Assembly (NCBI RefSeq): GCF_014863545.1
Contig: NZ_CP062260.1
Span: forward strand, 4,163,001 to 4,227,000
Origin: Paenibacillus sp. JNUCC32
GTDB taxonomy: Bacteria > Bacillota > Bacilli > Paenibacillales > Paenibacillaceae
Direction of reading: 5' to 3'
Length of the DNA stretch: 64,000 bases
Below are positions 1 to 64,000 of this stretch, one piece after another (the stretch's first letter is position 1; every line of letters begins with the position of its first letter). The position numbers were made by a program, and so were the translations under genes. The notes beneath the pieces are model-generated. The model saw nothing but the letters and a program-made list of their open reading frames with translations. It searched no databases and had not been told where the DNA came from.

Positions 1-347
1 GCTCGGGGCGAAATCTGCGAGGCTAATTCCACGTTTTCTTTTGTCGTCAGATTGGGAACCAGGTTGTAAAATTGGAACACAAATCCGACGTCATTGCGCC
101 GATATCCCGTCAGCTCCTTGCTGTTAAACTTGGCTATGTCCGTTCCATCCACCAGCACTTGCCCCTCATCGGCGGTGTCCATGCCGCCCAATATGTTCAG
201 CACCGTGGATTTTCCTGCGCCGCTGGGACCGACGATAATCGCGAACTCGCCCTTTTCGATCTCCAGGTTGATTCCGTCGTTGGCTACAATGGTGGTCTCG
301 CCCATCCGATAGCGCTTATATCCATCCTTAATGCTCACAAAAGCCAT
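1..347 (-). CDS. ABC transporter ATP-binding protein (5' part, runs off the window)
   Basis: This is the N-terminal ~115 residues of an ABC ATPase of the MacB/LolD-like type. The Walker A loop GPSGAGKST is near residues 40-48. It is followed by a LNILGGMD segment, the GTDI..FN..EL region and a Q-loop (FVFQFYNLVPNLTT) typical of exporters paired with FtsX-like permeases. The ATG at 347 has GGAGTGGAG just upstream. The signature motif, Walker B and partner permease lie outside the window, so the substrate is unknown. The family is sure; the export role is inferred from subfamily resemblance. Confidence 0.9.
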   Translation of the reverse strand, partial: MAFVSIKDGYKRYRMGETTIVANDGINLEIEKGEFAIIVGPSGAGKSTVLNILGGMDTADEGQVLVDGTDIAKFNSKELTGYRRNDVGFVFQFYNLVPNLTTKENVELASQISPR

Positions 348-576
348 GTTACTCCACTCCCAACTCATCGTTGCCTTATCGGCCTGGAACGTTATGTAGA
401 AAATTAGGTAACCCAAGCGGTCTATAAGCGCGTCAGCTGCAGATGGTCAATGTCTATACGGATACGTACTGCGGCGTCTGCCTAAACCTGTGCAGCGGAC
501 TATTCTATTTGCGTGTTCTTCGTTGTTAGATTCACTTGTTTGGCTTGTCCTGATCCGTGAATCCATCCTTAAAACC

Positions 577-585
577 AGTGTAGCA
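577..585 (-). promoter_or_regulatory. Extended -10 element for the ABC ATPase gene
   Basis: Reading the minus strand, TGCTACACT fits an extended -10 (TGnTAnnnT), about 230 nt upstream of the ATPase start; no good -35 is visible. The gap 348-725 otherwise holds only the terminator at 671-699. The long 5' leader has no RNA motif that I recognise. Confidence 0.3.
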
Positions 586-670
586 TAAACAAATCCGCCA
601 ATGAAAACGCTGAACCGCCCCAGACGGCTAAGTCACAGAATGTTCCAAATTCGGCATGCACGAACGGCAC

Positions 671-699
671 AAAAAACGCTCCTTCACCCGGAAGAAGCG
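671..699 (-). terminator. Terminator after the C45 hydrolase / small secreted protein pair
   Basis: On the minus strand CGCTTCTTC and GAAGGAGCG pair (one G-U) around a CGGGT loop and are followed by six T. It lies 27 nt downstream of the stop at 726. Confidence 0.8.
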
Positions 700-725
700 C
701 TTATAATAAAGCCATGATAAACATC

Positions 726-1316
726 CTATGATTTCCAGAAGATCGTCCGGTCCTCCGCACGAAGCTTCGTTACGAAACCGGAAGGGTCCTGAGCCGTGTA
801 CTCGATCGAATCCACGATCCATCTGCCCCCAGCGTGCTTGTATTGAATCGTGGCCAATCCGGTATCCCGGAGACGATGCTCGCTGGTTCCCGTCTCATGG
901 CTCGCGTCGGTCATGAGCTTAAAATAGGGATCGATCCGTTTGACTTCTTGAGCAAGGGCTTCTCCTGGAACCAAAACATCAAACTCGCTCCGCTCCGGGA
1001 GGCGGCTAAGCCGCCATTGATCCGTGAGATGTCCACCTCGGGGATAAAAGAACGAAACCAGCTTGCTGCCATCCGCCATTTCGTGAATTTCATACGTATA
1101 GTCCCGTTCTTTTCTTACGATATCCGGTTTGCCGTATTGGCTTTCTACTGTATATGAATCCGGGGCATACGACATTAGCAATCGATATAAAAAAGGAATG
1201 TTGATCTCGTTCTGAAGCGTAATATCCTCATCGGCTTTTCCGGCACAAAGCAGCAGGAGGACTAACAATGCCGCGATTGCACCCAAGCGCAATCCTGCTG
1301 CCCGAGCTTTAAACAC
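726..1316 (-). CDS. Small exported hypothetical protein, coupled to the C45 hydrolase
   Basis: I do not recognise a family. The N-terminus has two or three Arg/Lys, then a long hydrophobic run (AIAALLVLLLL) ending in C-A-G, so it is probably a signal peptide or a membrane anchor; the lipobox is poor because Leu, not Gly/Ala/Ser, precedes the Cys. The remaining ~165 residues are mixed polar with Tyr- and Arg-rich segments. I prefer the GTG start at 1316, with GAGG nine bases upstream, over the ATG at 1337, which has no ribosome site. The start then overlaps the C45 stop by 8 bp, indicating translational coupling. It may be a surface partner of that hydrolase, but this rests only on context. 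Confidence 0.6.
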   Translation of the reverse strand: MFKARAAGLRLGAIAALLVLLLLCAGKADEDITLQNEINIPFLYRLLMSYAPDSYTVESQYGKPDIVRKERDYTYEIHEMADGSKLVSFFYPRGGHLTDQWRLSRLPERSEFDVLVPGEALAQEVKRIDPYFKLMTDASHETGTSEHRLRDTGLATIQYKHAGGRWIVDSIEYTAQDPSGFVTKLRAEDRTIFWKS

Positions 1317-2340
1317 GCTGTCCGTCCTCATATCCATCGATATGTCCCGTCAACGCCGCTTCGGGGATATCTTGGCCCCGGATCCACTCCCTGAACGAAA
1401 AATCAAGCACGCCGCCCTGAGCAAGCGAGGTCATGACCCTTCCATCTTCGAAGGCGTACGAAAAGGTATGCAGCGTTCCGAACAAATCGTCGTAATCCGT
1501 AAAAAACAACGGGGACTTTGGATCCTTAAACAAACCGAAAGCCTCGGTTTGGGTTAACCGTTCCGCATCCAGGCTGTCGAGGTAACGTTTACGCCGCAGG
1601 GAATGCTCGATGGCAGGCCTGTTTTTGCCCGTCAACGCCTCATAATGGTTAACGCAGGCAATTGCCGCCTCCCCGCCAGCACGGGGAATCACTTGGTCCG
1701 GGCTTGCCTCGACAACGGCCATGTTGCCCCGTGCATCTCCTATTGAAAAGTTATAACAAGCCGCATGGGGAATATGGCGCAGCATATAAGACGCTTCTTC
1801 TGCCGTACTGCACGATTCCAGTATCATCCGAACGCCGACCCAAGGCGACAGTCCCGCCTCGTATCCGTCAAAGCTGACAAAATGCAGCCCGGCGGCAAGC
1901 CCTTGCTCATTCACCCCGTCATGCCTGCCTATGGCCTGCAAATTATAGCCCGCGGTTGCCAGGCCTTGATCGGCTTGAGCCACAGTAAAATAACCATCGT
2001 AAAACGCAGGCGTAAAATCGTAATTTCTTACGTAATACGAGGCCGTGATCATCGCCGAGCAGCCCATGGCCGCGATTTTCGGGACGTCGTATCCGCCCAA
2101 AAGCGCCGCGGCTTTGGGAAAGGACATTTCCAAACCTTCCGCCAGTCCTTCAAGCTCCGTTAGCAGCTGCGGGGCAAACTCGTTATAGATGCTCTTCAAC
2201 TGTTCCGTGTCGATCTCCGGTTTGGTGGCCGCTTCGAAAGCTTTCAATATGGGCTGATTTCGCAGGCTGCGGCCCAGCTTAAGCCCGTTATGATAGTTAT
2301 CTTCTCTAAGCTGCAAGATGTTTACCTTGTAATCCGGCAT
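1309..2340 (-). CDS. C45-family Ntn hydrolase (acyl-CoA:6-APA acyltransferase-like)
   Basis: A 343-residue protein of the peptidase C45 / penicillin acyltransferase-like family. These cleave themselves at a Gly-Cys bond to expose a catalytic Cys; here MGCS places the nucleophile at about Cys94. It is followed by a YYVRNYDF segment, which matches the conserved Arg-Asn-x-Asp region of the family, and by GLAAGLHFVSFDG and ACVNHYE further on. The start is the ATG at 2340, with GGTGGAGGG six bases upstream, rather than the further upstream ATG at 2370. No signal peptide is visible, so it is probably cytoplasmic. Family members act on amide bonds of acylated amino acids, bile salts or beta-lactam side chains; the substrate here cannot be told. 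Confidence 0.85.
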   Translation of the reverse strand: MPDYKVNILQLREDNYHNGLKLGRSLRNQPILKAFEAATKPEIDTEQLKSIYNEFAPQLLTELEGLAEGLEMSFPKAAALLGGYDVPKIAAMGCSAMITASYYVRNYDFTPAFYDGYFTVAQADQGLATAGYNLQAIGRHDGVNEQGLAAGLHFVSFDGYEAGLSPWVGVRMILESCSTAEEASYMLRHIPHAACYNFSIGDARGNMAVVEASPDQVIPRAGGEAAIACVNHYEALTGKNRPAIEHSLRRKRYLDSLDAERLTQTEAFGLFKDPKSPLFFTDYDDLFGTLHTFSYAFEDGRVMTSLAQGGVLDFSFREWIRGQDIPEAALTGHIDGYEDGQRV

Positions 2341-2422
2341 TTTGATCCCTCCACCCAGACGGTATTCCATATGGGAATATATCCCTCATCCGATTATAGA
2401 TGGAATTCACCCTCCTTCCAAT

Positions 2423-2465
2423 AAAAAAAGCTCCAACCCCGCATGTTTGCATGCTGGGAAGGAGC
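2423..2465 (-). terminator. Terminator of the SRPBCC gene
   Basis: On the minus strand GCTCC..CCC.GCATG pairs with CATGC.GGG..GGAGC and is followed by seven T, immediately after the stop at 2471. Confidence 0.9.
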
Positions 2466-2470
2466 AAAAT

Positions 2471-2953
2471 TTATGCTCGGGGCAATTGTTCAAATACGTG
2501 AACGTATTGCTCGTATTTTTCGGACCAGGCGTCTTTGCGCGATTCAAGCGTCCTGCCATCCAGCAGTGCCTCAATGACGTCCAGGCATACGTCCCAACCG
2601 GCAATATCCTTCGGCGTATGATCCGTGATGTTCGTTATCGTCTCGATCAACACCAGACGGCAGCCTTCGGCCTCGGGATGCAGCTCAAAACGCACCCGGT
2701 CCTCTCCCCACGTATACTCCAGTACCGATAACTCCCGATAGTCCGTAATCTCAAACTCCTCGAACGTTCCGTCCTGCATGTCAAAGGTAATTCTTCCGCC
2801 TTGGCGCAAATCCTCCACCTTCAGCTCCGAAAACCACTGCTTCAGCTTGTCATTATCCGTCAGATAGGACCACACCTTCTCAACCGAATGCTTCAGGCGG
2901 CGTTCAAATCGGACGGTCGTTCCGAACTCGTCTTGCCGTACAACAGCCAGCAT
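2471..2953 (-). CDS. SRPBCC (AHSA1/START-like) domain protein
   Basis: A 161-residue single-domain protein of the AHSA1-type SRPBCC fold. Recognisable features are the opening RFERRLKHSVEKVWSYLTD, the KLKQWFS motif, a central beta-rich part with FEEFEITDY and LEYTWG, and a C-terminal helix with GWDVCLDVIEALLDG. The GTG at 2956 is possible, but the ATG at 2953 sits seven bases after GAGGAGG. It lies 66 bp downstream of an ArsR gene on the same strand. ArsR-SRPBCC pairs are common in Firmicutes and Actinobacteria, where the ArsR protein represses the pair; the ligand is not known. Confidence 0.88.
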   Translation of the reverse strand: MLAVVRQDEFGTTVRFERRLKHSVEKVWSYLTDNDKLKQWFSELKVEDLRQGGRITFDMQDGTFEEFEITDYRELSVLEYTWGEDRVRFELHPEAEGCRLVLIETITNITDHTPKDIAGWDVCLDVIEALLDGRTLESRKDAWSEKYEQYVHVFEQLPRA

Positions 2954-3019
2954 CACTCATCCTCCTCATGGAATGTTTGATTCAAAAATGGATCATCCAA
3001 TCCGGCGGCCTTAGGAAGA

Positions 3020-3337
3020 TTACGGAGCTTCATCCTCATCCAGCAGCCTCTCCAGATCATCCAGCTTGTTCGTCCAGAACTGCCGATAGGGCTCCAGCCA
3101 GTCGTGGATCTCCTCCAGAGGCTTGGCATTCAGGCTGTACACATGCCTCTGTGCTTCTTTCCGCAGCGAGACAAGGCCAGCTTCCCGCAAAATGCGCAGA
3201 TGTTTGGACACGCCGGGTTGGCTGAGCTGCATGAGATCTACAATCTCCCCCACCGTACACTCTTTCACGCGCAGGTAGTCCAATATCGTCCTGCGGTTCG
3301 GCTCTGCCAATACTTCAAAAAGGTTGTCGTTCAACAT
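3020..3337 (-). CDS. ArsR-family transcriptional repressor
   Basis: A 105-residue winged-helix protein. The start LFEVLAEPNRRTILDYLR and the recognition region VGEIVDLMQLSQPGVSKHLRILREAGLV are standard ArsR, as is the wing with GLVSLRKEAQRHVYSL. It lacks the ELCVCDL metal motif, so it is not a metal sensor of the ArsR/SmtB type. It belongs to the group that partners SRPBCC proteins, and such a gene follows at 2471. No ribosome site precedes the ATG, and a TATAAT ends only four bases before it, so the mRNA may be leaderless. Confidence 0.9.
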   Translation of the reverse strand: MLNDNLFEVLAEPNRRTILDYLRVKECTVGEIVDLMQLSQPGVSKHLRILREAGLVSLRKEAQRHVYSLNAKPLEEIHDWLEPYRQFWTNKLDDLERLLDEDEAP

Positions 3338-3350
3338 GTTTATTATATTA

Positions 3351-3380
3351 CTATACAGTTATATTTCCGTAAAGTTATAT
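3351..3380 (-). promoter_or_regulatory. Direct repeats over the ArsR promoter (candidate operator)
   Basis: Two 14-bp direct repeats at 3351-3364 and 3367-3380 share TA.AGTTATAT on the plus strand and lie 14-43 bp upstream of the ArsR start, next to the -10 (TATAAT on the minus strand). The position fits autorepression by the ArsR product. Confidence 0.45.
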
Positions 3381-3497
3381 AATAGGCTCACGCCGTCTTT
3401 GAACAAACATAACGCCTTCTTTATAATGTAGCTATTGATGTCCGGTTTTAACACGGTAATACGGGATTGCCCCAGTCAAGAAGGAGGAGTGACGAAA

Positions 3498-4316
3498 ATG
3501 CCCGATATTATATTTTTGCGCGACCCTGCTCTGCCGTTTTTGGAAATCAAACAATGCGATGCTTTGGATCATCTGGCCTACAAAAAGCATTTTCACGAAG
3601 AAATCTCCATTGGTCTCATTGAGCAAGGGGCTACCCGCATATGGTCTGCCGGGAAACGGTATGAGGCTGCTCAGGGACATATTGTGCATTTCCCGCCGCT
3701 GCTCCCTCATGCTTGCCATCCCGAGAATCCCGCCGACTGGAAATATACGATGGTTTTTATCCATCCCCGGTGGCTCGACCCTGCGCCTGCCCGCTATCAT
3801 CCCTCCCAATCCGATATGCCCATCCTGCTGCCGAAATATCAAAACGATCGCTGCCGAAATCTGGTTCATTCCTGCAGAATTGGGCTTCAGCAAAAAGCCA
3901 CTCCATTGGAGATTGAATCCATGCTGATGGCATTAATGCGGGAAACCGGCCTGCTTCAGGAGGAAAGCGCCTCGGTGCCTGGCGGCAATGTGCATGAATC
4001 CCGGGCTATGCTTCGAGCGAAGAAGTATTTGGATCATCATTACAAAGACCGCATTACACTCGATACCCTGCAGGACATATCCGGGATCAGCAAATTCCAC
4101 CTCATTCGGATGTTTACGGAAACCTATCATCTTGCTCCGCATGCCTACCAAAATTTATTGCGCATCAATTATGCGAAAGAGCAGCTGTTACAGGGGAAGA
4201 CCATCGCCGACGTTGCTGCCGAGTCCGGGTTTTACGATCAGAGCCATTTCACGAGAGCTTTTGCCGGGTGCGTGGGGACAACGCCTCTTCGGTATGCGAA
4301 AGCAGCGTCATCTTAA
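3498..4316 (+). CDS. AraC-family transcriptional regulator with cupin sensor domain
   Basis: 272 residues starting at the ATG that follows AAGGAGGAG. The N-terminal ~130 residues form an AraC-type cupin (HFHEEISIGLIEQG, then the GHIVHFPPLLPHACHP segment). The C-terminal ~100 residues hold the two helix-turn-helix motifs (YKDRITLDTLQDISGIS and TIADVAAESGFYDQSHFTRAF) and the closing TTPLRYAK. Its N-terminus resembles regulators of the amino-acid exporter type. It is transcribed with proline dehydrogenase, 81 bp downstream, but control of that gene is only an inference. Confidence 0.9.
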   Translation: MPDIIFLRDPALPFLEIKQCDALDHLAYKKHFHEEISIGLIEQGATRIWSAGKRYEAAQGHIVHFPPLLPHACHPENPADWKYTMVFIHPRWLDPAPARYHPSQSDMPILLPKYQNDRCRNLVHSCRIGLQQKATPLEIESMLMALMRETGLLQEESASVPGGNVHESRAMLRAKKYLDHHYKDRITLDTLQDISGISKFHLIRMFTETYHLAPHAYQNLLRINYAKEQLLQGKTIADVAAESGFYDQSHFTRAFAGCVGTTPLRYAKAASS

Positions 4317-4397
4317 ACTATCCGCAATTTTATACAATACCGCCTCGCGCAGACGCTGATAGAATCATGAAGATCCCAATGTTGCGAGGTGTTTAAC

Positions 4398-5375
4398 TTG
4401 AACGATTCTTTATCTGATTCTTTATCTGAACAGGCTTTTGCCGACGCTCTGAAGTCAGTTGCCCGTAACCTGCAGCTCAAACAATACGTCCGGCAATCCG
4501 CCGAATGGTATCCGATCCTGCTGCGTGCAGCGGAGCGTTTTGTCGCGGGAGACGTGCTGGAGCGAGGTTTGTTCTGCCGGGATGCACTGGATGCACGAGG
4601 TTATCGGACTTCGCTGGAATATATCGGGGAGAACACCCTGACCGAAGCCGAATGTACGCAGGCTTTCCTGGAGTTCTCCCGGTTAATCGAAGCCTGCTCG
4701 AATGGCCGGCCGGGCACCCGTATTTCGCTCGACCTGTCCCATATCGGATTATCGGTAGACGAGAATTTGGCTTACCGGCATCTTGAAGGGCTTGCCAGCC
4801 AAGCGGAGGAAGCCGGTTTGGAGCTGGTCATCAGCATGGAGGAGTCCGCCAAAACGGATGCCATCCTTGCGCTGCATCGCAAAATATCGGCCCGGTTCGC
4901 GAATGTCGGCATCACGCTGCAAGCCCAGCTCCCCCGAACCCTGGAAGATCTCGAACAAGTTCTTACCTACGGTTCCGGCACGATCCGCATCGTAAAAGGC
5001 GCCTATCAGGAACAAGAGGGACAGTATATTCCTCGTTCCGAGACGCTTACCACTAGGTATATTCAAATGGTGGATTTATGCGTTCAGGCAGGCAGGGCGG
5101 TATCGGTCGCCACTCATGATGAACCTATCCTGCGGCATATGACCCGCAACGAAGTGTATCGCGGCGCAGCCGTCGAAATTGAAATGCTGTATGGCATACG
5201 AACGGACTTTGCCAAGCAACTGAAGGAGGAAGGCTTCCCCGTCCGAATCTACCTGACATACGGCGAGGAGTGGTTCCTGTACTTGTGCCACCGAATCGCC
5301 GAGCACCCGCCGAATATCTATGATGCGGTAACCCGGTCGATCGCAGGCGGCACCGAACCCATTACCCAATATTGA
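4398..5375 (+). CDS. Proline dehydrogenase (FAD-dependent, monofunctional)
   Basis: A 325-residue TIM-barrel enzyme of the PutA/ProDH family. It oxidises proline to pyrroline-5-carboxylate, passing electrons from FAD to the membrane quinone pool. Diagnostic segments are YLGENT-like YIGENTLT, SLDLSHIG, IRIVKGAY, VSVATHDEPI, EIEMLYGIR and VRIYLTYGEEWFLYLCHRIAE near the C-terminus. I chose the TTG at 4398 because GAGGTG sits six bases before it; the in-frame GTG at 4389 lies inside that ribosome site. No P5C dehydrogenase gene is nearby. A strong terminator follows, so the gene ends its transcript. Confidence 0.93.
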   Translation: MNDSLSDSLSEQAFADALKSVARNLQLKQYVRQSAEWYPILLRAAERFVAGDVLERGLFCRDALDARGYRTSLEYIGENTLTEAECTQAFLEFSRLIEACSNGRPGTRISLDLSHIGLSVDENLAYRHLEGLASQAEEAGLELVISMEESAKTDAILALHRKISARFANVGITLQAQLPRTLEDLEQVLTYGSGTIRIVKGAYQEQEGQYIPRSETLTTRYIQMVDLCVQAGRAVSVATHDEPILRHMTRNEVYRGAAVEIEMLYGIRTDFAKQLKEEGFPVRIYLTYGEEWFLYLCHRIAEHPPNIYDAVTRSIAGGTEPITQY

Positions 5376-5387
5376 TCAACAATAACG

Positions 5388-5428
5388 AGGGAAGAAACGG
5401 CGAATATGCACTGTTTCTTCCCTTATTT
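5388..5428 (+). terminator. Terminator of the proline dehydrogenase gene
   Basis: A perfect 11-bp stem (AGGGAAGAAAC with GTTTCTTCCCT) and a T-rich tail lie 13 nt after the stop. Confidence 0.85.
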
Positions 5429-5548
5429 ATGATCTGGTACTAAAAAATATTTTCGGAATGCCGATGTAATAGTTGAAACTTTATTCTGAACGAATGCGTC
5501 ATATTGTAGAGGAAAATAATAACAAAGCAAATTCAGGAGGTTGAGTGT

Positions 5549-8500
5549 GTGAAAAGAATATGGACTGCCTTGCTAGCAGCTATACTGTTAATTCCCATGA
5601 CATTCCAATCGCAGGCCCAGGCGGCAGTGAACATCAGCGTCTTGATTGACGGCGTCAAGCTGTATACGCCTCAAGCGCCTGTCATGATCCAGGGACGCGT
5701 CATGCTTCCGATGCGATCCATCTTCGAAGCCTTGGATGCATCGGTCAAATGGAATCAAAAAACGAAAACCGTCACGGCGGTCAAGGATGGCACGACCGTC
5801 ATCCTAAAAATCAACTCCAAGACGGCCACCATCAATAACAAGACGGTGGCGCTGGATGTACCGGCGAAGAACTTAAAAGGCAACACCATGGTGCCGGTCC
5901 GCTTCGTAAGCGAAGCCCTTGGCCAAAAAATCGGCTGGAATTCCAAAACGAAAACCGTTACCGTCACCACGACGAACAATTCCGGCGGGAACAATACCGG
6001 GATCGCACCGGTGAATTACGTAACCCTTCGGGATATCGGCAATGCCGGAGACGGCCGCGATCTGCAGGTCAGCTTCTCCAAATCGTCGACCGAACCTTTA
6101 ATCTCGCATTACCGCGTCATGATTGTGAAGCAGTCCAAGACGTTAAACCAAACCGAGGCACAGCGCGTATCCTCCGCTGCTTACGCCACGGTATATCCAT
6201 CCGGCTCGGATCCGACGCTGACCCTTACATCCGGCTCAAAGGATGTGGACGGTGACCTTATCCGCGATAACCAGGCTTATAAGGCTTATGTATTGGCAGT
6301 CAGCAAAACAGGCGGAACGTATGCCCTTTCCTCGGCTTCCCCGTCGTTGACGCTGACCAACACCAATTCGGTGAACGGCGCAACCAACGTAAAAGCGAGC
6401 GATGTGAGCGACTACGGCGATGGCCGTGATCTTCAGGTCAGCTTTACGCGCGCCCAAAACGAGAGCAATGTAAGCAACTACCGCGTGTTTGTCGTAAAAA
6501 CGAAGGATGCAGCTAACTTCAACTTGGCAGCAGCTAAGTCTGTAGCTAGCCAGAATTATACGACGGTGAGCAAATCCAGTACGACGAATACAACGCTGTC
6601 CACGACGCTGAGTTCTTCCGCCCGCGATACTTCAGGCGAGCTCATTCGCAGCGGAGTCGCTTACACCGCATTCGTTCAGTCTGTCAGCAGCAACGAGAGC
6701 GTGCTTGCAAGCAACCTCTCGTCCGGTTCGGCCAGCATCACCCTCAGCACGGGGAATACAACGGTTCCTTTCATCACGCAGGTAACGGATATCGGCGATG
6801 CCGGTGATGGCCGCGATCTTCGCGTAAGCTTCAACAAGGTGTCCAACGAATCCAGCATTCATTCTTATCGCGTGTTTGTCGTAAAGGACAGCAATTATAG
6901 CAGCTTTAACCTAAGCAGAGCCAACACGGCTTCCAGCTACAACTACTATACCCATGTCAACAAAACCGGCAATAACATCACGAACCTGACGCTGTCATCG
7001 GGCGCCAGAGACGTGGATGGAGCAACGATTCGCAACGGCGTGTACTATCGCGTATTCGTCATGGCGGTGGACAACAATAACGCCAATAACAACGTGCTGT
7101 CCGCTCCATCAAGCTCCATCATCTTGAGTTCCAGCTACAATGTGGGCGCGGTTACCAGCCTGTCCGTCACCGACGTGAACAACTACAATGACGGTCGCGA
7201 CCTGCAGGTGTCATTCTATCGCCCGTCCGATCAATCGAATATTAGCCATTATCAGGTCTTCGTTGTTAAATCATCGAATAGTTATTTTGATCTGTACAGG
7301 GCAACCAATTTAAGCAGCTATTATTATACGCAAATCAGCAAGAACAACAGCAGCAGCAACTACATGTCGCAGGTGCTGAATTCAGGCAGCCGCGATATTG
7401 ACGGAGAACTGATTCGCAATGGCGTCAGCTATCGCGTTTATGTCCTGTCCGTAGGATATTCGACCAGTAACAATGCATTATCTGACTATGCTTCCATTAC
7501 GCTTGGGAACGCCAATCAGAACGTTAACCCTGTTTCCACGCCGTCCCTGACGCTAAACGGAAATAACGGAAACGGAAGCGACCTGAGAGTCACCTTCAGT
7601 CCTGCTTATGGCGAAAGCTACATCGACCATTACCGGGTTATTGTCGTAAAGTCAAACCAAAGCCTGAACGTGTCGCAAGCTTACAGCAATGGGTATTACA
7701 CGTTGGTTAACAAAACCGGCGGTACCATCACTCGAGATTTGGTTAACACGACCAAGGATAGCGATGGAGCCCTCATTCAAAGAGGTTCAAGCTACCGCGT
7801 GTATGTCTTGTCTGTAGGCAACAGCTATTCGAATTACAGCAACGCGCTTTCGGCGGTCTCTAATGCGGTTACGATTCAAGGCGTGACCCAGGTAGCGGCA
7901 GTAACGAACGTTACAGCAGCGGATGTGGGAGACAATAATAACGCAAGCGACTTGAAAGTATCATTCACCAATCCAGCTAATGATGCCAACATCAAAGAAT
8001 ACCGAATCATGGTCGTAAAGCAAACCAACGCTGGTAACTTTAAAGTGGATCAAGCTATCAATGTGCGTCCGGGCAACTACGATAGTGTACCGGTTGGCAC
8101 CATTTTCGGTGACGTTCTGAGATCGGGAATCAACGACGTCGAAGGTCAGCCGATTCGCAATTCGGTGGATTATCAAGTATTCGTACTGTCCGTAAGCAAC
8201 AATGGTTCAATAGGCAATGCCCTGTCAGCACCATCGGCGCCTATCAAGCTTTCGGGTACAGCCGTCACGGTTCCTTCTGATGTGTATGCCGGGATTGAAA
8301 GCACCAACGGGAACAGCAGTGATATTATGGTTAAATTCAATCCTTCTTCCGGTACTGTGGGAGAATACCGAATTCTGATCGTACCATCGAGCAGAAGTTT
8401 CGGATTGGATGATGCGAACAAAATCACCAACGGACAATTATATACGACGGTTGCTCCATCTACCGTCAGAATTGAACAGAAGCTTTCTGCAGGATTATCG

Positions 8501-9025
8501 GATGTAACCGGCGCAGCTGTCGTGGCTGGAGTCAAGTACAGAGTTTATATTCTTGCCGTTGCTGATGGCACCGTGTCAACTAAGAACAGCATCTCTGACA
8601 TGTCGGAAGAATTCGAAATCCCTAACCTCACCCAAACAACGGGCGTTACAGCCAAGCTGGATGCGAGTGGAAAGAAGCTTCAAGTCGATTTCAAGAGGGC
8701 GATTGATGAGCGAGGCATTACGGCTTACCGCCTGTTGTTTGTAGAGAAAAATAACATGAAGACCTTCAATCTTAAAGCAGCAACGGACGCCGCTGCCAAA
8801 GAAGATAAGAATGCAACAATAAAACCGGATGGCAAAGATGTCTCGACCCTCATCGATATCCCTGCCGAGGATGCCCTGGGTCAAAACATTAAAGACAATG
8901 CGGAGTACGCCGTTTATGTCCTGTCCGTACTGGCCAAAGATAAGAAATCTGTGTCGAGCACTCAATCCGCAACGCCTTTATCCGAAGCGTCCAAAACGCT
9001 TGTTGTATTAAAGAAAACACCTTAA
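5549..9025 (+). CDS. Secreted protein with copper-amine-oxidase-like N-domain and eight FN3-like repeats
   Basis: 1158 residues, GTG start with CAGGAGG eight bases upstream. Residues 1-26 are a signal peptide ending AQA. Residues ~30-140 are the 'copper amine oxidase N-terminal-like' domain that is common in Paenibacillus wall proteins: GRVMLPMRSIFEAL and VPVRFVSEALGQKIGWN are its hallmarks; it has no enzyme site. The rest is eight tandem ~115-residue units with DGRDLQVSF, then YRVFVVK, then D.DG..IRNG..YRV.VLSV. The fold predicted from the pattern is fibronectin-III-like. It ends without an anchor motif. I infer an extracellular adhesive or structural role; nothing identifies a ligand. It is monocistronic, with a strong terminator behind it. 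Confidence 0.85.
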   Translation: MKRIWTALLAAILLIPMTFQSQAQAAVNISVLIDGVKLYTPQAPVMIQGRVMLPMRSIFEALDASVKWNQKTKTVTAVKDGTTVILKINSKTATINNKTVALDVPAKNLKGNTMVPVRFVSEALGQKIGWNSKTKTVTVTTTNNSGGNNTGIAPVNYVTLRDIGNAGDGRDLQVSFSKSSTEPLISHYRVMIVKQSKTLNQTEAQRVSSAAYATVYPSGSDPTLTLTSGSKDVDGDLIRDNQAYKAYVLAVSKTGGTYALSSASPSLTLTNTNSVNGATNVKASDVSDYGDGRDLQVSFTRAQNESNVSNYRVFVVKTKDAANFNLAAAKSVASQNYTTVSKSSTTNTTLSTTLSSSARDTSGELIRSGVAYTAFVQSVSSNESVLASNLSSGSASITLSTGNTTVPFITQVTDIGDAGDGRDLRVSFNKVSNESSIHSYRVFVVKDSNYSSFNLSRANTASSYNYYTHVNKTGNNITNLTLSSGARDVDGATIRNGVYYRVFVMAVDNNNANNNVLSAPSSSIILSSSYNVGAVTSLSVTDVNNYNDGRDLQVSFYRPSDQSNISHYQVFVVKSSNSYFDLYRATNLSSYYYTQISKNNSSSNYMSQVLNSGSRDIDGELIRNGVSYRVYVLSVGYSTSNNALSDYASITLGNANQNVNPVSTPSLTLNGNNGNGSDLRVTFSPAYGESYIDHYRVIVVKSNQSLNVSQAYSNGYYTLVNKTGGTITRDLVNTTKDSDGALIQRGSSYRVYVLSVGNSYSNYSNALSAVSNAVTIQGVTQVAAVTNVTAADVGDNNNASDLKVSFTNPANDANIKEYRIMVVKQTNAGNFKVDQAINVRPGNYDSVPVGTIFGDVLRSGINDVEGQPIRNSVDYQVFVLSVSNNGSIGNALSAPSAPIKLSGTAVTVPSDVYAGIESTNGNSSDIMVKFNPSSGTVGEYRILIVPSSRSFGLDDANKITNGQLYTTVAPSTVRIEQKLSAGLSDVTGAAVVAGVKYRVYILAVADGTVSTKNSISDMSEEFEIPNLTQTTGVTAKLDASGKKLQVDFKRAIDERGITAYRLLFVEKNNMKTFNLKAATDAAAKEDKNATIKPDGKDVSTLIDIPAEDALGQNIKDNAEYAVYVLSVLAKDKKSVSSTQSATPLSEASKTLVVLKKTP
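6010..9010 (+). repeat. Eight coding repeats of about 350 bp
   Basis: Units begin near 6010, 6385, 6775, 7150, 7540, 7900, 8270 and 8640. Units 1-4 keep DGRDLQVSF nearly intact (DGRDLRVSF in unit 3); units 5-8 diverge stepwise (GSDLRVTF, ASDLKVSF, SSDIMVKF, GKKLQVDF). This pattern suggests recent duplication of the N-terminal units and older ones toward the C-terminus. Confidence 0.8.
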
Positions 9026-9058
9026 TCCAAAGTGCATCAAAATAAGCTTTAACATGTA

Positions 9059-9102
9059 GAGCCGTACCTCATCACTAAGACGATGAGGTACGGCTCTTTT
9101 TT
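9059..9102 (+). terminator. Terminator of the repeat protein gene
   Basis: A 15-bp perfect stem (GAGCCGTACCTCATC with its complement) with a short loop is followed by six T. Confidence 0.95.
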
Positions 9103-9216
9103 ATCCCTTCTTCCATCAAGCCCCCATTTTCAAAACTCCTTGCATCTCATAACTAATTTCCACATGATTTTAAGATGAATTATCCGGGTACTCCCTCATG
9201 GAAAAATATGATAATT

Positions 9217-9237
9217 TATAATCAGAAAGCGCTTTCA
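9217..9237 (+). promoter_or_regulatory. -10 box and cre (CcpA) site of the endoglucanase gene
   Basis: TATAAT at 9217-9222 is followed after one base by AGAAAGCGCTTTCA at 9224-9237, which differs from the consensus cre TGAAAGCGCTTTCA only at base 2 or 1 (A for T). It therefore covers the expected transcription start, the classic place for CcpA repression. No clear -35 is visible. The rest of the gap 9026-9368 holds only the terminator at 9059 and a ~130-nt leader. Confidence 0.7.
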
Positions 9238-9368
9238 AAAATATCATTTGGAGGTGAATCCTGACCTTAAAAGCCATTGTTGCAGCTAGGTCCTCAACAA
9301 CGGATAACGGTCATTGAATGAATCTAGTGAAAATACCGCTTCACAACTTCATGACAAAGGAGATGCTA

Positions 9369-11081
9369 ATGATAAACCTCAATAAGAAATCCATCTGTTC
9401 CTTGGCTCTCATCGTTTCTCTGGTCATCTCATTGTTCCCTTCATACGCATCCGCAGCGAAACACGAACATCCAAAGCATCCAAAGAAAAATCCCCAAGCC
9501 TACGTCAATGATATGCAGCCCGGCTGGAACCTGGGCAATTCGCTGGATGCCGTGGGAGCTGACGAGACGGCATGGGGAAATCCGCGCATCACCAAAGCGC
9601 TGATCGACCAAATTGCGGCACAGGGATATAAGAGCATCCGCATTCCGGTAACCTGGAACCATCACATCGGCAGTGCACCGAGTTATGCCATCGACGCCTC
9701 TTACATGGACCGGGTCGAGGAGGTTGTCGATTGGGCGCTGGACGCCGATCTGTACGTCATGATCAATGTCCATCACGATTCGTGGCTGTGGATCAGCCAT
9801 ATGGAGAACAACCGCAACGAAGTCGTTGCCAAGTACAACGCCGTATGGACTCAAGTTGCCCAGCGCTTCCGCACCCATTCGAACAAGCTGATGTTTGAAA
9901 GCGTCAATGAACCCCGCTTCTCGGATGGCGGGACCACCGACGAGTCCAAAGCCTTTCAGATGCTGGATGAGCTTCAAACGTCGTTCCATCGGATCGTCCG
10001 TGGATCTGGAGCACGCAATGCAACCCGGCCGCTTGTGCTCTCTACCCTTGAGGCATCCCCGACTCAAGCTAGAATGAACGAGCTGTACAACACCATGACC
10101 AAGCTGAATGATGCCAATCTCATCGCCACCGTCCATTATTATGGGTTTTGGCCGTTCAGCGTGAACATCGCGGGGTATACCCGTTTTGAGACGGATACCC
10201 GAAACGATATCCATCAGACGTTCAACCATGTATATGACACCTTTATCGCCAGAGGAATTCCCGTTATCCTTGGCGAATACGGGCTGCTTGGCTTCGATCA
10301 AAGCACAGGGGTCATTGAGCAGGGCGAGAAACTGAAGTTCTTCGAATATCTAACCTATTATCTCAAACAGAAGAACATTACCCATATGATATGGGACAAC
10401 GGCCAGCACTTTAAGCGAACCGCCTTTACCTGGTCCGATCCGGAGCTGTACAATATCATGAAGGCTGGTTGGAGCGGACGTTCTTCCACGGCTGATACCG
10501 ATCTGATTTTTGTGAAAAAAGGAGCGGCGGTCCAGGATCAAAGCATCCCATTGAACTTGAACGGCAACGCATTGGCCGAAATCCGCTCAAACGGACAGCG
10601 GTTAGTCGCCGGGCAGGATTATACACTGAACGGAAATGAGATTACGTTTACATCCAGCCTGCTGTCCAGGCTGACTTCATCCGGACAATTCGGAGTGAAT
10701 GCCGTACTGACGGCCAAGTTCAACCGAGGCGCGGACTGGAACTTCAGGGTTGTTTATCATGATACGCCTGTGCTGCGCAGCACGCAGGGAACCACTGATT
10801 CGTTCAGCATTCCCGCGACGTTCAACGGGGATCAGCTGGCCACGATGGAGGCTGTTTACGCATCGGGAGGCAATGCAGGGCCGCAGGACTGGACCTCCTT
10901 CAAGGAATTTGAATACACGTTTTCCCCATCCTACGCAAGCCATGAAATCAAGCTTAAACCTGTCTTTTTTAACGAGGTCAGAGACGGAGAAGTCATCCTC
11001 AAGTTTCATTTCTGGAGCGGCGAGGTCATTACCTACAACCTAACGAAGAACGGCAGCAGCGTGACCGGCAGCACCTCATAG
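9369..11081 (+). CDS. Secreted GH5 endo-beta-glucanase with X2/CBM46-type C-terminus
   Basis: 570 residues from the ATG at 9369, which follows AAAGGAG by six bases; in-frame ATGs further upstream lack a ribosome site. Residues 1-~30 are a signal peptide (SYASA-A). Residues ~45-375 are the GH5 barrel with PGWNLGNSLDA, RIPVTWNHH, the acid/base in ESVNEP (Glu181) and the nucleophile in ILGEYG (Glu303). After it comes an Ig-like X2 module (~385-470), then a CBM46-like module (~475-565) rich in aromatic residues. This architecture matches GH5 subfamily 4 enzymes such as Bacillus halodurans Cel5B, which act on mixed-linkage glucan, xyloglucan or cellulose. Catabolite repression is indicated by the cre site at its promoter. 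Confidence 0.93.
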   Translation: MINLNKKSICSLALIVSLVISLFPSYASAAKHEHPKHPKKNPQAYVNDMQPGWNLGNSLDAVGADETAWGNPRITKALIDQIAAQGYKSIRIPVTWNHHIGSAPSYAIDASYMDRVEEVVDWALDADLYVMINVHHDSWLWISHMENNRNEVVAKYNAVWTQVAQRFRTHSNKLMFESVNEPRFSDGGTTDESKAFQMLDELQTSFHRIVRGSGARNATRPLVLSTLEASPTQARMNELYNTMTKLNDANLIATVHYYGFWPFSVNIAGYTRFETDTRNDIHQTFNHVYDTFIARGIPVILGEYGLLGFDQSTGVIEQGEKLKFFEYLTYYLKQKNITHMIWDNGQHFKRTAFTWSDPELYNIMKAGWSGRSSTADTDLIFVKKGAAVQDQSIPLNLNGNALAEIRSNGQRLVAGQDYTLNGNEITFTSSLLSRLTSSGQFGVNAVLTAKFNRGADWNFRVVYHDTPVLRSTQGTTDSFSIPATFNGDQLATMEAVYASGGNAGPQDWTSFKEFEYTFSPSYASHEIKLKPVFFNEVRDGEVILKFHFWSGEVITYNLTKNGSSVTGSTS

Positions 11082-11100
11082 GTTATGCTGCATGGGAATA

Positions 11101-11134
11101 ACAAAAGCTCAAGTGAAATCACTTGAGCTTTTGT
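11101..11134. terminator. Bidirectional terminator between the endoglucanase and the histidine kinase
   Basis: ACAAAAGCTCAAGTGA pairs with its complement around a short loop; the convergent genes end at 11081 and 11139, and each strand gives a T-run after the stem. Confidence 0.9.
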
Positions 11135-11138
11135 CTAT

Positions 11139-13067
11139 TTAGGCTTGCGCAATATTTCGTTCAGCCAGAAACCTATCGATAATGGCCGAGATGACATTCA
11201 AGCTGACAGGCTTGCTGACATACTCATCCATGCCCATTCCTAAATATTTCTCGCGATCCCCCTTGATCGCATGGGCCGTCACGGCCACGATATAAGGCTG
11301 ATGATCGGGCGGGGCCGATTCCTTAATGAGCTGGACCGCTTCCATGCCATCCATGAAGGGCATCTGTATATCCATGAACACCATGTCATACGGATATCGC
11401 TTAAAGGCCTCTACCGCCTCAAGCCCATTGAGAACGGTAGTCGAATTGTACCCCAGCTTCTCAATCATCTTCTTGAGGACTAATTGGTTCACCTCATTAT
11501 CCTCAGCAATCAAAATTTTCAGATCGCTGCCGTCGGAGTGATTCTCGTGAACCGTCCCGGCCTCCGGCATGTTGCCCGCGTTTGCATTAAACGAAAAATC
11601 GACCGTAAACGTAAAGACGGACCCCTGCTGATTCGGATTTCGCTCATACCAGATATCCCCGCCCATCAACTGAACGAGTTTTTTGCATATGGCCAGCCCG
11701 AGTCCCGTTCCTTCCACCTGCCGCGTCATATAATGATCCACCTGATAGAAGGGTTCGAACAGCTGCGCAATCTTCTCGCTTGGCACCCCTATGCCCGTAT
11801 CCGTAACGGAGAATTGTATGAGCTTCGAGTTAACTTGGTTCCTGACACACTGAACCGAGATCGAAACGGCACCGTTCGGCGTAAATTTAATGGCATTGCT
11901 GAGCAGGTTCATTAATACCTGCCGCAGCTTCGTCACGTCCCCATAAACTTGATTCGGCACGTCGGACGCTACAGAGGTGGTCACCTCAATATTTTTGTCC
12001 AGCGCCTTCGGAAGAATCATATTCAATGTCTCGGACAGGGCCGTTCTTAGGCTGAATGTTTCCTCCACCAGCTCTGTTCTGCCCGATTCGATCTTCGAGA
12101 AATCCAAAATATCATTTATGATGTTCAGCAGGGTTGTCCCGCTCTTCTTGATGATCTGCACGTACTCCCGCTGCTCCTCATCAAGCTCGGTTTCCAGTAT
12201 CAAATCCGTCATCCCGATTACGCCGTTCATCGGCGTACGGATCTCATGGCTCATCATCGCCAGAAACTCGCTTTTGGCTTTATTCGTCTTCTCGGCCGCT
12301 TCCTTCTCGATGATAAGCCTTTTCTGCTCCGTCATATCCTTGGCTATAATGTAGAACCCCACATTCTTGCCATGAATGACAATGGGAGCAAGCGTCGCGA
12401 GCACTTCAACCTGATGCCCGTCCTTGTGATGGATACAGTTGATCCCCTTCTCGGCGGCAACATAATCGGCCGCAGAAGAGAGCACTCGGGCGAGATTGCG
12501 TTCGCCGATCAAATTCGAGATTTTAGTTCCGATTAACTCCGGAATCTTAAAACCCGTCAGCTGCTCCGCCATCTGGTTCCCGTTAATAATCCTGCCTTCC
12601 AGATTGAAAGAAATAATCGCATCATGGTTATACTTCTTCAGCGAGGTGTATCGCTCAATGCTCTCCTGGAGCTTCTGCTCGGCTACCTTGCTGTCGGTAA
12701 TATCAACAATTTGCGAAATGAAGAACAAGGGAGTTTGATCCTGATCGTCGCGAACCAGAGAAACATGTATCGACGCCCAGATGACATTGCCGTCCTTATG
12801 TACGAGTTGTTTCTCCACCGCAATGGTTGAGGACGCCTCATCCAGGGACCGTAAAAGCTTGTCTTTATTGTTAATGCATTCAGAATAAATATAATCGGTT
12901 GCCGGCTGTGCCATCAATTCTTCGTCCGTGTAGCCAAACATTTTGCACGCCGCAGGATTTACGCTGATCCAGCTTCCTTCTATCGTAACCAGGGCAATGC
13001 CAATTGGAGCACTTTTGTAGACATGTTCAAACAGAGCCTGATGGCCGAAAATGTTGATATCACTCAT
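11139..13067 (-). CDS. Cytoplasmic hybrid sensor histidine kinase (PAS-PAS-HisKA-HATPase-REC)
   Basis: 642 residues from the ATG at 13067, seven bases after GGAGG. Residues ~10-125 and ~135-255 are PAS domains (GYTDEELMAQPATDYI; GFKIPELIGTKISNLI). The HisKA box is MMSHEIRTPMNG with the phospho-His near 274. N, G1 and G2 boxes follow (LMNLLSNAIKF, DTGIGVP, GTGLGLAICKKL). A receiver domain at ~515-640 carries ILIAEDNEVN and the phospho-acceptor in VFMDIQMP (~Asp564). There is no transmembrane segment and no Hpt domain, and no response regulator gene is adjacent. The signal is therefore intracellular and the partner unknown. Confidence 0.92.
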   Translation of the reverse strand: MSDINIFGHQALFEHVYKSAPIGIALVTIEGSWISVNPAACKMFGYTDEELMAQPATDYIYSECINNKDKLLRSLDEASSTIAVEKQLVHKDGNVIWASIHVSLVRDDQDQTPLFFISQIVDITDSKVAEQKLQESIERYTSLKKYNHDAIISFNLEGRIINGNQMAEQLTGFKIPELIGTKISNLIGERNLARVLSSAADYVAAEKGINCIHHKDGHQVEVLATLAPIVIHGKNVGFYIIAKDMTEQKRLIIEKEAAEKTNKAKSEFLAMMSHEIRTPMNGVIGMTDLILETELDEEQREYVQIIKKSGTTLLNIINDILDFSKIESGRTELVEETFSLRTALSETLNMILPKALDKNIEVTTSVASDVPNQVYGDVTKLRQVLMNLLSNAIKFTPNGAVSISVQCVRNQVNSKLIQFSVTDTGIGVPSEKIAQLFEPFYQVDHYMTRQVEGTGLGLAICKKLVQLMGGDIWYERNPNQQGSVFTFTVDFSFNANAGNMPEAGTVHENHSDGSDLKILIAEDNEVNQLVLKKMIEKLGYNSTTVLNGLEAVEAFKRYPYDMVFMDIQMPFMDGMEAVQLIKESAPPDHQPYIVAVTAHAIKGDREKYLGMGMDEYVSKPVSLNVISAIIDRFLAERNIAQA

Positions 13068-13216
13068 ACTCTGCACCTCCTGATACCGCTTATTATACAT
13101 CAGCGTCTTCAAAATAGGAGTTTTTTCAGAGTAATTTTATATTGCTAATCATTAGTAGAGTCATCGGTATACCTTATGATAGATTTAATCCATTGTTAGC
13201 TGAAATACCTTCCGCA

Positions 13217-13957
13217 TTACCAAGCGATTCCTTGCCGTTCACGAAAAAAATTCCCGCTGGGTCCATCATCCTCCATCGTCGCCAGCCATACCGCCGTATC
13301 GGCCCCTTCGGCAACGGTTAACGGAGCGTCTGCTCCTCCCATATCGGTCTGAACCCGGCCCGGGCACACCGCATTCACCTTTATTCCGGTATTGGCTACA
13401 TCCTGCGAGACGAGACAGGTTAACGCGTTCAGCATCGTTTTGGAGATGCGGTATGCCGCGGATGCCCCTTGTAAACCGTAACCGCCCTGCATGATTTCGA
13501 AGGCTCCGAGACCCGACGAGATGTTTACGATACGCCCGTAGTGATGCTGCTTCATCAAAGGTATTGCAGCCTGCGTCATTCGCAGAGCACCGAAAAAATT
13601 CGTCTCCAGCGTTGCGCGCACGACCGTCTCCTCTACATCGAGCACAGAAACCCCTCGATCCAAAATCACCCCCGCATTGTTCACCAGCACGTCAAGGCGC
13701 CCATAGTCAGACTGTATTCGATTCATCATTCCTGCCACATCGCGGACCTCATGGACATCCGCTACATGCAGTTTCACACGGAGCCCCTCGTTAAGCAGTT
13801 CTTGGACTGCCAGCCTCCCCTTCTCTTCGTCACGGGATGTAATCAGCACCTGAAGCCCTTTGGCAGCGAGCTGTCTTGCTATCTCTTTTCCAATCCCGCG
13901 GTTGCCTCCCGTCACAACGGCCACTCGCTGTACCTCTTCCCCGCTAGCCTTGTTCAC
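13217..13957 (-). CDS. Short-chain dehydrogenase/reductase
   Basis: A classical SDR of ~246 residues: cofactor loop TGGNRGIG near residues 14-21, NNAG, a Ser in NISSG and the catalytic YRISK (YxxxK), followed by the PG motif in CPGRVQTDMGG. Arg/Ser residues after strand 2 (TSRDEEKG) favour NADPH. The GTG at 13957 follows AGGGGG and overlaps the MerR stop by 14 bp, so the two are translated together. SDRs of this carbonyl-reductase-like group reduce aldehydes or ketones; the substrate is not visible. Confidence 0.9.
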   Translation of the reverse strand: MNKASGEEVQRVAVVTGGNRGIGKEIARQLAAKGLQVLITSRDEEKGRLAVQELLNEGLRVKLHVADVHEVRDVAGMMNRIQSDYGRLDVLVNNAGVILDRGVSVLDVEETVVRATLETNFFGALRMTQAAIPLMKQHHYGRIVNISSGLGAFEIMQGGYGLQGASAAYRISKTMLNALTCLVSQDVANTGIKVNAVCPGRVQTDMGGADAPLTVAEGADTAVWLATMEDDGPSGNFFRERQGIAW

Positions 13958-14330
13958 GACGCCCGTCCCCCTTATGCAAAATAGCCTCCCATGCCGCAAT
14001 GCTCTTCTCCAAATGGAGTTCCGCCTGTTTCAGCATCTCCATCTGCAGCTGGATGTCATCCAGCTTCCGCCTTCCCACCTCAATGGCGTTAGGAAGACAT
14101 TCGATTTTGATATGCTCATCGAACGCGCATTGAAAAAAACTCATAATTTCCTTCACCGTCAATCCCAGGCTAAAATACATCTGGATCAAGCGGACCCGCT
14201 CGATATCCGTTTCCCTGTATTCGCGATAGCCATTATTCAGACGCTCCGGGCACAGCAGCTCCTTCTCCTCGTAATAACGCAAGGAACGCAGACTTACGCC
14301 CGTTTTTCGTGACAATTCACTAATATGCAC
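13944..14330 (-). CDS. MerR-family regulator of the SDR gene
   Basis: The DNA-binding part is standard MerR: HISELSRKTGVSLRSLRYYEE and the NNGYREYRETDIERV wing. It is followed by a long coiled-coil helix (~residues 75-115). Two cysteines sit after the wing (FQC...IEC), matching the second MerR in the next operon. I prefer the GTG at 14330, nine bases after AAGGAG, over the ATG at 14351, which has no ribosome site; this makes the protein begin exactly where MerR proteins usually do (128 residues). The promoter carries the MerR-type 19-bp spacer. Confidence 0.9.
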   Translation of the reverse strand: MHISELSRKTGVSLRSLRYYEEKELLCPERLNNGYREYRETDIERVRLIQMYFSLGLTVKEIMSFFQCAFDEHIKIECLPNAIEVGRRKLDDIQLQMEMLKQAELHLEKSIAAWEAILHKGDGRREQG

Positions 14331-14362
14331 GCCAAGCAGCTCCTTTTTCATCGGTTATCCGC

Positions 14363-14393
14363 ATTTTAAAGCATCACATCATGTGAGGGTCAA
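14363..14393 (-). promoter_or_regulatory. MerR-type promoter with 19-bp spacer and palindrome
   Basis: On the minus strand TTGACC (14393-14388) and TAAAAT (14368-14363) are separated by 19 bp, longer than the usual 17, as in MerR-activated promoters. The spacer includes the odd palindrome TCACAT-G-ATGTGA. It drives the MerR-SDR operon. Confidence 0.75.
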
Positions 14394-14437
14394 TCCGTCA
14401 TTTTACAAGGCTATCCCGGGAGCCCGACGCCCTACAC

Positions 14438-15115
14438 TCAAATCATCCCGAATAGCATCAAACCGATCGCATTGATCGCAAAATTGGCAAACATATGCAC
14501 CATCCAGGACGCGTAAATATTGCCGTTTCGCTCATTCAGCCAGTTAAACAGCAGTCCCGCCACAACCAGTCCCGCGATTAACAAGAGGAACAGTCCTACC
14601 GAGAACCAGCTGGACATCATCGCAACATGATACATGGCAAAAGCCCCGGCACTGAATACATATGCAAACCTGCGCCCGACCTGCTCCTTCAGCGTGAAAA
14701 AAGCAAATCCGCGGAAAAAGAACTCTTCCAGCAATGAATTCACGATGGATATGTAAAGGGCGACCAATACGAAATTGCCTGCATTGACACCCATATTATC
14801 CTCCAGTGCCCCTGTCACCTTGGTAAAGTCGAATAAAGGCCCCAGCCCAAAATAGGCGCCGAGTATGAAGGCGAATACGCCGAGTCCCAGCAGCAGGGAG
14901 GTTAGGAGCCCCCTTCTCTCGAACGCGAACAGCCTGCGAAACGGAACCCCGCCCGCGAAGATGGCGTAGCCAATCGGCAATGTCAGAAAGAGGATGATTT
15001 TGATGGCGGATTTGACGGCGTAATCCGGACGGATCACCGCGTCGACCAAACTCATGGCTAGACAGCTAAATACGATGATGGCCATAAGAGAAACGATTTT
15101 CCTTCTTGATCTCAT
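14438..15115 (-). CDS. CPBP/CAAX-type intramembrane metalloprotease
   Basis: 225 residues, ATG at 15115 nine bases after AAAGGAG. About seven hydrophobic segments are visible. The Abi/CPBP motifs are present: EEFFFRG (motif 1, Glu-Glu-x-x-x-Arg), AMYHVAMM (motif 2 His), and a C-terminal ASWMVHMFANF helix (motif 3, His with Asn). Family members include Rce1-like prenyl proteases and bacteriocin-immunity proteins; the function here is unknown. It is a separate gene between the two MerR modules, and the terminator of the thioredoxin operon lies just upstream of it. Confidence 0.88.
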   Translation of the reverse strand: MRSRRKIVSLMAIIVFSCLAMSLVDAVIRPDYAVKSAIKIILFLTLPIGYAIFAGGVPFRRLFAFERRGLLTSLLLGLGVFAFILGAYFGLGPLFDFTKVTGALEDNMGVNAGNFVLVALYISIVNSLLEEFFFRGFAFFTLKEQVGRRFAYVFSAGAFAMYHVAMMSSWFSVGLFLLLIAGLVVAGLLFNWLNERNGNIYASWMVHMFANFAINAIGLMLFGMI

Positions 15116-15200
15116 TGAAAGTATCTCCTTTAAACAGGTTACATCCATACATCTTCCATATATTAGAGTTCGATACGCCGGGCGTAATGCCCTCTGCTCC

Positions 15201-15239
15201 AAAAGAAAACGCCCCTGACATCACGACATCAGAGGCGTT
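15201..15239 (-). terminator. Terminator of the MerR-thioredoxin operon
   Basis: On the minus strand AACGCCTCTGA pairs with TCAGGGGCGTT (one mismatch) and is followed by TTCTTTT, 18 nt after the thioredoxin stop. Confidence 0.85.
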
Positions 15240-15256
15240 TTCGCTATTCATTCATT

Positions 15257-15577
15257 TTATGATACATAACGGCCCAGCGCCGCTTGGTATACACTCTTCG
15301 GCCGGAGCCCTATCAGTTTATCTGCCGGTTCTCCGTTATGAAACACAATCACCGTCGGCATGGACATGATGCCGAATTGGGCGGCAAGCTCGGGGGATTC
15401 GTCACAATCCACCTGATAGATGTCCAGGCGACCCGCCTCCTCCCGGCTCAACTCTTCCAGAATGGGAAGCAGCACTTTGCAGGGCGGACACCATGCCGCT
15501 CCGAATTCAACAAGCGTGACCCCGTTCTGGTTGATCGAGCTTTGAAAGCTCCCTGCGTCTAATCGTGGTAAACTCAT
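15257..15577 (-). CDS. Thioredoxin-like protein with a CPPC active site
   Basis: A 106-residue protein of the thioredoxin fold. The active site is WCPPC (not the standard WCGPC), which usually shifts the redox potential. The cis-Pro loop is present (MSMPTVIVF), followed by the usual DKLIG.RPK end. No signal peptide is seen, so it is cytoplasmic. Its ATG at 15577 overlaps the MerR stop in ATGA and uses GGAGGA within the MerR end as ribosome site, so the two are one translational unit. I infer a thiol-stress role under the MerR protein. Confidence 0.93.
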   Translation of the reverse strand: MSLPRLDAGSFQSSINQNGVTLVEFGAAWCPPCKVLLPILEELSREEAGRLDIYQVDCDESPELAAQFGIMSMPTVIVFHNGEPADKLIGLRPKSVYQAALGRYVS

Positions 15578-15951
15578 TTGCATTCCTCCGCTTCCTCCGA
15601 TTCCCGTTCATCCAGAATCGATTGCATGCGTTCCTCCAGATTCATCTTGATATGATTCAGCTGGTGAATCTGCGCTTCGATCTCTGCGATTTTTTGACGA
15701 AAAATCGGGAACACCTCCGCGCAAAACGCCTCTTTGTTTTTCAGGACGCAATGCAGGAAACCGGCGATCTGCTCGGTGGTCAATCCAAGGTTTAGATATA
15801 ACTGGATGGTACGCACCTGCTCTTCCGCAAGCATCGAATATTCCCGATAACCGTTCTCGTTTCGGACCGGCGTCAGCAATCCTTGCTGCTCGTAGTACCG
15901 CAGCGAACGAATGCTGACGCCGGTACGGGCCGCGAGTTCTCCGATTTTCAT
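15574..15951 (-). CDS. MerR-family regulator of the thioredoxin gene
   Basis: 125 residues, ATG at 15951 preceded by GGAGG. MKIGELAARTGVSIRSLRYYEQ and NENGYREY are the MerR DNA-binding domain, then a dimerisation helix. Two cysteines lie at FLHC and EAFC, at almost the same spacing as in the MerR at 13944, and a third is in the last three residues. The Cys pair and the thioredoxin partner suggest a thiol-based sensor, which is an inference. It probably activates its own promoter, which has a perfect 22-bp palindrome. Confidence 0.92.
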   Translation of the reverse strand: MKIGELAARTGVSIRSLRYYEQQGLLTPVRNENGYREYSMLAEEQVRTIQLYLNLGLTTEQIAGFLHCVLKNKEAFCAEVFPIFRQKIAEIEAQIHQLNHIKMNLEERMQSILDERESEEAEECK

Positions 15952-15985
15952 GCTTTCACACCTCCTGGACGAACGATTCGATTTC

Positions 15986-16017
15986 ATTGTAAACCCTGAC
16001 ACTAGTGTCAGGGTCAA
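15986..16017 (-). promoter_or_regulatory. MerR-type promoter with 20-bp spacer and a 22-bp palindrome
   Basis: On the minus strand TTGACC (16017-16012) and TACAAT (15991-15986) have a 20-bp spacer. A perfect palindrome, ACCCTGACACT with AGTGTCAGGGT, spans 15993-16014. This geometry is diagnostic for MerR-activated promoters, in which the regulator untwists an overlong spacer. Confidence 0.9.
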
Positions 16018-16071
16018 GAGGATTTCGCGATTTTTTTCAAAAAGCGAGAATTCGAAGTGTTGGCTAACGCT

Positions 16072-16944
16072 TCAAAGTCGCTTTCTTTTCTTGGACTTGC
16101 TGCCGGCGCCCTTGCGAAGCTTCGGCCAGCGATTCGCCGGCACATGCTGGAGCATCGTATGAAAAACGGTCCCCCACTGCTCTTCGTTCAGCCGACCGAT
16201 GGGGAGCTCTCGGTCCACTCTAAGCACTTTAACGAGCTTCGCCATCTGGGGAGGTGTAAACACGCCGGATAGAGCCGCAAATAACGGCAGCCGGGCATCC
16301 CGCAGCCCATAGGCGGCCAGCGCCGTAAACTTGGGCTGATGCGATGCGGCAATGAGCGGCTTCTTCCTCCGATGAATGGTCAGAATGGCTGAATCCACTT
16401 GGGGAGGCGGCGCAAAATGACGGGGCGAAACGGTCCGCACGAGCCGAATGTCGTACTGCATCCTCCAGCTGAGAATTCGCGGATCTTGAATGGGAACGGC
16501 CGTAAAACGTTTGGCTGCCCCCATCTCCACAAGCAGTACGGCCCGCTGCAGAGGGAGGCCGGGGCACTCCAAAAGCTTCCCCATGATCGGCGTGGTGATC
16601 GAATACGGAATATTGGCCACGACGGCAAATGGATTTCTCGGCAGCGGAATTTCCAGAAAATCCGACTGCTTGACGCGAATGTTGCTGCTATCCTTCATCT
16701 TGCCCAGCAGTTTATCCACAAATGCCGGATCAGCCTCGATTGCGAGCACGCGTGCCGCTTTCTCTGCAAGCGGAAAGGTTAACGCCCCTGTACCCGCGCC
16801 GATATCAAGAACGGTATCGGTGGAGCGAATCCGGGCCAAGTCGATCATATCATGAATCAGCCTTTTGCTGATTAATAGATGCTGCGCGGAAAAGTTGGAC
16901 GGTTTCTTCAGCTTTTCACGATGGGTTTTATGATATTTGGACAC
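16072..16944 (-). CDS. erm: Erm-type 23S rRNA adenine-N6-methyltransferase
   Basis: 290 residues. Erm proteins methylate A2058 of 23S rRNA and give resistance to macrolides, lincosamides and streptogramin B. Visible motifs are NFSAQHLL near the N-terminus, the SAM-binding VLDIGAGTG, ..AIEADP.., QSDFLEI and the catalytic NIPYSITTPI (motif IV), then a C-terminal helical domain with Lys/Arg-rich tail (GAGSKSKKRKR). The tail and sequence resemble the ErmD group of Bacillus. The GTG at 16944 follows GAGGTG by seven bases. The leader upstream has a 10-codon ORF and pairs with the ribosome site, so expression is probably inducible. It looks resident (same composition as its neighbours). Confidence 0.92.
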   Translation of the reverse strand: MSKYHKTHREKLKKPSNFSAQHLLISKRLIHDMIDLARIRSTDTVLDIGAGTGALTFPLAEKAARVLAIEADPAFVDKLLGKMKDSSNIRVKQSDFLEIPLPRNPFAVVANIPYSITTPIMGKLLECPGLPLQRAVLLVEMGAAKRFTAVPIQDPRILSWRMQYDIRLVRTVSPRHFAPPPQVDSAILTIHRRKKPLIAASHQPKFTALAAYGLRDARLPLFAALSGVFTPPQMAKLVKVLRVDRELPIGRLNEEQWGTVFHTMLQHVPANRWPKLRKGAGSKSKKRKRL

Positions 16945-16951
16945 AAAAAAG

Positions 16952-17137
16952 CACCTCATTCATTCGTATAGTAATGAAAAAGGCACAGCACAAATAATCC
17001 TTCGCATTTTTACATGAAAATGGATGGATGTAGATGTTCTGTACCCTCATTAACGAATACGTATGAATGCGATGCAGCACATGTCAGGACAATCCTCCCT
17101 TAGATGAAACGGATAAAATAACAATGACAGTATAACA
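16952..17137 (-). promoter_or_regulatory. Promoter and attenuator-like leader of erm
   Basis: An extended -10 (TGTTATACT, 17137-17129) leads into a ~185-nt leader. It carries a 10-codon ORF (17050-17082) with AGGGAGG upstream. The leader segment at 17048-17068 can pair with 16958-16976, just before the erm ribosome site (16952-16957), in three blocks of 6, 5 and 5 bp. A competing 7-bp pairing exists between TCGCATT inside the leader ORF and AATGCGA further down. This is the layout of translational attenuators of inducible erm genes. The fold is inferred by eye. Confidence 0.65.
17050..17082 (-). CDS. Erm leader peptide (MCCIAFIRIR)
   Basis: A 10-codon ORF with AAGGGAGGA upstream (10-11 bases to the ATG), lying between the promoter and the erm gene. 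The peptide ends Arg-Ile-Arg, a +x+ motif; macrolide-bound ribosomes are known to stall at such motifs, as in the ErmDL leader, which contains Arg-Leu-Arg. Here stalling would have Ile9 in the P site and Arg10 entering, directly before the stop. The role as an inducer sensor is an inference. Confidence 0.7.
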   Translation of the reverse strand: MCCIAFIRIR

Positions 17138-17294
17138 TAGCCCCCCCGCGGGCTCACGGGTACATTCTGTTAAAAGGATTTTTTACCGCCGGTACATGCA
17201 ACACATATGGTATGTTGAGGAGGAGAGCTAGCATAACCCGTATTCGAATCCTGCAAACACCTCGCATCCGGCATACCGGAAGGAGTAAAACGAT

Positions 17295-17723
17295 ATGAAT
17301 ATCTATTTCACGAATGAATCAAACGAAACCGATAGCGTGGACAAACATTACGTAAGAAACCAAATGATTGCGTATAATCTGAAGCATTTCCCTGACGATT
17401 TAAAAGGCCGTTACCAGGAAATCAACTTATTGTTAAGGAAGGAGGACGGTCAGATTTTGGGCGGAGTCGTTGGGGAAATATGCTGGAACTGGCTGGAGAT
17501 CCACTATTTGTTCGTGGATGAAGCGTTCCGTCAATCGGGGTACGGCGCCAAACTGTTAAACAAGGCCGAAGACATCGCGAAGGAGAAGCAATGCGAGTTC
17601 GTTAAATTGGATACGCTGAGCTTTCAAGCCTTTGATTTTTACCTTAAGCAGGGTTACGAAGTGTATGGCAAAATCGAGAACGCCGGGCGGCATACCCACT
17701 ACTATATGAAGAAAACTCTATGA
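17295..17723 (+). CDS. GNAT-family N-acetyltransferase
   Basis: 142 residues. The acetyl-CoA-binding region is VDEAFRQSGYGAKLLNKAE (Gln-x-x-Gly-x-Gly form of the GNAT P-loop), preceded by LEIHYLFVD, followed by FDFYLKQGYEVYGKI. The start follows GGAAGGAG. It resembles the group that acetylates small amines or antibiotics, but the substrate is unknown. It is divergent from erm and ends at a bidirectional terminator. Confidence 0.88.
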   Translation: MNIYFTNESNETDSVDKHYVRNQMIAYNLKHFPDDLKGRYQEINLLLRKEDGQILGGVVGEICWNWLEIHYLFVDEAFRQSGYGAKLLNKAEDIAKEKQCEFVKLDTLSFQAFDFYLKQGYEVYGKIENAGRHTHYYMKKTL

Positions 17724-17730
17724 GATAAAA

Positions 17731-17751
17731 GAAGGCAGCAAGGCTGCCTTC
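17731..17751. terminator. Bidirectional terminator between GNAT and DUF1801 genes
   Basis: GAAGGCAGC-AAG-GCTGCCTTC is a perfect 9-bp stem. Reading the minus strand it is followed by TTTTATC; the plus strand lacks a full T-run. Confidence 0.75.
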
Positions 17752-17769
17752 CCCTCCCGAGCACTTCGC

Positions 17770-18159
17770 CTACCTCTTCTTTTTCGCTTTGCTTTCTGCC
17801 TTCTCCAGGTTTTGCTGAACCCGATATTGGACGATTCGGCGTATCAGGTCATAAGGCAGCGGCTGATCGATCGGAAATTTCAAGGTTCCCTTGGACGCAT
17901 GATATACCTTCAGCTCATCTTGGAACGCCTCGATCCCGCTGGGCGCGGGGTAAAAGCCGATATGTTTCTTGAATGCCGCAAAATGCACGAGGTTCCCGTG
18001 GAGGTCGAAGGTTGGCATCTGGTAGCTGATTTTTTCCTTGGCTTCCGGGGCTGTTTCCTGAATCACATGCCTTAATGTCTGGAGGATATCCTGGACCTCC
18101 GGAGCAAAGCCGGAAATGTAATCGTCGATCGACCCGTATACGATTTTATCGTCTTTCAT
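17770..18159 (-). CDS. DUF1801 (YdhG/iron-chaperone-like) protein
   Basis: 129 residues of the DUF1801 type: the opening SIDDYISGFAPEVQDILQTLRHVI, the ISYQMPTF segment and VHFAAFKKHIGFYP are diagnostic, and the end is Lys-rich. A B. subtilis family member, Fra, has been described as a frataxin-like iron chaperone; whether this one is similar is open. It starts 24 bp after the LRR gene stop, so they share a transcript. Confidence 0.85.
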   Translation of the reverse strand: MKDDKIVYGSIDDYISGFAPEVQDILQTLRHVIQETAPEAKEKISYQMPTFDLHGNLVHFAAFKKHIGFYPAPSGIEAFQDELKVYHASKGTLKFPIDQPLPYDLIRRIVQYRVQQNLEKAESKAKKKR

Positions 18160-18183
18160 CAGATATAACAGCCCTTTCGCAGG

Positions 18184-19281
18184 TTAATACGTTTCATAAA
18201 CGAGATCCCCGTTCATTTCAAGCTTGTCGTTAAACAGGACGTATATGTATAGTTGTCCGGCCGGCGTATCGCCTGCATCATACCCTAGCCGAAACGTGCC
18301 GTCCTTGTCGAAGGCAAGCTCGGATAGAACCAACTCGTTCACGTCTTCGTCGGGGTGCATCCCGGCAATCAGATCCAGCGCTCGGTCGTTCAGCTCCCCA
18401 AAATTCGCCCAGGCATTCCGGATGACCGGGGACAGCCGGTTCATATCCGCTTCGGCAGAGGCCTCCGTGCTGACGGAGAGCTCCGTCCCCTTCCATTGAA
18501 GCCTGGCCCCGTAGAAAGACAGCGAGACATCGTATTCGAAGGTCCCAACGTCCTTAACGGTATGGTCCGGCTCCATGATGAGATTGTTGGAATGGTTCAG
18601 CCGCTCCAGCTTGGGATTACGATGCGTATCCAGTTTGGAGATTTTGTTCTCCGAGCAATAGAGCTCCGTTAATAGCACATTGCGAGTGAGATCCAATTCG
18701 GTGATGTGATTATTGAAGCATCTCAAGCTTTGCAGCGAAGGATTTCCGGTTACGTCCAGCTTCGTCAGATGATTGTGGTTGCAGCGGATTTCGATCAAAT
18801 CCGGGCAGTCCTCCAGGTGTAAGCTCATTAAATAATTGTTTGCGCAATGGAGATAGGTTAGCCGGCGGTTCTGATGCAGCTCCAAAGCAAACAGGGAGTT
18901 GTAGCTGCAATCCAGCTCCGTTAAATCCACGTTCTGCTCGAGCCGCAGCTCGGATAGGATGTTCCAGTAACAGACCAGCTTCGTCAGCATGGCGTTGTGA
19001 CTGACATCCAAATTTCGAATTCGGTTAAATCCGCAATTCAGCGTTTTCAAGTTGCTATTCTTGCTGAGATCTAGCTCCGTCAGGCTATTGGACGAGCAAT
19101 CCAGCTCTTCCAGCGACGCGAAATGCTCGATCCCATTCAGGCTTGAGTATCCATGATTTGAAAGCTGCAGCGATATAGTATGTTCTACATCGCCCGCCTG
19201 AATCCGTTCACGGCTCCCGCAATAGGTTTCGAGCACATAAGCTTTGAATCGTTCATCTATGAAATCCTGGGTTATATCCAT
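18184..19281 (-). CDS. Cytoplasmic leucine-rich-repeat protein with cysteine ladder
   Basis: 365 residues, ATG at 19281 after AAGGAGG. About nine 21-residue repeats of L..L.CS.N.L..LDLS.N..L span residues ~50-250. The Cys at the first position after each strand forms a ladder like that of Listeria InlJ. It has no signal peptide or wall anchor, unlike internalins. The C-terminal ~110 residues are a separate mixed domain, with a WKG...SVSTEA and RNAWANFGEL segment that resembles DUF2262-type domains; I am not sure of that match. It may be a cytosolic scaffold. Confidence 0.8.
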   Translation of the reverse strand: MDITQDFIDERFKAYVLETYCGSRERIQAGDVEHTISLQLSNHGYSSLNGIEHFASLEELDCSSNSLTELDLSKNSNLKTLNCGFNRIRNLDVSHNAMLTKLVCYWNILSELRLEQNVDLTELDCSYNSLFALELHQNRRLTYLHCANNYLMSLHLEDCPDLIEIRCNHNHLTKLDVTGNPSLQSLRCFNNHITELDLTRNVLLTELYCSENKISKLDTHRNPKLERLNHSNNLIMEPDHTVKDVGTFEYDVSLSFYGARLQWKGTELSVSTEASAEADMNRLSPVIRNAWANFGELNDRALDLIAGMHPDEDVNELVLSELAFDKDGTFRLGYDAGDTPAGQLYIYVLFNDKLEMNGDLVYETY

Positions 19282-19481
19282 CGTGTCCTCCTTAGGGCAA
19301 GCTCCTGATCGATTCATGCTTAACCGGGATTCCGATGTCCGACTTCCCGCAATTCCATTATAGGGTTCCGCCTTGAAAAGGTCAGGGGTCTTTCAACCTA
19401 CTTCCCAGGAGAATTATGGAAGAAATTGACGGGTAAAGAGCTTTCCTCTGCCAGCGCGGATTCCGATCAAGGGCTTTAACG

Positions 19482-19526
19482 AAAAAAAACGGCAATTGCT
19501 TCCCGATATTCGGGAAGCAATTGCCG
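19482..19526 (-). terminator. Terminator of ctc
   Basis: A 17-bp perfect stem (CGGCAATTGCTTCCCGA and complement, loop TAT) is followed on the minus strand by eight T, 11 nt after the stop. Confidence 0.97.
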
Positions 19527-19536
19527 GCAGCAGAAG

Positions 19537-20112
19537 CTACATAGCCTCCGGTTGTTCCGACTGGACTTTCGGCGTTACCACCGATACAAGCAGCTCGTTG
19601 GCTGAAGAAATCGGCACGACGCCGTCGGGCAGTTTGAGATCCCCGACATGCAGCGAATTCCCGATCTCTAGTCTGCTGATTTCAACGGGAATCGTGGCAG
19701 GAATTTGGTCCGGGAAGGACTCGATCTCGATGAACGTGCTTTGGATTTGGACGACTCCTCCCAATTTGGCTCCTTTTGCGGTGCCGATGTAATCGAGATT
19801 CACTCTCGTCCGCACAACTTCATTTATATTGATACGTAAAAAGTCGACATGAATGTATTCACGAGTTACCGGATCACGCTGAACGGACTCCAGCAAAACC
19901 GGAATCGGCTCCCGATCTTCAAAATGAAGCTCAAGGATCCCTCCTTTGCCGTTCCGTGCCCATTTGCCGAACTCTTTGGCGGACAGTTGAATCATCATAT
20001 TGTTTTCCCCTGTGCCAAATACAACCGCCGGAATTCGTCCCGAAAGACGAAGCTGCTTCAGTCCGGTTTTGTTCATCGCAGCGCGCGTTTCTGCTCGTAA
20101 ATTTACTCTCAT
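19537..20112 (-). CDS. ctc: 50S ribosomal protein L25 / general stress protein Ctc
   Basis: 191 residues, ATG at 20112 with GAGGAG ten bases upstream. The N-terminal half (RVNLRAETRAAMNKTGLKQLRLSGRIPAVVFGTG) is the L25 5S-rRNA-binding domain; the C-terminal half (VNLDYIGTAKGAKLGGVVQ to LPDGVV) is the TL5/Ctc beta domain. In B. subtilis Ctc is a stress-induced ribosome component. A small ORF with an ideal ribosome site lies just upstream and could tune its translation. It ends at a very strong terminator. Confidence 0.95.
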   Translation of the reverse strand: MRVNLRAETRAAMNKTGLKQLRLSGRIPAVVFGTGENNMMIQLSAKEFGKWARNGKGGILELHFEDREPIPVLLESVQRDPVTREYIHVDFLRININEVVRTRVNLDYIGTAKGAKLGGVVQIQSTFIEIESFPDQIPATIPVEISRLEIGNSLHVGDLKLPDGVVPISSANELLVSVVTPKVQSEQPEAM

Positions 20113-20137
20113 CTCAACAACACTCCTCAGATTATCG

Positions 20138-20218
20138 TTATTTGGGTGCACTCTCCATCGATCGTCCGTTATGAACTACGGATTTCTCCCCCCGTAGCGG
20201 GGAAATCAGGAGCACCAT
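20138..20218 (-). CDS. 26-codon ORF upstream of ctc (candidate leader peptide)
   Basis: MVLLISPLRGEK..., 26 codons, with GGAGGTGAT immediately upstream, which matches the 16S tail very well. It ends 25 bp before the ctc start. A CCCCGCTACGGGG hairpin lies within codons 7-10. Its product has no known relatives that I recognise. The strong ribosome site suggests that it is really translated; its role in ctc control is inference. Confidence 0.5.
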   Translation of the reverse strand: MVLLISPLRGEKSVVHNGRSMESAPK

Positions 20219-20270
20219 TGCATCACCTCCAGATAGACATTTAATGTAAAAACCTTTTATATATGCGAGA

Positions 20271-20302
20271 AGGCACCTCGTTCCATGGGAACGAAATGCC
20301 TA
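20271..20302 (-). promoter_or_regulatory. Imperfect hairpin in the rlmCD-ctc gap
   Basis: AGGCA..TCGTTCC-ATG-GGAACGA..TGCCT can fold with a small internal loop. It has only a weak T-run on the minus strand (TTCT), so it may be the terminator of the methyltransferase gene or part of the ctc leader. Confidence 0.4.
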
Positions 20303-20388
20303 ATTACTTGCTACCATATCATAGAAAGGGGGCGTTGTCGACCAAAGCGAAAATGGAAACTCGCTTACATGAAGCCATCATATGGCTT

Positions 20389-21987
20389 CTATGATTTCAG
20401 CTTCATCAATAGGACTGCCTCCACATGGCTGGTTTGCGGGAACATATCGACCGGCTGCGTCCATTCAAGCTCGTAGCCGCCGTCCAGAAGCACCTTGCAA
20501 TCTTTGGCTAAGGTCGAAGGGTTGCAGGATACGTATACAAACCGCTTCGGCTTGGTGCGGAGCACCGTTTCCAGGAAGCGCGGGTCCAGGCCGGTGCGCG
20601 GCGGGTCGGCAATGATGACGTCCGGCTTCATGCCTTCCTTGACCCAGCGCGGCAGCAGCTCTTCGGCTTGGCCGACGTGGAAGCTGGCGTTAGCCCTTCC
20701 GTTCCGCTGTGCATTCGCCTTGGCGTCCTCGACGGCTTCGGGAATCGTCTCGATTCCGCGCACCTCCTTGGCATACGGCGCAAGCCACAAGCCGATCGTG
20801 CCGGTGCCGCAGTAGGCGTCGATGACGGTTTCCTTCCCGGTCAGCCCCGCTGCCGCCCGGACCGACTCGTACAGCTTGACGGTCTGCTGCGGATTCAGCT
20901 GGAAGAACGCTCTCGGCGACAGCGAGAACTGCAGGTCGCTCAGCGATTCCTGCATGCTCTCGGTGCCCCATAGCGAGATTGTCCGGTCTCCGAAGATGAG
21001 CGAGGTTTTCTTCGGATTGATATTGAGTGAAATTCCGCTTACCTCCGGAATGGTAAGGCGCAGCATACGAACGAGATCGTCCTGCCTTGGCAGCTTGCTT
21101 CCAGCCGTGATCAGCGTCACCTGCAATTCCCCGGATTGGAAGCCGTGACGGACTACGATCGTCCGTACGCCATCCTTGGCACCATTCTCCTTATAAAGCG
21201 GTATCCGCAATTCCTCGAGTACGGATTTGACCTTCTCCACCGCTTCATTGACCTTCGGATGCTGAATCGGGCAGCCGCTGATATCCACAATCGTATGGCT
21301 GTCCGCTTCATAGAGCCCTGCGATCACTTCATGGCCCTTCCGTTTCAGCTGCAGCTGGGCTTTGTTCCGGTAGTCCCATGGATGCTCCATCCCGAGAATC
21401 GGCTTAAACTTGACATCGTCCAATCCCGCGTAGCGGCTGAACGCTTCGCGCACGATATCCGTCTTCGCCTGCAGCTGTCCCTCATAGGAAATATGCTGAA
21501 TTTGGCATCCGCCGCAAATGCCGAATACCGGGCAAGGGGGCTCTATCCGGTGAGGCGAACGCTTCTCCACTTCCAGCAGCTGCGCCTTGATAAATTTAGG
21601 CTGAACCTCCCTCACCTCGGCTTTGACCACCTCATTCGTGATCGCTCCATCGATAAACACCGCCTTGCGGCGGTAGTAACCCACTCCCTCGCCGTTAATG
21701 CCGAGGCGTTTGATCGTAACGACAATCACGTCCCCGGCCTGCAGCTCATCCGCATGCTCGCGCCCGGATGACGGCTTCGGTCCGCGTACCCCTTGCTTAT
21801 ATTGATCCGCTCGTCTCCCCTTCGCATGCGGGGATGCCGACGACGAATTGCTGTTCTTCATACGGTCACGTTGAAAAATCGGCTTTGCCCCTGCTTTGTT
21901 CGCTGCAGTCCGCTCACCAGTCTTCTTCCCGTATGCCGCTGATTTGCTGTTGTTGGTTCCTTGTCCGGAACGCCGTTGTTCACTCAT
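20389..21987 (-). CDS. rlmCD: 23S rRNA (uracil-5-)-methyltransferase RlmCD
   Basis: 532 residues. A low-complexity, charged N-terminal stretch (~1-75) precedes a TRAM domain (~80-140, GDVIVVTIKRLGINGEGVGYY). Then follow the Fe-S cluster cysteines (CPVFGICGGCQIQH), the SAM-binding DAYCGTGTIG, the DPPRTGLD motif and the catalytic SCNPSTLA. These match the RumA/RlmCD group, which makes m5U747 and m5U1939 in Gram-positives. The long basic N-terminal extension is unusual. Which of the two sites is modified cannot be seen. Confidence 0.93.
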   Translation of the reverse strand: MSEQRRSGQGTNNSKSAAYGKKTGERTAANKAGAKPIFQRDRMKNSNSSSASPHAKGRRADQYKQGVRGPKPSSGREHADELQAGDVIVVTIKRLGINGEGVGYYRRKAVFIDGAITNEVVKAEVREVQPKFIKAQLLEVEKRSPHRIEPPCPVFGICGGCQIQHISYEGQLQAKTDIVREAFSRYAGLDDVKFKPILGMEHPWDYRNKAQLQLKRKGHEVIAGLYEADSHTIVDISGCPIQHPKVNEAVEKVKSVLEELRIPLYKENGAKDGVRTIVVRHGFQSGELQVTLITAGSKLPRQDDLVRMLRLTIPEVSGISLNINPKKTSLIFGDRTISLWGTESMQESLSDLQFSLSPRAFFQLNPQQTVKLYESVRAAAGLTGKETVIDAYCGTGTIGLWLAPYAKEVRGIETIPEAVEDAKANAQRNGRANASFHVGQAEELLPRWVKEGMKPDVIIADPPRTGLDPRFLETVLRTKPKRFVYVSCNPSTLAKDCKVLLDGGYELEWTQPVDMFPQTSHVEAVLLMKLKS

Positions 21988-22221
21988 GCCTTGATTGCTC
22001 CATCCTTAATGGTATCGTGTCCAATATACCATGCCGGACCCGCGAATGCGAACGAGCCATGTACTTTTTCCCGGTGTCGTACGGGGATTCTTTCGCTTCA
22101 TTGGCGCCAACATCTTGGCTCCGCAAAAAACCGCAAAAAATATTTTTTCGATATGGAAACCAGAGACGATCCTCCAGCGTATAATTCCATTATCATACAT
22201 TCTCTTATGGAGGTATCTTTT

Positions 22222-22995
22222 ATGTCGTTTTTTAACAAAATGCTAGCCAGTGTAGGAATTGGAGCCGCCCAGATCGATACGCACCTCGAAAAATCCTCCT
22301 ATTATCCGGGTGAAGAAGTACGCGGAATCATTCACATTAAGGGAGGCAACGTAGAGCAGACGGTCGACCGCATCTATTTGAAATTGATGACGGAATATAC
22401 CAGGGAAAGCGACGACAAGAAATACATAGAATCCTATACCATTGCAAAAGTCAACGTCTCAAGCCGCCTCACGTTGAAGCCTGGCGATCAGCAGGAAATT
22501 CCGTTCGCCTTTCCTTTGCCGCTGGAAACGCCGCTCACCATTTCGCGGCAGCCGGTCTGGATCCACACCGGACTCGATATCGATAATGCCATCGATCCGA
22601 AGGACCGCGATTTCATCGACGTCGAACCGAACGAGGACGCATCCATTGTGTTCGACGCCGTCGAAGCGCTTGGCTTCAGCTTCAAAATAGCAACATGCGA
22701 ATATCATCCGCGGCTCGGCCAGGGTGTTCCATTCGTGCAGGAAATTGAATTTTATCCCGGCTCCTCCTATGCCGGTCATATCAAAGAGCTTGAATTGATT
22801 CTCTATCCGGAGCAGGAGGGGATTTCCATCCTGGTCGAAGTCGACCGGAGAGGCAGAGGCGTTTCAGGCTGGCTCCAGCGTTCGCTCGATATGGATGAAC
22901 AGCACTCCTGGGTAACCCTCGACAAGCAGGATCTGGCCCAGGGGCCATCCCACGTGGCCCAAATTCTGGACCGTGTCATCCGCAGATCGATTTAA
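22222..22995 (+). CDS. spo0M: Sporulation-control protein Spo0M
   Basis: 257 residues, ATG at 22222 after GGAGG; an ORF extending further upstream has no ribosome site. The arrestin-like fold is shown by SFFNKMLASVGIGAAQIDT, YYPGEEVRGIIHIKGG and KLMTEY, then the KPGDQQEIPFAFPLP strand. Spo0M in B. subtilis affects early sporulation and links to cell envelope and division; the precise action is not settled. It is divergent from rlmCD and has its own bidirectional terminator. Confidence 0.93.
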   Translation: MSFFNKMLASVGIGAAQIDTHLEKSSYYPGEEVRGIIHIKGGNVEQTVDRIYLKLMTEYTRESDDKKYIESYTIAKVNVSSRLTLKPGDQQEIPFAFPLPLETPLTISRQPVWIHTGLDIDNAIDPKDRDFIDVEPNEDASIVFDAVEALGFSFKIATCEYHPRLGQGVPFVQEIEFYPGSSYAGHIKELELILYPEQEGISILVEVDRRGRGVSGWLQRSLDMDEQHSWVTLDKQDLAQGPSHVAQILDRVIRRSI

Positions 22996-23000
22996 TGAAA

Positions 23001-23060
23001 AATGGCCCGCAAGGCAGGTCGCTTGATTCCAAGGCGACTCTCCTGCGGGCCATTATTTTT
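23001..23060. terminator. Bidirectional terminator between spo0M and the GntR gene
   Basis: AATGGCCCGCA..GGCAGGTCGC pairs with GCGACT..TGCGGGCCATT, with a T-run on both sides (ATTTTT on each strand). Confidence 0.9.
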
Positions 23061-23083
23061 GAATGATGAATGTATATCGATGG

Positions 23084-23758
23084 TTAGATGAAATAATGCG
23101 GATACTTCTCTCGCAAAATATCCTGCTCCACAACGACGAGGCGCAGGTGACGCTCCATCACGTTCATGGCTTGCTCCGCCTGCCGATTGACGATCAACTG
23201 ATACATTTCTTTATGCTGGGAGATGATATTCTCCCAGTTGGAGTCCTTGGACAGGCGAAGCAGCCGCAGACGGTTGAAATGGATGTTCAATTGCTGCAGC
23301 ATCTTCCAGGTCCGTTCTTTGCCCGTCCCCTCAAACAGAATTTGGTGGAACTCCTCGTCCAGCTCAAACAGCTTATAGAAGTTATGGTTGCCTGCGCACA
23401 CGTCCTGCAGCGCAATATTGGTTTCCAGGCGGAAGCGGAACTCTTCGGGAAAAGAACCGCAGGCGAGGGCCACGATTTCCTTCTCGATCTTCTCCCTGAT
23501 AAATCGGCCTTCCTCAACATGCCGAAGATTAATACGGGATACGATCGTCCCGCTTTGCGGAATGATGTCCAGCAGCTCTTCCTCCGCAAGCTTCATGAAC
23601 GCTTCCCGGACCGGTGTCCGGCTGACGTTCAATTCATCCGCAATTTCTTTTTCCGAGATTTTCGTACCCGGCTCCAGCTCCAGATGAAATATCCGATCCT
23701 TCAATAGCTGATAAGAATACTCTCTGGTAGAGCCTTTAATCTTTTGCTCTGTTGACAT
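23084..23758 (-). CDS. GntR-family regulator (FCD / FadR-like)
   Basis: 224 residues. The N-terminal winged helix is GntR-type (EYSYQLLKDRIFHLELEPGTKISEKEIADELNVSRTPVREA), and the C-terminal FCD all-helical domain has the REKIEKEIVALAC, ELDEEFHQILFEGTG and QHKEMYQLIVNRQAEQA segments, with metal-binding His residues of the family. Proteins of this group bind a carboxylate or sugar acid and usually recognise TnGTnnnACnA. Exactly that sequence occurs at 25330-25340, upstream of the decayed solute-binding gene, two genes away. Confidence 0.9.
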   Translation of the reverse strand: MSTEQKIKGSTREYSYQLLKDRIFHLELEPGTKISEKEIADELNVSRTPVREAFMKLAEEELLDIIPQSGTIVSRINLRHVEEGRFIREKIEKEIVALACGSFPEEFRFRLETNIALQDVCAGNHNFYKLFELDEEFHQILFEGTGKERTWKMLQQLNIHFNRLRLLRLSKDSNWENIISQHKEMYQLIVNRQAEQAMNVMERHLRLVVVEQDILREKYPHYFI

Positions 23759-23819
23759 ATATATCGCTACCTCTTTCTTAAATGCTCTATGTTCTCTTTG
23801 CTTAAAGTTACCCTTCCCT

Positions 23820-24620
23820 CTATATTACCCGAATCAAAGGCCCGGACGGTATATAATGTATAGGAATCCCCGGAAAAAACTCCCGCAGCCTATCGGCCAC
23901 GCAGGCCATGCCGGGCTCCTCGCTGGCAGCATGGCCGAGCAGAAGCAGGGACGGGCCCCTCCCCTGCGCCGCCGCATCGCCCATGTATTCAGGCGTCTCC
24001 CATTCCGGACCTTCCCCTGCGATGAGAAGATCCAGCGACTCCTTCAGGCAGAGGGGAATGGCATGCGCGCCACCGCCGCGATAGCCCACGGTTATGCCGA
24101 TTCTGGAGCATATGCTGCTTCGATTACCGACATAACGAAGGTAAGGAAGATTCAGCTTTCTTTTTACATGCTCCGCAATATCCGGCAGGCTCATCTCTTC
24201 CGGCAGCGTGACAATGGCCGCTGCCTTAAGATGCTTATCGACATAAACTTCCCAATCCAGCGCCTGAACCAGTCCTTGCGTCATGATATCGGGAACGTAT
24301 CGGTGAGGCGCATCATGGAACCGGTAAATCGTCAGATCCCCGGACTCCATCAAGCGGAGTTTATCCTGAAAGACAGGACTCGCCTCCACCCCCTCATATC
24401 CCTCCTCCTGATGGCTGTAAAACGCCCCTTCATGGGTAATGACAAGGTTCGCCCCAACTTGGACCGCTCTCTGCAGAACCGAATACGATGCCGTAAACGT
24501 GACGGCAATGCCGTGGACCACCGCTTCGGCGCTTCCTGCCGTAACCCTGTCCACCTTGGATTCAAGAAATGCTGCGGGCTCTGTTAAGCGGTTGATGATG
24601 TCTTGAACGGTGACTCGCAA
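23820..24620 (-). CDS. Nif3-like dinuclear metal-centre protein
   Basis: 266 residues of the NIF3/YqfO family. The TTG at 24620 follows AAGGAGGG. Metal-site elements are ITHEGAFY (early), the RFHDAPHRYVPD region and the final GHAASEEPGM. Family members form hexameric rings and many are GTP cyclohydrolase-like or of unknown function. The 'THEG' in place of the usual 'THHP' marks it as divergent. It lies between the GntR gene and the solute-binding remnant, so it could be a co-opted enzyme of that lost uptake system. Confidence 0.85.
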   Translation of the reverse strand: MRVTVQDIINRLTEPAAFLESKVDRVTAGSAEAVVHGIAVTFTASYSVLQRAVQVGANLVITHEGAFYSHQEEGYEGVEASPVFQDKLRLMESGDLTIYRFHDAPHRYVPDIMTQGLVQALDWEVYVDKHLKAAAIVTLPEEMSLPDIAEHVKRKLNLPYLRYVGNRSSICSRIGITVGYRGGGAHAIPLCLKESLDLLIAGEGPEWETPEYMGDAAAQGRGPSLLLLGHAASEEPGMACVADRLREFFPGIPIHYIPSGPLIRVI

Positions 24621-24663
24621 TCTGGAATGCCCTCCTTGGGAACCAACGCAAACGGCCGAACCG

Positions 24664-24701
24664 AAAAACAGGCTGCCCTTCCATCAAGAAACGGCAGCCT
24701 G
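24664..24701 (-). terminator. Terminator of the solute-binding pseudogene
   Basis: On the minus strand CAGGCTGCC pairs with GGCAGCCTG and is followed by TTTTTC, 13 nt past the original stop of the pseudogene. Confidence 0.85.
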
Positions 24702-24713
24702 TCGATCCGTTGG

Positions 24714-25218
24714 TTATGGTTGCTCTTTATATTTTTTATACGTTTTATTCGCAATCTCCAGGTATTGCCCCACGCCCTGGCTATCCAGCTCTTGCACGAA
24801 CTTGTCGTACTCGGCGAGATCGCGGTCCCCAGAATGAACTTCAGCGTGTTCTGATCCGTGTAGTCCTTCAGCGGCGTGCTCAAAAGCGTCACTCGCTCGC
24901 GCTCTTCTACCGAGTATGGAATCGGCGGTTCCGGCTTCACAACCGTTTTTGTTTCGCTTATGCTCTTCTGGAACTGCTGCTCTTCCTCGCTAAACATGTA
25001 TTGCAGCAGCTCGGTCGTGCCGCCGGGAACCGTGATTTTGCTGATGGCATACTTGCCTTCGCCCAGCGTTTTGTCCATATCGGTGCGGTGCTGGACCACG
25101 GTCTGGGAGTTGCCTTTGATGATGAAGGATTTGCCGGTCACGAATTTTTGCACGGCCTGATCGTCATCCTGGGTAAAGCTCTCTTTGTCCAGCAGTCCTT
25201 CGTCCACCAGCTTGTGAA
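24714..25218 (-). pseudogene. Remnant of an ABC-transporter solute-binding lipoprotein gene
   Basis: The C-terminal ~165 residues remain, beginning HKLVDEGLLDKESFTQDDD. The signal peptide and the N-terminal two thirds are missing, with no start or ribosome site. A one-base loss in a G-run near 24828-24832 changes frame after LKFILG; the correct frame continues DRDLAEYDKF to KTYKKYKEQP and stops at 24714. The segment 'EGLLDKE.FT' is shared with the LplA-like protein at 43155. So this is a truncated and frameshifted copy. Promoter, operator and terminator survive. Confidence 0.85.
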
Positions 25219-25232
25219 ATTAAGCGCTTACA
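25219..25232 (-). promoter_or_regulatory. cre-like site at the edge of the pseudogene
   Basis: On the minus strand TGTAAGCGCTTAAT matches the CcpA consensus TGNAANCGNWNNCW at 13 of 14 positions (A for C at position 13). It abuts the start of the surviving coding remnant. Confidence 0.45.
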
Positions 25233-25325
25233 TATTTGACTTAAAGAATAGACTCCCTCATTTGGAGCGTTAGATTCAATAGATTCCGCTGCTGCTTTCA
25301 CTTATGTAGAGAGTCGTAATTTTGT

Positions 25326-25386
25326 ATACTAGTATAACTAGTATGGCAATTGGTTTCATTGTAATGGACGTTTTCTTCAATTTCAA
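25326..25386 (-). promoter_or_regulatory. Promoter and FadR-type operator in front of the pseudogene
   Basis: On the minus strand TTGAAA (25386-25381), a 17-bp spacer and TACAAT (25363-25358) form a good promoter. A palindrome ATACTAGT-TAT-ACTAGTAT lies at 25326-25344, just downstream of the start of transcription. Its core TAGTATAACTA (25330-25340) fits the FCD-GntR consensus TnGTnnnACnA. The rest of the gap 25219-25567 holds only the terminators at 25427 and 25511 and the cre-like site. Confidence 0.65.
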
Positions 25387-25426
25387 TACATTTTTTTCTC
25401 ATGTATAAAATTCGGATCCCAAGCTG

Positions 25427-25474
25427 CAAAAAAACCGTGAGCATTCAGGCTATGGCCTGCTGCTTCACGGTTTT
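25427..25474 (-). terminator. Second terminator after the anti-sigma gene
   Basis: On the minus strand AAAACCGTGA..CAGGC-CATA-GCCTG..TCACGGTTTTTTT folds into a U-tailed hairpin. Confidence 0.85.
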
Positions 25475-25510
25475 CGGGTTCCATTGCTGCCCGAGGTATT
25501 CATCATGGAT

Positions 25511-25540
25511 AAGGGGCAGAAGCCTTCGCTTCTGCCCCTT
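25511..25540 (-). terminator. Hairpin directly after the anti-sigma gene
   Basis: AAGGGGCAGAAGC pairs with GCTTCTGCCCCTT; it follows the stop at 25568 by 27 nt and precedes the stronger terminator at 25427. Confidence 0.65.
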
Positions 25541-25567
25541 TATGGTTTCCCCATGCCGGCTTTATAT

Positions 25568-26569
25568 TTATTTCAGCTCCGTCACGTTGCCGTCAATGCT
25601 GACGCTTTTGATGTCCATATCCCCCAGAAATACGAGGTTATTCTTGCTGTCCAGATTATACAGCCACTGAAATCCGCTCTTCGTGGTGCTTGTCGAGCTG
25701 GCGTGAAGCTTCAATTCCGATCCGTCCGCGGCGATGACCTTAACCTCCGGCGTATAGTCCGGCAGTTTATCCAGCTCACCGTCGGTACGCTTGCCTTCGA
25801 TGGCTACACCGATGGATGAAACACTAATGGTGTGGAGAGACAGTGCTTCCTTACCCTCATCAATTGCCAGATTCAAACTCTGTTCTCTTTGCTTGCCCGG
25901 AGAAATGGTGAATTGCACATTCCAAGGGCCTTTAACGGCTTGGGCGTTGTCCGCTGACATGATTCGATCGGCTGTGATCCGTGCCTTCAGTCCCTCAAGG
26001 TCATTCATCGCATCCATCTCAAACACGCCGACAAGCTTTTTGTTGTCGTCAAGAAGCTGCTGCCCCACCATATAATTCACACTCTGCTCCGTTTTCAGTT
26101 CAAGTAGGGGGATCGAAGCACCCTCGGGGAATGGCATGCCGTCCTCTTTCGTGAAACTGACCACCAAATAACCGCTGTTGCCGACATAAACCCCTTCTTC
26201 AACATTCATGGTTACCCCGGATGCTGTATCCGTCCCTTGTATAGGTGACCGTTCGTCTTCCGCAATCGACGCGGATTGACCGAAGAACTGCTTCAAGCTA
26301 TCCATGTATTGGCTCGCAAAAGCGGTCGTGCTAAGTATCATAATCATCGCGGCAGCGATAACGATACTGGCTTTATATTTTTTCACTTTCCTGCTTTTAA
26401 ACACCATCGTTTCCTCCTCTTGAATACGGTTCATCGCCCGGTTCTTGATCCGTTCCATACTGATCTGCTGCGTCAACTCGCGTTCTTCTTCCTCCGTAAG
26501 GAGGAGATTGTCCAGCTCCTGATTGTCGATATTGGCCATGATATCTACAATTCGCCGCTTCACTTGCAT
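25568..26569 (-). CDS. Membrane anti-sigma-factor-like protein (DUF4179)
   Basis: 333 residues, ATG at 26569 after AAAGGGG; an alternative GTG start lies 6 bases further in. The N-terminal ~75 residues are charged and helical (LLTEEEERELTQQIS, MERIKNRAMNRIQEEE). A single transmembrane segment follows at ~85-105 (ASIVIAAAMIMILSTTAF). The rest is extracellular, with DUF4179-type beta segments. The gene follows the ECF sigma gene by 61 bp. I infer that it holds the sigma factor at the membrane and releases it on an envelope signal. Confidence 0.8.
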   Translation of the reverse strand: MQVKRRIVDIMANIDNQELDNLLLTEEEERELTQQISMERIKNRAMNRIQEEETMVFKSRKVKKYKASIVIAAAMIMILSTTAFASQYMDSLKQFFGQSASIAEDERSPIQGTDTASGVTMNVEEGVYVGNSGYLVVSFTKEDGMPFPEGASIPLLELKTEQSVNYMVGQQLLDDNKKLVGVFEMDAMNDLEGLKARITADRIMSADNAQAVKGPWNVQFTISPGKQREQSLNLAIDEGKEALSLHTISVSSIGVAIEGKRTDGELDKLPDYTPEVKVIAADGSELKLHASSTSTTKSGFQWLYNLDSKNNLVFLGDMDIKSVSIDGNVTELK

Positions 26570-26630
26570 CCATCCCCTTTCGCAATCGATTTGAAGCTTC
26601 ACTCCTATAGACACGGTCTTTATAGAAATC

Positions 26631-27173
26631 CTACGGATTCTCGGTTTCATAATGTATGCGCAGTTTGTCCCTTGCCCGGCGGATCCGGGCGGTGACGGCC
26701 TTCTCCTGCATATTCAGCCGGCTTGCAATATCGCGGACTTTCTCTAAATAAAAGTACCTGCGGATGAATATTTCGCGATCCGGTTCGCCCATCCCCTGTA
26801 CCATGCCGCTTATCGTTTCCTTCTCCTGCCGCAGAATAGCCAGTGCCTCCGCAGAGGGACAAGAAACGGCGTCATCTTCCAATTCGGATTCAATGACCCG
26901 CTGCCTCTTTCGCAATGCATTCAAGGTATGATTACGCGCGGCTATCGCCAGATAAGGCTTGAGACTATCTCCGCGCAGCATGATTTTTGTCCCGTCTGTC
27001 CACAGCTTGACCAGCACGTCCCCGGTGATCTCCTCCACATCGAAGGAATTAAACCGCCCTCCTGCCACCTTAGCAACCACCGCGGCTATGTAGCGTGAAT
27101 AGCGGTCAACCAATGTTTCAAAACATCGCGGATCTTTCCTCGCTAGCCCATCCAGCAATGTCTGATCCTCCAT
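26631..27173 (-). CDS. ECF-type RNA polymerase sigma factor
   Basis: 180 residues, ATG after GGGGGAGG. Region 2 is RCFETLVDRYSRYIAAVV...GDVLVKLWTDG (~15-70), and region 4 (~115-175) is DREIFIRRYFYLEKVRDIASRLNMQEKAVTARIRRARDKL, with the HTH in VRDIASRLNMQEKAV. No extra C-terminal domain. It is partnered by the membrane protein at 25568. No clear target promoter is visible, although autoregulation is usual in the family. Confidence 0.93.
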   Translation of the reverse strand: MEDQTLLDGLARKDPRCFETLVDRYSRYIAAVVAKVAGGRFNSFDVEEITGDVLVKLWTDGTKIMLRGDSLKPYLAIAARNHTLNALRKRQRVIESELEDDAVSCPSAEALAILRQEKETISGMVQGMGEPDREIFIRRYFYLEKVRDIASRLNMQEKAVTARIRRARDKLRIHYETENP

Positions 27174-27339
27174 GGGATCCTCCCCCTCTTATATAATCAT
27201 CTCTGTTGGTAGAACCAAGCCACAAATCCCGTGCTACTATATAAGACACCTTTAATTCCGGAAACCCTACACATCTTTTGAAAAAATAATCGTTTCGCCA
27301 TGCAAACGGATTGGAGTAGCTTTGCTTGGAGTAACGGCA

Positions 27340-27371
27340 AAAAAAGCCGACCCCATCGGATCGGCTTTTTC
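27340..27371 (-). terminator. Terminator of the EamA transporter gene
   Basis: AAAAAGCCGA..TCGGCTTTTT forms a short stem with T-runs on both strands, 16 nt after the transporter stop. The gap 27174-27386 holds only this and the ECF promoter region. Confidence 0.85.
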
Positions 27372-27386
27372 TACAAACGTATGATT

Positions 27387-28367
27387 TTATTGCAATTGCG
27401 GAGAAGCCTCGGATTGCTGTCTCGATATGATGAACAGCACGATCCAAATCAGCAGGAATCCTAGGAGCTGAGGCCCTGTCACGATTTGCTGGAATACAAT
27501 CCAGTTGATGAGCACGCCCACCATGGGAAAACTCAATTCAGCCAGCGTTGCGACAGAGGCTTTGGTCGTGGTCAGCCCTTTATAGTACACCAGCAAGCTC
27601 AGCAGACCCGGCAGCAGTGCCTGCCCGATCAGGTTCAGCGATACCAAGGCAAAGGCGCCTGTGCCCCATGCCGGCATATTCCAAGCTGCCCCTTCGCTCC
27701 AAGTAATGACGGTCAGGAGCGGCAGCGCGAGCACGAAACGAAGCGAGGTTACCGTCTCATACTTCAGTTTGCCTACCATCAAGCGTCCCATGACCGTTGA
27801 GCCGCCCCATAAGGCTGCTGCGCCTAAGGACAGGAGGCTGCCGACTTGAACAAACTCGTTCCAATGGCCGATCGGCAGGGTTAAGCCGAAGGTGAGTAAA
27901 TACGTGCCTGCCAAAGCGATGATAAGCAGGATCCCGAAATGGCGCGGAAGCTTCTCTTTCAGAAGCAGGCTGGCCAGAATGATGGCAAACAGCGGCTGCA
28001 GCTTCTGCAGCAGCAGGACGGCATTCAGATTGCCGCTCGACAGCCCCATCGTGAACAATACGGTAGCCAATGCCGAACCGCCCCAGGATATAAACAGCAG
28101 TGCGCCGACATGATTCCAGCCCAGGCTCTTAAGTTCCTCCCGGTTCTTCCACAATACAGGAATCGCAATCAAGGAAATAATGATATGTTCGAGCAAAACG
28201 ATCTGAGCCGAAGTCAGATTCTTGAGCAGAATGACCCGAAATAACGGGTCAACGCCCCACAGGGCGGCCCCCAAAACAACGAGCCAGAACCCTCCTTTAA
28301 AACGTCGACTTGCCTGTGTGTCGGAACCATAAGGTTTCACCTTGATCCCGGTATTCATATTACTCAT
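27387..28367 (-). CDS. EamA/DMT-family transporter under an FMN riboswitch
   Basis: 326 residues, ATG at 28367 with GGAG eight bases upstream. Ten hydrophobic segments and two EamA halves are visible (first FWLVVLGAALWGVDPLFR; second LLSLGAAALWGGSTVMGRLM). The 5' UTR carries an FMN riboswitch, so its substrate is probably riboflavin or a flavin precursor. EamA-type flavin carriers (RibN) are known in proteobacteria; Firmicutes usually use RibU. Function from regulation is inference, but the riboswitch itself is certain. Confidence 0.88.
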   Translation of the reverse strand: MSNMNTGIKVKPYGSDTQASRRFKGGFWLVVLGAALWGVDPLFRVILLKNLTSAQIVLLEHIIISLIAIPVLWKNREELKSLGWNHVGALLFISWGGSALATVLFTMGLSSGNLNAVLLLQKLQPLFAIILASLLLKEKLPRHFGILLIIALAGTYLLTFGLTLPIGHWNEFVQVGSLLSLGAAALWGGSTVMGRLMVGKLKYETVTSLRFVLALPLLTVITWSEGAAWNMPAWGTGAFALVSLNLIGQALLPGLLSLLVYYKGLTTTKASVATLAELSFPMVGVLINWIVFQQIVTGPQLLGFLLIWIVLFIISRQQSEASPQLQ

Positions 28368-28410
28368 CTTGCCCTCTCCTGTCTTGAATACGGAGGTCTT
28401 ACTAGCAGAA

Positions 28411-28448
28411 AGCCCCCGTCATCGGCATGGCCGACGTATACGGGGGCT
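28411..28448 (-). terminator. Expression-platform hairpin of the FMN riboswitch
   Basis: On the minus strand AGCCCCCGT pairs with ACGGGGGCT, with an inner stem (GTCGGC/GCCGAT), followed by TTTCTG. It lies 57 nt beyond the aptamer and 44 nt before the gene, so it is the likely terminator in the FMN-bound state. Confidence 0.7.
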
Positions 28449-28504
28449 GATCAAATAAGCCTGCGCCAAAATGGAATATTCGCATTCACGGCAAACTCAT
28501 CTTT

Positions 28505-28665
28505 GATCTTCTCCCATCCGGACTTTACCGTCGGCCTTGGAATTGCACCAAGTCAGTCGCTGCATTCATGTTGGATACAGAACGCAGAGAGTCGCGGGCT
28601 TGGGTTCGTTCGCGAAGGAACGAACCATCACCGCCGGTCAGGAATTTCACCTTACCCCGAAGATC
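28505..28665 (-). promoter_or_regulatory. FMN riboswitch (RFN element)
   Basis: The minus strand carries all conserved parts of the FMN aptamer in order: GGATCTTCGGGG, GGTGAAATTCC, GACCGGCGGT, AGCCCGCGA, the CTTGGTGCAATTCC loop, GGCCGACGGT and AGTCCGGATGGGAGAAGAT. Ends pair (GATCTTC with GAAGATC). It controls the EamA transporter that follows. No rib biosynthesis gene is near. Confidence 0.96.
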
Positions 28666-28742
28666 CATATTCATGTTTTATTTTGTAATGCCTTAATCAC
28701 TAATTAACCGATAATTCCTATAAACTTAGTTGTTATATTGAA

Positions 28743-28769
28743 ATTATAACATGAATCCTTTCATGTAAA
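28743..28769 (-). promoter_or_regulatory. Promoter of the riboswitch transcript with an inverted repeat
   Basis: On the minus strand TATAAT (28748-28743) is preceded after 15 bp by TTTACA (28769-28764). The perfect repeat ACATGAA-AGGA-TTCATGT (28749-28766) fills the spacer. A spacer of 15 bp is short, so the -35 assignment is uncertain; the repeat could be a repressor site. Confidence 0.4.
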
Positions 28770-28869
28770 TACATCTATTTTCAAAATAAACGAAATTAGA
28801 CTTGAATACAATGAAAAATCTCACGTTCATCCAATACTTACTGAGAATTATACAGCAAGTATCAATTTG

Positions 28870-29058
28870 TTACCAGCATGATTTTTTACCATCTTCACGG
28901 TTTATCTCGAATAGCTCCAGCGCTTCCTCGGTATTAAGGCTCATTCCGCCCCCATAAGACTTAGATAACAGTCGAGAAGCACTTTCCGCAACTGTTTCCT
29001 CCGATTCCTTCGTCTCACTCAGCAATACTTTGCTTCCAATATGTATATTCAGATTCAA
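28870..29058 (-). CDS. Small hypothetical protein (62 residues)
   Basis: A TTG-initiated ORF (GGAG 10 bases upstream) that encodes an acidic, Ser/Glu-rich peptide (LLSETKESEETVAES), then a YGGGMSLNTEEALELF segment and a KKSCW end. I recognise no family. It lies alone between the riboswitch transcript and the SLH gene. The composition looks coding rather than random; the acidic N-part and Cys-Trp end vaguely recall short export/precursor peptides. It is not assigned. Confidence 0.35.
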   Translation of the reverse strand: MNLNIHIGSKVLLSETKESEETVAESASRLLSKSYGGGMSLNTEEALELFEINREDGKKSCW

Positions 29059-29074
29059 TGCGCATGAACTCCAT

Positions 29075-29117
29075 CCTTATCAGATCCTTATCAGATCGTT
29101 ATCAGGTCGTTATATCC
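29075..29117 (-). repeat. Three and a half 11-bp tandem repeats (TTATCAGATC)
   Basis: TTATCAGATC at 29077 and 29088, TTATCAGGTC at 29099 and a degenerate copy at 29110, all with an 11-bp period. They lie 17-58 bp upstream of the 62-residue ORF. An 11-bp period is one helical turn and typical of OmpR/PhoP-type boxes, but the sequence is not the PhoP TTAACA box. Confidence 0.6.
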
Positions 29118-29185
29118 ATCCCTTAATAAATGTATCGGATGCCTGATCGCTTCGCTTTAACCGGTTGCCATCTGCCTGAGTATGC

Positions 29186-29230
29186 AAAAAGACCGCCCTC
29201 AAGGTTTCAATCCACCTTAAGGACGGTCTA
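29186..29230 (-). terminator. Terminator of the SLH phosphoesterase gene
   Basis: On the minus strand AGACCGTCCTTAAGGT pairs with ACCTTGAGGGCGGTCT and is followed by TTTTT. Confidence 0.92.
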
Positions 29231-29255
29231 ATCATGAAATGCTATCCTGCTTCGA

Positions 29256-32200
29256 TCAGTTCATAAACTTCAACGCTGTCAAAGTACGCTTCAGTACGAG
29301 TGCTGCTTGCGCACGTGTGACCGAATCGAGTGCTCCGAAATTGCCTTGGTTGTCACCCTGTACGATGCCTTGCTTAGTAAGACTGGCCACATGGGCAGCC
29401 GCCCAAACCGGAATGGATGCCTGATCCTTGAATCCGGCCACGGCATTCGCACCCTGGTTGGATAGGTCTGCCGGATTCACCGCCTCCATGGCCCGGGTGA
29501 TCATTACAGCCATTTCCGCTCGGGTCATGCTGGCATTCGGCGAGAAGGCACCGCCGTTGCCGCCCTCGATCAAGCCGTAGCGCGAGGCTGCGCCAATCTC
29601 GCCGGCATACGCGGAATGATCCTGAACATCCTTGAATGCACCGCTCTCGATGACCGGGCTGAGACCCATCGCACGGACGAGCATGGCCGTAAATTCAGCT
29701 CGCGTGATCGCCTTGCCCGGTGCATAGGAGTCCGCGTTGACTCCGTTCACGAGCAGCTTGGAAGCCATGGACTCGATTTCCGATTGCGCCCAGTGGCCGT
29801 CAAGATCCGCAAACGTCTTCTTGTATTGCAGCAGCGCATAAACGCCGTTTCCGGCATGCTTGACTTCGATCGCCGCTTTACCGTTCCATGTCGTCCTTAC
29901 GGCCGGTACAAACTGGAAAGTCCCCGCCGCTTCGTCATAAATGACGGCAGCAAGCGAATCCGGATTCATCCCTGTCGGCAGCGGCATGATACGGCTGATG
30001 ACGCGCTTCCCGAAATCCTTCAGTTCCTGCTCTGCGCCAGGCGCTCCAACCGCTGCGCCGAACCGCAGTCCTCCATTGGCTGCCAACGAGGCGCCCATGG
30101 AAGTGGCCTTGCTTGTCATAGCGTCCGCTACCTTGCCTGCTGCGGGAGCCACCGACATCTTCACCTGGATGTTGCCGGACCCTTGTGCCGTCTCCAGAGC
30201 CTCATCCAGAGGCAGAGCCGTTATCGGAAGACGGAAGGCTCCAAGTGCGGTCTCCAGCACCAGGGTTGCCTTCGGATTCCGTTCCATGGCCTGCTTCAGG
30301 CCTGCTGCGGGAAGGGACAGCTCCGCGGCACGGTTCAATTCAGGAGCCCGAATAATCAATTCCTGCTGCCCGTTCGCGGACAAGCCGCTTACGGCCTTTT
30401 TCCACGCCTCTTCCTTTACCGTAATGAGGTCCATCGTTCCGCCTGAAGCAGCGCTGATATTCAAACTATTGCCTGTCATCACGTTTGGCTCGGATGCATT
30501 TCCGCCAGTAGCAGGAGGAGTAGGCTGCGTTGTAGGCTGCGTTACCGTGCCGCCTCCCGAACCGCCTGATCCTGATCCGGGAGAAGAGCCGCCGCCAGGA
30601 TTCGCCGGCTTCTTCTGCTCCGTAATTCGGCCCTCGACCTTCGGCGATACCTTACCGCCCAGCTTGTTCACATACTCCATGAAAATTTCATAATCCGGGT
30701 AACCCAAATCCTCGTTGTATTTCCCTTCGGCAATCGCATCGGCAAAGGATTTATATCCATCTCCGCCCTTGGCTACAAAGCTGTTCGTTGCCATCCGGTA
30801 CGTTTCGGTCAATACCAGAGGTTTGTAGCTGCCGTCTTTCATGATCTGTACGTCGAACACTTTATCTCCTGCCGGAGCGCTAGGATCCCACTTGAATTTC
30901 ATCCCGGCGATTTGCGGGAACTTCCCTGGCAGATCCGCCAGTTTGGCACCGCTTATTCCGTTTTCCAGCCCGTCTTTCAGCTGCTGTCCGGTGACGTCCA
31001 TAACAAACAGCGTATTTCCGAAAGGCATCACCGTACGCAGCTCGCCCATCGTTATATCGCCTTCATCAATCGCGGCGCGGATGCCTCCGCCATTCGTGAG
31101 GGCAATATCGGCGTTTTTCAGCTCTTTGGCTTTAGCCAGCATGCCGTCGGCTATCAGATTGCCCAGGTTCGTCTCCTTGGAGCGGACATTCTCGCGTTTG
31201 CCGTCAAGCTCGACTCCGGCAATGCCGATAACCTGCTTCATCAGTTCTTCCAATTCCGCTTTGTAAGGAGCCAGCATATCCTTCGCTTGCGTGTCTTCCT
31301 GGACCGTGTTGTCTACCGGGATCAGCTTCCCGCCAAGTTCGCCGTCTCCCACGAGAACAACGCCGTTTTTATCAAACTGCAGATCTACCCGGCCGAGGAA
31401 CTTGCCCCACTCATTCGCTTGGACGATGACGGTAGGGGTATGATGCTGACTGTCCGTCACCACTTCCGGCGCGTTTAGCGTCGTATGGGTATGACCTCCG
31501 ACGATGAGGTCGATGCCTTCGACGGCTTCGGCCAGCGTCAGATCTTTGGCGTACCCCAGGTGGGACAGGGCGATGATCTTGTCCAGCCCCTCCTTCTCCA
31601 TCGCCTCAACGGTAGCCTGAGCCGAGGTCACCGCGTCACGAAAGACCACGTCTTTACCCGGGCTGGAGGTTTCCGCGGTATCTTCGGTCGTTAAGCCGAA
31701 CACCCCGACCTTCTGGCCGTCAACCAGCAGTGTCACGTATGGGTATACCCCGCTATTTGCCGTTGTCTTGGGCTGATCGGTATCGATAACCGCCGGCTTG
31801 TTAATCAAATGTGAAATGTTAGCGTCACGGCTAAGATCCACGTTCGCGCTGACGAGCGGGAAATGCGCCTTGCTCACGAAATCCGCAAGCGTCTTGGTGC
31901 CTTGATCGAATTCATGGTTACCGAACGTCATCGCGTCATACCCCATATAGTTCATGAAGGCCAGATCAGCCAGCCCAAACCATTTGGTGAAATACAGATC
32001 GCCGGAAAAGACGTCCCCAGCATCCAGCAGCAGGCTGTTTCCGCCTTCGCTGCGGATCTCCTGAACCAGCGTAGCCCGTCTGGCCACTTCCGCCAGATGC
32101 GCATGGGTATCGTTGGTATGCATCACCGTTAACTTCCACGGTTCTCCTTCCGGCGAACCGTCCGTTACGTTAACCGATACTTCCGCCGAACCGTAGCCAT

Positions 32201-34367
32201 CCTTGCTCAGGACGGTGATCACGGCTTCGCCTGCGGATACCGGCGTAACCAGACCGTTTTGGTCCACGACGGCTACCGTTTCGTCGGAGGAACGCCAAGC
32301 CAGCTCGGCCGATCCGCCCTGAACGGGCTCAACGCTTGCTTGCAACGGTTCCGGGGTCCCGCCCGTTTTCAACGTGAGCGATGGCTTATCCACCGTAATT
32401 TTGGTCACCTGAAGCTCCAGCAGCACCACCGTTCCGCTAACTTCATTCGCAACCAGCAGCAGCGGGCGTCCTGTTTTGCTGTCCGAAGCCGGAATAAAAT
32501 CCAGTCCCTCCGGTCCGGAATCCGATTGGATGCCTCCGTTGAAATCCCGCGAGTTGAAGTAGTTCAGGAACGCCGGAGCGGATGGATCCGTTACGTCATA
32601 GGTCATGACGCCGCCAATGCGCTCCAGTCCGACAAAAGCCAGCGTCTTCTGTCCGACCTTGCCCACGGCAACATATTCCGGCTCCGGGCCTTTCTTGGCG
32701 CTGCGGCTGTCCAGATCGGTTTTGTCATTGCTTGCATTGAAATGATTCGGCAAGCGCTCCGCCGTAATCTTCTCAAAATCACTGCCGCTGTCGTATGCCT
32801 GGGACAAATCCGCCGCATTCCAGATGGAGAAGGAACGCCCCCCGTACAGATACAGCCCTTCACTGCCCATATCGCTCGCAACTTCAACCTTGTCATAGGT
32901 TGTCCCTTTGCCAGCCAGGAATTGGGCTGCCGGCGACGATGGATCCAGATTGGATTTCATTTTGCCGATGTCGCTTTCATTGCTTCGGTCATCCCAGCCG
33001 GTAGCGTCCCCTTCGTTCGCGGACAGAATATACTGCTGCCCGTTCACGCTGTAGGTCGCAATTCCGTCCGGCATATACATGCCGTAAAAAGGAACATTCT
33101 CAAACTTGATTTGTCCATCCTTGAGCAGATCCAGTTGATTCTCTGGCTGGCTCAAATCCTTATATCCGAGCCCCCGGACCGATTGAATCCGCTTCGAGGC
33201 GATATCGACCACGGCTATCGCATTGTTTTCCTGCAGGGCCACATACGCTGTCAGCTCGTCCTCCGACAATGCGATGTATTCGGGCTCCAGATCATGAACG
33301 GCATCGTTTTTCGTTCCGGTGCTGCGAATTTGCCCGTCCGCTTCCACATTCCCGCGAATATGCACCCGATCGTCAATGATCGACGGGTCATCGAACTTCA
33401 AATGGCTTACTTCGCCAGCCAAAGTATCGATAATCGTGATGCTTCCTTCCGGATCCGGTGCGGTCTCCGTGCGGGGCTCGCCTTCATCCGCCGTCAGGAT
33501 ATAACGGCCATCGGACGTGTACTTGACCATATCCGGCTGAACGCCGGTTTCATAGGATCCGGTCAAGCCGCCGTCATAGTCGAGCACCAGGACCTTGCCG
33601 GCTTTCGTATGATCCTGCTCCTGAACGGCAACCACGACCTGCTTCGTCTTGGTGTTGATATCCACGCTGGTCAAGTCTCCATACAGGAAACCGCCCGTGT
33701 TCGCCAAATCTTCTACATGGATCTGCTTGTCCTTAACCAAGCTGCCATCGGCGCCTAGAGACACGATTTCGAGACTGGCCGGCTGGGTCGATCCGTTAAC
33801 CAAATAGAGCTTCCCGTTATCTTTGTTGTATTTTACAATCTCCGCAACGCCGCCATCCTTGTTGGAAGTACCTACGGAATAATGTCCGATCATCTTCATG
33901 GCCAGCTTGTCGGCCACAGGTGATGGACGCTTGCCCAATATTTGCAATTTCACAACCGATTGGACCGTAGCAGGTAAGGCTGCACTATCCTGCACCGTTA
34001 CTTCAACCGTATGCTCGCCCTCTTGTCCAGCCGCAGGCGTACCTGAAATGGCTCCCGTATCGGATGCAAGGGTCAAGCCTGCCGGTAAACCTGTCGCCGA
34101 GAACGTATAAGGCGCTTGTCCGCCATACACATCTACGGTGACCGCATACGGCTCTTCCGCATATGCATCCGGAAAGATCATATCGGTCATGCCCAAATCC
34201 ACGGCAGCAATAGCTGCATCTTGTGATGTCGTCTCCATGCTGGCGGTCTGGAGCAATTCCTGCCCCTCGCCAGCATACACGCTGCCCCCCGAAAACAGAG
34301 AGGCCATCGTGATTTCCGCTGCCATCAACAGCGAAACTACTTTCATGCTTTTATGCTTCAACTCCAT
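29256..34367 (-). CDS. SLH-anchored choice-of-anchor-I / UshA-type phosphoesterase
   Basis: 1703 residues. Signal peptide ~1-32; putative-Ig (He-PIG) ~50-140; a 'choice-of-anchor I' beta-propeller-like domain ~155-650 (GHYSVGTSNKDGGVAEIV start); a Big_2 Ig-like domain ~655-740; a metallophosphatase ~745-1000 with MHTNDTHAH, GDVFSG, GNHEFDQG and GGHTHTT; the 5'-nucleotidase C domain ~1070-1235 (TNGGGIRAAID, MPFGNTLFV); a Gly/Ser/Pro/Thr linker ~1249-1289; an unassigned domain ~1310-1510; and three SLH domains ~1515-1700 (FADLDGHWAQSEI; FKDVQDHSAYAGEIG; FKDQASIPVWAAAH). It is held to the cell surface, where it should dephosphorylate nucleotides or cyclic nucleotides to release phosphate and nucleosides. 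Confidence 0.93.
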   Translation of the reverse strand: MELKHKSMKVVSLLMAAEITMASLFSGGSVYAGEGQELLQTASMETTSQDAAIAAVDLGMTDMIFPDAYAEEPYAVTVDVYGGQAPYTFSATGLPAGLTLASDTGAISGTPAAGQEGEHTVEVTVQDSAALPATVQSVVKLQILGKRPSPVADKLAMKMIGHYSVGTSNKDGGVAEIVKYNKDNGKLYLVNGSTQPASLEIVSLGADGSLVKDKQIHVEDLANTGGFLYGDLTSVDINTKTKQVVVAVQEQDHTKAGKVLVLDYDGGLTGSYETGVQPDMVKYTSDGRYILTADEGEPRTETAPDPEGSITIIDTLAGEVSHLKFDDPSIIDDRVHIRGNVEADGQIRSTGTKNDAVHDLEPEYIALSEDELTAYVALQENNAIAVVDIASKRIQSVRGLGYKDLSQPENQLDLLKDGQIKFENVPFYGMYMPDGIATYSVNGQQYILSANEGDATGWDDRSNESDIGKMKSNLDPSSPAAQFLAGKGTTYDKVEVASDMGSEGLYLYGGRSFSIWNAADLSQAYDSGSDFEKITAERLPNHFNASNDKTDLDSRSAKKGPEPEYVAVGKVGQKTLAFVGLERIGGVMTYDVTDPSAPAFLNYFNSRDFNGGIQSDSGPEGLDFIPASDSKTGRPLLLVANEVSGTVVLLELQVTKITVDKPSLTLKTGGTPEPLQASVEPVQGGSAELAWRSSDETVAVVDQNGLVTPVSAGEAVITVLSKDGYGSAEVSVNVTDGSPEGEPWKLTVMHTNDTHAHLAEVARRATLVQEIRSEGGNSLLLDAGDVFSGDLYFTKWFGLADLAFMNYMGYDAMTFGNHEFDQGTKTLADFVSKAHFPLVSANVDLSRDANISHLINKPAVIDTDQPKTTANSGVYPYVTLLVDGQKVGVFGLTTEDTAETSSPGKDVVFRDAVTSAQATVEAMEKEGLDKIIALSHLGYAKDLTLAEAVEGIDLIVGGHTHTTLNAPEVVTDSQHHTPTVIVQANEWGKFLGRVDLQFDKNGVVLVGDGELGGKLIPVDNTVQEDTQAKDMLAPYKAELEELMKQVIGIAGVELDGKRENVRSKETNLGNLIADGMLAKAKELKNADIALTNGGGIRAAIDEGDITMGELRTVMPFGNTLFVMDVTGQQLKDGLENGISGAKLADLPGKFPQIAGMKFKWDPSAPAGDKVFDVQIMKDGSYKPLVLTETYRMATNSFVAKGGDGYKSFADAIAEGKYNEDLGYPDYEIFMEYVNKLGGKVSPKVEGRITEQKKPANPGGGSSPGSGSGGSGGGTVTQPTTQPTPPATGGNASEPNVMTGNSLNISAASGGTMDLITVKEEAWKKAVSGLSANGQQELIIRAPELNRAAELSLPAAGLKQAMERNPKATLVLETALGAFRLPITALPLDEALETAQGSGNIQVKMSVAPAAGKVADAMTSKATSMGASLAANGGLRFGAAVGAPGAEQELKDFGKRVISRIMPLPTGMNPDSLAAVIYDEAAGTFQFVPAVRTTWNGKAAIEVKHAGNGVYALLQYKKTFADLDGHWAQSEIESMASKLLVNGVNADSYAPGKAITRAEFTAMLVRAMGLSPVIESGAFKDVQDHSAYAGEIGAASRYGLIEGGNGGAFSPNASMTRAEMAVMITRAMEAVNPADLSNQGANAVAGFKDQASIPVWAAAHVASLTKQGIVQGDNQGNFGALDSVTRAQAALVLKRTLTALKFMN

Positions 34368-34463
34368 ATCCCCTCTTCTACCTTATTTACATTCAAGTGT
34401 AAGGAGGAAGTGTTAACGGATGCTCAATATCAGTCGCGGTTTATGTAAAATGGCTCCATGCAA

Positions 34464-34494
34464 CAAAAAAAGCCTCGACCTCCAAGTCGGGCTT
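34464..34494 (-). terminator. Terminator of the small membrane protein gene
   Basis: On the minus strand AGCC.GAC pairs with GTC..GGCT, followed by seven T. Confidence 0.75.
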
Positions 34495-34600
34495 CCCAGA
34501 GCAGCAGCTGCATTCGAGCTGGCGGCTTGCTTATTCTTTTCTTCCATATGTATTCCGGTACCTGTTTATAACATGCGCCAGCCTCGGATCATCTCATACT

Positions 34601-34810
34601 TCAATCAAAAACCCCGAAATGCCGCATCGTTGCAACCGTGATCAGGATGAACCACCGAATGAGAATGATCCCCCAAACGATAAGAAGACCTTGGAACAGC
34701 CGCTCAACCAACCATTCGATCTTCTTGTTTGACGTATATCTGCGCCTCTGCTTAAAAAACCACGCCGCGAACCCTTTGGGAATATCGCTGAAAGTCGTCT
34801 TTGGCTCCAT
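34601..34810 (-). CDS. Small membrane protein, 69 residues
   Basis: The ATG at 34810 follows GGAGGAGG by nine bases. The protein is MEPKTTFSD, a short basic stretch (FKQRRRYTSNKK) and a C-terminal hydrophobic segment (LLIVWGIILIRWFILITVATM), so it is a single-pass membrane protein with a cytosolic basic side. Its ribosome site and terminator suggest it is real. I do not know its function. Confidence 0.6.
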   Translation of the reverse strand: MEPKTTFSDIPKGFAAWFFKQRRRYTSNKKIEWLVERLFQGLLIVWGIILIRWFILITVATMRHFGVFD

Positions 34811-34954
34811 TGGCTGCGTCCTCCTCCATTTTCTATCGATTAGTATGTCGGATATACAACGCAAGTCTTCGGTTGAACACGTTTCTTGAATTTTATCATG
34901 TTTAATGGAAAAATTCACCATGCATCATGTTTCCTTGTCACATTTCCGACAATA

Positions 34955-34984
34955 TTGTAGTCAAATCGACATGATGTCTGATAA
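34955..34984 (+). promoter_or_regulatory. Candidate promoter of the AraC-type regulator at 35115
   Basis: TTGTAG at 34955 and TGATAA at 34979 with an 18-bp spacer. The divergent gap 34811-35114 is AT-rich and I see no other motif in it. Confidence 0.3.
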
Positions 34985-35114
34985 ACTAACATAAAGAATT
35001 GCTATTTGTAACACAAACACTTCACAAGAAAAACAGCCGAAGATCTATTCATGACTATTCGAAGGCCATAACGTGTGCATATCATTTATGTTTGCCTAGG
35101 AAAGAGGAACCAAC

Positions 35115-37346
35115 ATGAATCGTAACTGGTTTACGCGGATGCTTATGCTGTATATCCCTGCTTTTCTGATCGTCCCCGCCTTTTTATTTTTCGTCTTTTT
35201 CCAATCATTGAGCGAAAGCAACCGAAAGGATGCCGAGCGTTCCAATGCTTACGTAACCCAGCAAGCGATGCTGATGATCGATACGTCGTTGTCTTCCCTG
35301 GATCAGAAAATTTCGCTTGAAATGCTGCGCAATCGAAAGGTCATCTCCTTTTTCTCCAGAAGCACGGAAAAGGATCTGCCCCTTCAGGTGGACGTGATGA
35401 ATCTGTTGCGCGATTTAAAAATGACCAATCCTCTGATTCATTCCATTTACATGGTTCAAGCGGATCATAATCAAGTCCTCAATGAAAGCACAAGCTATTC
35501 CTTGGATCAATATGCCGATAACGCCTTCATCCGCTCCAAGCTGGAAGCACCCAACAGCCATTGGTCGGATACCAGGCTGTACAAGGAGCTGCCGTCCGAC
35601 AAAGGGGTCCCCGTCGTCTCATTGACGCGCAGCGTTTCCATCTTCTCCAAGCATCATGGGTTAATCGTCGTTAATGTAAGCGCTGACGCCCTGCAGGGAA
35701 TGCTTCTTCAAATGCATGACCCGTCTTCCCGCATACTAAGCCTATATGATACACAAGGGAACAGCGTGTTCGATATGGCAAAATCGGAGACTTCCGTCAG
35801 CAGGAGCGGAGCCAGCAACGGCGCCCTTCAGTCGGAAGCGAATTCCGACTATACGGGCTGGCGCATCGTTAGCAGCGTTCAAGGAGCGGATACCTTCAAT
35901 TTCATCATCAGCCTATCGAATATTTGGTTTATTGCCGGTTTGCTTCTCTGTGCCGTTTCGGTCGCCTGGATCGTCTACGTGACGCTGCAAAATTACAGGC
36001 CCATTCAGCGCCTGGTCAACCAGCTGCAGCAGCTATCCTCCAAGGAGGACGCCCCGGAGGAAATCCATAAAAACGAATTTACGTTCATCAATTCTAAATT
36101 GCAAAACATGATTGATCAGAACGCAAGGTTCCAGCTTCAGTTCGAGGAGGATTTGAAGGCTCAGCAAAATTTTTTCGTGTACGAGCTGCTGGAAGGGACG
36201 CGTTCCTTCGATTTGAAGGAATGGGAGAAGGAATCGGCCAAGCATGGCCTGCCCGTGCTGTTTGGCAAGCAGCTGGTTTTTGTCCTGGAAGTGGATCACC
36301 GTTCCGAGTGGAGCGCAAATTACGGTCAGATGCAGCATGGCACTCAGCAAAAAGCCATCGAAACCATCATCCTGGAAGCGGCGTCGGATCATGCCTGCGA
36401 GGTGAAGCTGCTCTGGGTATCCTTGCACCAGCTTGCTTGCATTCTGGTCATATCGCCAGAAGCGGAGAAGCTGGCATTCGAGGCCCTCTCCTTCGCGGAA
36501 GAATGCCAGCGCCGATTTGCCGATGCCTTATCGTTCACCTTATCCGTCGGCCTCGGGGAGCCGGTCGAGCATCCGGACAATCTGCATGATTCATACCATG
36601 AGGCATTGGATGCGCTCCAAACGAAGCCCGTCAATCGAAGTGCCATGATCATTCCTTATTCGTCCGATCCCTTGTCGAAGGATCATAGTTTTCATTATTT
36701 TCAAAAGGTTGACCGGATCGTTGACGCCTTCCGACTCCAAGAAGCCAAGTGGAAGACGGAAATGCAGGCGCTCTTTCAGAACATGCTGGAAGAAGGCATA
36801 TCGCGCCGGGGCGCAAGCAGCGTGCTGCATTACCTCACCTACCATCTGAACAAAACGGCTTCCGGAATGAACGACGAATACTACCTGCTCTGGAAAACAG
36901 AAACGATGCCGGCACTCGACCGGGTTCAAAAAGAAATCGACCTGCCGGAGGATTGGACGCAGATGGTGCTTCAGCTTCTGGAGCAATTTGCCGAACGGCT
37001 GGATACGCAGCGGAATCTGCGAAGCCAGGGAAACCTCGTCCAAGAGGTTAAGGCTTATATTGAAAAGCATTATACGAAGGCGGAACTATCCCTTGATTAC
37101 CTGCAGGACAAGTTCGGGATCAGCGGCAAATATTTGAGCAGATTGTTCAAGGAAGAGTACGGCTTGAAATTCGTGGACTTTTTGATTGATTTACGAATCC
37201 AGGAAGCGAAACGGCTCCTCACGGAAAGCGCATTGTCTGTACAGGAAATTACGGAGAGGGTCGGTTACAGCAGCCCGATTTCATTTGCCAGGACCTTCAA
37301 AAAAATTACCGGCGTCCCCCCGATGGATTACCGCAAAGGCAAATAA
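35115..37346 (+). CDS. Membrane-bound AraC-type regulator (transporter A)
   Basis: 743 residues. Two transmembrane segments (~10-32 and ~270-292) flank an extracellular sensor region of ~235 residues. After a juxtamembrane YRPIQRLVNQLQQL linker comes a ~300-residue cytosolic region, then the C-terminal AraC domain (~640-740) with ISGKYLSRLFKEEYGLKF, a second HTH (LSVQEITERVGYSSPISFARTFKK) and TGVPPMDYRKGK. Paenibacillus uses such one-component sensors to control sugar uptake. The gene sits 358 bp upstream of the first ABC sugar operon on the same strand. Confidence 0.88.
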   Translation: MNRNWFTRMLMLYIPAFLIVPAFLFFVFFQSLSESNRKDAERSNAYVTQQAMLMIDTSLSSLDQKISLEMLRNRKVISFFSRSTEKDLPLQVDVMNLLRDLKMTNPLIHSIYMVQADHNQVLNESTSYSLDQYADNAFIRSKLEAPNSHWSDTRLYKELPSDKGVPVVSLTRSVSIFSKHHGLIVVNVSADALQGMLLQMHDPSSRILSLYDTQGNSVFDMAKSETSVSRSGASNGALQSEANSDYTGWRIVSSVQGADTFNFIISLSNIWFIAGLLLCAVSVAWIVYVTLQNYRPIQRLVNQLQQLSSKEDAPEEIHKNEFTFINSKLQNMIDQNARFQLQFEEDLKAQQNFFVYELLEGTRSFDLKEWEKESAKHGLPVLFGKQLVFVLEVDHRSEWSANYGQMQHGTQQKAIETIILEAASDHACEVKLLWVSLHQLACILVISPEAEKLAFEALSFAEECQRRFADALSFTLSVGLGEPVEHPDNLHDSYHEALDALQTKPVNRSAMIIPYSSDPLSKDHSFHYFQKVDRIVDAFRLQEAKWKTEMQALFQNMLEEGISRRGASSVLHYLTYHLNKTASGMNDEYYLLWKTETMPALDRVQKEIDLPEDWTQMVLQLLEQFAERLDTQRNLRSQGNLVQEVKAYIEKHYTKAELSLDYLQDKFGISGKYLSRLFKEEYGLKFVDFLIDLRIQEAKRLLTESALSVQEITERVGYSSPISFARTFKKITGVPPMDYRKGK

Positions 37347-37373
37347 AACGGCGCAGAACCTAAACATCAAACG

Positions 37374-37412
37374 AAGGCCGAGAAGGACATCATATGGTCC
37401 CTCGGCCTTTTC
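37374..37412 (+). terminator. Terminator of the AraC-type regulator gene
   Basis: AAGGCCGAG pairs with CTCGGCCTT, followed by TTCCC with a short T-run, 27 nt after the stop. Confidence 0.75.
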
Positions 37413-37546
37413 CCGTTTATGCCGTAGCGGCTCCTGCCCGCGCAGCCATTCCCATCGGGCGCAAAGTAGAAAATAGTTCCGGGTAGAGAAAAGTTTTTTG
37501 TGATTTATATTACATACATTTTCCAGTGTTATTTAAATTGCCATCG

Positions 37547-37560
37547 CGGTAACGTTTACA
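37547..37560 (-). promoter_or_regulatory. cre-like site upstream of transporter A
   Basis: CGGTAACGTTTACA (minus-strand TGTAAACGTTACCG) matches the CcpA consensus except for the last base. It lies 145 bp upstream of the solute-binding gene. The gap 37347-37704 otherwise holds only the terminator at 37374 and AT-rich sequence. Confidence 0.45.
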
Positions 37561-37704
37561 CTAACACTAGATTCGCCTTTCGGTTTGTTAAGTGAAAAGT
37601 GTTTGTTGTCTGGCCTGGCAGCAGGTGTTTTTATTAAGGGCAAGGAACGGCGCCTCACCGCGCTTTCCACCATAACTAAAAAACCAGAAGGGGATGAACT
37701 AGCA

Positions 37705-39072
37705 ATGGTAGACAGAAACAGAAAGAAAAAGAGATGGACGGCGCTGATCGCTGCAGCCGTTACGTTATCAACCGTATTAAGCGCCTGCTCGGGTGGCAAG
37801 GAACCGGCCTCCGCAAGCAACGCCCCGTCCGACGGCGATCCAATTACGATCTCGTTCGAGACGTCGGTATACGCCGAAGAACCTCATAAGAAGGCAATCG
37901 ATGCACTCATTGCCAAATACAATGAAACCCACCCTAACGTCACCATCAAAGTTCATGGAACAGACTACGAGAATTACTGGGATAAACTGACCACCGAGAT
38001 TCTGGCAGGTACGCAGGGCGACATCGTTCAGGTATACCCGGAGAATATCGCCACCTATAATGCGCTGCAGAGCGGGGGCACCTTCGTGAATCTCGACGAG
38101 AAGATTCAAGCGAGCGGACTTGAGGACAAGCTTGTCGGACAGGAACTGAGCAAGGTGGACGGCTCTTATTATGCCTTATCCAATTACGCATGGGGATCAA
38201 CCGGCATTTTCTACAGCAAATCGATGTTCGAAGCCGCCGGAATCGATCCGGCCTCCATTCAAACGATGGATGATTTCAAAGAAGCCGCCATACAGCTTGG
38301 CGGTGTTAAAGACGGACAATACGGGTTCTCCAGCGTCATCGGCACCCATCCCTTTATCGCCTCGGAATGGTACCGGCTGCTCGCTCGTCCCGTATCGGGA
38401 GGCATTTACTTCCCGGACGGCGAAGCTGGCCCTTACGAGGCCGACCGGATTAACGTCAATTCCGCACCAAACGTTTGGGCGGCGGAGTGGTGGCAGGATC
38501 TGATCAAGAACCCGCAGGCCACGCCTCCGGGAACCCGCGACAAGAAGGTCAGCCGCGAGATGTTCTGGAACGGCCAGGCCGGCATGATGATGGATGGTCC
38601 CTGGTTTATCGGCATGACCAAAGAACGCGATGAAGCTTTAATGGACGACCTGGGGCTCATGCCGCAGCCTTCCGTCGTATACGAAGGTCAAACCTATAAA
38701 CCGAACCCGCACAATTATCCGATCGTGTCGATGATTTCCAAAGACAGCAAGCATCCTGACGAAGCTTGGGAATTCCTTGAATGGATGACCTCCCGGGAAG
38801 CGCAGCAAATTATCGCCGGTTCCGGCATGATTCCGAGCAGCAAGGAATACGCCGAATCCGAAGAATACAAAACGGAGAATCCGCTGGCTGCCCAATTCTT
38901 CGATTTCCAGGAGAATGTATACGCCCCGGCCGTGATGGACCCGCCCATCCCTGAACTCGGCTCCCTGTCCCAAATCCTGATCAATGCCGCGCAGGAGATG
39001 TTCGTCGGCATGAAAGACGCCAAGACGGCGCTGGATAGCGCGGCTGAGCAGATGAAAGACACGATGCATTAA
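37705..39072 (+). CDS. Sugar ABC transporter solute-binding lipoprotein (A)
   Basis: 455 residues from the ATG at 37705. The signal peptide has a lipobox, LSAC, before SGGKEPAS. The body is a family-1 carbohydrate-binding protein (DPITISFETSVYAEEP.., the ALSNYAWGSTGIFYSK segment and the C-terminal PDEAWEFLEWMTSREAQQ). It precedes two permeases, a dehydrogenase and an epimerase-like protein. The exact sugar cannot be read from sequence. Confidence 0.9.
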   Translation: MVDRNRKKKRWTALIAAAVTLSTVLSACSGGKEPASASNAPSDGDPITISFETSVYAEEPHKKAIDALIAKYNETHPNVTIKVHGTDYENYWDKLTTEILAGTQGDIVQVYPENIATYNALQSGGTFVNLDEKIQASGLEDKLVGQELSKVDGSYYALSNYAWGSTGIFYSKSMFEAAGIDPASIQTMDDFKEAAIQLGGVKDGQYGFSSVIGTHPFIASEWYRLLARPVSGGIYFPDGEAGPYEADRINVNSAPNVWAAEWWQDLIKNPQATPPGTRDKKVSREMFWNGQAGMMMDGPWFIGMTKERDEALMDDLGLMPQPSVVYEGQTYKPNPHNYPIVSMISKDSKHPDEAWEFLEWMTSREAQQIIAGSGMIPSSKEYAESEEYKTENPLAAQFFDFQENVYAPAVMDPPIPELGSLSQILINAAQEMFVGMKDAKTALDSAAEQMKDTMH

Positions 39073-39153
39073 AAGGCATTCGAAAACATCAAACGATTGA
39101 AGCTGCCCCGGCCCCACGGCCGGGTGGCACTTACATCATAAGGAGGTGGGGGA

Positions 39154-40131
39154 ATGAATCCAACGCGAACGGATGTGACAAGCAGGCAAACTCCCTTGCC
39201 GTTGAAGAGAGCTTCGAAGGCCAAGCGATTATGGCTGGAGGAAAAACGGCATTTCAAAAAAAATACAGCCGCCTATTTATTTATTGCGCCGCTGGCCATT
39301 ACCGTTGCTCTTGTACTCCTCTATCCGATTTTGAAATCGGCGCTCATGAGCGTGCAGTACTGGAAGGTTGCGAAGCCGATTGCCGAAGGCAATCCCTTCG
39401 TAGGCTTGGACAACTATGCAGCAGCCATCCAGTCGGGGCATTTCCTGAAATCGTTGGGCATTACCTTTCTATACATTATCGTGACGGTGGTTCTGCGTTT
39501 CCTGCTGGGAATCGGTACGGCCGTCCTGCTGAACATTCCCTTTAAGGGCCGAGGGCTCGTAAGAGCGCTGGTGATCATCCCATGGGCCGTCCCTGAAGTC
39601 GTTGCTTGTCTCGTATTTATTCTGATGTATGATTACCAATTCGGCGTGATCAACGATCTCCTGCTGAAGCTCAACCTGTTGTCCAATCCGGTCGCTTTCC
39701 TCGGCGAAGCCGACACCGCGCTCTGGGCAGCCATGTTCGTCAATGTATGGAAGGGCTTCCCGTTCGCCGCCATCATGCTGCTCGCCGGTCTGCAGAGCAT
39801 ATCCAAAAGCTTGTACGAAGCGGCGGAAATCGACGGTGCCTCGAAATGGCGCCAGTTTCTTAGCATTACCTTCCCGATGTTAAAGCCCGTATCCGTCATC
39901 GTCTTCCTGCTGCTGATCATCTGGACCATCAAGGATTTCGGCATCGTCTACGTCCTCACCGGGGGCGGACCAAGCCGGGTAACCGAAATACTGACCATTT
40001 TTATCTACAGGGCAGGGTTCAAATCGTTTGACTTCGGTTTGGCTTCCGCTGCGGGGATGATCCTGCTGGCCATCTCCATCGTATTCACCGTGATGTACAT
40101 GAAAGCTACGAAGGCAGGTGAGATGTCATGA
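39154..40131 (+). CDS. ABC transporter permease, MalF/UgpA-like (A)
   Basis: 325 residues, ATG after AAGGAGGTG. A cytoplasmic N-tail (~40 residues) is followed by six transmembrane segments. The ATPase-contact EAA loop is EAAEIDGASKWRQFLSITFP. It overlaps the next permease by 4 bp (ATGA), so both are translated together. No ATPase gene is in the operon. Confidence 0.92.
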   Translation: MNPTRTDVTSRQTPLPLKRASKAKRLWLEEKRHFKKNTAAYLFIAPLAITVALVLLYPILKSALMSVQYWKVAKPIAEGNPFVGLDNYAAAIQSGHFLKSLGITFLYIIVTVVLRFLLGIGTAVLLNIPFKGRGLVRALVIIPWAVPEVVACLVFILMYDYQFGVINDLLLKLNLLSNPVAFLGEADTALWAAMFVNVWKGFPFAAIMLLAGLQSISKSLYEAAEIDGASKWRQFLSITFPMLKPVSVIVFLLLIIWTIKDFGIVYVLTGGGPSRVTEILTIFIYRAGFKSFDFGLASAAGMILLAISIVFTVMYMKATKAGEMS

Positions 40132-40967
40132 GCAAAGGGATCAGCAAAATCATCGTGTATGCATGCGCCGTTCTCATTTCGTTGTTTGCCGTATCCCCTT
40201 TCCTATGGATGATCCTGACTTCGTTGAAGCCTCAGGCCGAAATCTACAGTACGCCGCTGACGTATCTTCCTCAAGAGCTTCATTGGGAGGGGTACAAGGG
40301 CATGCTGAATCCCCATGCGGACGACAGCGCCAACTTTATGAAATGGTTCGGCAATACGGCGTTTGTCTCGCTGCTAACGACGGTATTCTCTCTTATCATC
40401 TCCGCCTTTGGCGGCTATGCGATGTCCCGGTTCGGTTTCCGGGGACGGATGTCGCTCGGATATATCATCTTGTTGACGCAGATGCTCCCCGGCTCGCTGC
40501 TCATTATTCCGCTGTACCTGATCATGAAGGATTACAATCTGCTGAACTCCCATCTGGGTCTCGTCATTGCCTATACCACTTTTGCGGTACCGTTCTGTAC
40601 CTGGATGCTGAAGGGCTACTTCGACAGCGTATCCCAGTCCATCGATGAAGCTGCCAGCGTTGACGGTGCCAACCGCTTCACAACCTTTATCCGGATTTTG
40701 CTCCCGCTCACGCTTCCCGGACTCGTGGTAACCGGCATCTTCTCTTTCTTAACCAGCTGGAACGAGTTTATGTTTGCCCAGACGTTCATCAGCGATTACG
40801 ACAAATGGACGCTGTCGGTCGGCATCGCCAGCTTTCAGGGACAGTATGTCGTCAACTGGGATTACCTCATGGCGGGCTCCGTCATAACCACGCTTCCGAT
40901 CGTGATTGCGTTCTGGCTGCTGCAAAAGCATCTGGTCAGCGGAATGACCGCCGGAGCCGTTAAATAA
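40128..40967 (+). CDS. ABC transporter permease, MalG/UgpE-like (A)
   Basis: 279 residues with six transmembrane segments. The EAA loop is DEAASVDGANRFTTFIRILLPL; FLTSWNEFMFAQTFI is the usual segment of this subunit. It overlaps the preceding permease stop by 4 bp (ATGA). Confidence 0.92.
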   Translation: MSKGISKIIVYACAVLISLFAVSPFLWMILTSLKPQAEIYSTPLTYLPQELHWEGYKGMLNPHADDSANFMKWFGNTAFVSLLTTVFSLIISAFGGYAMSRFGFRGRMSLGYIILLTQMLPGSLLIIPLYLIMKDYNLLNSHLGLVIAYTTFAVPFCTWMLKGYFDSVSQSIDEAASVDGANRFTTFIRILLPLTLPGLVVTGIFSFLTSWNEFMFAQTFISDYDKWTLSVGIASFQGQYVVNWDYLMAGSVITTLPIVIAFWLLQKHLVSGMTAGAVK

Positions 40968-40993
40968 AGCTAACCATTCAAGGAGGGGTCACA

Positions 40994-41998
40994 ATGATCA
41001 AATTCGGAATCGTAGGCATGGGGATTCGCGGCAGCATGTTCGCCGATACCCTCAGCCAAAATCCTTATGCGGAGCTGGCCGCGGTCAGCGACGCTTATGA
41101 AACTACCCTGAACGCAAGCATAGAGAAATACGGGGTTCCCGGCTATTTGCAAGTTGAGGATATGCTCGAAAGCGAGACTTTGGATGCCATCGTGATTGCC
41201 ACGCCGGATTTCCTGCATAAAAAGCCCGTTATGCTCGCGGCTGAGCAAGGCATCCATATCATGGTCGAAAAACCCTTCTCCACCTCCGTCGAGGAGGCCG
41301 AGGAAATGTACGCCGCGGTAGAGAAAGCGGGCATCAAATGCCTCGTCGCATTCGAGAATCGCTGGAATTCTCCTTTCGTTGCGGTTAAGGAAGCCGTCCG
41401 GAATGGGGACATTGGCCATATTCTGACCATCAACACCCGCTTGAATGACACCATCTACGTGCCTACCAAAATGCTGAAATGGGCCGGGGAATCCACGCCG
41501 GGCTGGTTCCTATTCCCGCATGCGACGGATATTGCCTTATGGCTGAAGAGCGGGGTTCTGCCGGTCAGCGTCTACGCGGTAGGGACGAAGAAGAAATTGG
41601 CCGGGATGGGGATCGACACCTACGATTCCATGCAAACGATCGTATCCTTCGACGATGGCACGCATGCAGCATTCACGACCAGCTGGGTGCTGCCCGAGTC
41701 GATGCCGCTGATCTATGACTTCAAAGTCGAGATCATCGGCGAGGACGGGGCATTGTATGTCGACTTATCCGATCAAATGGTCCGTAAGGGCGGCAGCGTC
41801 TACAGTCATGTCCATACGCTCGGCACGCCCATCAACGGCCAATATACCGCGGCGCCCCATTATATGCTCCATTCCTTTGTCGATCATATCCGCCTGGATA
41901 CGATGCCCGAATCGGGCGCAGCTGCCGGCTTGCTGAATACCAAGCTGGTACATGCCATCCATCGCTCCGTCTTAAGCGGACAGGTTGAGCAGGTGTGA
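40994..41998 (+). CDS. Gfo/Idh/MocA-family oxidoreductase (transporter A operon)
   Basis: 334 residues, ATG after AAGGAGGGG. The Rossmann start is GIVGMGIRGSMFADTL, then DAIVIATPDFLHKKP and the conserved EKP (MVEKPFS); the His in FPHATDIALWL is the catalytic-site element. Family members oxidise or epimerise sugar alcohols, inositols and glycosides with NAD(P). In this operon it should act on the imported sugar or a derivative. Confidence 0.9.
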   Translation: MIKFGIVGMGIRGSMFADTLSQNPYAELAAVSDAYETTLNASIEKYGVPGYLQVEDMLESETLDAIVIATPDFLHKKPVMLAAEQGIHIMVEKPFSTSVEEAEEMYAAVEKAGIKCLVAFENRWNSPFVAVKEAVRNGDIGHILTINTRLNDTIYVPTKMLKWAGESTPGWFLFPHATDIALWLKSGVLPVSVYAVGTKKKLAGMGIDTYDSMQTIVSFDDGTHAAFTTSWVLPESMPLIYDFKVEIIGEDGALYVDLSDQMVRKGGSVYSHVHTLGTPINGQYTAAPHYMLHSFVDHIRLDTMPESGAAAGLLNTKLVHAIHRSVLSGQVEQV

Positions 41999-41999
41999 C

Positions 42000-42986
42000 A
42001 TGGAGGCATGCCCAGCGGTTGAATCATGCACTTTTCTTGACATGCCTGCAGTGAGGGCCGAAAATGATCGCTTATCCATGACGGTGGTTCCGGGATGGGG
42101 GAGCAGAGTCATCTCGCTGCGCTGGAAACCATCGGACACCGAATTGCTGCGCACGCCGCCATCCATGACGGAATATGAGCGGACACCCTTCTTATACGGC
42201 ATGCCTGTCTTATTTCCGCCCAACCGGATCGAGAACGGCAGCTTTACCTTTAAAGGCCGCCCCTATCAATTCCGCATCAATGAGCCGCAGCATCAAAATC
42301 ATGCGCACGGACTTGTTCATGACGAAGCATGGGAAGTCGGACGCTGCTGGACCAAGGGGAATCGGGCCGTGATCGAAACCGTGTTCTCTTCGAGAGGCCG
42401 CCCTGCGGTCATGTCGCAATTTCCGCATGAGTTCTCGATCCTTCTGCGCATGAGCATTGACGGCGCTTCGTTCAGGCAGACGGCAGAAATCCGCAACAAA
42501 AGCAAACACTCTTTTCCATGGGGATTGGGGTATCATACCACCTTCCGCTTTCCCTTCGGGGATGCGGAAGCTCAGGAGCGCTGCACGCTGCGGGCGCCTG
42601 TCGGGAAACGATGGGTTCTTAACGACCGGGTGCTGCCGACCGGGGAGCTCGCTCATGACTTCCGCAGCAGAGGCCTGCGGGACGGCATTTCCGTCAGTCA
42701 GTTCCCGCTCGATGATCTGTTCCTTGCCATGCCGGAAGACCGTAACGAAGCCGTATTAACCGATCCGGGGGCTGGCCTCAGGGTTACCTACCGCGCGGAT
42801 GACGCCTTCAAGCATTGGGTGCTGCACAATGGCGATGGGGCGAGCGGTTATCTATGTCCCGAGCCTTATACTTGCGCTACCAATGCCTTCAACCTGGGGA
42901 TGGATCCGGAAATCACCGGCATGCAGGTGCTGGGGCCCGGCAGGAGCGCCCTGCTGTTCTGTACCATCCATGTGGAAGAACTCTGA
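42000..42986 (+). CDS. Aldose 1-epimerase-like protein (transporter A operon)
   Basis: 328 residues starting at the ATG just after the oxidoreductase stop, with AGGTG five bases upstream. Galactose-mutarotase-fold segments are visible: VVPGWGSRVISLRW, NRIENGSFTFKGRPY, the His of HAHGLVHDEAWEV and GLGYHTTFRFPFG, then the CTNAFNLG-like end. The catalytic Glu/His pair is not obvious in the C-terminal part. It probably converts anomers of the sugar brought in by this operon. Confidence 0.85.
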   Translation: MEACPAVESCTFLDMPAVRAENDRLSMTVVPGWGSRVISLRWKPSDTELLRTPPSMTEYERTPFLYGMPVLFPPNRIENGSFTFKGRPYQFRINEPQHQNHAHGLVHDEAWEVGRCWTKGNRAVIETVFSSRGRPAVMSQFPHEFSILLRMSIDGASFRQTAEIRNKSKHSFPWGLGYHTTFRFPFGDAEAQERCTLRAPVGKRWVLNDRVLPTGELAHDFRSRGLRDGISVSQFPLDDLFLAMPEDRNEAVLTDPGAGLRVTYRADDAFKHWVLHNGDGASGYLCPEPYTCATNAFNLGMDPEITGMQVLGPGRSALLFCTIHVEEL

Positions 42987-43097
42987 TTCACCTCGACTAA
43001 AACCATGACAAAAGCGGTCCGCTAGCAAGGATGTTTCCTTGAACGGGCTGCTTTCCCCAGCTTGTTGTACGCTTTATCTGGATTTCACCAATTAAAT

Positions 43098-43131
43098 AAA
43101 AAAACGCGATCCGGGAATCCCCCGAATCGCG
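43098..43131 (-). terminator. Terminator of transporter B operon
   Basis: On the minus strand GCGCGAT..GGG/CCC..ATCGCG forms a stem followed by seven T, 24 nt after the solute-binding gene stop. The gap 42987-43154 holds only this. Confidence 0.9.
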
Positions 43132-43154
43132 CCCTGGATTTATATATTTGTCGT

Positions 43155-44783
43155 TTATTCCGCCTGATAGCGCTCATAGGCGGCCTGGTAAACTTCCATG
43201 TATCGGTCCAATCCCATCTTGTTGAGCGTGTTCACATACTCTTCCCATTGGCTGAACGAAGCCGAGCCGTTCACGAATTTCGCTTCCATTTCCTTCACGT
43301 AATCCTCGATATCTTTACCGATCGAGGTCATGACGTCCGTTTCCTCCAATGTAAAGTTAAAGTTGTACAGGATCTCCTTCACGGCATACGGCTCTGCTTT
43401 TTCGGCAGCGGCCATGGCGTTAGGACGCGTCTCCGAAGCTTTGAACCATTTCTCCCGCACAAAGCCCGGATAGCTGCCCCCGAGCCAAGTGAAATTCTTG
43501 GCCAATGCCTGATCCTGCGTTAATCCGTTTGGATTCTCCGTTATCTCCTTCACATATTCCAGCTGACCGTCCGCGTTCTTCGTGTAAGTCTCTCCTTCTT
43601 TACCCATGAAATAGAATTGGGCTCCCTCATCCCCGTAGAAATAATCCATCCAACGGATCGTTGCTTCCGGATTCGGGTTCTTATCGGTAATCGCAAATGC
43701 ACCCACGTGAACCATCGGCACTTTGACGTGGGAATAGAGCTGGTCTCCGTGCGGTCCCTTAAGCGCCCCGAGCCCGATGTATTCTTTGCGTCCCATGACC
43801 ATCTCCGGATTCGGCACGATCGTGGCACCGAGCAGACCCTCCTGCCCTTTCGCATTCAACGCGCCGCCTTCAATCGTGAAGATCTCTTTATCGAGCAGCC
43901 CTTCTTGGTGCAGCTTGTTGACGAATTGAAGCATTTCCTTGTACTCCGGCAAGGCCTTGGTAAAGCGCAGTTTCCCAGTGTCCGGATCGACATCCACTAA
44001 TTTATGGCCAAGTCCGCTCGTCCCAAGTCCCCAAGAGCCTTTCAAATGATCGATGATCCCGGTAATGCCTGTGGAGGAGAAAGGAATCTCGTCATGCTGT
44101 CCGTTGCCGTTCAGATCGGTTTCCTTGACCGCCTTCAAATAGGCATAGAATTCTTCGGTCGTCTGCGGTTCTTTCATCCCGAGCTGATCAAGCCATTCCT
44201 GATTGATCCATATCGGGGTGCCGATCAACATGGAGAGCAGCTCAGGATCGTAGAAAGAAGGCAGGGAATAGATATTGCCGTCCGGCATCGTCAATCCTTT
44301 CCGAATATCCGGGTACTGATCCATCAGCTTTTTGAAATTCGGAGCATACTTGTCGATCAGATCGTTCAGCGGTATAAATACTCCTTGCTCGCCATAGCGG
44401 GTCAATTCGGCGGAGCTGACCCTTGCGGAATAGAACACATCCGGATAATCCCCGCCTGCAAGCGCCAGGTTCCGCTTCTCGGTCAGCGTATCGAATGGAA
44501 TGAGGTTCCAGGTCACATTTACATTCGACATTTCCTGGTAGGTTTTCCATACAAGGGTTTCCTCGAATTTGCTTCCGTTCGTTGGCGACTTCCCTGTGAA
44601 AAACGTAAGGTCGAGGGGCTCGTTCACGATCGGCATTCCGGTCTCGTTAAAATTAGCCTGCGGCGTTTCGCCCTTATCGGCTGCGCCCTCCCCGCTCTTG
44701 CTTCCACAACCGGCCAGCAATCCGGCGGCCAGCACGGCAGCCAATGTAAGCGAAGTCCATTTTTTCATCACCATAAATTTCAT
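43155..44783 (-). CDS. LplA-like solute-binding lipoprotein (B)
   Basis: 542 residues with a lipobox (LLAGC, then GSKSG). It belongs to the long (~540 residue) Paenibacillus group paired with LplB/LplC permeases. Diagnostic stretches are VNVTWNLIPFDTLTEKRNLALAGGDYPDVF and GLLDKEIFTIEGG. Members bind oligosaccharides or lipo-oligosaccharides. The start may be the ATG at 44783 or 44774. The first is only four bases from GGGGG. Confidence 0.9.
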   Translation of the reverse strand: MKFMVMKKWTSLTLAAVLAAGLLAGCGSKSGEGAADKGETPQANFNETGMPIVNEPLDLTFFTGKSPTNGSKFEETLVWKTYQEMSNVNVTWNLIPFDTLTEKRNLALAGGDYPDVFYSARVSSAELTRYGEQGVFIPLNDLIDKYAPNFKKLMDQYPDIRKGLTMPDGNIYSLPSFYDPELLSMLIGTPIWINQEWLDQLGMKEPQTTEEFYAYLKAVKETDLNGNGQHDEIPFSSTGITGIIDHLKGSWGLGTSGLGHKLVDVDPDTGKLRFTKALPEYKEMLQFVNKLHQEGLLDKEIFTIEGGALNAKGQEGLLGATIVPNPEMVMGRKEYIGLGALKGPHGDQLYSHVKVPMVHVGAFAITDKNPNPEATIRWMDYFYGDEGAQFYFMGKEGETYTKNADGQLEYVKEITENPNGLTQDQALAKNFTWLGGSYPGFVREKWFKASETRPNAMAAAEKAEPYAVKEILYNFNFTLEETDVMTSIGKDIEDYVKEMEAKFVNGSASFSQWEEYVNTLNKMGLDRYMEVYQAAYERYQAE

Positions 44784-44807
44784 ATCCCCCTCATCGATTG
44801 TCCGTAA

Positions 44808-45689
44808 TCAACCTTTAATTGCACCAATCATAACACCCTTCACAAAATACTTTTGCAGGAACGGATACAGCAGCAGCATCGGCAGATTCGTCACGATGAC
44901 CGCCGCATATTTGATCGCCTCCGCATCCATCAGGCTGCGAGCCAGCGAATCGTCGCTGATATCCACCATCTCCTGCATTTGCCCCTGAACCAGAATTTCG
45001 CGCAGGAACAGCTGCATCGGATAATTCGCACGGTCGGACAAGTAGATCAGCGCGCTGAAATACGAATTCCAGTGGCCCACGGCATAGAACAGCACCATTA
45101 CGGCCAGAATCGGACCGGATAACGGCAGGACGATGCGCCATAGCACCCGCATGTTGGAAGCTCCATCGATAAACGCCGCCTCCTGCATCTCCTTCGGAAT
45201 GGAGCTCTGGAAGAAGGTCCGCATAATAATGATGTTCCACACGGATACGGCCGAAGGGATAATGATCGCCCAAATCGTATCGAGCATCCCCAGTTCCTTC
45301 ACCAGCAAGTAATTCGGGATCATTCCCCCGCTGAAAAACATGGTGAATACGATGATCGCCGTAAAAATGCCGCGGCCGTTAAAATCGGCTCTGGACAACG
45401 GATAAGCAGCTGCGATCGTCATCAGTACATTCAAGGCCGTTCCCGTCGTCGTATACAGCAGCGTGTTCATGAATCCCCGCATGAGATCCGAATTGGCGAA
45501 TAACCGCTCGTAGCCGACAAACGACAATTCCTTCGGCCATAACCATACTTCCCCCCGCATCACCGTTTCCGGGGCGCTGATGGAAGCAATCAGAACAAAA
45601 AATAAAGGATAGAGCACAAGGAGCGTAATAAATGATAGTATAATGTAAATAAATACTCCGGCTATTCGTTCACTGCGGCTTTGCGGCAT
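44808..45689 (-). CDS. LplC/YtcP-like ABC permease (B)
   Basis: 293 residues, six transmembrane segments. The EAA loop is QEAAFIDGASNMRVLWRIVLPL, and the end is FVKGVMIGAIKG, as in YtcP/LplC. It starts 16 bp after the LplB-like stop and ends 24 bp before the solute-binding gene. Confidence 0.93.
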   Translation of the reverse strand: MPQSRSERIAGVFIYIILSFITLLVLYPLFFVLIASISAPETVMRGEVWLWPKELSFVGYERLFANSDLMRGFMNTLLYTTTGTALNVLMTIAAAYPLSRADFNGRGIFTAIIVFTMFFSGGMIPNYLLVKELGMLDTIWAIIIPSAVSVWNIIIMRTFFQSSIPKEMQEAAFIDGASNMRVLWRIVLPLSGPILAVMVLFYAVGHWNSYFSALIYLSDRANYPMQLFLREILVQGQMQEMVDISDDSLARSLMDAEAIKYAAVIVTNLPMLLLYPFLQKYFVKGVMIGAIKG

Positions 45690-45705
45690 ATGCCATCACT
45701 CCTCC

Positions 45706-46677
45706 TTACCATAGGCTGTTCTCGCTGACTTTTCGGGCAATCCGGTTTACGGTAATCAGCATGATAAAGTTGACGATGGAGTTAAACAGGCCGACCGCAG
45801 CCGAGAAGCTGTACTGGGCACCCAGTATACCGCTCCGGTATACGTTTGTGGCGATGACGTCGGACGCTTCCATATTCAGCGAATTTTGCATCAGGAAGAT
45901 CTTCTCGAAGCCGACGCCAAGAACGGAACCGATGTTCAGAATGAGCAGTATCGTCATCGTGGGCGCGATCCCCGGCAGATTGATATGCCAGATTCGCCGG
46001 AGCCAGCCCGCGCCATCCACCTTGGCCGCCTCATGCAGCTGCGGGTCGATCCCGGCGAGTGCCGCCAAATAGATGATGGAGCTCCAGCCCATGCCCTGCC
46101 ACACGCCGGACCACACATAGATGCTCTTGAACCAGGAGGGCTCCGTCATGAATGCAATCGGCTCTCCGCCGAAGGAGGTGATAATCAAATTGACGAGGCC
46201 GCTTACCGGCGACAGGAACATCATGATCATTCCGACAACAACGACCGTGGACAAGAAATGAGGTGCATAAGTTACCGTTTGTACGAATCGGCGGAACCGG
46301 CCCGATCTGGCTTCATTAATCATTAGGGCCAGAATGATCGGAATCGGAAATCCGACCGCCAGCTCATATAACCCGATACCCATCGTATTTTTAATAATGC
46401 GCCAGAAATAAAAGCTGTCAAAAAAGCGTTCAAAATGTTTGAAGCCCACCCATGGGCTATCCATGATCCCTTTGTTGGCCATAAAATCCTTGAATGCAAT
46501 CTGGACGCCATACATGGGTACATAATGAAATACAATGAAGTACAACAGAACCGGTGCAAATAAAGCGTATAGCTGCCAGTTTCTGCGCATCTGCATCATG
46601 GTTCTTCGCCAGACACTTTTCCTTTGAATTTTTGAATGCGCTTCCACGTTGCTTAGCTGACGTTGCAAAATCGGCAA
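45706..46677 (-). CDS. LplB-like ABC permease (B)
   Basis: ~323 residues. The LplB hallmarks are MRRNWQLYALFAPVLLYFIVFHYVPMYGVQIAFKDF and the EAA loop HEAAKVDGAGWLRRIWHINLPG. The first TTG (46677) lies almost on the AGAGGGG ribosome site; the second TTG (46668) has better spacing, so the true start may be 9 bases further in. It is divergent from its regulator at 46959. Confidence 0.92.
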   Translation of the reverse strand: MPILQRQLSNVEAHSKIQRKSVWRRTMMQMRRNWQLYALFAPVLLYFIVFHYVPMYGVQIAFKDFMANKGIMDSPWVGFKHFERFFDSFYFWRIIKNTMGIGLYELAVGFPIPIILALMINEARSGRFRRFVQTVTYAPHFLSTVVVVGMIMMFLSPVSGLVNLIITSFGGEPIAFMTEPSWFKSIYVWSGVWQGMGWSSIIYLAALAGIDPQLHEAAKVDGAGWLRRIWHINLPGIAPTMTILLILNIGSVLGVGFEKIFLMQNSLNMEASDVIATNVYRSGILGAQYSFSAAVGLFNSIVNFIMLITVNRIARKVSENSLW

Positions 46678-46958
46678 TCCCCTCTCTTTCGTCTATGCGT
46701 CTTCGTGTGTCCCAAGGTCCACGTCTGCATCATAAACGACCCGAACGCATGAGGGGTATTGACCATTTTAATGATGTCTTGCCTTTCATTGGATGGAAGG
46801 GCGGAAGCCGCGTTTTCCTAAAGCAATGCTTAAAATCTAAAATATTGACTATCCCATTTTTACGAAAGATTAACACGATTCGGGCACATTCCTTAATACT
46901 TGTCCTATATAATGTTATGAAACCTGGAACGTCAGAAAAATACAAAGGGGGGAAGACT

Positions 46959-49226
46959 GTGAATTGGATCCGGCATAAAAGCCACAGTGTATTCTTTAAA
47001 ATTTTTCTGAGCTTTCTGGCCATCATCGTGTTATTCGGATTGTTCTATGCGGTTATCTTCCAGCTCTTCAAGACCAGCCTGCAAAAAGAAATCATCGATA
47101 ACAGCCAACGGTCGGTTCACGAAACGGCAGAACGGTTCAACAACCAATTCAGCAGGCTGCAGGTATTAATGTTCGATATATATAACCAGTCCGAATTAAT
47201 CGGCTTCAATAATCAGCTTCGCCACCAGACCGGAAACGAAGTCAATTACTTGAAGGCCCGGGACGTGATGATGCAGATGCGGAGCGATATCTATAACCCG
47301 CTGTTCTTTCTGGAGGACACCCTGATTTATCTTCGCGAGTTTGATTTCGTGCTCAGCAAATCCGGGAGCGGCGATGCTGCCTATATGTTCAATCGTTCCT
47401 ATACGAGTCCGATGTACCCTTATTCGTTCTGGAACGGTTATACGGGTGATCCGGAATCCTTCAAGCTCCTCCCTGCGTCAACCTATCGAATCAACAACGA
47501 TTTGTCCGAGAAAACGCTGATGCCCTTTGTTTACAAGCAGCCGGACAGTCCATATGAGGTCATTGCCCTCATCGATATCGATAAGGCCGCCCAGTCCTTC
47601 TTCGGCGAGTCGAACGATCGCGCGCTTGCCATTCTGAATGCCGAAGGCCAAGTGCTGTACACGCTGGGCTCCATGAACCAGGATCAGCTACCTCCGTTCG
47701 AGGCCGGTCAAAAAGCCGTACTGAAGGATGGAACCTACTATTTTGCGGAAGCCGGATCCGACGGATTGACCTATGTCTCGGCCGTACCTTACAGCCATGT
47801 CTCTTCCCAGCTGAGTCGGTTAACCGGCGGACTGCTGCTTATTTTCTGCCTATCGCTCGGGGTAGCGCTTGCTGCATCCTATTTCCTCAGCCGGCGGCTG
47901 CATAAGCCGGTGAAGCAGATCCTGACGACCGTGCTGAACAGAGCCAGCAGCTCGGCGATGCCGGAAATCGGCAGCGTCACGGAATACGACCTGATCCAGA
48001 ACCGCATTCAGGAGCTGTTCCGGGAGAAGGAAGAGATTCGGGACCGCATGAACAAACACAAGTCCGTCCTGACCAGTTACTCTTATATCAGTCAGTTGAA
48101 GAGCATCAATACCGATATCAGCGAATGGGAGGATTTCCTGTCGGATGAAGGAAGCTTCATCGTGGTTCTGTACCATATCCGGTTCCGGATGAATCCGGTC
48201 TATGAGCTTCCCCTCCAAACCGATCAGGCCGTCCGCCATATGCTGGAGCATATTCATCTGATCACGGCCGAACGCTATCCGGGCTCCCATACGTTCCAGA
48301 TCGAGAAGAACGAGATCGTCTCCATCTTCAAACGGGAGGAAGCGGCCCGCCTGGAGGAATTGCTGCTGGAGATCAAGGATATGTTGAACGAGGAGAAGGA
48401 ATTGTTCCTGGTCACGATTGCGGTCAGCTCCCAGGTAAGCGATTCGTCCGAATTCAATCAAGCCTACCATCAGGTCAAAGGATTGACTGCCCAGGCTCCG
48501 CTGCTCGAGGAATCGCAGATCGTGACCATGCAGCGGGTACTCCCTACCACCGTCAACCTGAGCCCGCCGCAGGAAAAAGGACTGCTCGACGCGCTGCAAT
48601 CCGGCAGCGACGGCCGCTCCCTGCAGATCATCGACCAGGCGCTTGAAGCCATGCAGCGCAAGGAGGCCGGCATCACGCAATTCCGTTTCTTCGCCGATTC
48701 CGTGGCTTCCAAAATTCTAAGTTATATGGAGATGGCCCAGATTGACAAAACCTCCGTCCAATCCTTGAAGCAGTGGAGCGCAAGATTGGCGGAATGCCAT
48801 TGTTTATCTGATTACCAAGGGGTATTCCGTCAGCTCGTCGAAGCCTCCTGTGCCCTCATCCGCAAGAAAAAGGATACCGGGGAAGAGCCGCTTATCGCCA
48901 TGTTCATGAACATTGTCCATAACCAGTATGCCGATGATCTGTCCCTGGACTATCTGTCAGCCAAACTGAACCTGTCGAGCGCCTACCTCTCCGTTTATAT
49001 CAAGGAGAAGACCGGTCTCAACTTCAGCGATCACCTCCTCGGCATCCGCATGAACAAAGCGAAGGAGCTGCTGGCGTGCACCGACCTGACCGTCAATGAG
49101 ATCAGCCAGCGCGTCGGCTATCTCAACATTACCTCCTTCAACCGAACATTCAAGAAGGCCGTCGGCATGACGCCGGGCGCATACCGCAGGCAGCATGTGT
49201 TGCAAACCCATGCGAGCGGATCCTGA
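46959..49226 (+). CDS. Membrane-bound AraC-type regulator (transporter B)
   Basis: 755 residues from the GTG after AAAGGGGGGAAG; a longer upstream ORF has no ribosome site. Transmembrane segments lie at ~8-36 and ~287-310, flanking a ~245-residue extracellular sensor. The C-terminal ~100 residues are the AraC DNA-binding domain (LNLSSAYLSVYIKEKTG; LTVNEISQRVGYLNITSFNRTFKK; GMTPGAYRR). It is divergent from the LplBCA-like operon that it should control. The shared gap 46678-46958 has a good -10 at 46908 but no clear -35. Confidence 0.87.
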   Translation: MNWIRHKSHSVFFKIFLSFLAIIVLFGLFYAVIFQLFKTSLQKEIIDNSQRSVHETAERFNNQFSRLQVLMFDIYNQSELIGFNNQLRHQTGNEVNYLKARDVMMQMRSDIYNPLFFLEDTLIYLREFDFVLSKSGSGDAAYMFNRSYTSPMYPYSFWNGYTGDPESFKLLPASTYRINNDLSEKTLMPFVYKQPDSPYEVIALIDIDKAAQSFFGESNDRALAILNAEGQVLYTLGSMNQDQLPPFEAGQKAVLKDGTYYFAEAGSDGLTYVSAVPYSHVSSQLSRLTGGLLLIFCLSLGVALAASYFLSRRLHKPVKQILTTVLNRASSSAMPEIGSVTEYDLIQNRIQELFREKEEIRDRMNKHKSVLTSYSYISQLKSINTDISEWEDFLSDEGSFIVVLYHIRFRMNPVYELPLQTDQAVRHMLEHIHLITAERYPGSHTFQIEKNEIVSIFKREEAARLEELLLEIKDMLNEEKELFLVTIAVSSQVSDSSEFNQAYHQVKGLTAQAPLLEESQIVTMQRVLPTTVNLSPPQEKGLLDALQSGSDGRSLQIIDQALEAMQRKEAGITQFRFFADSVASKILSYMEMAQIDKTSVQSLKQWSARLAECHCLSDYQGVFRQLVEASCALIRKKKDTGEEPLIAMFMNIVHNQYADDLSLDYLSAKLNLSSAYLSVYIKEKTGLNFSDHLLGIRMNKAKELLACTDLTVNEISQRVGYLNITSFNRTFKKAVGMTPGAYRRQHVLQTHASGS

Positions 49227-49241
49227 AGAAAAAACAAAAAG

Positions 49242-49310
49242 AAAACCTTCTCTTTCTCGGCATGCACCGGGCGTAAGCCCGGCCGGTATCCCGGAAGAGA
49301 AGGTTTTTTT
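49242..49310. terminator. Terminator between the AraC regulator and the acyltransferase
   Basis: AAAACCTTCTCTT pairs with AAGAGAAGGTTTT around an inner CCGGGC..GCCCGG hairpin; seven T follow on the plus strand, and the minus strand also gives a T-run. The flanking genes converge. Confidence 0.88.
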
Positions 49311-49355
49311 GCGTTTCATTGTTCGCTCACAAGATGGAGGTAACCGAATCTGTAT

Positions 49356-50549
49356 TTAGTCGGCCTTTATGGTCTGTTCCGTTTGTATTTGGTCCTCCCG
49401 TCTTCTCAGTTTCCCAGACGCGAATAACGCTTTGTTCCACCTGGATAACCCGAGCAGAATCCGGGCATCCACGAGCCGGTAAAACCAATGGGCCACCGCG
49501 GCGATAACCGCAAACGTGAGAATCGTGGTAAGCAGCACGCGGGGACCATAACCCAGAAACGGGCTGAGTTGCAGAAAGACATAGCTTCCGAACGAGCAAA
49601 TAACCGTAAAGTGTACGAGGTACAGCGAGAACGAGATTTTACCCAAATAAGCAAAAAAACGATGGCTGAATATCGACTGCATTCGGCTTGAATGCAGCAG
49701 CGCCGTCAGGATCAGGAATGATCCGATTACATGATAAAACACAAAGAAATCGAAATCGGCAGTTCCCCACTGGAGGATCGAATATACCGTTCCTTGCGGT
49801 GCGACATAAGGATAGGAGCCTAGGTAAATACCGGCGCAGAGCAGCAGGAGCTGGATCCAGGACCGATGGATAAATGCCGGCCCCTCCCTCCCGCTGTTCT
49901 TTACATCGCTTAACAGCATGCCCAGGACGAATCCCAAATAGTAGGCATCGATGAATAAACAGATGAGGATTGCATACACGGCATAACGAATCCGATGGCG
50001 GCCGCAAACAATCAGAAAAACGAAGATCATGAACGAACCGAACAGCTCGTACGTCATCGTCCATAGCACGGGATTGTACTGCGAGCCATAAGTAAAAAAG
50101 GTATGGAACAAGCTTTCCTTCAGCATAACCAGCAGATTGGCGTCCGCGGCAAACGGATCGGGCATCGAAGATAACGTCATCCCGCGTATATTGTCATAAG
50201 CCCCGAGATCCCATACGAGGATCAGATATGCAAGGAAAACGGATGCCAAAGCCGGCACGGCCAGACGAAAATAGCGGCGGATGGCGGAAGAATAAACGAT
50301 GAACCTGTCCCCTGTTCCAAAAAAACGATAGCTGAGCACGTATCCGCTGAGCACAAAAAACAGGCAGACGGAGAAGTTGCCGTTAAACAGCAGATTGAAC
50401 GGCGTTCGCGCGGCAATCCCCTCAAAAGCGAAATGCTCGATCTCCTCCCTCCCCTCAAAAACCGACGGTGCAAACACTTGAAAAAAATGAGATACCACCA
50501 CGATCAAGGCAGCGAGCCCTCTCAAGCCGTCCAAATATACGATTTTCAT
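49356..50549 (-). CDS. Acyltransferase-3-family membrane protein
   Basis: ~397 residues. The start IVYLDGLRGLAALIVVVSHF carries the conserved Arg and His of the acyltransferase-3 family; about ten transmembrane segments follow, with FFVLSGYVLSYRFF. There is no SGNH hydrolase tail as found in OatA. Such proteins O-acetylate cell-surface sugars, peptidoglycan or secondary metabolites. It is isolated between two sugar transporter loci, so surface sugar modification is an inference. Confidence 0.88.
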   Translation of the reverse strand: MKIVYLDGLRGLAALIVVVSHFFQVFAPSVFEGREEIEHFAFEGIAARTPFNLLFNGNFSVCLFFVLSGYVLSYRFFGTGDRFIVYSSAIRRYFRLAVPALASVFLAYLILVWDLGAYDNIRGMTLSSMPDPFAADANLLVMLKESLFHTFFTYGSQYNPVLWTMTYELFGSFMIFVFLIVCGRHRIRYAVYAILICLFIDAYYLGFVLGMLLSDVKNSGREGPAFIHRSWIQLLLLCAGIYLGSYPYVAPQGTVYSILQWGTADFDFFVFYHVIGSFLILTALLHSSRMQSIFSHRFFAYLGKISFSLYLVHFTVICSFGSYVFLQLSPFLGYGPRVLLTTILTFAVIAAVAHWFYRLVDARILLGLSRWNKALFASGKLRRREDQIQTEQTIKAD

Positions 50550-50654
50550 AAACAACCCCGCGTTCCCCTATGAAATAGGCTGATAATGTGACCTATATTT
50601 CTTAGGGAGGAGGAGGAATTCTGTACACGATCCGGATGTTTTAGGGATAATCAT

Positions 50655-50700
50655 GTTTAAGAAAATGGCTGTCACCTAAAATGAAAGCGTTTTCTTAAAC
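50655..50700. promoter_or_regulatory. 46-bp inverted repeat with cre site upstream of transporter C regulator
   Basis: GTTTAAGAAAA (50655-50665) and TTTTCTTAAAC (50690-50700) are perfect inverted repeats 24 bp apart. A perfect cre, TGAAAGCGTTTTCT (50682-50695), overlaps the right arm. It lies 30 bp before the regulator start. Confidence 0.65.
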
Positions 50701-50730
50701 TAAAGGAAATCAACAGGGGAGGGAATTTAT

Positions 50731-51663
50731 TTGAGTATTTATTGGAGTCAGGTCGATATTGAAGAGCTAACGGGATCAGGTGTCGTTTATTTTAACTCAA
50801 AGATGGAGATGTTGGAAGGTCTTCCATGCAAAATGTATAAATTGACCTATCAGCAGAGCCTGTGGACGCATTGCCATGATTATTTTCAGATATGGTATGT
50901 GGCAAAAGGCGCTTTCCTGCACACCGTCCAACAACAGGTATACGAGATACGCAAAGGCGATATTTTTGTTATTCCTCCATTTACCCTGCACAGCGTAAGC
51001 ATTTCACCCGATGAGGACATCGAAATTTACGGCTGCGAATTCATGCCCTCCTTCGTGAACGAGAGATTTCAGGAACAGCCGACAGACCATGCCTTTTTCG
51101 ATGTGGCCTTTCTGGAATACTTTCTGCGCAAGGAAACGAATGCCCAATCCCAAATCACGCTGGACAGCGTTACCGACGTAACGGTTCGAAATGTCCTGAA
51201 GGATATGCTGATCGAATACGAGAGACGCACCCCTTTTTTTCAAATCTCGCTCAAGGCCAAGCTGCTTGTGCTTCTCTCGATTCTGGCACGGCAGGTTAAC
51301 GGCGAGCTGCTGCGTGAAGGATTCGAGAAATCGGAGAAATACCGGGAAATCATGACAAGAGTCGTTGATCACATCCATAACCACTACCAGGAAGATATGA
51401 ATTTGAATGATCTATGCAGCCTATCGAATTTATCAAGGTCCACGTTCTGCATCCTCTTCAAAGAATGGACAGGCAAAACATTCAACCGTTATCTCACCGA
51501 CCTGCGGATTCTGCAGGCCATGATGATGCTGAAGCAGCCGGAGTTATCCGTAACGGATGTTTGCTACTCCACCGGATTTAATGAACTCTCCTATTTTTGC
51601 AGAATCTTCAAAAAGTATACGGGCATCTCTCCCACCGACTTTCGTAAGCAAGCGATGAAATAG
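50731..51663 (+). CDS. Cytosolic AraC-family regulator (transporter C)
   Basis: 310 residues from the TTG at 50731, seven bases after GGGGAGGG. The N-terminal ~130 residues are a cupin sensor (HCHDYFQIWYVAKGAF, GDIFVIPPFTLHSV). The last ~100 are an AraC DNA-binding domain (MNLNDLCSLSNLSRSTFCILFKEWTG; LSVTDVCYSTGFNELSYFCRIFKK; GISPTDFRKQ). Unlike the other two regulators here, it has no membrane part, so it senses an intracellular ligand. It lies upstream of the transporter C operon, and CcpA probably represses it. Confidence 0.9.
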   Translation: MSIYWSQVDIEELTGSGVVYFNSKMEMLEGLPCKMYKLTYQQSLWTHCHDYFQIWYVAKGAFLHTVQQQVYEIRKGDIFVIPPFTLHSVSISPDEDIEIYGCEFMPSFVNERFQEQPTDHAFFDVAFLEYFLRKETNAQSQITLDSVTDVTVRNVLKDMLIEYERRTPFFQISLKAKLLVLLSILARQVNGELLREGFEKSEKYREIMTRVVDHIHNHYQEDMNLNDLCSLSNLSRSTFCILFKEWTGKTFNRYLTDLRILQAMMMLKQPELSVTDVCYSTGFNELSYFCRIFKKYTGISPTDFRKQAMK

Positions 51664-51867
51664 AGTGTTCAATGCCATACGATAATCCTATTTTTGAACA
51701 CGATAGTGAAATGAAATGATTTTTTTACATGCTACGATATCCATAATTCTTACAAATAACTGGATCAGGGCCGGTTGTTTAGTCAACTGTGTTGGGGAGG
51801 GAATTGATAGAACTTCAATGAATGACGTTGCACGATTGTACACGATTGCTCAAGGGGAGGAAGAGGA

Positions 51868-53175
51868 ATGAAGAAGAAATCATGGATCTGGAGCCTTATT
51901 CTATTATTCTCTATCGTAACAGGATGCTCGGGCGGTAATGCGCCCCAAGCAGGCAGTGATGCTGGTGACGAGCCATCCGATAATCCGCCTGCCCAGGATG
52001 CCGTAACGCTCGACTTCTGGTACGGATGGACCGGACCGGAAGCGGAGGCGTTGGAAGCGTTGATTGCCAAGTGGAACAGCGCCAATCCCGACATTCAAGT
52101 GAAGGGCTTATCCCAAAGCGATTACCAGAAACAGCTTACCGCGATCACCGGGGGCAATCCTCCGGACATCGCATCCCAATTCGGACAAAATGTCGTGCCG
52201 TGGGGACTCCGTGGCGCCATGATGCCGCTGGATGATTATATAGCGAAGGACGGCGTCGATCTTAAGGACTTCGTGCCGGCTGCCCTAAGCACGTCACAGC
52301 ATGAAGGCAAGACGTATGCAATCCCGACGGCCATGCACGTGTCCATGCTGTTCTACAACAAGGATATTTTGCAGGAAGCCGGTTATGACGGTCCGCCGGA
52401 AACGATAAGCGATTTGAAAGAGTATATCAAGAAGCTGAGCGTCGCTCAGGATGACGGCCGCCTCCAGCGGCTTGGATTGTGGCCGGGCATGGATGCGTAT
52501 ACGTTCAGTTATGCCTTTAACGGATCGTTTTATGATGAAGCAACGCAGCAGGTGACGCCTGATCATCCGGGGATCCAATCGGCCATCAAGCTCTCGAAGG
52601 AGATCTGGGATCAATACGGTTCCGATAATCTGGACCGATTCTCCTCCGGGCTCGGCCAATACATGTCGGCACAGAATCCGTTCTTCTCGGGCAAATACGC
52701 GATGACGATTGACGGAGAATGGCTGCCCACCTTCATCAAGCAATACTCGCCTGATCTGAACTACGGCATAGCTCCCATTCCTTATGATGAGAGCAACCCG
52801 GAACTTAAAAACTCCGGAAATGTAACCACCAGCGTATTCTATATTCCGAAAGGCGTCAAAAACCCGGACGCTTCCTGGAAATTCATCAAATGGATAACCG
52901 AGCCGGAGCAAATGGCCGAGTTTACGGCTGCCCTCGGGAATCTCCCGACTCGAAATTCGGCCTTCTCCAACCCGCTCTACGAGGATGTGCCAGGGTTTAA
53001 GGAATTCCTCGACTATTCGAGGAGCGAAAACCTGAAGTCCTTCCCGGCTTCTTCCTACGCGAACGAGTACATGACGGAGTTCAGCGCGCAATATGACGCT
53101 ATTCTCCGAGGCACCGTCAGCATGGAGGAAGGCCTGGACAAGGTGAAGGCCAAGATTCAGCCGCTGGTGAAATGA
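51868..53175 (+). CDS. Sugar ABC transporter solute-binding lipoprotein (C)
   Basis: 435 residues, ATG after AAGGGGAGG. The lipobox is VTGC (SGGNAPQ follows). The body is a family-1 sugar-binding protein: VTLDFWYGWTGPEAEALEAL, GGNPPDIASQFGQN, and the C-terminal WKFIKWITEPEQMAEFTAALGNLPTR. It is followed by two permeases. Confidence 0.92.
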   Translation: MKKKSWIWSLILLFSIVTGCSGGNAPQAGSDAGDEPSDNPPAQDAVTLDFWYGWTGPEAEALEALIAKWNSANPDIQVKGLSQSDYQKQLTAITGGNPPDIASQFGQNVVPWGLRGAMMPLDDYIAKDGVDLKDFVPAALSTSQHEGKTYAIPTAMHVSMLFYNKDILQEAGYDGPPETISDLKEYIKKLSVAQDDGRLQRLGLWPGMDAYTFSYAFNGSFYDEATQQVTPDHPGIQSAIKLSKEIWDQYGSDNLDRFSSGLGQYMSAQNPFFSGKYAMTIDGEWLPTFIKQYSPDLNYGIAPIPYDESNPELKNSGNVTTSVFYIPKGVKNPDASWKFIKWITEPEQMAEFTAALGNLPTRNSAFSNPLYEDVPGFKEFLDYSRSENLKSFPASSYANEYMTEFSAQYDAILRGTVSMEEGLDKVKAKIQPLVK

Positions 53176-53261
53176 TGAACCAAGCAGGCTCTGTCCAATG
53201 CAGCGATGGGTTGGGCGGGGCCGCTGCCTAAATATTTTGAAGCGGAAGGAGAATCGCGAAG

Positions 53262-54212
53262 ATGAGAGTCTCCACAGCAAATCAACGAAAGCCCGTATCA
53301 GGCTGGTCCAGGAAGGAACGTCATTATGTGTATCTTGGCCTGGCGTTCGCCTCTCCTTGGATCATCGGGTTTCTCGCTTTTACCGTCTATCCGTTCTTCG
53401 GCTCGCTCTATCTGAGTCTGACCGAATACGATTTATTCAGCCCTCCCCAGTGGGTGGGACTGCAGAATTACGAGCAAATCCTCGCGGATGACCGCTTCTA
53501 TAAATCGCTCGGTAACACCTTTTTCATGGCGTTCATATCCGTGCCGATCACGCTGGCCGTCTCACTGCTGATTGCCGTGATGCTCAATTTCAAAGTAAAG
53601 GGGATCAATTATTACCGCACCATCTTCTACCTTCCGTCCGTCATACCGATCGTTGCAAGCGCTCTATTGTGGACATGGATGCTGAACCCCGACTTCGGGT
53701 TGGTTAACTTGGCACTTCGCACCCTGGGTTTAGCAGACCCGGCGTGGCTGCTGGATCCACGTTATACGAAACCGTCTCTTATCCTGATGAGCCTGTGGGG
53801 CTCGGGTGCCGGCGCTTTAATCTTCCTGGCCGCCCTCCAGGGCGTGCCAAGGCAATATTATGAAGCGGCTCAGGTGGACGGAGCGAACTGGTGGTACCGC
53901 TTCTGGAAGATCACGGTCCCTGCCCTGTCCCCCATCATTCTTTTTCAGCTCATCATGGGGCTGATCGGCGCCTTTCAAATCTTTACGGAATCGTATATTT
54001 TGGCTGGCGGCAAGGTGGATGGAAGCGGCTCATTGGGCGGGCCGGAGCAATCGCTGCTGTTCTATGCGGTCAATTTGTATCAGGAAGCCTTTGTCTTTCT
54101 GAAGATGGGTTATGCCTCGGCGCTCGCCTGGATTCTGTTCATCATCGTGCTGCTGATTACGTTCATCCTGTTAAAAACGTCGGGCCGCTGGGTCTATTAC
54201 GGAGGTGAGTAA
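53262..54212 (+). CDS. ABC transporter permease, MalF/UgpA-like (C)
   Basis: 316 residues, six transmembrane segments, with the family opening HYVYLGLAFASPWIIGFLAFTVYPFFGSLYLS and the EAA loop YEAAQVDGANWWYRFWKITVP. The stop is one base before the next permease start. Confidence 0.92.
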   Translation: MRVSTANQRKPVSGWSRKERHYVYLGLAFASPWIIGFLAFTVYPFFGSLYLSLTEYDLFSPPQWVGLQNYEQILADDRFYKSLGNTFFMAFISVPITLAVSLLIAVMLNFKVKGINYYRTIFYLPSVIPIVASALLWTWMLNPDFGLVNLALRTLGLADPAWLLDPRYTKPSLILMSLWGSGAGALIFLAALQGVPRQYYEAAQVDGANWWYRFWKITVPALSPIILFQLIMGLIGAFQIFTESYILAGGKVDGSGSLGGPEQSLLFYAVNLYQEAFVFLKMGYASALAWILFIIVLLITFILLKTSGRWVYYGGE

Positions 54213-54213
54213 C

Positions 54214-55038
54214 ATGGCTGTCAGGTTGCGGGTTATCTTGCCGCATGTAGTCCTTCTTCTATTCGCTGTGATCTTCCTGTTTCCATTTGTATGGCTGGTG
54301 ATGACCTCGCTGAAAACGCCGGAGGAGATACTCGAGTTCCCGCCGAGCATTTTCCCGGAGACGTTCCAGTGGTCCAATTATAAAGAGGCGCTTTCTGCCA
54401 TTCCGTTTACCCGCTACATGATGAACACGTTTCTGATTTGTATGGTGAATATCATCGGCCAGCTATTCTCTGCACCGCTGGTAGCCTACTCGATTTCCCG
54501 CATCCCCTGGAGGGGCCGGAACATCATCTTTACCATCGTCGTGGCAACCATGATTCTGCCGGCTCAAGTGCAGATGATTCCGCAGTACATCATCTTCACC
54601 AAGCTCGGCTGGGTCAATACGATCATGCCGCTTACCATCGGCGCATTCTTCGGGGCGCCGTTCTTCATCTTTTTGCTTCGGCAGTTTCTGCTTGGCGTGC
54701 CGACCGAATTGTCCGAGGCAGCAAAGATCGACGGGGCTTCGGAGCTGCGGATCTATATCAAGATCATTATGCCGATCCTGAAGCCGGCACTGGCCACCGT
54801 TGCTTTATTCTCTTTTGTGTGGTCGTACGTGGATTTCATGGGACCGCTCATCTATCTGAACGATTCGGCCAAATGGACCATCACCGTCGGCCTGCAAAGC
54901 TTTCAGCAGGACCACGGGGCACAGTGGGAGAAACTGATGGCGGCATCCACCATCATGGCGATTCCCATGATCCTGATCTATTTCTTCGGACAGAAGTATT
55001 TCATGAAATCGGGATCGGCGTTGACCGGGTTTAAATAA
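54214..55038 (+). CDS. ABC transporter permease, MalG/UgpE-like (C)
   Basis: 274 residues from the ATG at 54214, eight bases after GGAGG; the nearby GTG at 54205 lies in that ribosome site. Six transmembrane segments, EAA loop SEAAKIDGASELRIYIKIIMP. It ends the operon, before a long terminator. Confidence 0.92.
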   Translation: MAVRLRVILPHVVLLLFAVIFLFPFVWLVMTSLKTPEEILEFPPSIFPETFQWSNYKEALSAIPFTRYMMNTFLICMVNIIGQLFSAPLVAYSISRIPWRGRNIIFTIVVATMILPAQVQMIPQYIIFTKLGWVNTIMPLTIGAFFGAPFFIFLLRQFLLGVPTELSEAAKIDGASELRIYIKIIMPILKPALATVALFSFVWSYVDFMGPLIYLNDSAKWTITVGLQSFQQDHGAQWEKLMAASTIMAIPMILIYFFGQKYFMKSGSALTGFK

Positions 55039-55050
55039 TGGGTTGAATGA

Positions 55051-55114
55051 AACCTTCTCTTCCATGGCAGTTAGGCCGATCAGGCCCGCTGCGAATATGG
55101 AAGAGGAGGTTTTT
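55051..55114 (+). terminator. Terminator of transporter C operon
   Basis: AACCTTCTCTTCCAT pairs with ATGGAAGAGGAGGTT (one mismatch), with an inner stem, followed by TTTT. Confidence 0.85.
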
Positions 55115-55177
55115 GTGCTGATCGTGCAGAAATAAACGATGAAGAAACGATATCAATAGACATAAAGGATGAGATTA

Positions 55178-55717
55178 ATGACTTATCATATCACTGCCAT
55201 GACGGAGGCGTTTGCCGATCAAATCATGTCTTGGAACTATGAGCCTCCCTATGACGTCTACGACAGCGGACAGGATGAGGAGTTTCGAAGAGAGCTTCTG
55301 GAATGTTCGTATTACGCCATACTGGACGATGAGCAGCAATTGATCGGTTTTTGCTGCACGGGTTCATCAGCCCAAATACCGATTGCGATCCCGTTAGGGG
55401 CATACGATGAGGATCTGCTCGATATCGGACTCGGCATGAAACCGGAGCTGACGGGAAAAGGCTTGGGACACAAGTTCCTCTCCTGCGTGCTGGCATCCAT
55501 GGGAGAACTTCACCAACGCAAATCGTTTCGGCTGACTGTAGCCCGATTCAACGAACGAGCCATTCGCCTGTATGCCAAGCTTGGCTTCTCGGAGGCTGCA
55601 ATGTTCGATAAGGGCGGCACCTCCTTCATGACGATGGTCAAAAAGCCCGGGGCATCTTCAAACAGCAAGAAGGGCATCTCGCAAGATCCAGGATCTTTTG
55701 AGACACCCTCTATTTGA
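55178..55717 (+). CDS. GNAT-family N-acetyltransferase
   Basis: ~179 residues. The acetyl-CoA loop is LGMKPELTGKGLGHKFL, and the C-terminal YAKLGFSEAAMFDK completes the GNAT fold. I prefer the ATG at 55178 after AAAGGATGAG. The natural domain ends at about FMTMVKK; the last ~20 residues are encoded by an imperfect palindrome (55672-55708) and are probably an accidental extension. Confidence 0.85.
   Translation: MTYHITAMTEAFADQIMSWNYEPPYDVYDSGQDEEFRRELLECSYYAILDDEQQLIGFCCTGSSAQIPIAIPLGAYDEDLLDIGLGMKPELTGKGLGHKFLSCVLASMGELHQRKSFRLTVARFNERAIRLYAKLGFSEAAMFDKGGTSFMTMVKKPGASSNSKKGISQDPGSFETPSI
55672..55708. repeat. Interrupted palindrome inside the end of the GNAT gene
   Basis: GGG..TCTC..AAGATCC-A-GGATCTT..GAGA..CCC pairs almost fully. 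It may act as a weak bidirectional terminator for the GNAT gene and the convergent GyrI-like gene. Confidence 0.5.
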
Positions 55718-55813
55718 TGTTGACAACCATCGGTTGGCCCGGATCGGATCGTATTCCCTTTGGATCGTCTTATCAGCTCCAGGCACCCGAACCGGTCTTC
55801 CGATGCTTCGCGG

Positions 55814-56323
55814 CTATTCAATTGCGATATATACGTTCACCACAGTATTCGCAGGATCAAACTGCTGCATGTCATAGCGTTCGTAATCGCCCGTATAGGT
55901 TCTTTTTTCCGCCGCTTGGTCGAAGTAGCTCCAAATTTCATGCCATACCTCAGGCACGATCTCCATTAAGGGGCCGCGTCTTGTCCGGAATACCAAATAC
56001 CTGGATGCAGGGACGGAGGCTTGCTGAAGTTCACTGGAGGTTTCGGCAGCCACGTCTTCATCTATCCTGTTGCCGATTATTAAGGTATACGACCCGGATG
56101 CGTCGCTTTCGTAATCCGTGTACAACCCATAGATGGCTTGATCCTTATCAGATAATCGTGCCTGCAAGCCGCTTTGGAAATACCGATCCCATAACTGCGG
56201 TATTTTGCCTTGCGGTCCTGCCTCCGCTTCGTTTGTCGTTCGGACGCCGACGCCCTGAATGGACATGGCGGGTCTAGTTTCGATCCATCGTTCACTTTGA
56301 TTCTGCTGTTGACTATGACTCAT
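55814..56323 (-). CDS. GyrI-like effector-binding domain protein
   Basis: 169 residues, ATG after AAGGAGG. It is a stand-alone effector-binding (GyrI/AraC-E-like) domain: the N-terminal beta part has MSIQGVGVRT and WDRYFQSGL, followed by GLYTDYESD and VWHEIWSYFDQ..RTYTGDYERYD, as in integron-associated effector-binding proteins. It lies 56 bp after the WYL regulator on the same strand. It may sense a small hydrophobic ligand. Confidence 0.82.
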   Translation of the reverse strand: MSHSQQQNQSERWIETRPAMSIQGVGVRTTNEAEAGPQGKIPQLWDRYFQSGLQARLSDKDQAIYGLYTDYESDASGSYTLIIGNRIDEDVAAETSSELQQASVPASRYLVFRTRRGPLMEIVPEVWHEIWSYFDQAAEKRTYTGDYERYDMQQFDPANTVVNVYIAIE

Positions 56324-56379
56324 AGTTGTTTCCTCCTTGAGATGAATATATCTCTATTCTAAAGAGGTAACGTGGACAT

Positions 56380-57330
56380 CTATCTGTCCGGGTTATCGTA
56401 ACGCAGCAGCATCCGTTTCGCCCTTCGCTTCACTTCCTCGGCTGCTTCGCCCGGAAGCTCAACCAGCACTTGATCCCCGAAGCTCAGAATCATGCCGTAA
56501 AACCACTCGTCCAGCTTGTATAACACATGAACGCGCAAAGATCCGTCCGGGTTGACGGTCACTTGTTCCGGCGGAAACATATCCGCCACCCGCTGACGCG
56601 CGGCAGCCTCGAATAGCAGAACGGTCTCCTGCTCCCGAGCATTGGACCAGGAGGAGTCCCATTCCAAACGTTCCTTGCCCGGCCATGGCCTTGGCTCATA
56701 CGCTTCGCTCAGCATCTTGATATCCTGCATGCGCGACAACCGGAAGAGGCGAAAATCTTCCCGCTCCAGGCAAAAGGCCTGCACATACCAAACATTGCCC
56801 TTCAGAAACAAGGATGCCGGTTCAATGGTTCTTCGCTCCGCGCTGCCTTCCGCATCGATATATTCCATCTGCACCCTGCGCTTGTCATGAATGGCTTGTT
56901 TGAGCAATCCCACGGCGGGTTTCAGTCCCTGACGCTGTCCCCAAGGCTGAAAGTCCATGACTACGGGCTCCTTCCGATATTCATCGCCAAGTCCCTGCTC
57001 TACCCTGCGCAGCAGCGCTTTGATCTTCTCCAGCAGCATGCCCATCTGCGGATCCTCCAGTGCGCTGCTCAGCCCCTTAACGGCTGTAACCAAGGTGCTC
57101 ATCTCCTCGGCGGACAGCCAGTACTTATCGATCATATAATGCTCCATGATCTCAAATCCGCCGGTGATCCCCTGGTGGGCAACAATCGGAATGCCGGCTT
57201 GGCACAGTGTATCCATATCTCGGTATATTGTCTTGCTGGATACCTCGAACCGATCCGCCAGCTCTTTGGCGCTCAGTCTCCCACGGTTAAGAAGCAGGAC
57301 GGTTATGGCTAACAGCCGGTCTATTTTCAT
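56380..57330 (-). CDS. WYL-domain transcriptional regulator (YafY-like)
   Basis: 316 residues, ATG after AAAGGATGG. The N-terminal HTH is DeoR/HTH_11-like (LSAKELADRFEVSSKTIYRDMDTLCQAGIPI). A WYL domain follows (~140-215), with VWYVQAFCLEREDFRLFRLSRM. The C-terminal ~90 residues form a WCX extension. Members bind nucleic-acid or nucleotide ligands and control stress or defence genes. It is co-transcribed with the GyrI-like protein. Confidence 0.9.
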   Translation of the reverse strand: MKIDRLLAITVLLLNRGRLSAKELADRFEVSSKTIYRDMDTLCQAGIPIVAHQGITGGFEIMEHYMIDKYWLSAEEMSTLVTAVKGLSSALEDPQMGMLLEKIKALLRRVEQGLGDEYRKEPVVMDFQPWGQRQGLKPAVGLLKQAIHDKRRVQMEYIDAEGSAERRTIEPASLFLKGNVWYVQAFCLEREDFRLFRLSRMQDIKMLSEAYEPRPWPGKERLEWDSSWSNAREQETVLLFEAAARQRVADMFPPEQVTVNPDGSLRVHVLYKLDEWFYGMILSFGDQVLVELPGEAAEEVKRRAKRMLLRYDNPDR

Positions 57331-57568
57331 GATCAGCCATCCTTTCGTTCTCGATCATTTCATCAGCTTTCTTAACTCAAGCTTAACAGAATCGGGATGT
57401 GTTCATGCAACCGTTAGGTCGGGTTCAGATGATCGTTAATCTGTTATGCTACAATGATAAGCACGGCAAGCAAACAGGGGCGGAATGAAACGCGGTTTTC
57501 CCAAGCAACGTAGACATACATATAGGTAAGGAATGATCGAATCTTTAACATCAAGGAGGAACCTACAT

Positions 57569-58051
57569 ATGGACCATCGGCTTGACGCCATGCGCAAGTG
57601 CCACCCGGACTCCGTCACGATCTCCCGCATAACGGGCTTCATCACGGACGGAATTATTATGCTCGCTGCAGCAGCTTATCTGATCATCGCGGCTATACTC
57701 GGATGGACCCTCATTCCCGGGTGGATCACCATCGGACTCCTGGTTCTCGGAGCCTGGTTTACTTGGGCCGTGCCCTCTTTCACTTACAAACAATTCGGCT
57801 TTAAAGTCAGCGAGGAGGAATTGGAGCTTCGCTCCGGCTGGATCTGGCTCAGCGACACCCTCGTTCCCATGACGCGGGTCCAGCATGTCGAGCTGGAACG
57901 GGGGCCGCTCCTTCGCAAATACGGCTTAGCCAAGGTCAAGGTGGTCACGGCGGCAACGACCCATGTCATTCAAGCGCTCAAGCTGGAAGAAGCAGAGGAA
58001 CTAAAGAAACAGATCGGCGAGCTGGCCAAAGTGGTGGATCACGATGAATGA
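57569..58051 (+). CDS. ydbS: YdbS-like PH-domain membrane protein
   Basis: 160 residues from the ATG after AAGGAGG. Two transmembrane segments (~20-65) are followed by a bacterial PH domain (bPH_2, ~70-150; WIWLSDTLVPMTRVQHVELERGPLLRKYGLAKVKVVTAAT). In B. subtilis YdbS and YdbT are paired membrane proteins; they have been linked to resistance to some bacteriocins. It overlaps ydbT by 8 bp, so they act together. Confidence 0.88.
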   Translation: MDHRLDAMRKCHPDSVTISRITGFITDGIIMLAAAAYLIIAAILGWTLIPGWITIGLLVLGAWFTWAVPSFTYKQFGFKVSEEELELRSGWIWLSDTLVPMTRVQHVELERGPLLRKYGLAKVKVVTAATTHVIQALKLEEAEELKKQIGELAKVVDHDE

Positions 58052-59723
58052 ACCGACAAGGCTGCACCGGCTGTTCATCCTGTTCCCGCTCGTAGGCAGC
58101 GTAAAATCGCTCATTCCGATCGCAGCCCTCGTATCCATCAAATTCCTTAACGGAAAATCGCTGCGCGACATCCCTTGGTATTGGCTGTCCGCCGCCATCG
58201 TCATCCTGGTCTCGCTTCTGCTCCTGTACGGGTATCTGAAGTGGAAACGCTTCGTCTATACGCTGGAAGAAGACAAAATCCTCATTCGCCGCGGCGTGCT
58301 GTTCCGGGAGGAAATGTCCATCTATACGGGCCGCATCCATTCCATGAATATGGAGCAGCCCTTGCTGCAGCGTTTATTGGGGCTTACCCAGGTCCGGATC
58401 GAAACGCCGGGCAAAAAGGAAGGCGGCGGCGGCATCCTTCCGGCCGTCACCAATAGCGAAGGCGAACGGCTGCAGCGCTGGCTGCGCGAGCAAACCCAAA
58501 CCAGGCAGGCGGATCGCGAGGTTCACCCAGCTGCGGAAAACTCCGGCCGATCCGGTCAGAGCCTTTCCTCAGAGACGGAGAGAACGTCCGTTCCTTCTCC
58601 GGGGACCCCGGAGGCTTACGAATCCGTTCACCACCCGTCATATCATAACCGGGACTTTGAGAGCGTCCCGTTGATGGATTCCGAATCCACCGCCGCCGGC
58701 AGAGAAAAGGCAAGCCGTCCCATCCCGGCCGAGGAAGAACGCAGGACGCTGCTCCAGCTATCCTCGGGCCGTCTGCTCATTGCCGCTCTATCCTCGCCCA
58801 ACCTGTCATTGGCTTTAGCCTTTGTGGGCGGTATCGTGTCTTTTGCCGACGACCTGCTGCCGGATCGGATGTACCAATCGCTGTTTCAATCGGCAGGGAA
58901 GCTGCTGCCCGGCAGCTGGATCAGCATCGCGGCATTGGCACTCATCGTGTCCTGGCTGCTCTCGGCCGTGCTCTACACGATCAAATATGCCGGATTTACC
59001 GTCGAGCGTTTCGGGAAACAAATCTCGGTCAGCTGCGGTCTGCTGGAGAGAAAAAGACTGCTCTTCTCCCCGGAACGCGTATTGGCCATAACCGTAAAGG
59101 AAGGCGTATTCCGGCGATGGTTCGGTTACGCCGAAGTGAAGGTTCATGTGCTTACGTCAGAGTCCGAGAAACATTTCATGCTGCATCCTCTGCTGAAGAC
59201 CGGGGATATCCCGGCGCTGCTGAAGCGGGTTACGCCTCAATTCAGCGCTCAGGCCATTTCGGCTTCGCCGCCGCCCCGCGCCAGATGGATGTACGTCCGC
59301 TGGAAGCTGGCTTTTGCCGCAGCGGTCAGCGCCGCATGCATTTGGTATTTTGACAGGCTCGGTTTATTGTCGCTCCTGCTGCTTCCGCTCTCGTTGGCCT
59401 GGGGACTTCTGTCGCACCGGGATTCCGGACTGAACGTCACGGGTAAACAGCTTACGATCCGCAGCCGCTTCATAGCAATGTCCACCAGGTACATACGTCG
59501 GCCGCAGATCATTGCCATGGAGGTCAGCGGTACCCGCAGGCAGCTTAGAAAGGGGCTTCTCTCCCTTCAAGTGAAGATGATATTCAGCGAAATCAACGAG
59601 AGTTTAAGCGGAATGGAACAGCAAGAGATCGAGGCCGTACGGGCATGGTTCCAACAGAAAAAAGGCGAGACCATAGCCCCTGCAGGGCAGGGAGGTCCCA
59701 CCTCGTCGATCGAACGCCTATAA
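58044..59723 (+). CDS. ydbT: YdbT-like multi-PH-domain membrane protein
   Basis: 559 residues. A transmembrane pair near the N-terminus, PH domain 1 (~75-145, ILIRRGVLFREEMSIYTGRIHSMNMEQPLLQRLLGL), then a ~90-residue polar, Ser/Glu/Arg-rich linker (~150-235) that looks disordered, two more transmembrane segments (~255-320), PH domain 2 (~325-400), and a third pair (~425-465) with PH domain 3 (~470-540). It ends in a convergent 6-bp overlap with the TVP38-like gene. Confidence 0.88.
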   Translation: MNEPTRLHRLFILFPLVGSVKSLIPIAALVSIKFLNGKSLRDIPWYWLSAAIVILVSLLLLYGYLKWKRFVYTLEEDKILIRRGVLFREEMSIYTGRIHSMNMEQPLLQRLLGLTQVRIETPGKKEGGGGILPAVTNSEGERLQRWLREQTQTRQADREVHPAAENSGRSGQSLSSETERTSVPSPGTPEAYESVHHPSYHNRDFESVPLMDSESTAAGREKASRPIPAEEERRTLLQLSSGRLLIAALSSPNLSLALAFVGGIVSFADDLLPDRMYQSLFQSAGKLLPGSWISIAALALIVSWLLSAVLYTIKYAGFTVERFGKQISVSCGLLERKRLLFSPERVLAITVKEGVFRRWFGYAEVKVHVLTSESEKHFMLHPLLKTGDIPALLKRVTPQFSAQAISASPPPRARWMYVRWKLAFAAAVSAACIWYFDRLGLLSLLLLPLSLAWGLLSHRDSGLNVTGKQLTIRSRFIAMSTRYIRRPQIIAMEVSGTRRQLRKGLLSLQVKMIFSEINESLSGMEQQEIEAVRAWFQQKKGETIAPAGQGGPTSSIERL

Positions 59724-60356
59724 GCGTTTGGCCTCCGTTCTACCCGAACGGCCCAAGCCCGTCAAACGGTAAACCAGAAGGGTTACGGCAAGAAATACGC
59801 CATATACGCCTATGGTTATTAGGATATGGGAAGGATTGGACATCAAATTGTCTCCTACCATCGAGAACAGCAGCATGGCGGGAATTTTGCCCAATGCGGA
59901 CGCCAAGCTGTACGATACGAACGTTACCTTGCTGAGCGCTGCGTACACATTGATGACAATGGAAGGAATAAACGGGATCAACCGGGTAAACAGGATGGTC
60001 AAAAAGGCGTTCCGTTCAAACATCGTGGTCACTTTTCCCAGGCTGTTGTAACGGTGAAGCGCCCGGTTGCCCCATTCCTGATAACCGTAGCGGATGAACA
60101 TGAACATCAGGATGGAAGCAGCTGTGGAGCCGACCCAAGTAACCATCCCGCCGATAACCGGACCCAGGGCCGCCCCGATTACGCCGCCGACAACGGGATA
60201 AGGGATCACCGGGAACAAAGCCATGGCGACAGCGACGAGCATGATCAGCATGATGCTGTCTGTCGATCGAATCCATGCCAATATGAACTCGCCTTTATAG
60301 TAAATAAGACCACCCACGGCAACGTAGACAAGTGCCATTCCTAATTTTTTGACCAT
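59718..60356 (-). CDS. TVP38/TMEM64-family membrane protein
   Basis: 212 residues from the ATG at 60356, eight bases after GGAG. About five hydrophobic segments; the family signature is present in ALFPVIPYPVVGGVIGAALGPVIGG and RLIPFIPSIVINVYAALSKV. These proteins belong to the DedA/VTT superfamily, whose members include lipid scramblases and transporters of undecaprenyl phosphate. The role here is not known. Confidence 0.9.
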   Translation of the reverse strand: MVKKLGMALVYVAVGGLIYYKGEFILAWIRSTDSIMLIMLVAVAMALFPVIPYPVVGGVIGAALGPVIGGMVTWVGSTAASILMFMFIRYGYQEWGNRALHRYNSLGKVTTMFERNAFLTILFTRLIPFIPSIVINVYAALSKVTFVSYSLASALGKIPAMLLFSMVGDNLMSNPSHILITIGVYGVFLAVTLLVYRLTGLGRSGRTEAKRL

Positions 60357-60420
60357 GCACCACACTCCAAGACATAATGCCTCTATTGTACCATGGAGCA
60401 TGTCGATTGGAACAAGCAGC

Positions 60421-60468
60421 AAAAGGGACGTCCTAAGGCATTATGCCTAAGGATGTCCCTTTTTTTTG
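60421..60468. terminator. Terminator after the GHL10 gene (also usable by ydbST)
   Basis: AAAAGGGACGTCCTAAGGCAT pairs with ATGCCTAAGGATGTCCCTTTT in pieces. The plus strand gives eight T; the minus strand gives four. Confidence 0.8.
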
Positions 60469-60562
60469 ATACAGGCCAGTCCGTTCTCTAAAGCGACATC
60501 TTGCTAGAGAGGCAAACCCGCCGTGAACCGATATGGGTTACACTCTGCGGGCGCATGTAAGC

Positions 60563-63502
60563 TCACGGCTTGCTCGGTTTCCCTGGTGGATTTACCGGGG
60601 GCTTTCCAGGCTTGCCGCTATGTTTCACTTTCACCGTGACCGGTTTGCTTGCGGTACTCTCGTTATGCAGACGATCAACAGCCGTCACAACATACGTGTA
60701 AGTTTGCCCCTCCGCTACGGTATGATCCACAAAGAATTGCGTCTTATCGGTTGTTTTTCGGAGAGTTCCCAACAAATGCGACGAATCCTGAACACTGCCA
60801 GCGCCTCTGCCATCAAAACGGTAGACTGCATAATACGTCTCGTCACCTGTCGACCTCCAGCTGAGCTTCACGCCTTCCCGTACTTGGTCGGCCTTTGGCT
60901 TCTTGGTCGCAGCCGGTGCCTCCGATTCAATCCAAGGCATGGCCGGGATGAGCGCCGGGTATCGGTACAAATCGTTTTTCAGTCTGTCCGTAAATCCAAG
61001 CGCGTTGTCCTTAAACCATTTGGAGCTGAAATACATGCTGCCCCGAACTTCCTCGAAGTTTCGATTGTATTGGATCTGGTTCGGCATTTCGTCGGGGTTG
61101 GACCAGTCGGCATTCGACCCGATTCTATATACGGCTTGTCCGCTGTACAGATGAACGTTCTTGCCGGACACGATCCCGCTCCACCAATCGATCAGCTTAT
61201 CGTAAGCCGCTGCGGAGTACCCGATGTTCCAATAAATCTGCGGCGTGATATAGTCGATCCACTCTTCTTCGACCCATTTCTTCGAATCCGCGTAAATCGC
61301 ATGATAACTCTCGAGTCCCGTCGTTTCGGAGCCGGACGGATCGCTAGATTTGTTTTTCCAAATACCAAACGGGCTGATGCCGAATTTCACGTAGCTCTTC
61401 TCCGCCTTGATGGCTTCCTTCACGTTTTGAATGAAGGTATTGACGTTATTTCTTCTCCAATCGCTCTTGTTCGTAAAGGAGCCCTTGTACTGATTAAACG
61501 TATCCGTATCCGGGAAATCCACGCCCGTTACGGGATACGGGTAGAAATAATCGTCAAAATGCACGGCGTCGATATCGTAATTCCGAACGACCTCCATGAT
61601 GCCGTCAATGATGAACTGCTGCGCCTCCGGCACCCCCGGATTGAAATACAGCTTGCCGCCGTATTCCTCAACCCATTCGGGATGCTGTCTGGCCGGGTGA
61701 TCCGCCACCAGCTTGTTGATGTCTCCCTGCAGGCTGATGCGATACGGATTGAACCAGGCGTGGAACTCCATGTTTCGCTTATGCACTTCCTCGAGCAGGA
61801 ATGCCAGCGGATCGTAACCCGGATCCTTGCCTTGTTCACCTGTCAGCCACTCGGACCAAGGCCCGTATTGGGACGGGTAAAAAGCATCCGCCGTCGGTTT
61901 GATCTGCATGATGACCGCGTTCATTCCGGCATCCTCCAGCTGATCGAGCAGCTGAATGAATTGCTGCTTCTGCTGCTCCGGATCGGTAACCCCTTTAGCC
62001 GGCCAGTCGATATTATCGACGGTGGCGATCCATGCCGCCCGCATCTCGCTTTTCGGATGCCGGGAAGCTTCATTCACGGTGATATAGAGCGAATCGGTCT
62101 TTCCTTGGAACGCGGCTGTTATTCTAGCGGAGCCTACCTTCAAACCGCTCACCACCCCTTGATCAGAAACCGAAGCGACGTCCGGGTTGCTGCTGGTAAA
62201 CGTAACGCCTTCCTCTATGGTCTGCGGTTCAGCCATCCATGAGTACGTGGCGGATACCACCGTTTCAAAAGAATCTCCAACCGTCACGGACGTAAGCCCC
62301 TGAAGTTTAATGCTTTGCAAAACAGGAACCGGATCCGTTACGGTAATGGTATGATGGGCGGATGCTCCCCGGTACGACGCCGTAATGGCAGCCGTCCCTT
62401 CGGAAACCGCGGTCAGTCGACCCGCTTGATCGACCGATACAACGCCAGGCTGATCGCTTGTATAGCTAATGCCTTCGGTCATCCACACCGGATCCGTCTG
62501 GTTTCCGTAGACGGAGTAAACCACGCTGGTTCTCATGTTGTCGGTAACGCTAGTCTCCATATGAAGCGGCCCGGACAACAGCAATTCATGGGGAGCCGGG
62601 GCATCCGCCGCCACATGCAGCTCCAGCTGGGCTTTTGGCGCATCGCCGTACTCGGCCGTGATGGTCACCGTTCCCGGTGCCAATGCTTCAATGGTGTCGT
62701 ATGTAGCGCCTGTCACGGTGGCAACGGATTCGTCGCTGCTGGTCAGTTTCACGCCGGATGTCAGCAACGTTGGCTCCGACTGTCCTTCATAGGTTGCATA
62801 CACTTGCGGTTTGACCGCTTCACCGACGCCCATAGGCGTCAGTCCGCCGATGTCGAGCCCATATACCGGAGAAGCCGTATAGAAGGCGGACAGCCTGTCG
62901 AAGTATAAGGCACCTTTGTTTTTATTCGTGTCTTTTAATTCGGCTACGTAGATTTGATTCACTTTGAGAGGAGCCTGAATGGTAGAGGGAATGTTTAATT
63001 TGACGTATTTCCAGCCCTTCCAGTTAAGACCGGAGGTGGCTGTAAAATCAACGGTATGCTTGCCGCCGGAAGAATCCTGAAGCTGTGCACGGAGCCAGTG
63101 GTTGCCGCCGTCGCCGTAAACCCACAAGCCGAGTGCCTTCGGTGATCCGGGAACGCTCCTGCCTGTTGATCCATCCGGGTCTCTGAAATTGAGATAAGCC
63201 GCCGAGGTGCCGGATTCGCTGCCCACAAAATCATAGCTTAAGGCTGCAGCGTGATGTCCGTAATAAATCGGCTCCGGCCTCCCCGCCAAATCCAGCTGGG
63301 CCTTCCCCCTTGCGGAAGACGCAAATAAATTCGTTACCGATTCGAAATCCTCCAGCACCGCTGCTTCCGGCTGTCCTGCGCTTGCGTTCGTTTCAACGGA
63401 ATTGCCCCAAACAGACACGGCCGAGCTGAGCATCACGGCGAATGCCAACGTCATGGACAGAATGGACTTACTGCTTCGATAGACACGCCTTTTGGTTATC
63501 AT
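60563..63502 (-). CDS. Secreted GHL10 glycosidase-like protein with Big_2 and FN3 domains
   Basis: 979 residues. Signal peptide ~1-33; a jelly-roll carbohydrate-binding-like module ~47-210 (VLEDFESVTNLFASSARGKA start); three Big_2 Ig-like domains ~215-298, 305-388 and 393-478 (SSDESVATVTG, SDQPGVVSVDQAG, SNPDVASVSDQG); the glycosyl-hydrolase-like 10 (DUF187) domain ~483-850 (MRAAWIATVDNIDWP, ...HAWFNPYR, DAVHFDDYFYPYP, YITPQIYWNIGYSA); an FN3 domain ~870-965; and a Pro/Gly/Lys tail. GHL10 proteins act on glycosidic links in cell-wall glycans or polysaccharides. There is no anchor motif, so it is probably released or held by its binding domain. Confidence 0.92.
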   Translation of the reverse strand: MITKRRVYRSSKSILSMTLAFAVMLSSAVSVWGNSVETNASAGQPEAAVLEDFESVTNLFASSARGKAQLDLAGRPEPIYYGHHAAALSYDFVGSESGTSAAYLNFRDPDGSTGRSVPGSPKALGLWVYGDGGNHWLRAQLQDSSGGKHTVDFTATSGLNWKGWKYVKLNIPSTIQAPLKVNQIYVAELKDTNKNKGALYFDRLSAFYTASPVYGLDIGGLTPMGVGEAVKPQVYATYEGQSEPTLLTSGVKLTSSDESVATVTGATYDTIEALAPGTVTITAEYGDAPKAQLELHVAADAPAPHELLLSGPLHMETSVTDNMRTSVVYSVYGNQTDPVWMTEGISYTSDQPGVVSVDQAGRLTAVSEGTAAITASYRGASAHHTITVTDPVPVLQSIKLQGLTSVTVGDSFETVVSATYSWMAEPQTIEEGVTFTSSNPDVASVSDQGVVSGLKVGSARITAAFQGKTDSLYITVNEASRHPKSEMRAAWIATVDNIDWPAKGVTDPEQQKQQFIQLLDQLEDAGMNAVIMQIKPTADAFYPSQYGPWSEWLTGEQGKDPGYDPLAFLLEEVHKRNMEFHAWFNPYRISLQGDINKLVADHPARQHPEWVEEYGGKLYFNPGVPEAQQFIIDGIMEVVRNYDIDAVHFDDYFYPYPVTGVDFPDTDTFNQYKGSFTNKSDWRRNNVNTFIQNVKEAIKAEKSYVKFGISPFGIWKNKSSDPSGSETTGLESYHAIYADSKKWVEEEWIDYITPQIYWNIGYSAAAYDKLIDWWSGIVSGKNVHLYSGQAVYRIGSNADWSNPDEMPNQIQYNRNFEEVRGSMYFSSKWFKDNALGFTDRLKNDLYRYPALIPAMPWIESEAPAATKKPKADQVREGVKLSWRSTGDETYYAVYRFDGRGAGSVQDSSHLLGTLRKTTDKTQFFVDHTVAEGQTYTYVVTAVDRLHNESTASKPVTVKVKHSGKPGKPPVNPPGKPSKP

Positions 63503-63740
63503 TCATCAATTCACTCCCTATGGTATGAGTGCTTGCTATCCGAACCGAAGCCCGATTTCCAGCGAAATCGCTGCCGCTCACCTCCGATCATGCGACTGAA
63601 GTAGATGACGTCCTGCTGTTGTACCTGTGTTCATCTCTATCACTATCATATTGAAATTTTATTTCAAATTTCAATAGTTTTTGTAAAATATAATTTTAAA
63701 TCTCCGGCAGGAATTTTAGTCCGCATGACGTACAATGACC

Positions 63741-63775
63741 AAAAAAAGCCAATACGAGGCAAAGCCCGTATTGGC
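63741..63775 (-). terminator. Terminator of the Gfo/Idh/MocA-family gene at the window end
   Basis: On the minus strand GCCAATACG pairs with CGTATTGGC, followed by seven T, 60 nt after the stop at 63835. The remaining gap 63503-63740 is AT-rich promoter sequence of the GHL10 gene with no motif I can name. Confidence 0.92.
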
Positions 63776-63834
63776 TGCTTCAAACCATTCTTTTATTTCG
63801 TATACTCAAGAAGCCCGATCATAAGCGTCACGGC

Positions 63835-64000
63835 TTAACCTTCCGAAGGATACTTCAATCCCCACTGCCCCCGGATATGATCCAGCAGCCTCATAATCGC
63901 AAGCGATTCGTCCAGCGTCATCACATCGCTCTCGAGCCGCCCTTCCAGCAGGCAGCGTCCCACTTCGTAAGCCTCGAAGCTATAACCCTTCTCTTGTCGG
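63835..64000 (-). CDS. C-terminal end of a Gfo/Idh/MocA-family oxidoreductase (partial)
   Basis: The last 55 residues of a gene that starts outside the window. The end reads EVGRCLLEGRLESDVM, TLDESLAIMRLLDHIRGQWG and LKYPSEG. This is the usual C-terminus of dehydrogenases of the Gfo/Idh/MocA family (xylose/dihydrodiol dehydrogenase group). No active-site residue is visible here. Confidence 0.75.
   Translation of the reverse strand, partial: RQEKGYSFEAYEVGRCLLEGRLESDVMTLDESLAIMRLLDHIRGQWGLKYPSEG

Follow-up and report, generated by a model that had tools for sequence, protein, structure and literature searches.

The window analysed here, a stretch of 64,000 nucleotides from the chromosome of Paenibacillus sp. 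JNUCC32 (genome size 7.0 Mb), carries on its minus strand a chromosomal erm gene whose GTG start lies at 16944. The encoded protein scores 224.9 bits against a cut-off of 212 with the NCBIfam model NF000499.2 (Erm23S_rRNA_broad) and is also matched by Pfam RrnaAD; among the best 25 of 35 families, no named erm class reached its own cut-off. Erm relatives are encoded in 570 plasmid records, every one of them less than 60% identical to the JNUCC32 protein, and thus the plasmid collection searched contains no close plasmid copy. LlmA of Paenibacillus sp. LC231 is an RlmK-like enzyme and was for that reason discarded as a candidate for the same gene. Upstream of erm lie a short leader open reading frame (ORF) and several RNA elements, listed below with the basis of each assignment.

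16072..16944, minus strand: erm, 23S rRNA (adenine-2058-N6)-methyltransferase family, 290 aa, GTG start (NCBIfam NF000499.2, Pfam RrnaAD)
16951..16969, minus strand: erm ribosome-site arm with Shine-Dalgarno (SD) sequence GAGGTG at 16957-16952 (fold, alignment, pair counts)
16977..16988, minus strand: terminator-like hairpin, 3' arm CTGTGCC and T tract TTTTT (fold, alignment)
16992..16997, minus strand: TTATTT, candidate NusG pause motif TTNTTT (conserved; definition from PMC12288461)
17039..17046, minus strand: terminator-like hairpin, 5' arm GGGTACAG (fold, alignment; helix 3 paired in 95.3% of cells in the erm and tlrB alignment)
17050..17082, minus strand: leader ORF MCCIAFIRIR followed by a stop (sequence; kept in relatives)
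17053..17061, minus strand: predicted R-I-R (R-X-R) stall motif, with Ile9 (17058-17056) in the P site and Arg10 in the A site (motif from papers; spacing)
17057..17075, minus strand: anti-ribosome-site arm inside the leader ORF, codons 3-9, pairing with 16951-16969 (fold, pair counts)
17094..17100, minus strand: leader SD AGGGAGG (sequence)
17129..17137, minus strand: predicted extended -10 element TGTTATACT (sequence; TGnTAnAnT in 23 of 27 distinct leaders; without a -35 match)

Rfam gave no match at the leader position at the gathering threshold. Elsewhere in the window, an FMN riboswitch was identified at 28502-28668 on the minus strand (RF00050, 110 bits).

The leader peptide and its conservation

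An earlier note on this DNA had described a ten-codon leader ORF with a ribosome site, an extended -10 element upstream of it, and an Arg-Ile-Arg end next to the stop. The ORF is confirmed at 17082-17050, its SD (17100-17094) being placed at a slightly long spacing of 11 nt from the ATG. The start codon (17082-17080) is followed by TGC TGC ATC GCA TTC ATA CGT ATT CGT and TAA (17052-17050), the latter adjoined by a second in-frame stop, TGA, at 17049-17047 (tandem stops TAA-TGA). Arg8-Ile9-Arg10 thus stands directly before the stop, as described, and R-X-R is kept in relatives. The extended -10 element is present at 17137-17129, and TGnTAnAnT occurs upstream of 23 of the 27 distinct leaders, that of JNUCC32 among them, versus 4.3% of mononucleotide shuffles; a sigma-70 scan found no -35/-10 pair.

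The note had also known of no published leader with this peptide, in agreement with our survey, in which the exact sequence was absent from the literature searched and only the five-letter string FIRIR was matched, in papers unrelated by title. The literature searched on erm leaders, Paenibacillus erm and ermK attenuation, which covered few of the subscription papers, likewise gave no account of such a leader. The antibiogram of P. lautus ATCC 43898 has been described as very similar to that of the multidrug-resistant LC231 (PMC5155152, available part); the word erm does not occur in the main text of that source as available, and therefore no phenotype can be tied from it to the JNUCC32 gene.

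Erm relatives were found in 24 of 100 genomes of the genus (E <=1e-40) and in 64 of 394 genomes of the family (E <=1e-50). Conservation of the leader among relatives, proposed in the note as a test, was observed: MCCIAFIRIR is unchanged where Erm identity is only 71-86% (L002, L031-L034), and also at 50% (L060). It is identical in Paenibacillus sp. EZ-K15 (L048, Erm 86%) and P. lautus NBRC 15380 (L049, 83%), and reads MYCIAFIRIR in Paenibacillus sp. GM2 (L050, 76%). Other forms include MCNISFIRIR, MCGISFMRIR, MCCCIAFFRLR, MHMHGIAFIRLRK, MITHYMRLR and a 23-residue form ending in FTRLRK. The erm leader alignment comprised 26 of the 28 leaders with R-X-R before the stop, L055 and L061 being omitted for their closeness to L053 and L091. 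In a tree of 72 Erm proteins, with leader types assigned by eye from ORF lists, the 29 proteins with an R-X-R-stop leader fall on one side of a single branch (99% of 200 bootstrap trees; branch support 89/69), 33 have a longer leader of the ErmD type and 10 are unlabelled. The long ErmDL-like leaders thus mark other Erm proteins, on the opposite side of that branch.

Pairing of the leader RNA and its candidate pause motif

The predicted fold of the leader RNA is one long hairpin (-58.6 kcal/mol versus a shuffle mean of -38.75; z -5.06; none of 200 shuffles as low). Its outer helices join leader GCATC to erm GGTGC, which belongs to the SD, then CATTCAT to ATGAATG and CGTAT to ATACG; in the inner helices AATGA of the stops pairs with TCATT, and the stem carries on with GGGTACAG (17046-17039) against CTGTGCC-T (16988-16981), after which the T tract follows. 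From this order of pairing, the leader codons would lock the erm ribosome site, with a terminator-like helix within. The pairing that had been proposed between 17048-17068 and 16958-16976 is real, but its extent was understated: 17075-17057 pairs with 16969-16951, with single mismatches and with GAGGTG inside the paired region. A simple terminator scan did not find the terminator-like hairpin, whose loop is large. Both this hairpin and its run of five T are conserved.

Across the 26 aligned erm leaders, this drug-free (OFF) structure has 89.2% of its cells paired, versus 31-51% with slid partners, in a comparison that favours it because the structure was taken from L001. Six pairs show changes in both partners (mean in shuffles 3.0, with 6 of 500 as high), and the covariation score is 0.121 versus 0.106 in shuffles (2 of 500). 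A second leader-like frame, with TTG at 16993 and reading LCCAFFITIR..., was considered as a repeat of the leader and rejected, L005 having LICTFFILSYTNE there; it was treated as a constraint on the RNA.

Of 147 distinct modules of this kind, 137 carry TTNTTT at 8-10 nt ahead of the terminator 3' arm (N being A in 126, G in 7 and C in 4), a count in which the motif was not demanded by the pattern, yet most sites had been found by a model whose training rows contain it. The 10 modules without it differ mostly at the first T. According to the available part of PMC12288461, NusG residues 81-82 (N, T) are the positions named for the motif, and the motif by itself is insufficient for pausing; in JNUCC32 NusG, N-T aligns to residues 81-82 of the closest solved chain, as counted on the alignment. 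When the transcript was cut at the predicted pause, the leader start was no more accessible than in the full RNA (higher in 10 of 25 leaders), and the idea that a shorter paused transcript frees it is unsupported by folding.

Likeness to tlrB and the predicted effect of a stalled ribosome

The closest parallel to this arrangement is tlrB (yxjB) of Bacillus subtilis. As described in the available part of PMC6851288, its leader MIIQFIRYR ends in tandem stops and gives a tylosin-dependent toeprint with Tyr in the P site, 15-16 nt downstream; experiments there also established that the terminator depends on NusA, that a hairpin sequesters the SD and that induction needs a NusG pause, and tylosin, not erythromycin, is the inducer. 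Both systems have a short leader ending in R-X-R with tandem stops, and the erm leader has a predicted SD-sequestering hairpin, a candidate terminator and, at the apex, a candidate NusG pause hairpin; sequence counterparts of stalling at R-X-R, terminator, ribosome-site sequestration and NusG pausing are all present in it. They differ in the gene, here an erm of the A2058 family rather than rlmA-II (G748), and in the peptide, MCCIAFIRIR rather than MIIQFIRYR.

The comparison was made with Paenibacillus tlrB leaders in place of the B. subtilis sequence. Homologues of tlrB (PF21302) occur in 16 of 40 genomes, and among 17 loci, 12 have an R-X-R-stop leader with similar RNA (MIIQFIRYR, MIHFIRLR, MIIKFIRLR, MIYYIRLR), while none was found at L098, L100, L108 and L109. 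A further tlrB, L104, has the long ErmD-type leader MVHYIRLRFPALNL, which indicates that a second type of attenuator likewise precedes both erm and tlrB. In JNUCC32, tlrB lies about 120 kb from erm and has the leader MIHFIRLR. Paenibacillus tlrB leaders align with erm leaders, and a single covariance model trained on the two sets together recognises either; in JNUCC32 this model scores 121 bits at erm and 96.7 bits at tlrB, both being training members. In the joint alignment of 32 leaders (21 of the 26 from erm, and 11 of the 12 from tlrB), the OFF structure has 89.8% of cells paired versus 31-54% with slid partners, and double-change cells number 24 versus 10.7 in shuffles (0 of 500 as high), while the pairs with any double change, five, are not above shuffles (3.8; 131 of 500). 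The clearest covariation, column 16/129 (A-T in 13 rows, T-A in 12), tracks the first base of the X codon. RNAalifold, unaided, recovered from this alignment the terminator helix alone, with 8 pairs.

ErmDL, the ermD leader with RLR invoked in the note, remains a parallel for the type of arrest motif, +X+ upstream of an erm, but as nearest relative it was rejected in view of PMC6851288 (available part) and of the tlrB leaders of the same build in these genomes. It continues past RLR, whereas MCCIAFIRIR stops after a C-terminal R-I-R and has no codons of the FPTLN type (PMC8298421, available part). The same part of that paper reports that ketolides stall predominantly at +X+ and that erythromycin arrest at ErmDL is independent of RLR. 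The B. subtilis vmlR leader shares the sequence of the NusG motif (UUAUUU) and shows the attenuation of both transcription and translation by an antibiotic-stalled ribosome that is proposed here, but there the stall is at initiation of an upstream ORF, the gene encodes an ABC-F protein and the RNA is another (PMC9226507, available part).

The distance from the X codon to the terminator arm is conserved. It is 13-15 nt to GGTACAG in 23 distinct erm rows (31 rows, 27 distinct); the pattern gave 19 nt for L059, L061 and L091, of which L059 and L091 align at 14 and L061 has the same stretch, L054 had no pattern match, and L056, which failed the SD pattern, was added afterwards. In 164 distinct modules, each a locus, the distance from X to the GG of the arm is 14 nt in 143, 13 in 19, 12 in L216 and 15 in L037, with the search starting at 10 nt so that shorter distances could not appear. 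Four leaders have a C-terminal extension of one or two codons, K or QM (L003, L037, L053 and L055, the last two near-copies); in these the spacing from X holds at 14-15 nt and the stop shifts to 0-2 nt, which identifies R-X-R, and not the stop, as the anchor. The final residue is Arg in 158 of the 164 modules, with all six Arg codons used, Trp in 5 and Lys in 1; since collection was by a pattern requiring R-X-R/K/W and a T-rich stretch, these counts cannot tell how often the motif is lost. Leaders ending in R-I-W or R-L-W, with the RNA module still matched, occur before erm (L006, with RIW; L249, the same site as L248; L258; L261) and before mef-like genes (L224, L246, L262); recurring before different genes, such endings may mark another drug specificity rather than decay.

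That the ORF is fortuitous, with the conserved RNA a plain palindromic terminator or structure and the peptide a by-product of pairing, deserves hardly any credence. Most leader codons lie in the paired arm, and RNA constraint alone would keep many of them; but the leaders range between 8 and 23 aa in length with R-X-R and the stop at constant positions, and Arg is kept through both CGN and AGR codons, in a collection where the motif was required.

Folding with and without a stalled ribosome, suggested in the note, was carried out on 25 erm leaders with the ribosome at successive positions. The mean probability of the terminator arm stays at 0.99 up to the position with the P site two codons before X, and then falls to 0.91 one codon before X, 0.41 at X and 0.00 one codon later. 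The GG:CC base by the T tract is present at 1.00 when the first free nucleotide is +13, 0.30 at +15 and 0.02 at +16; the whole arm is still at 0.74 at +15 and 0.56 at +16. Since the tlrB toeprints lie at 15-16 nt (PMC6851288, available part), R-X-R sits where a stalled ribosome would just break the terminator base. Downstream of it, CTGTGCC-TTTTTCATT is predicted to refold with AATGAATGAGGTG. In this local hairpin, at about 16986-16951 (minus strand), the erm ribosome site is taken up by the 3' arm of the terminator together with the T tract, which would be a second lock on the SD.

Release of the erm SD was seen only in part. With masked bases left in the fold, the SD was not released (stalled value higher in 7 of 25); with only the RNA downstream of the ribosome folded, its mean unpaired probability was 0.08 stalled versus 0.16 OFF (higher in 4 of 25), and the cost of opening it fell only from 11.8 kcal/mol to 7.6-9.3 (n=25). 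Paenibacillus tlrB leaders (15 of 17 tried) behaved alike, with 9.6 kcal/mol OFF and 5.9-7.5 stalled, and therefore partial release may be a limit of static folding. Release of the SD by an R-X-R stall is thus weakly predicted, and the remaining helix would compete with the local SD hairpin, the weak point of the mechanism.

These values bear on a classical translational attenuator like ErmC, in which a stall at earlier codons lets GGTACAG pair with CTGTGCC, the local SD hairpin opens and no real terminator exists. Attenuators of the ErmCL/ErmBL type combine a drug-stalled leader with an SD-sequestering hairpin; their arrest motifs are other than the one found here, and we know of no terminator or pause motif in them. 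For a ribosome placed 2 to 8 codons upstream of X, the SD can be opened for only 3.5-4.4 kcal/mol and has an unpaired probability of 0.36-0.55 (means of 25), and the predicted local SD hairpin resembles those of classical erm leaders. At those positions, however, the GGTACAG:CTGTGCC helix forms (0.99) beside five T and should therefore terminate transcription, and the conserved anchor is R-X-R at the leader end. Moreover, at five mef-like sites carrying the module (L218, L219, L224, L237, L244) the gene starts after a further SD beyond it, so that transcription attenuation alone could act there. We consider this alternative improbable.

Arrest at termination, with Arg10 in the P site at the stop codon, would resemble TnaC, a release-inhibiting leader. 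The stop does follow R-X-R directly in most leaders, and here a second in-frame stop follows; the leaders with extra codons nevertheless keep the spacing from X to the arm and not that from the stop, and both tlrB (PMC6851288) and ErmDL (PMC8298421) arrest, in the available parts of these papers, with the last Arg in the A site. Such an arrest is very unlikely.

We regard it as likely that the erm leader is a macrolide-responsive dual attenuator of the tlrB type. Computation gives its parts, their pairing, the kept spacing and the likeness to tlrB leaders, and we infer stalling, pausing, termination and induction at this leader. In the absence of drug, ribosomes would complete the ten codons and depart, and the RNA would form the long hairpin, whose inner part (GGGTACAG:CTGTGCC-TTTTT) would stop most transcripts early and whose outer part, formed by leader codons 3-9 with the erm ribosome site, would block translation of those read through. 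RNA polymerase would pause at TTATTT with NusG, so that the leader could be translated while the hairpin is still incomplete. A drug bound in the exit tunnel would halt the ribosome when Ile9 occupies the P site and Arg10 the A site. The front edge of this ribosome would cover the terminator base and the anti-ribosome-site arm would be hidden, so that, as we propose, transcription would go on and erm could be made. Leader and RNA switch together would probably turn resistance on only upon a drug-stalled ribosome. The earlier reading appears right in outline, with partial support, and had missed the terminator-like hairpin with its T tract, the TTNTTT motif and the kinship with tlrB.

The module before other macrolide-resistance genes

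At E <=0.001, the covariance model matched 143 of 388 genomes of the family, 142 of 392 of the order and 58 of 398 of the class, in sets that overlap, with some sites being training rows and with search filters that lose weak matches. Matches on the opposite strand are mirror echoes of palindromic sites and were excluded as loci, as were L225-L227 and L248, which repeat classified sites. Downstream genes, compared with the Erm and TlrB of JNUCC32 and later with references found on the way, were classified at 160 loci among the matches listed: erm 31, tlrB 108, mef-like 10, esterase 9, mph-like 1 and unclassified 1, distributed over four batches.

First batch, 111 loci: erm 17, tlrB 88, mef-like 4, esterase 2
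Second batch, 20 loci: tlrB 8, esterase 6, mef-like 5, unclassified 1 (L231)
Third batch, 20 loci: erm 11, tlrB 6, mef-like 1, esterase 1, mph-like 1
Fourth batch, 9 loci: erm 3, tlrB 6

Individual assignments include L143 (erm), L166 (mef-like) and L176 (tlrB). The L201 product is a macrolide esterase (NF052610.1, 459.2 versus 420) that matches PDB chains named EstT. The L218 efflux protein has Mef(B) as best match (321 bits, under the exception cut-off of 800) and the L265 kinase has MphM (314 bits, under 610), and they are accordingly named mef-like and mph-like. L265, with the leader MGIQFIRIR, is the sole mph-like macrolide phosphotransferase behind the module.

Some loci combine features of different families. 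At L166, with the leader MITHFMRLR, the start region reads as in the L046 erm, yet a mef-like gene follows about 250 nt downstream; the gene behind the leader has possibly been swapped. At L272 the leader MGIHAGIHFIRIR is of the erm type but the 375-aa frame behind it matches TlrB, and the locus possibly represents a tlrB that has come under the control of an erm leader; an Erm match there, short and weak (blastp 6e-06), did not recur at 1e-8. L231, a model match of 58.8 bits, precedes an unidentified 351-aa frame and shows no leader ORF that can be recognised; it has the look of a decayed module.

No report of the module being shared between gene families was found in the literature searched on tlrB, erm and NusG and on esterase and mef attenuation. 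On balance we favour a single portable RNA cassette, made of the R-X-R-stop attenuator, pause motif, terminator and ribosome-site lock, which across Bacilli would have come to stand before macrolide-resistance genes of no fewer than five unrelated families (erm, tlrB, mef-like efflux, macrolide esterase and mph-like kinase), giving a macrolide response wired only in cis; the erm among these would be the first Erm under NusG-dependent pausing. For one Erm clade, sharing with tlrB looks more likely.

The type of mechanism is already known; new with respect to the literature searched are an erm of the tlrB type, the tie among five gene families and the exact peptide. In the available part of the 2022 paper on vmlR, that gene is presented as the second known case after tlrB in which NusG is essential for an inducible resistance gene, and a search for further TTNTTT motifs is proposed (PMC9226507). 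The module supplies erm, mef-like, esterase and mph-like candidates together with a ready set of natural variants, and makes testable how far the last leader residues (RIR, RLR, RYR, RIW) set the macrolide that is sensed, and whether a single attenuator has been passed naturally from gene to gene.
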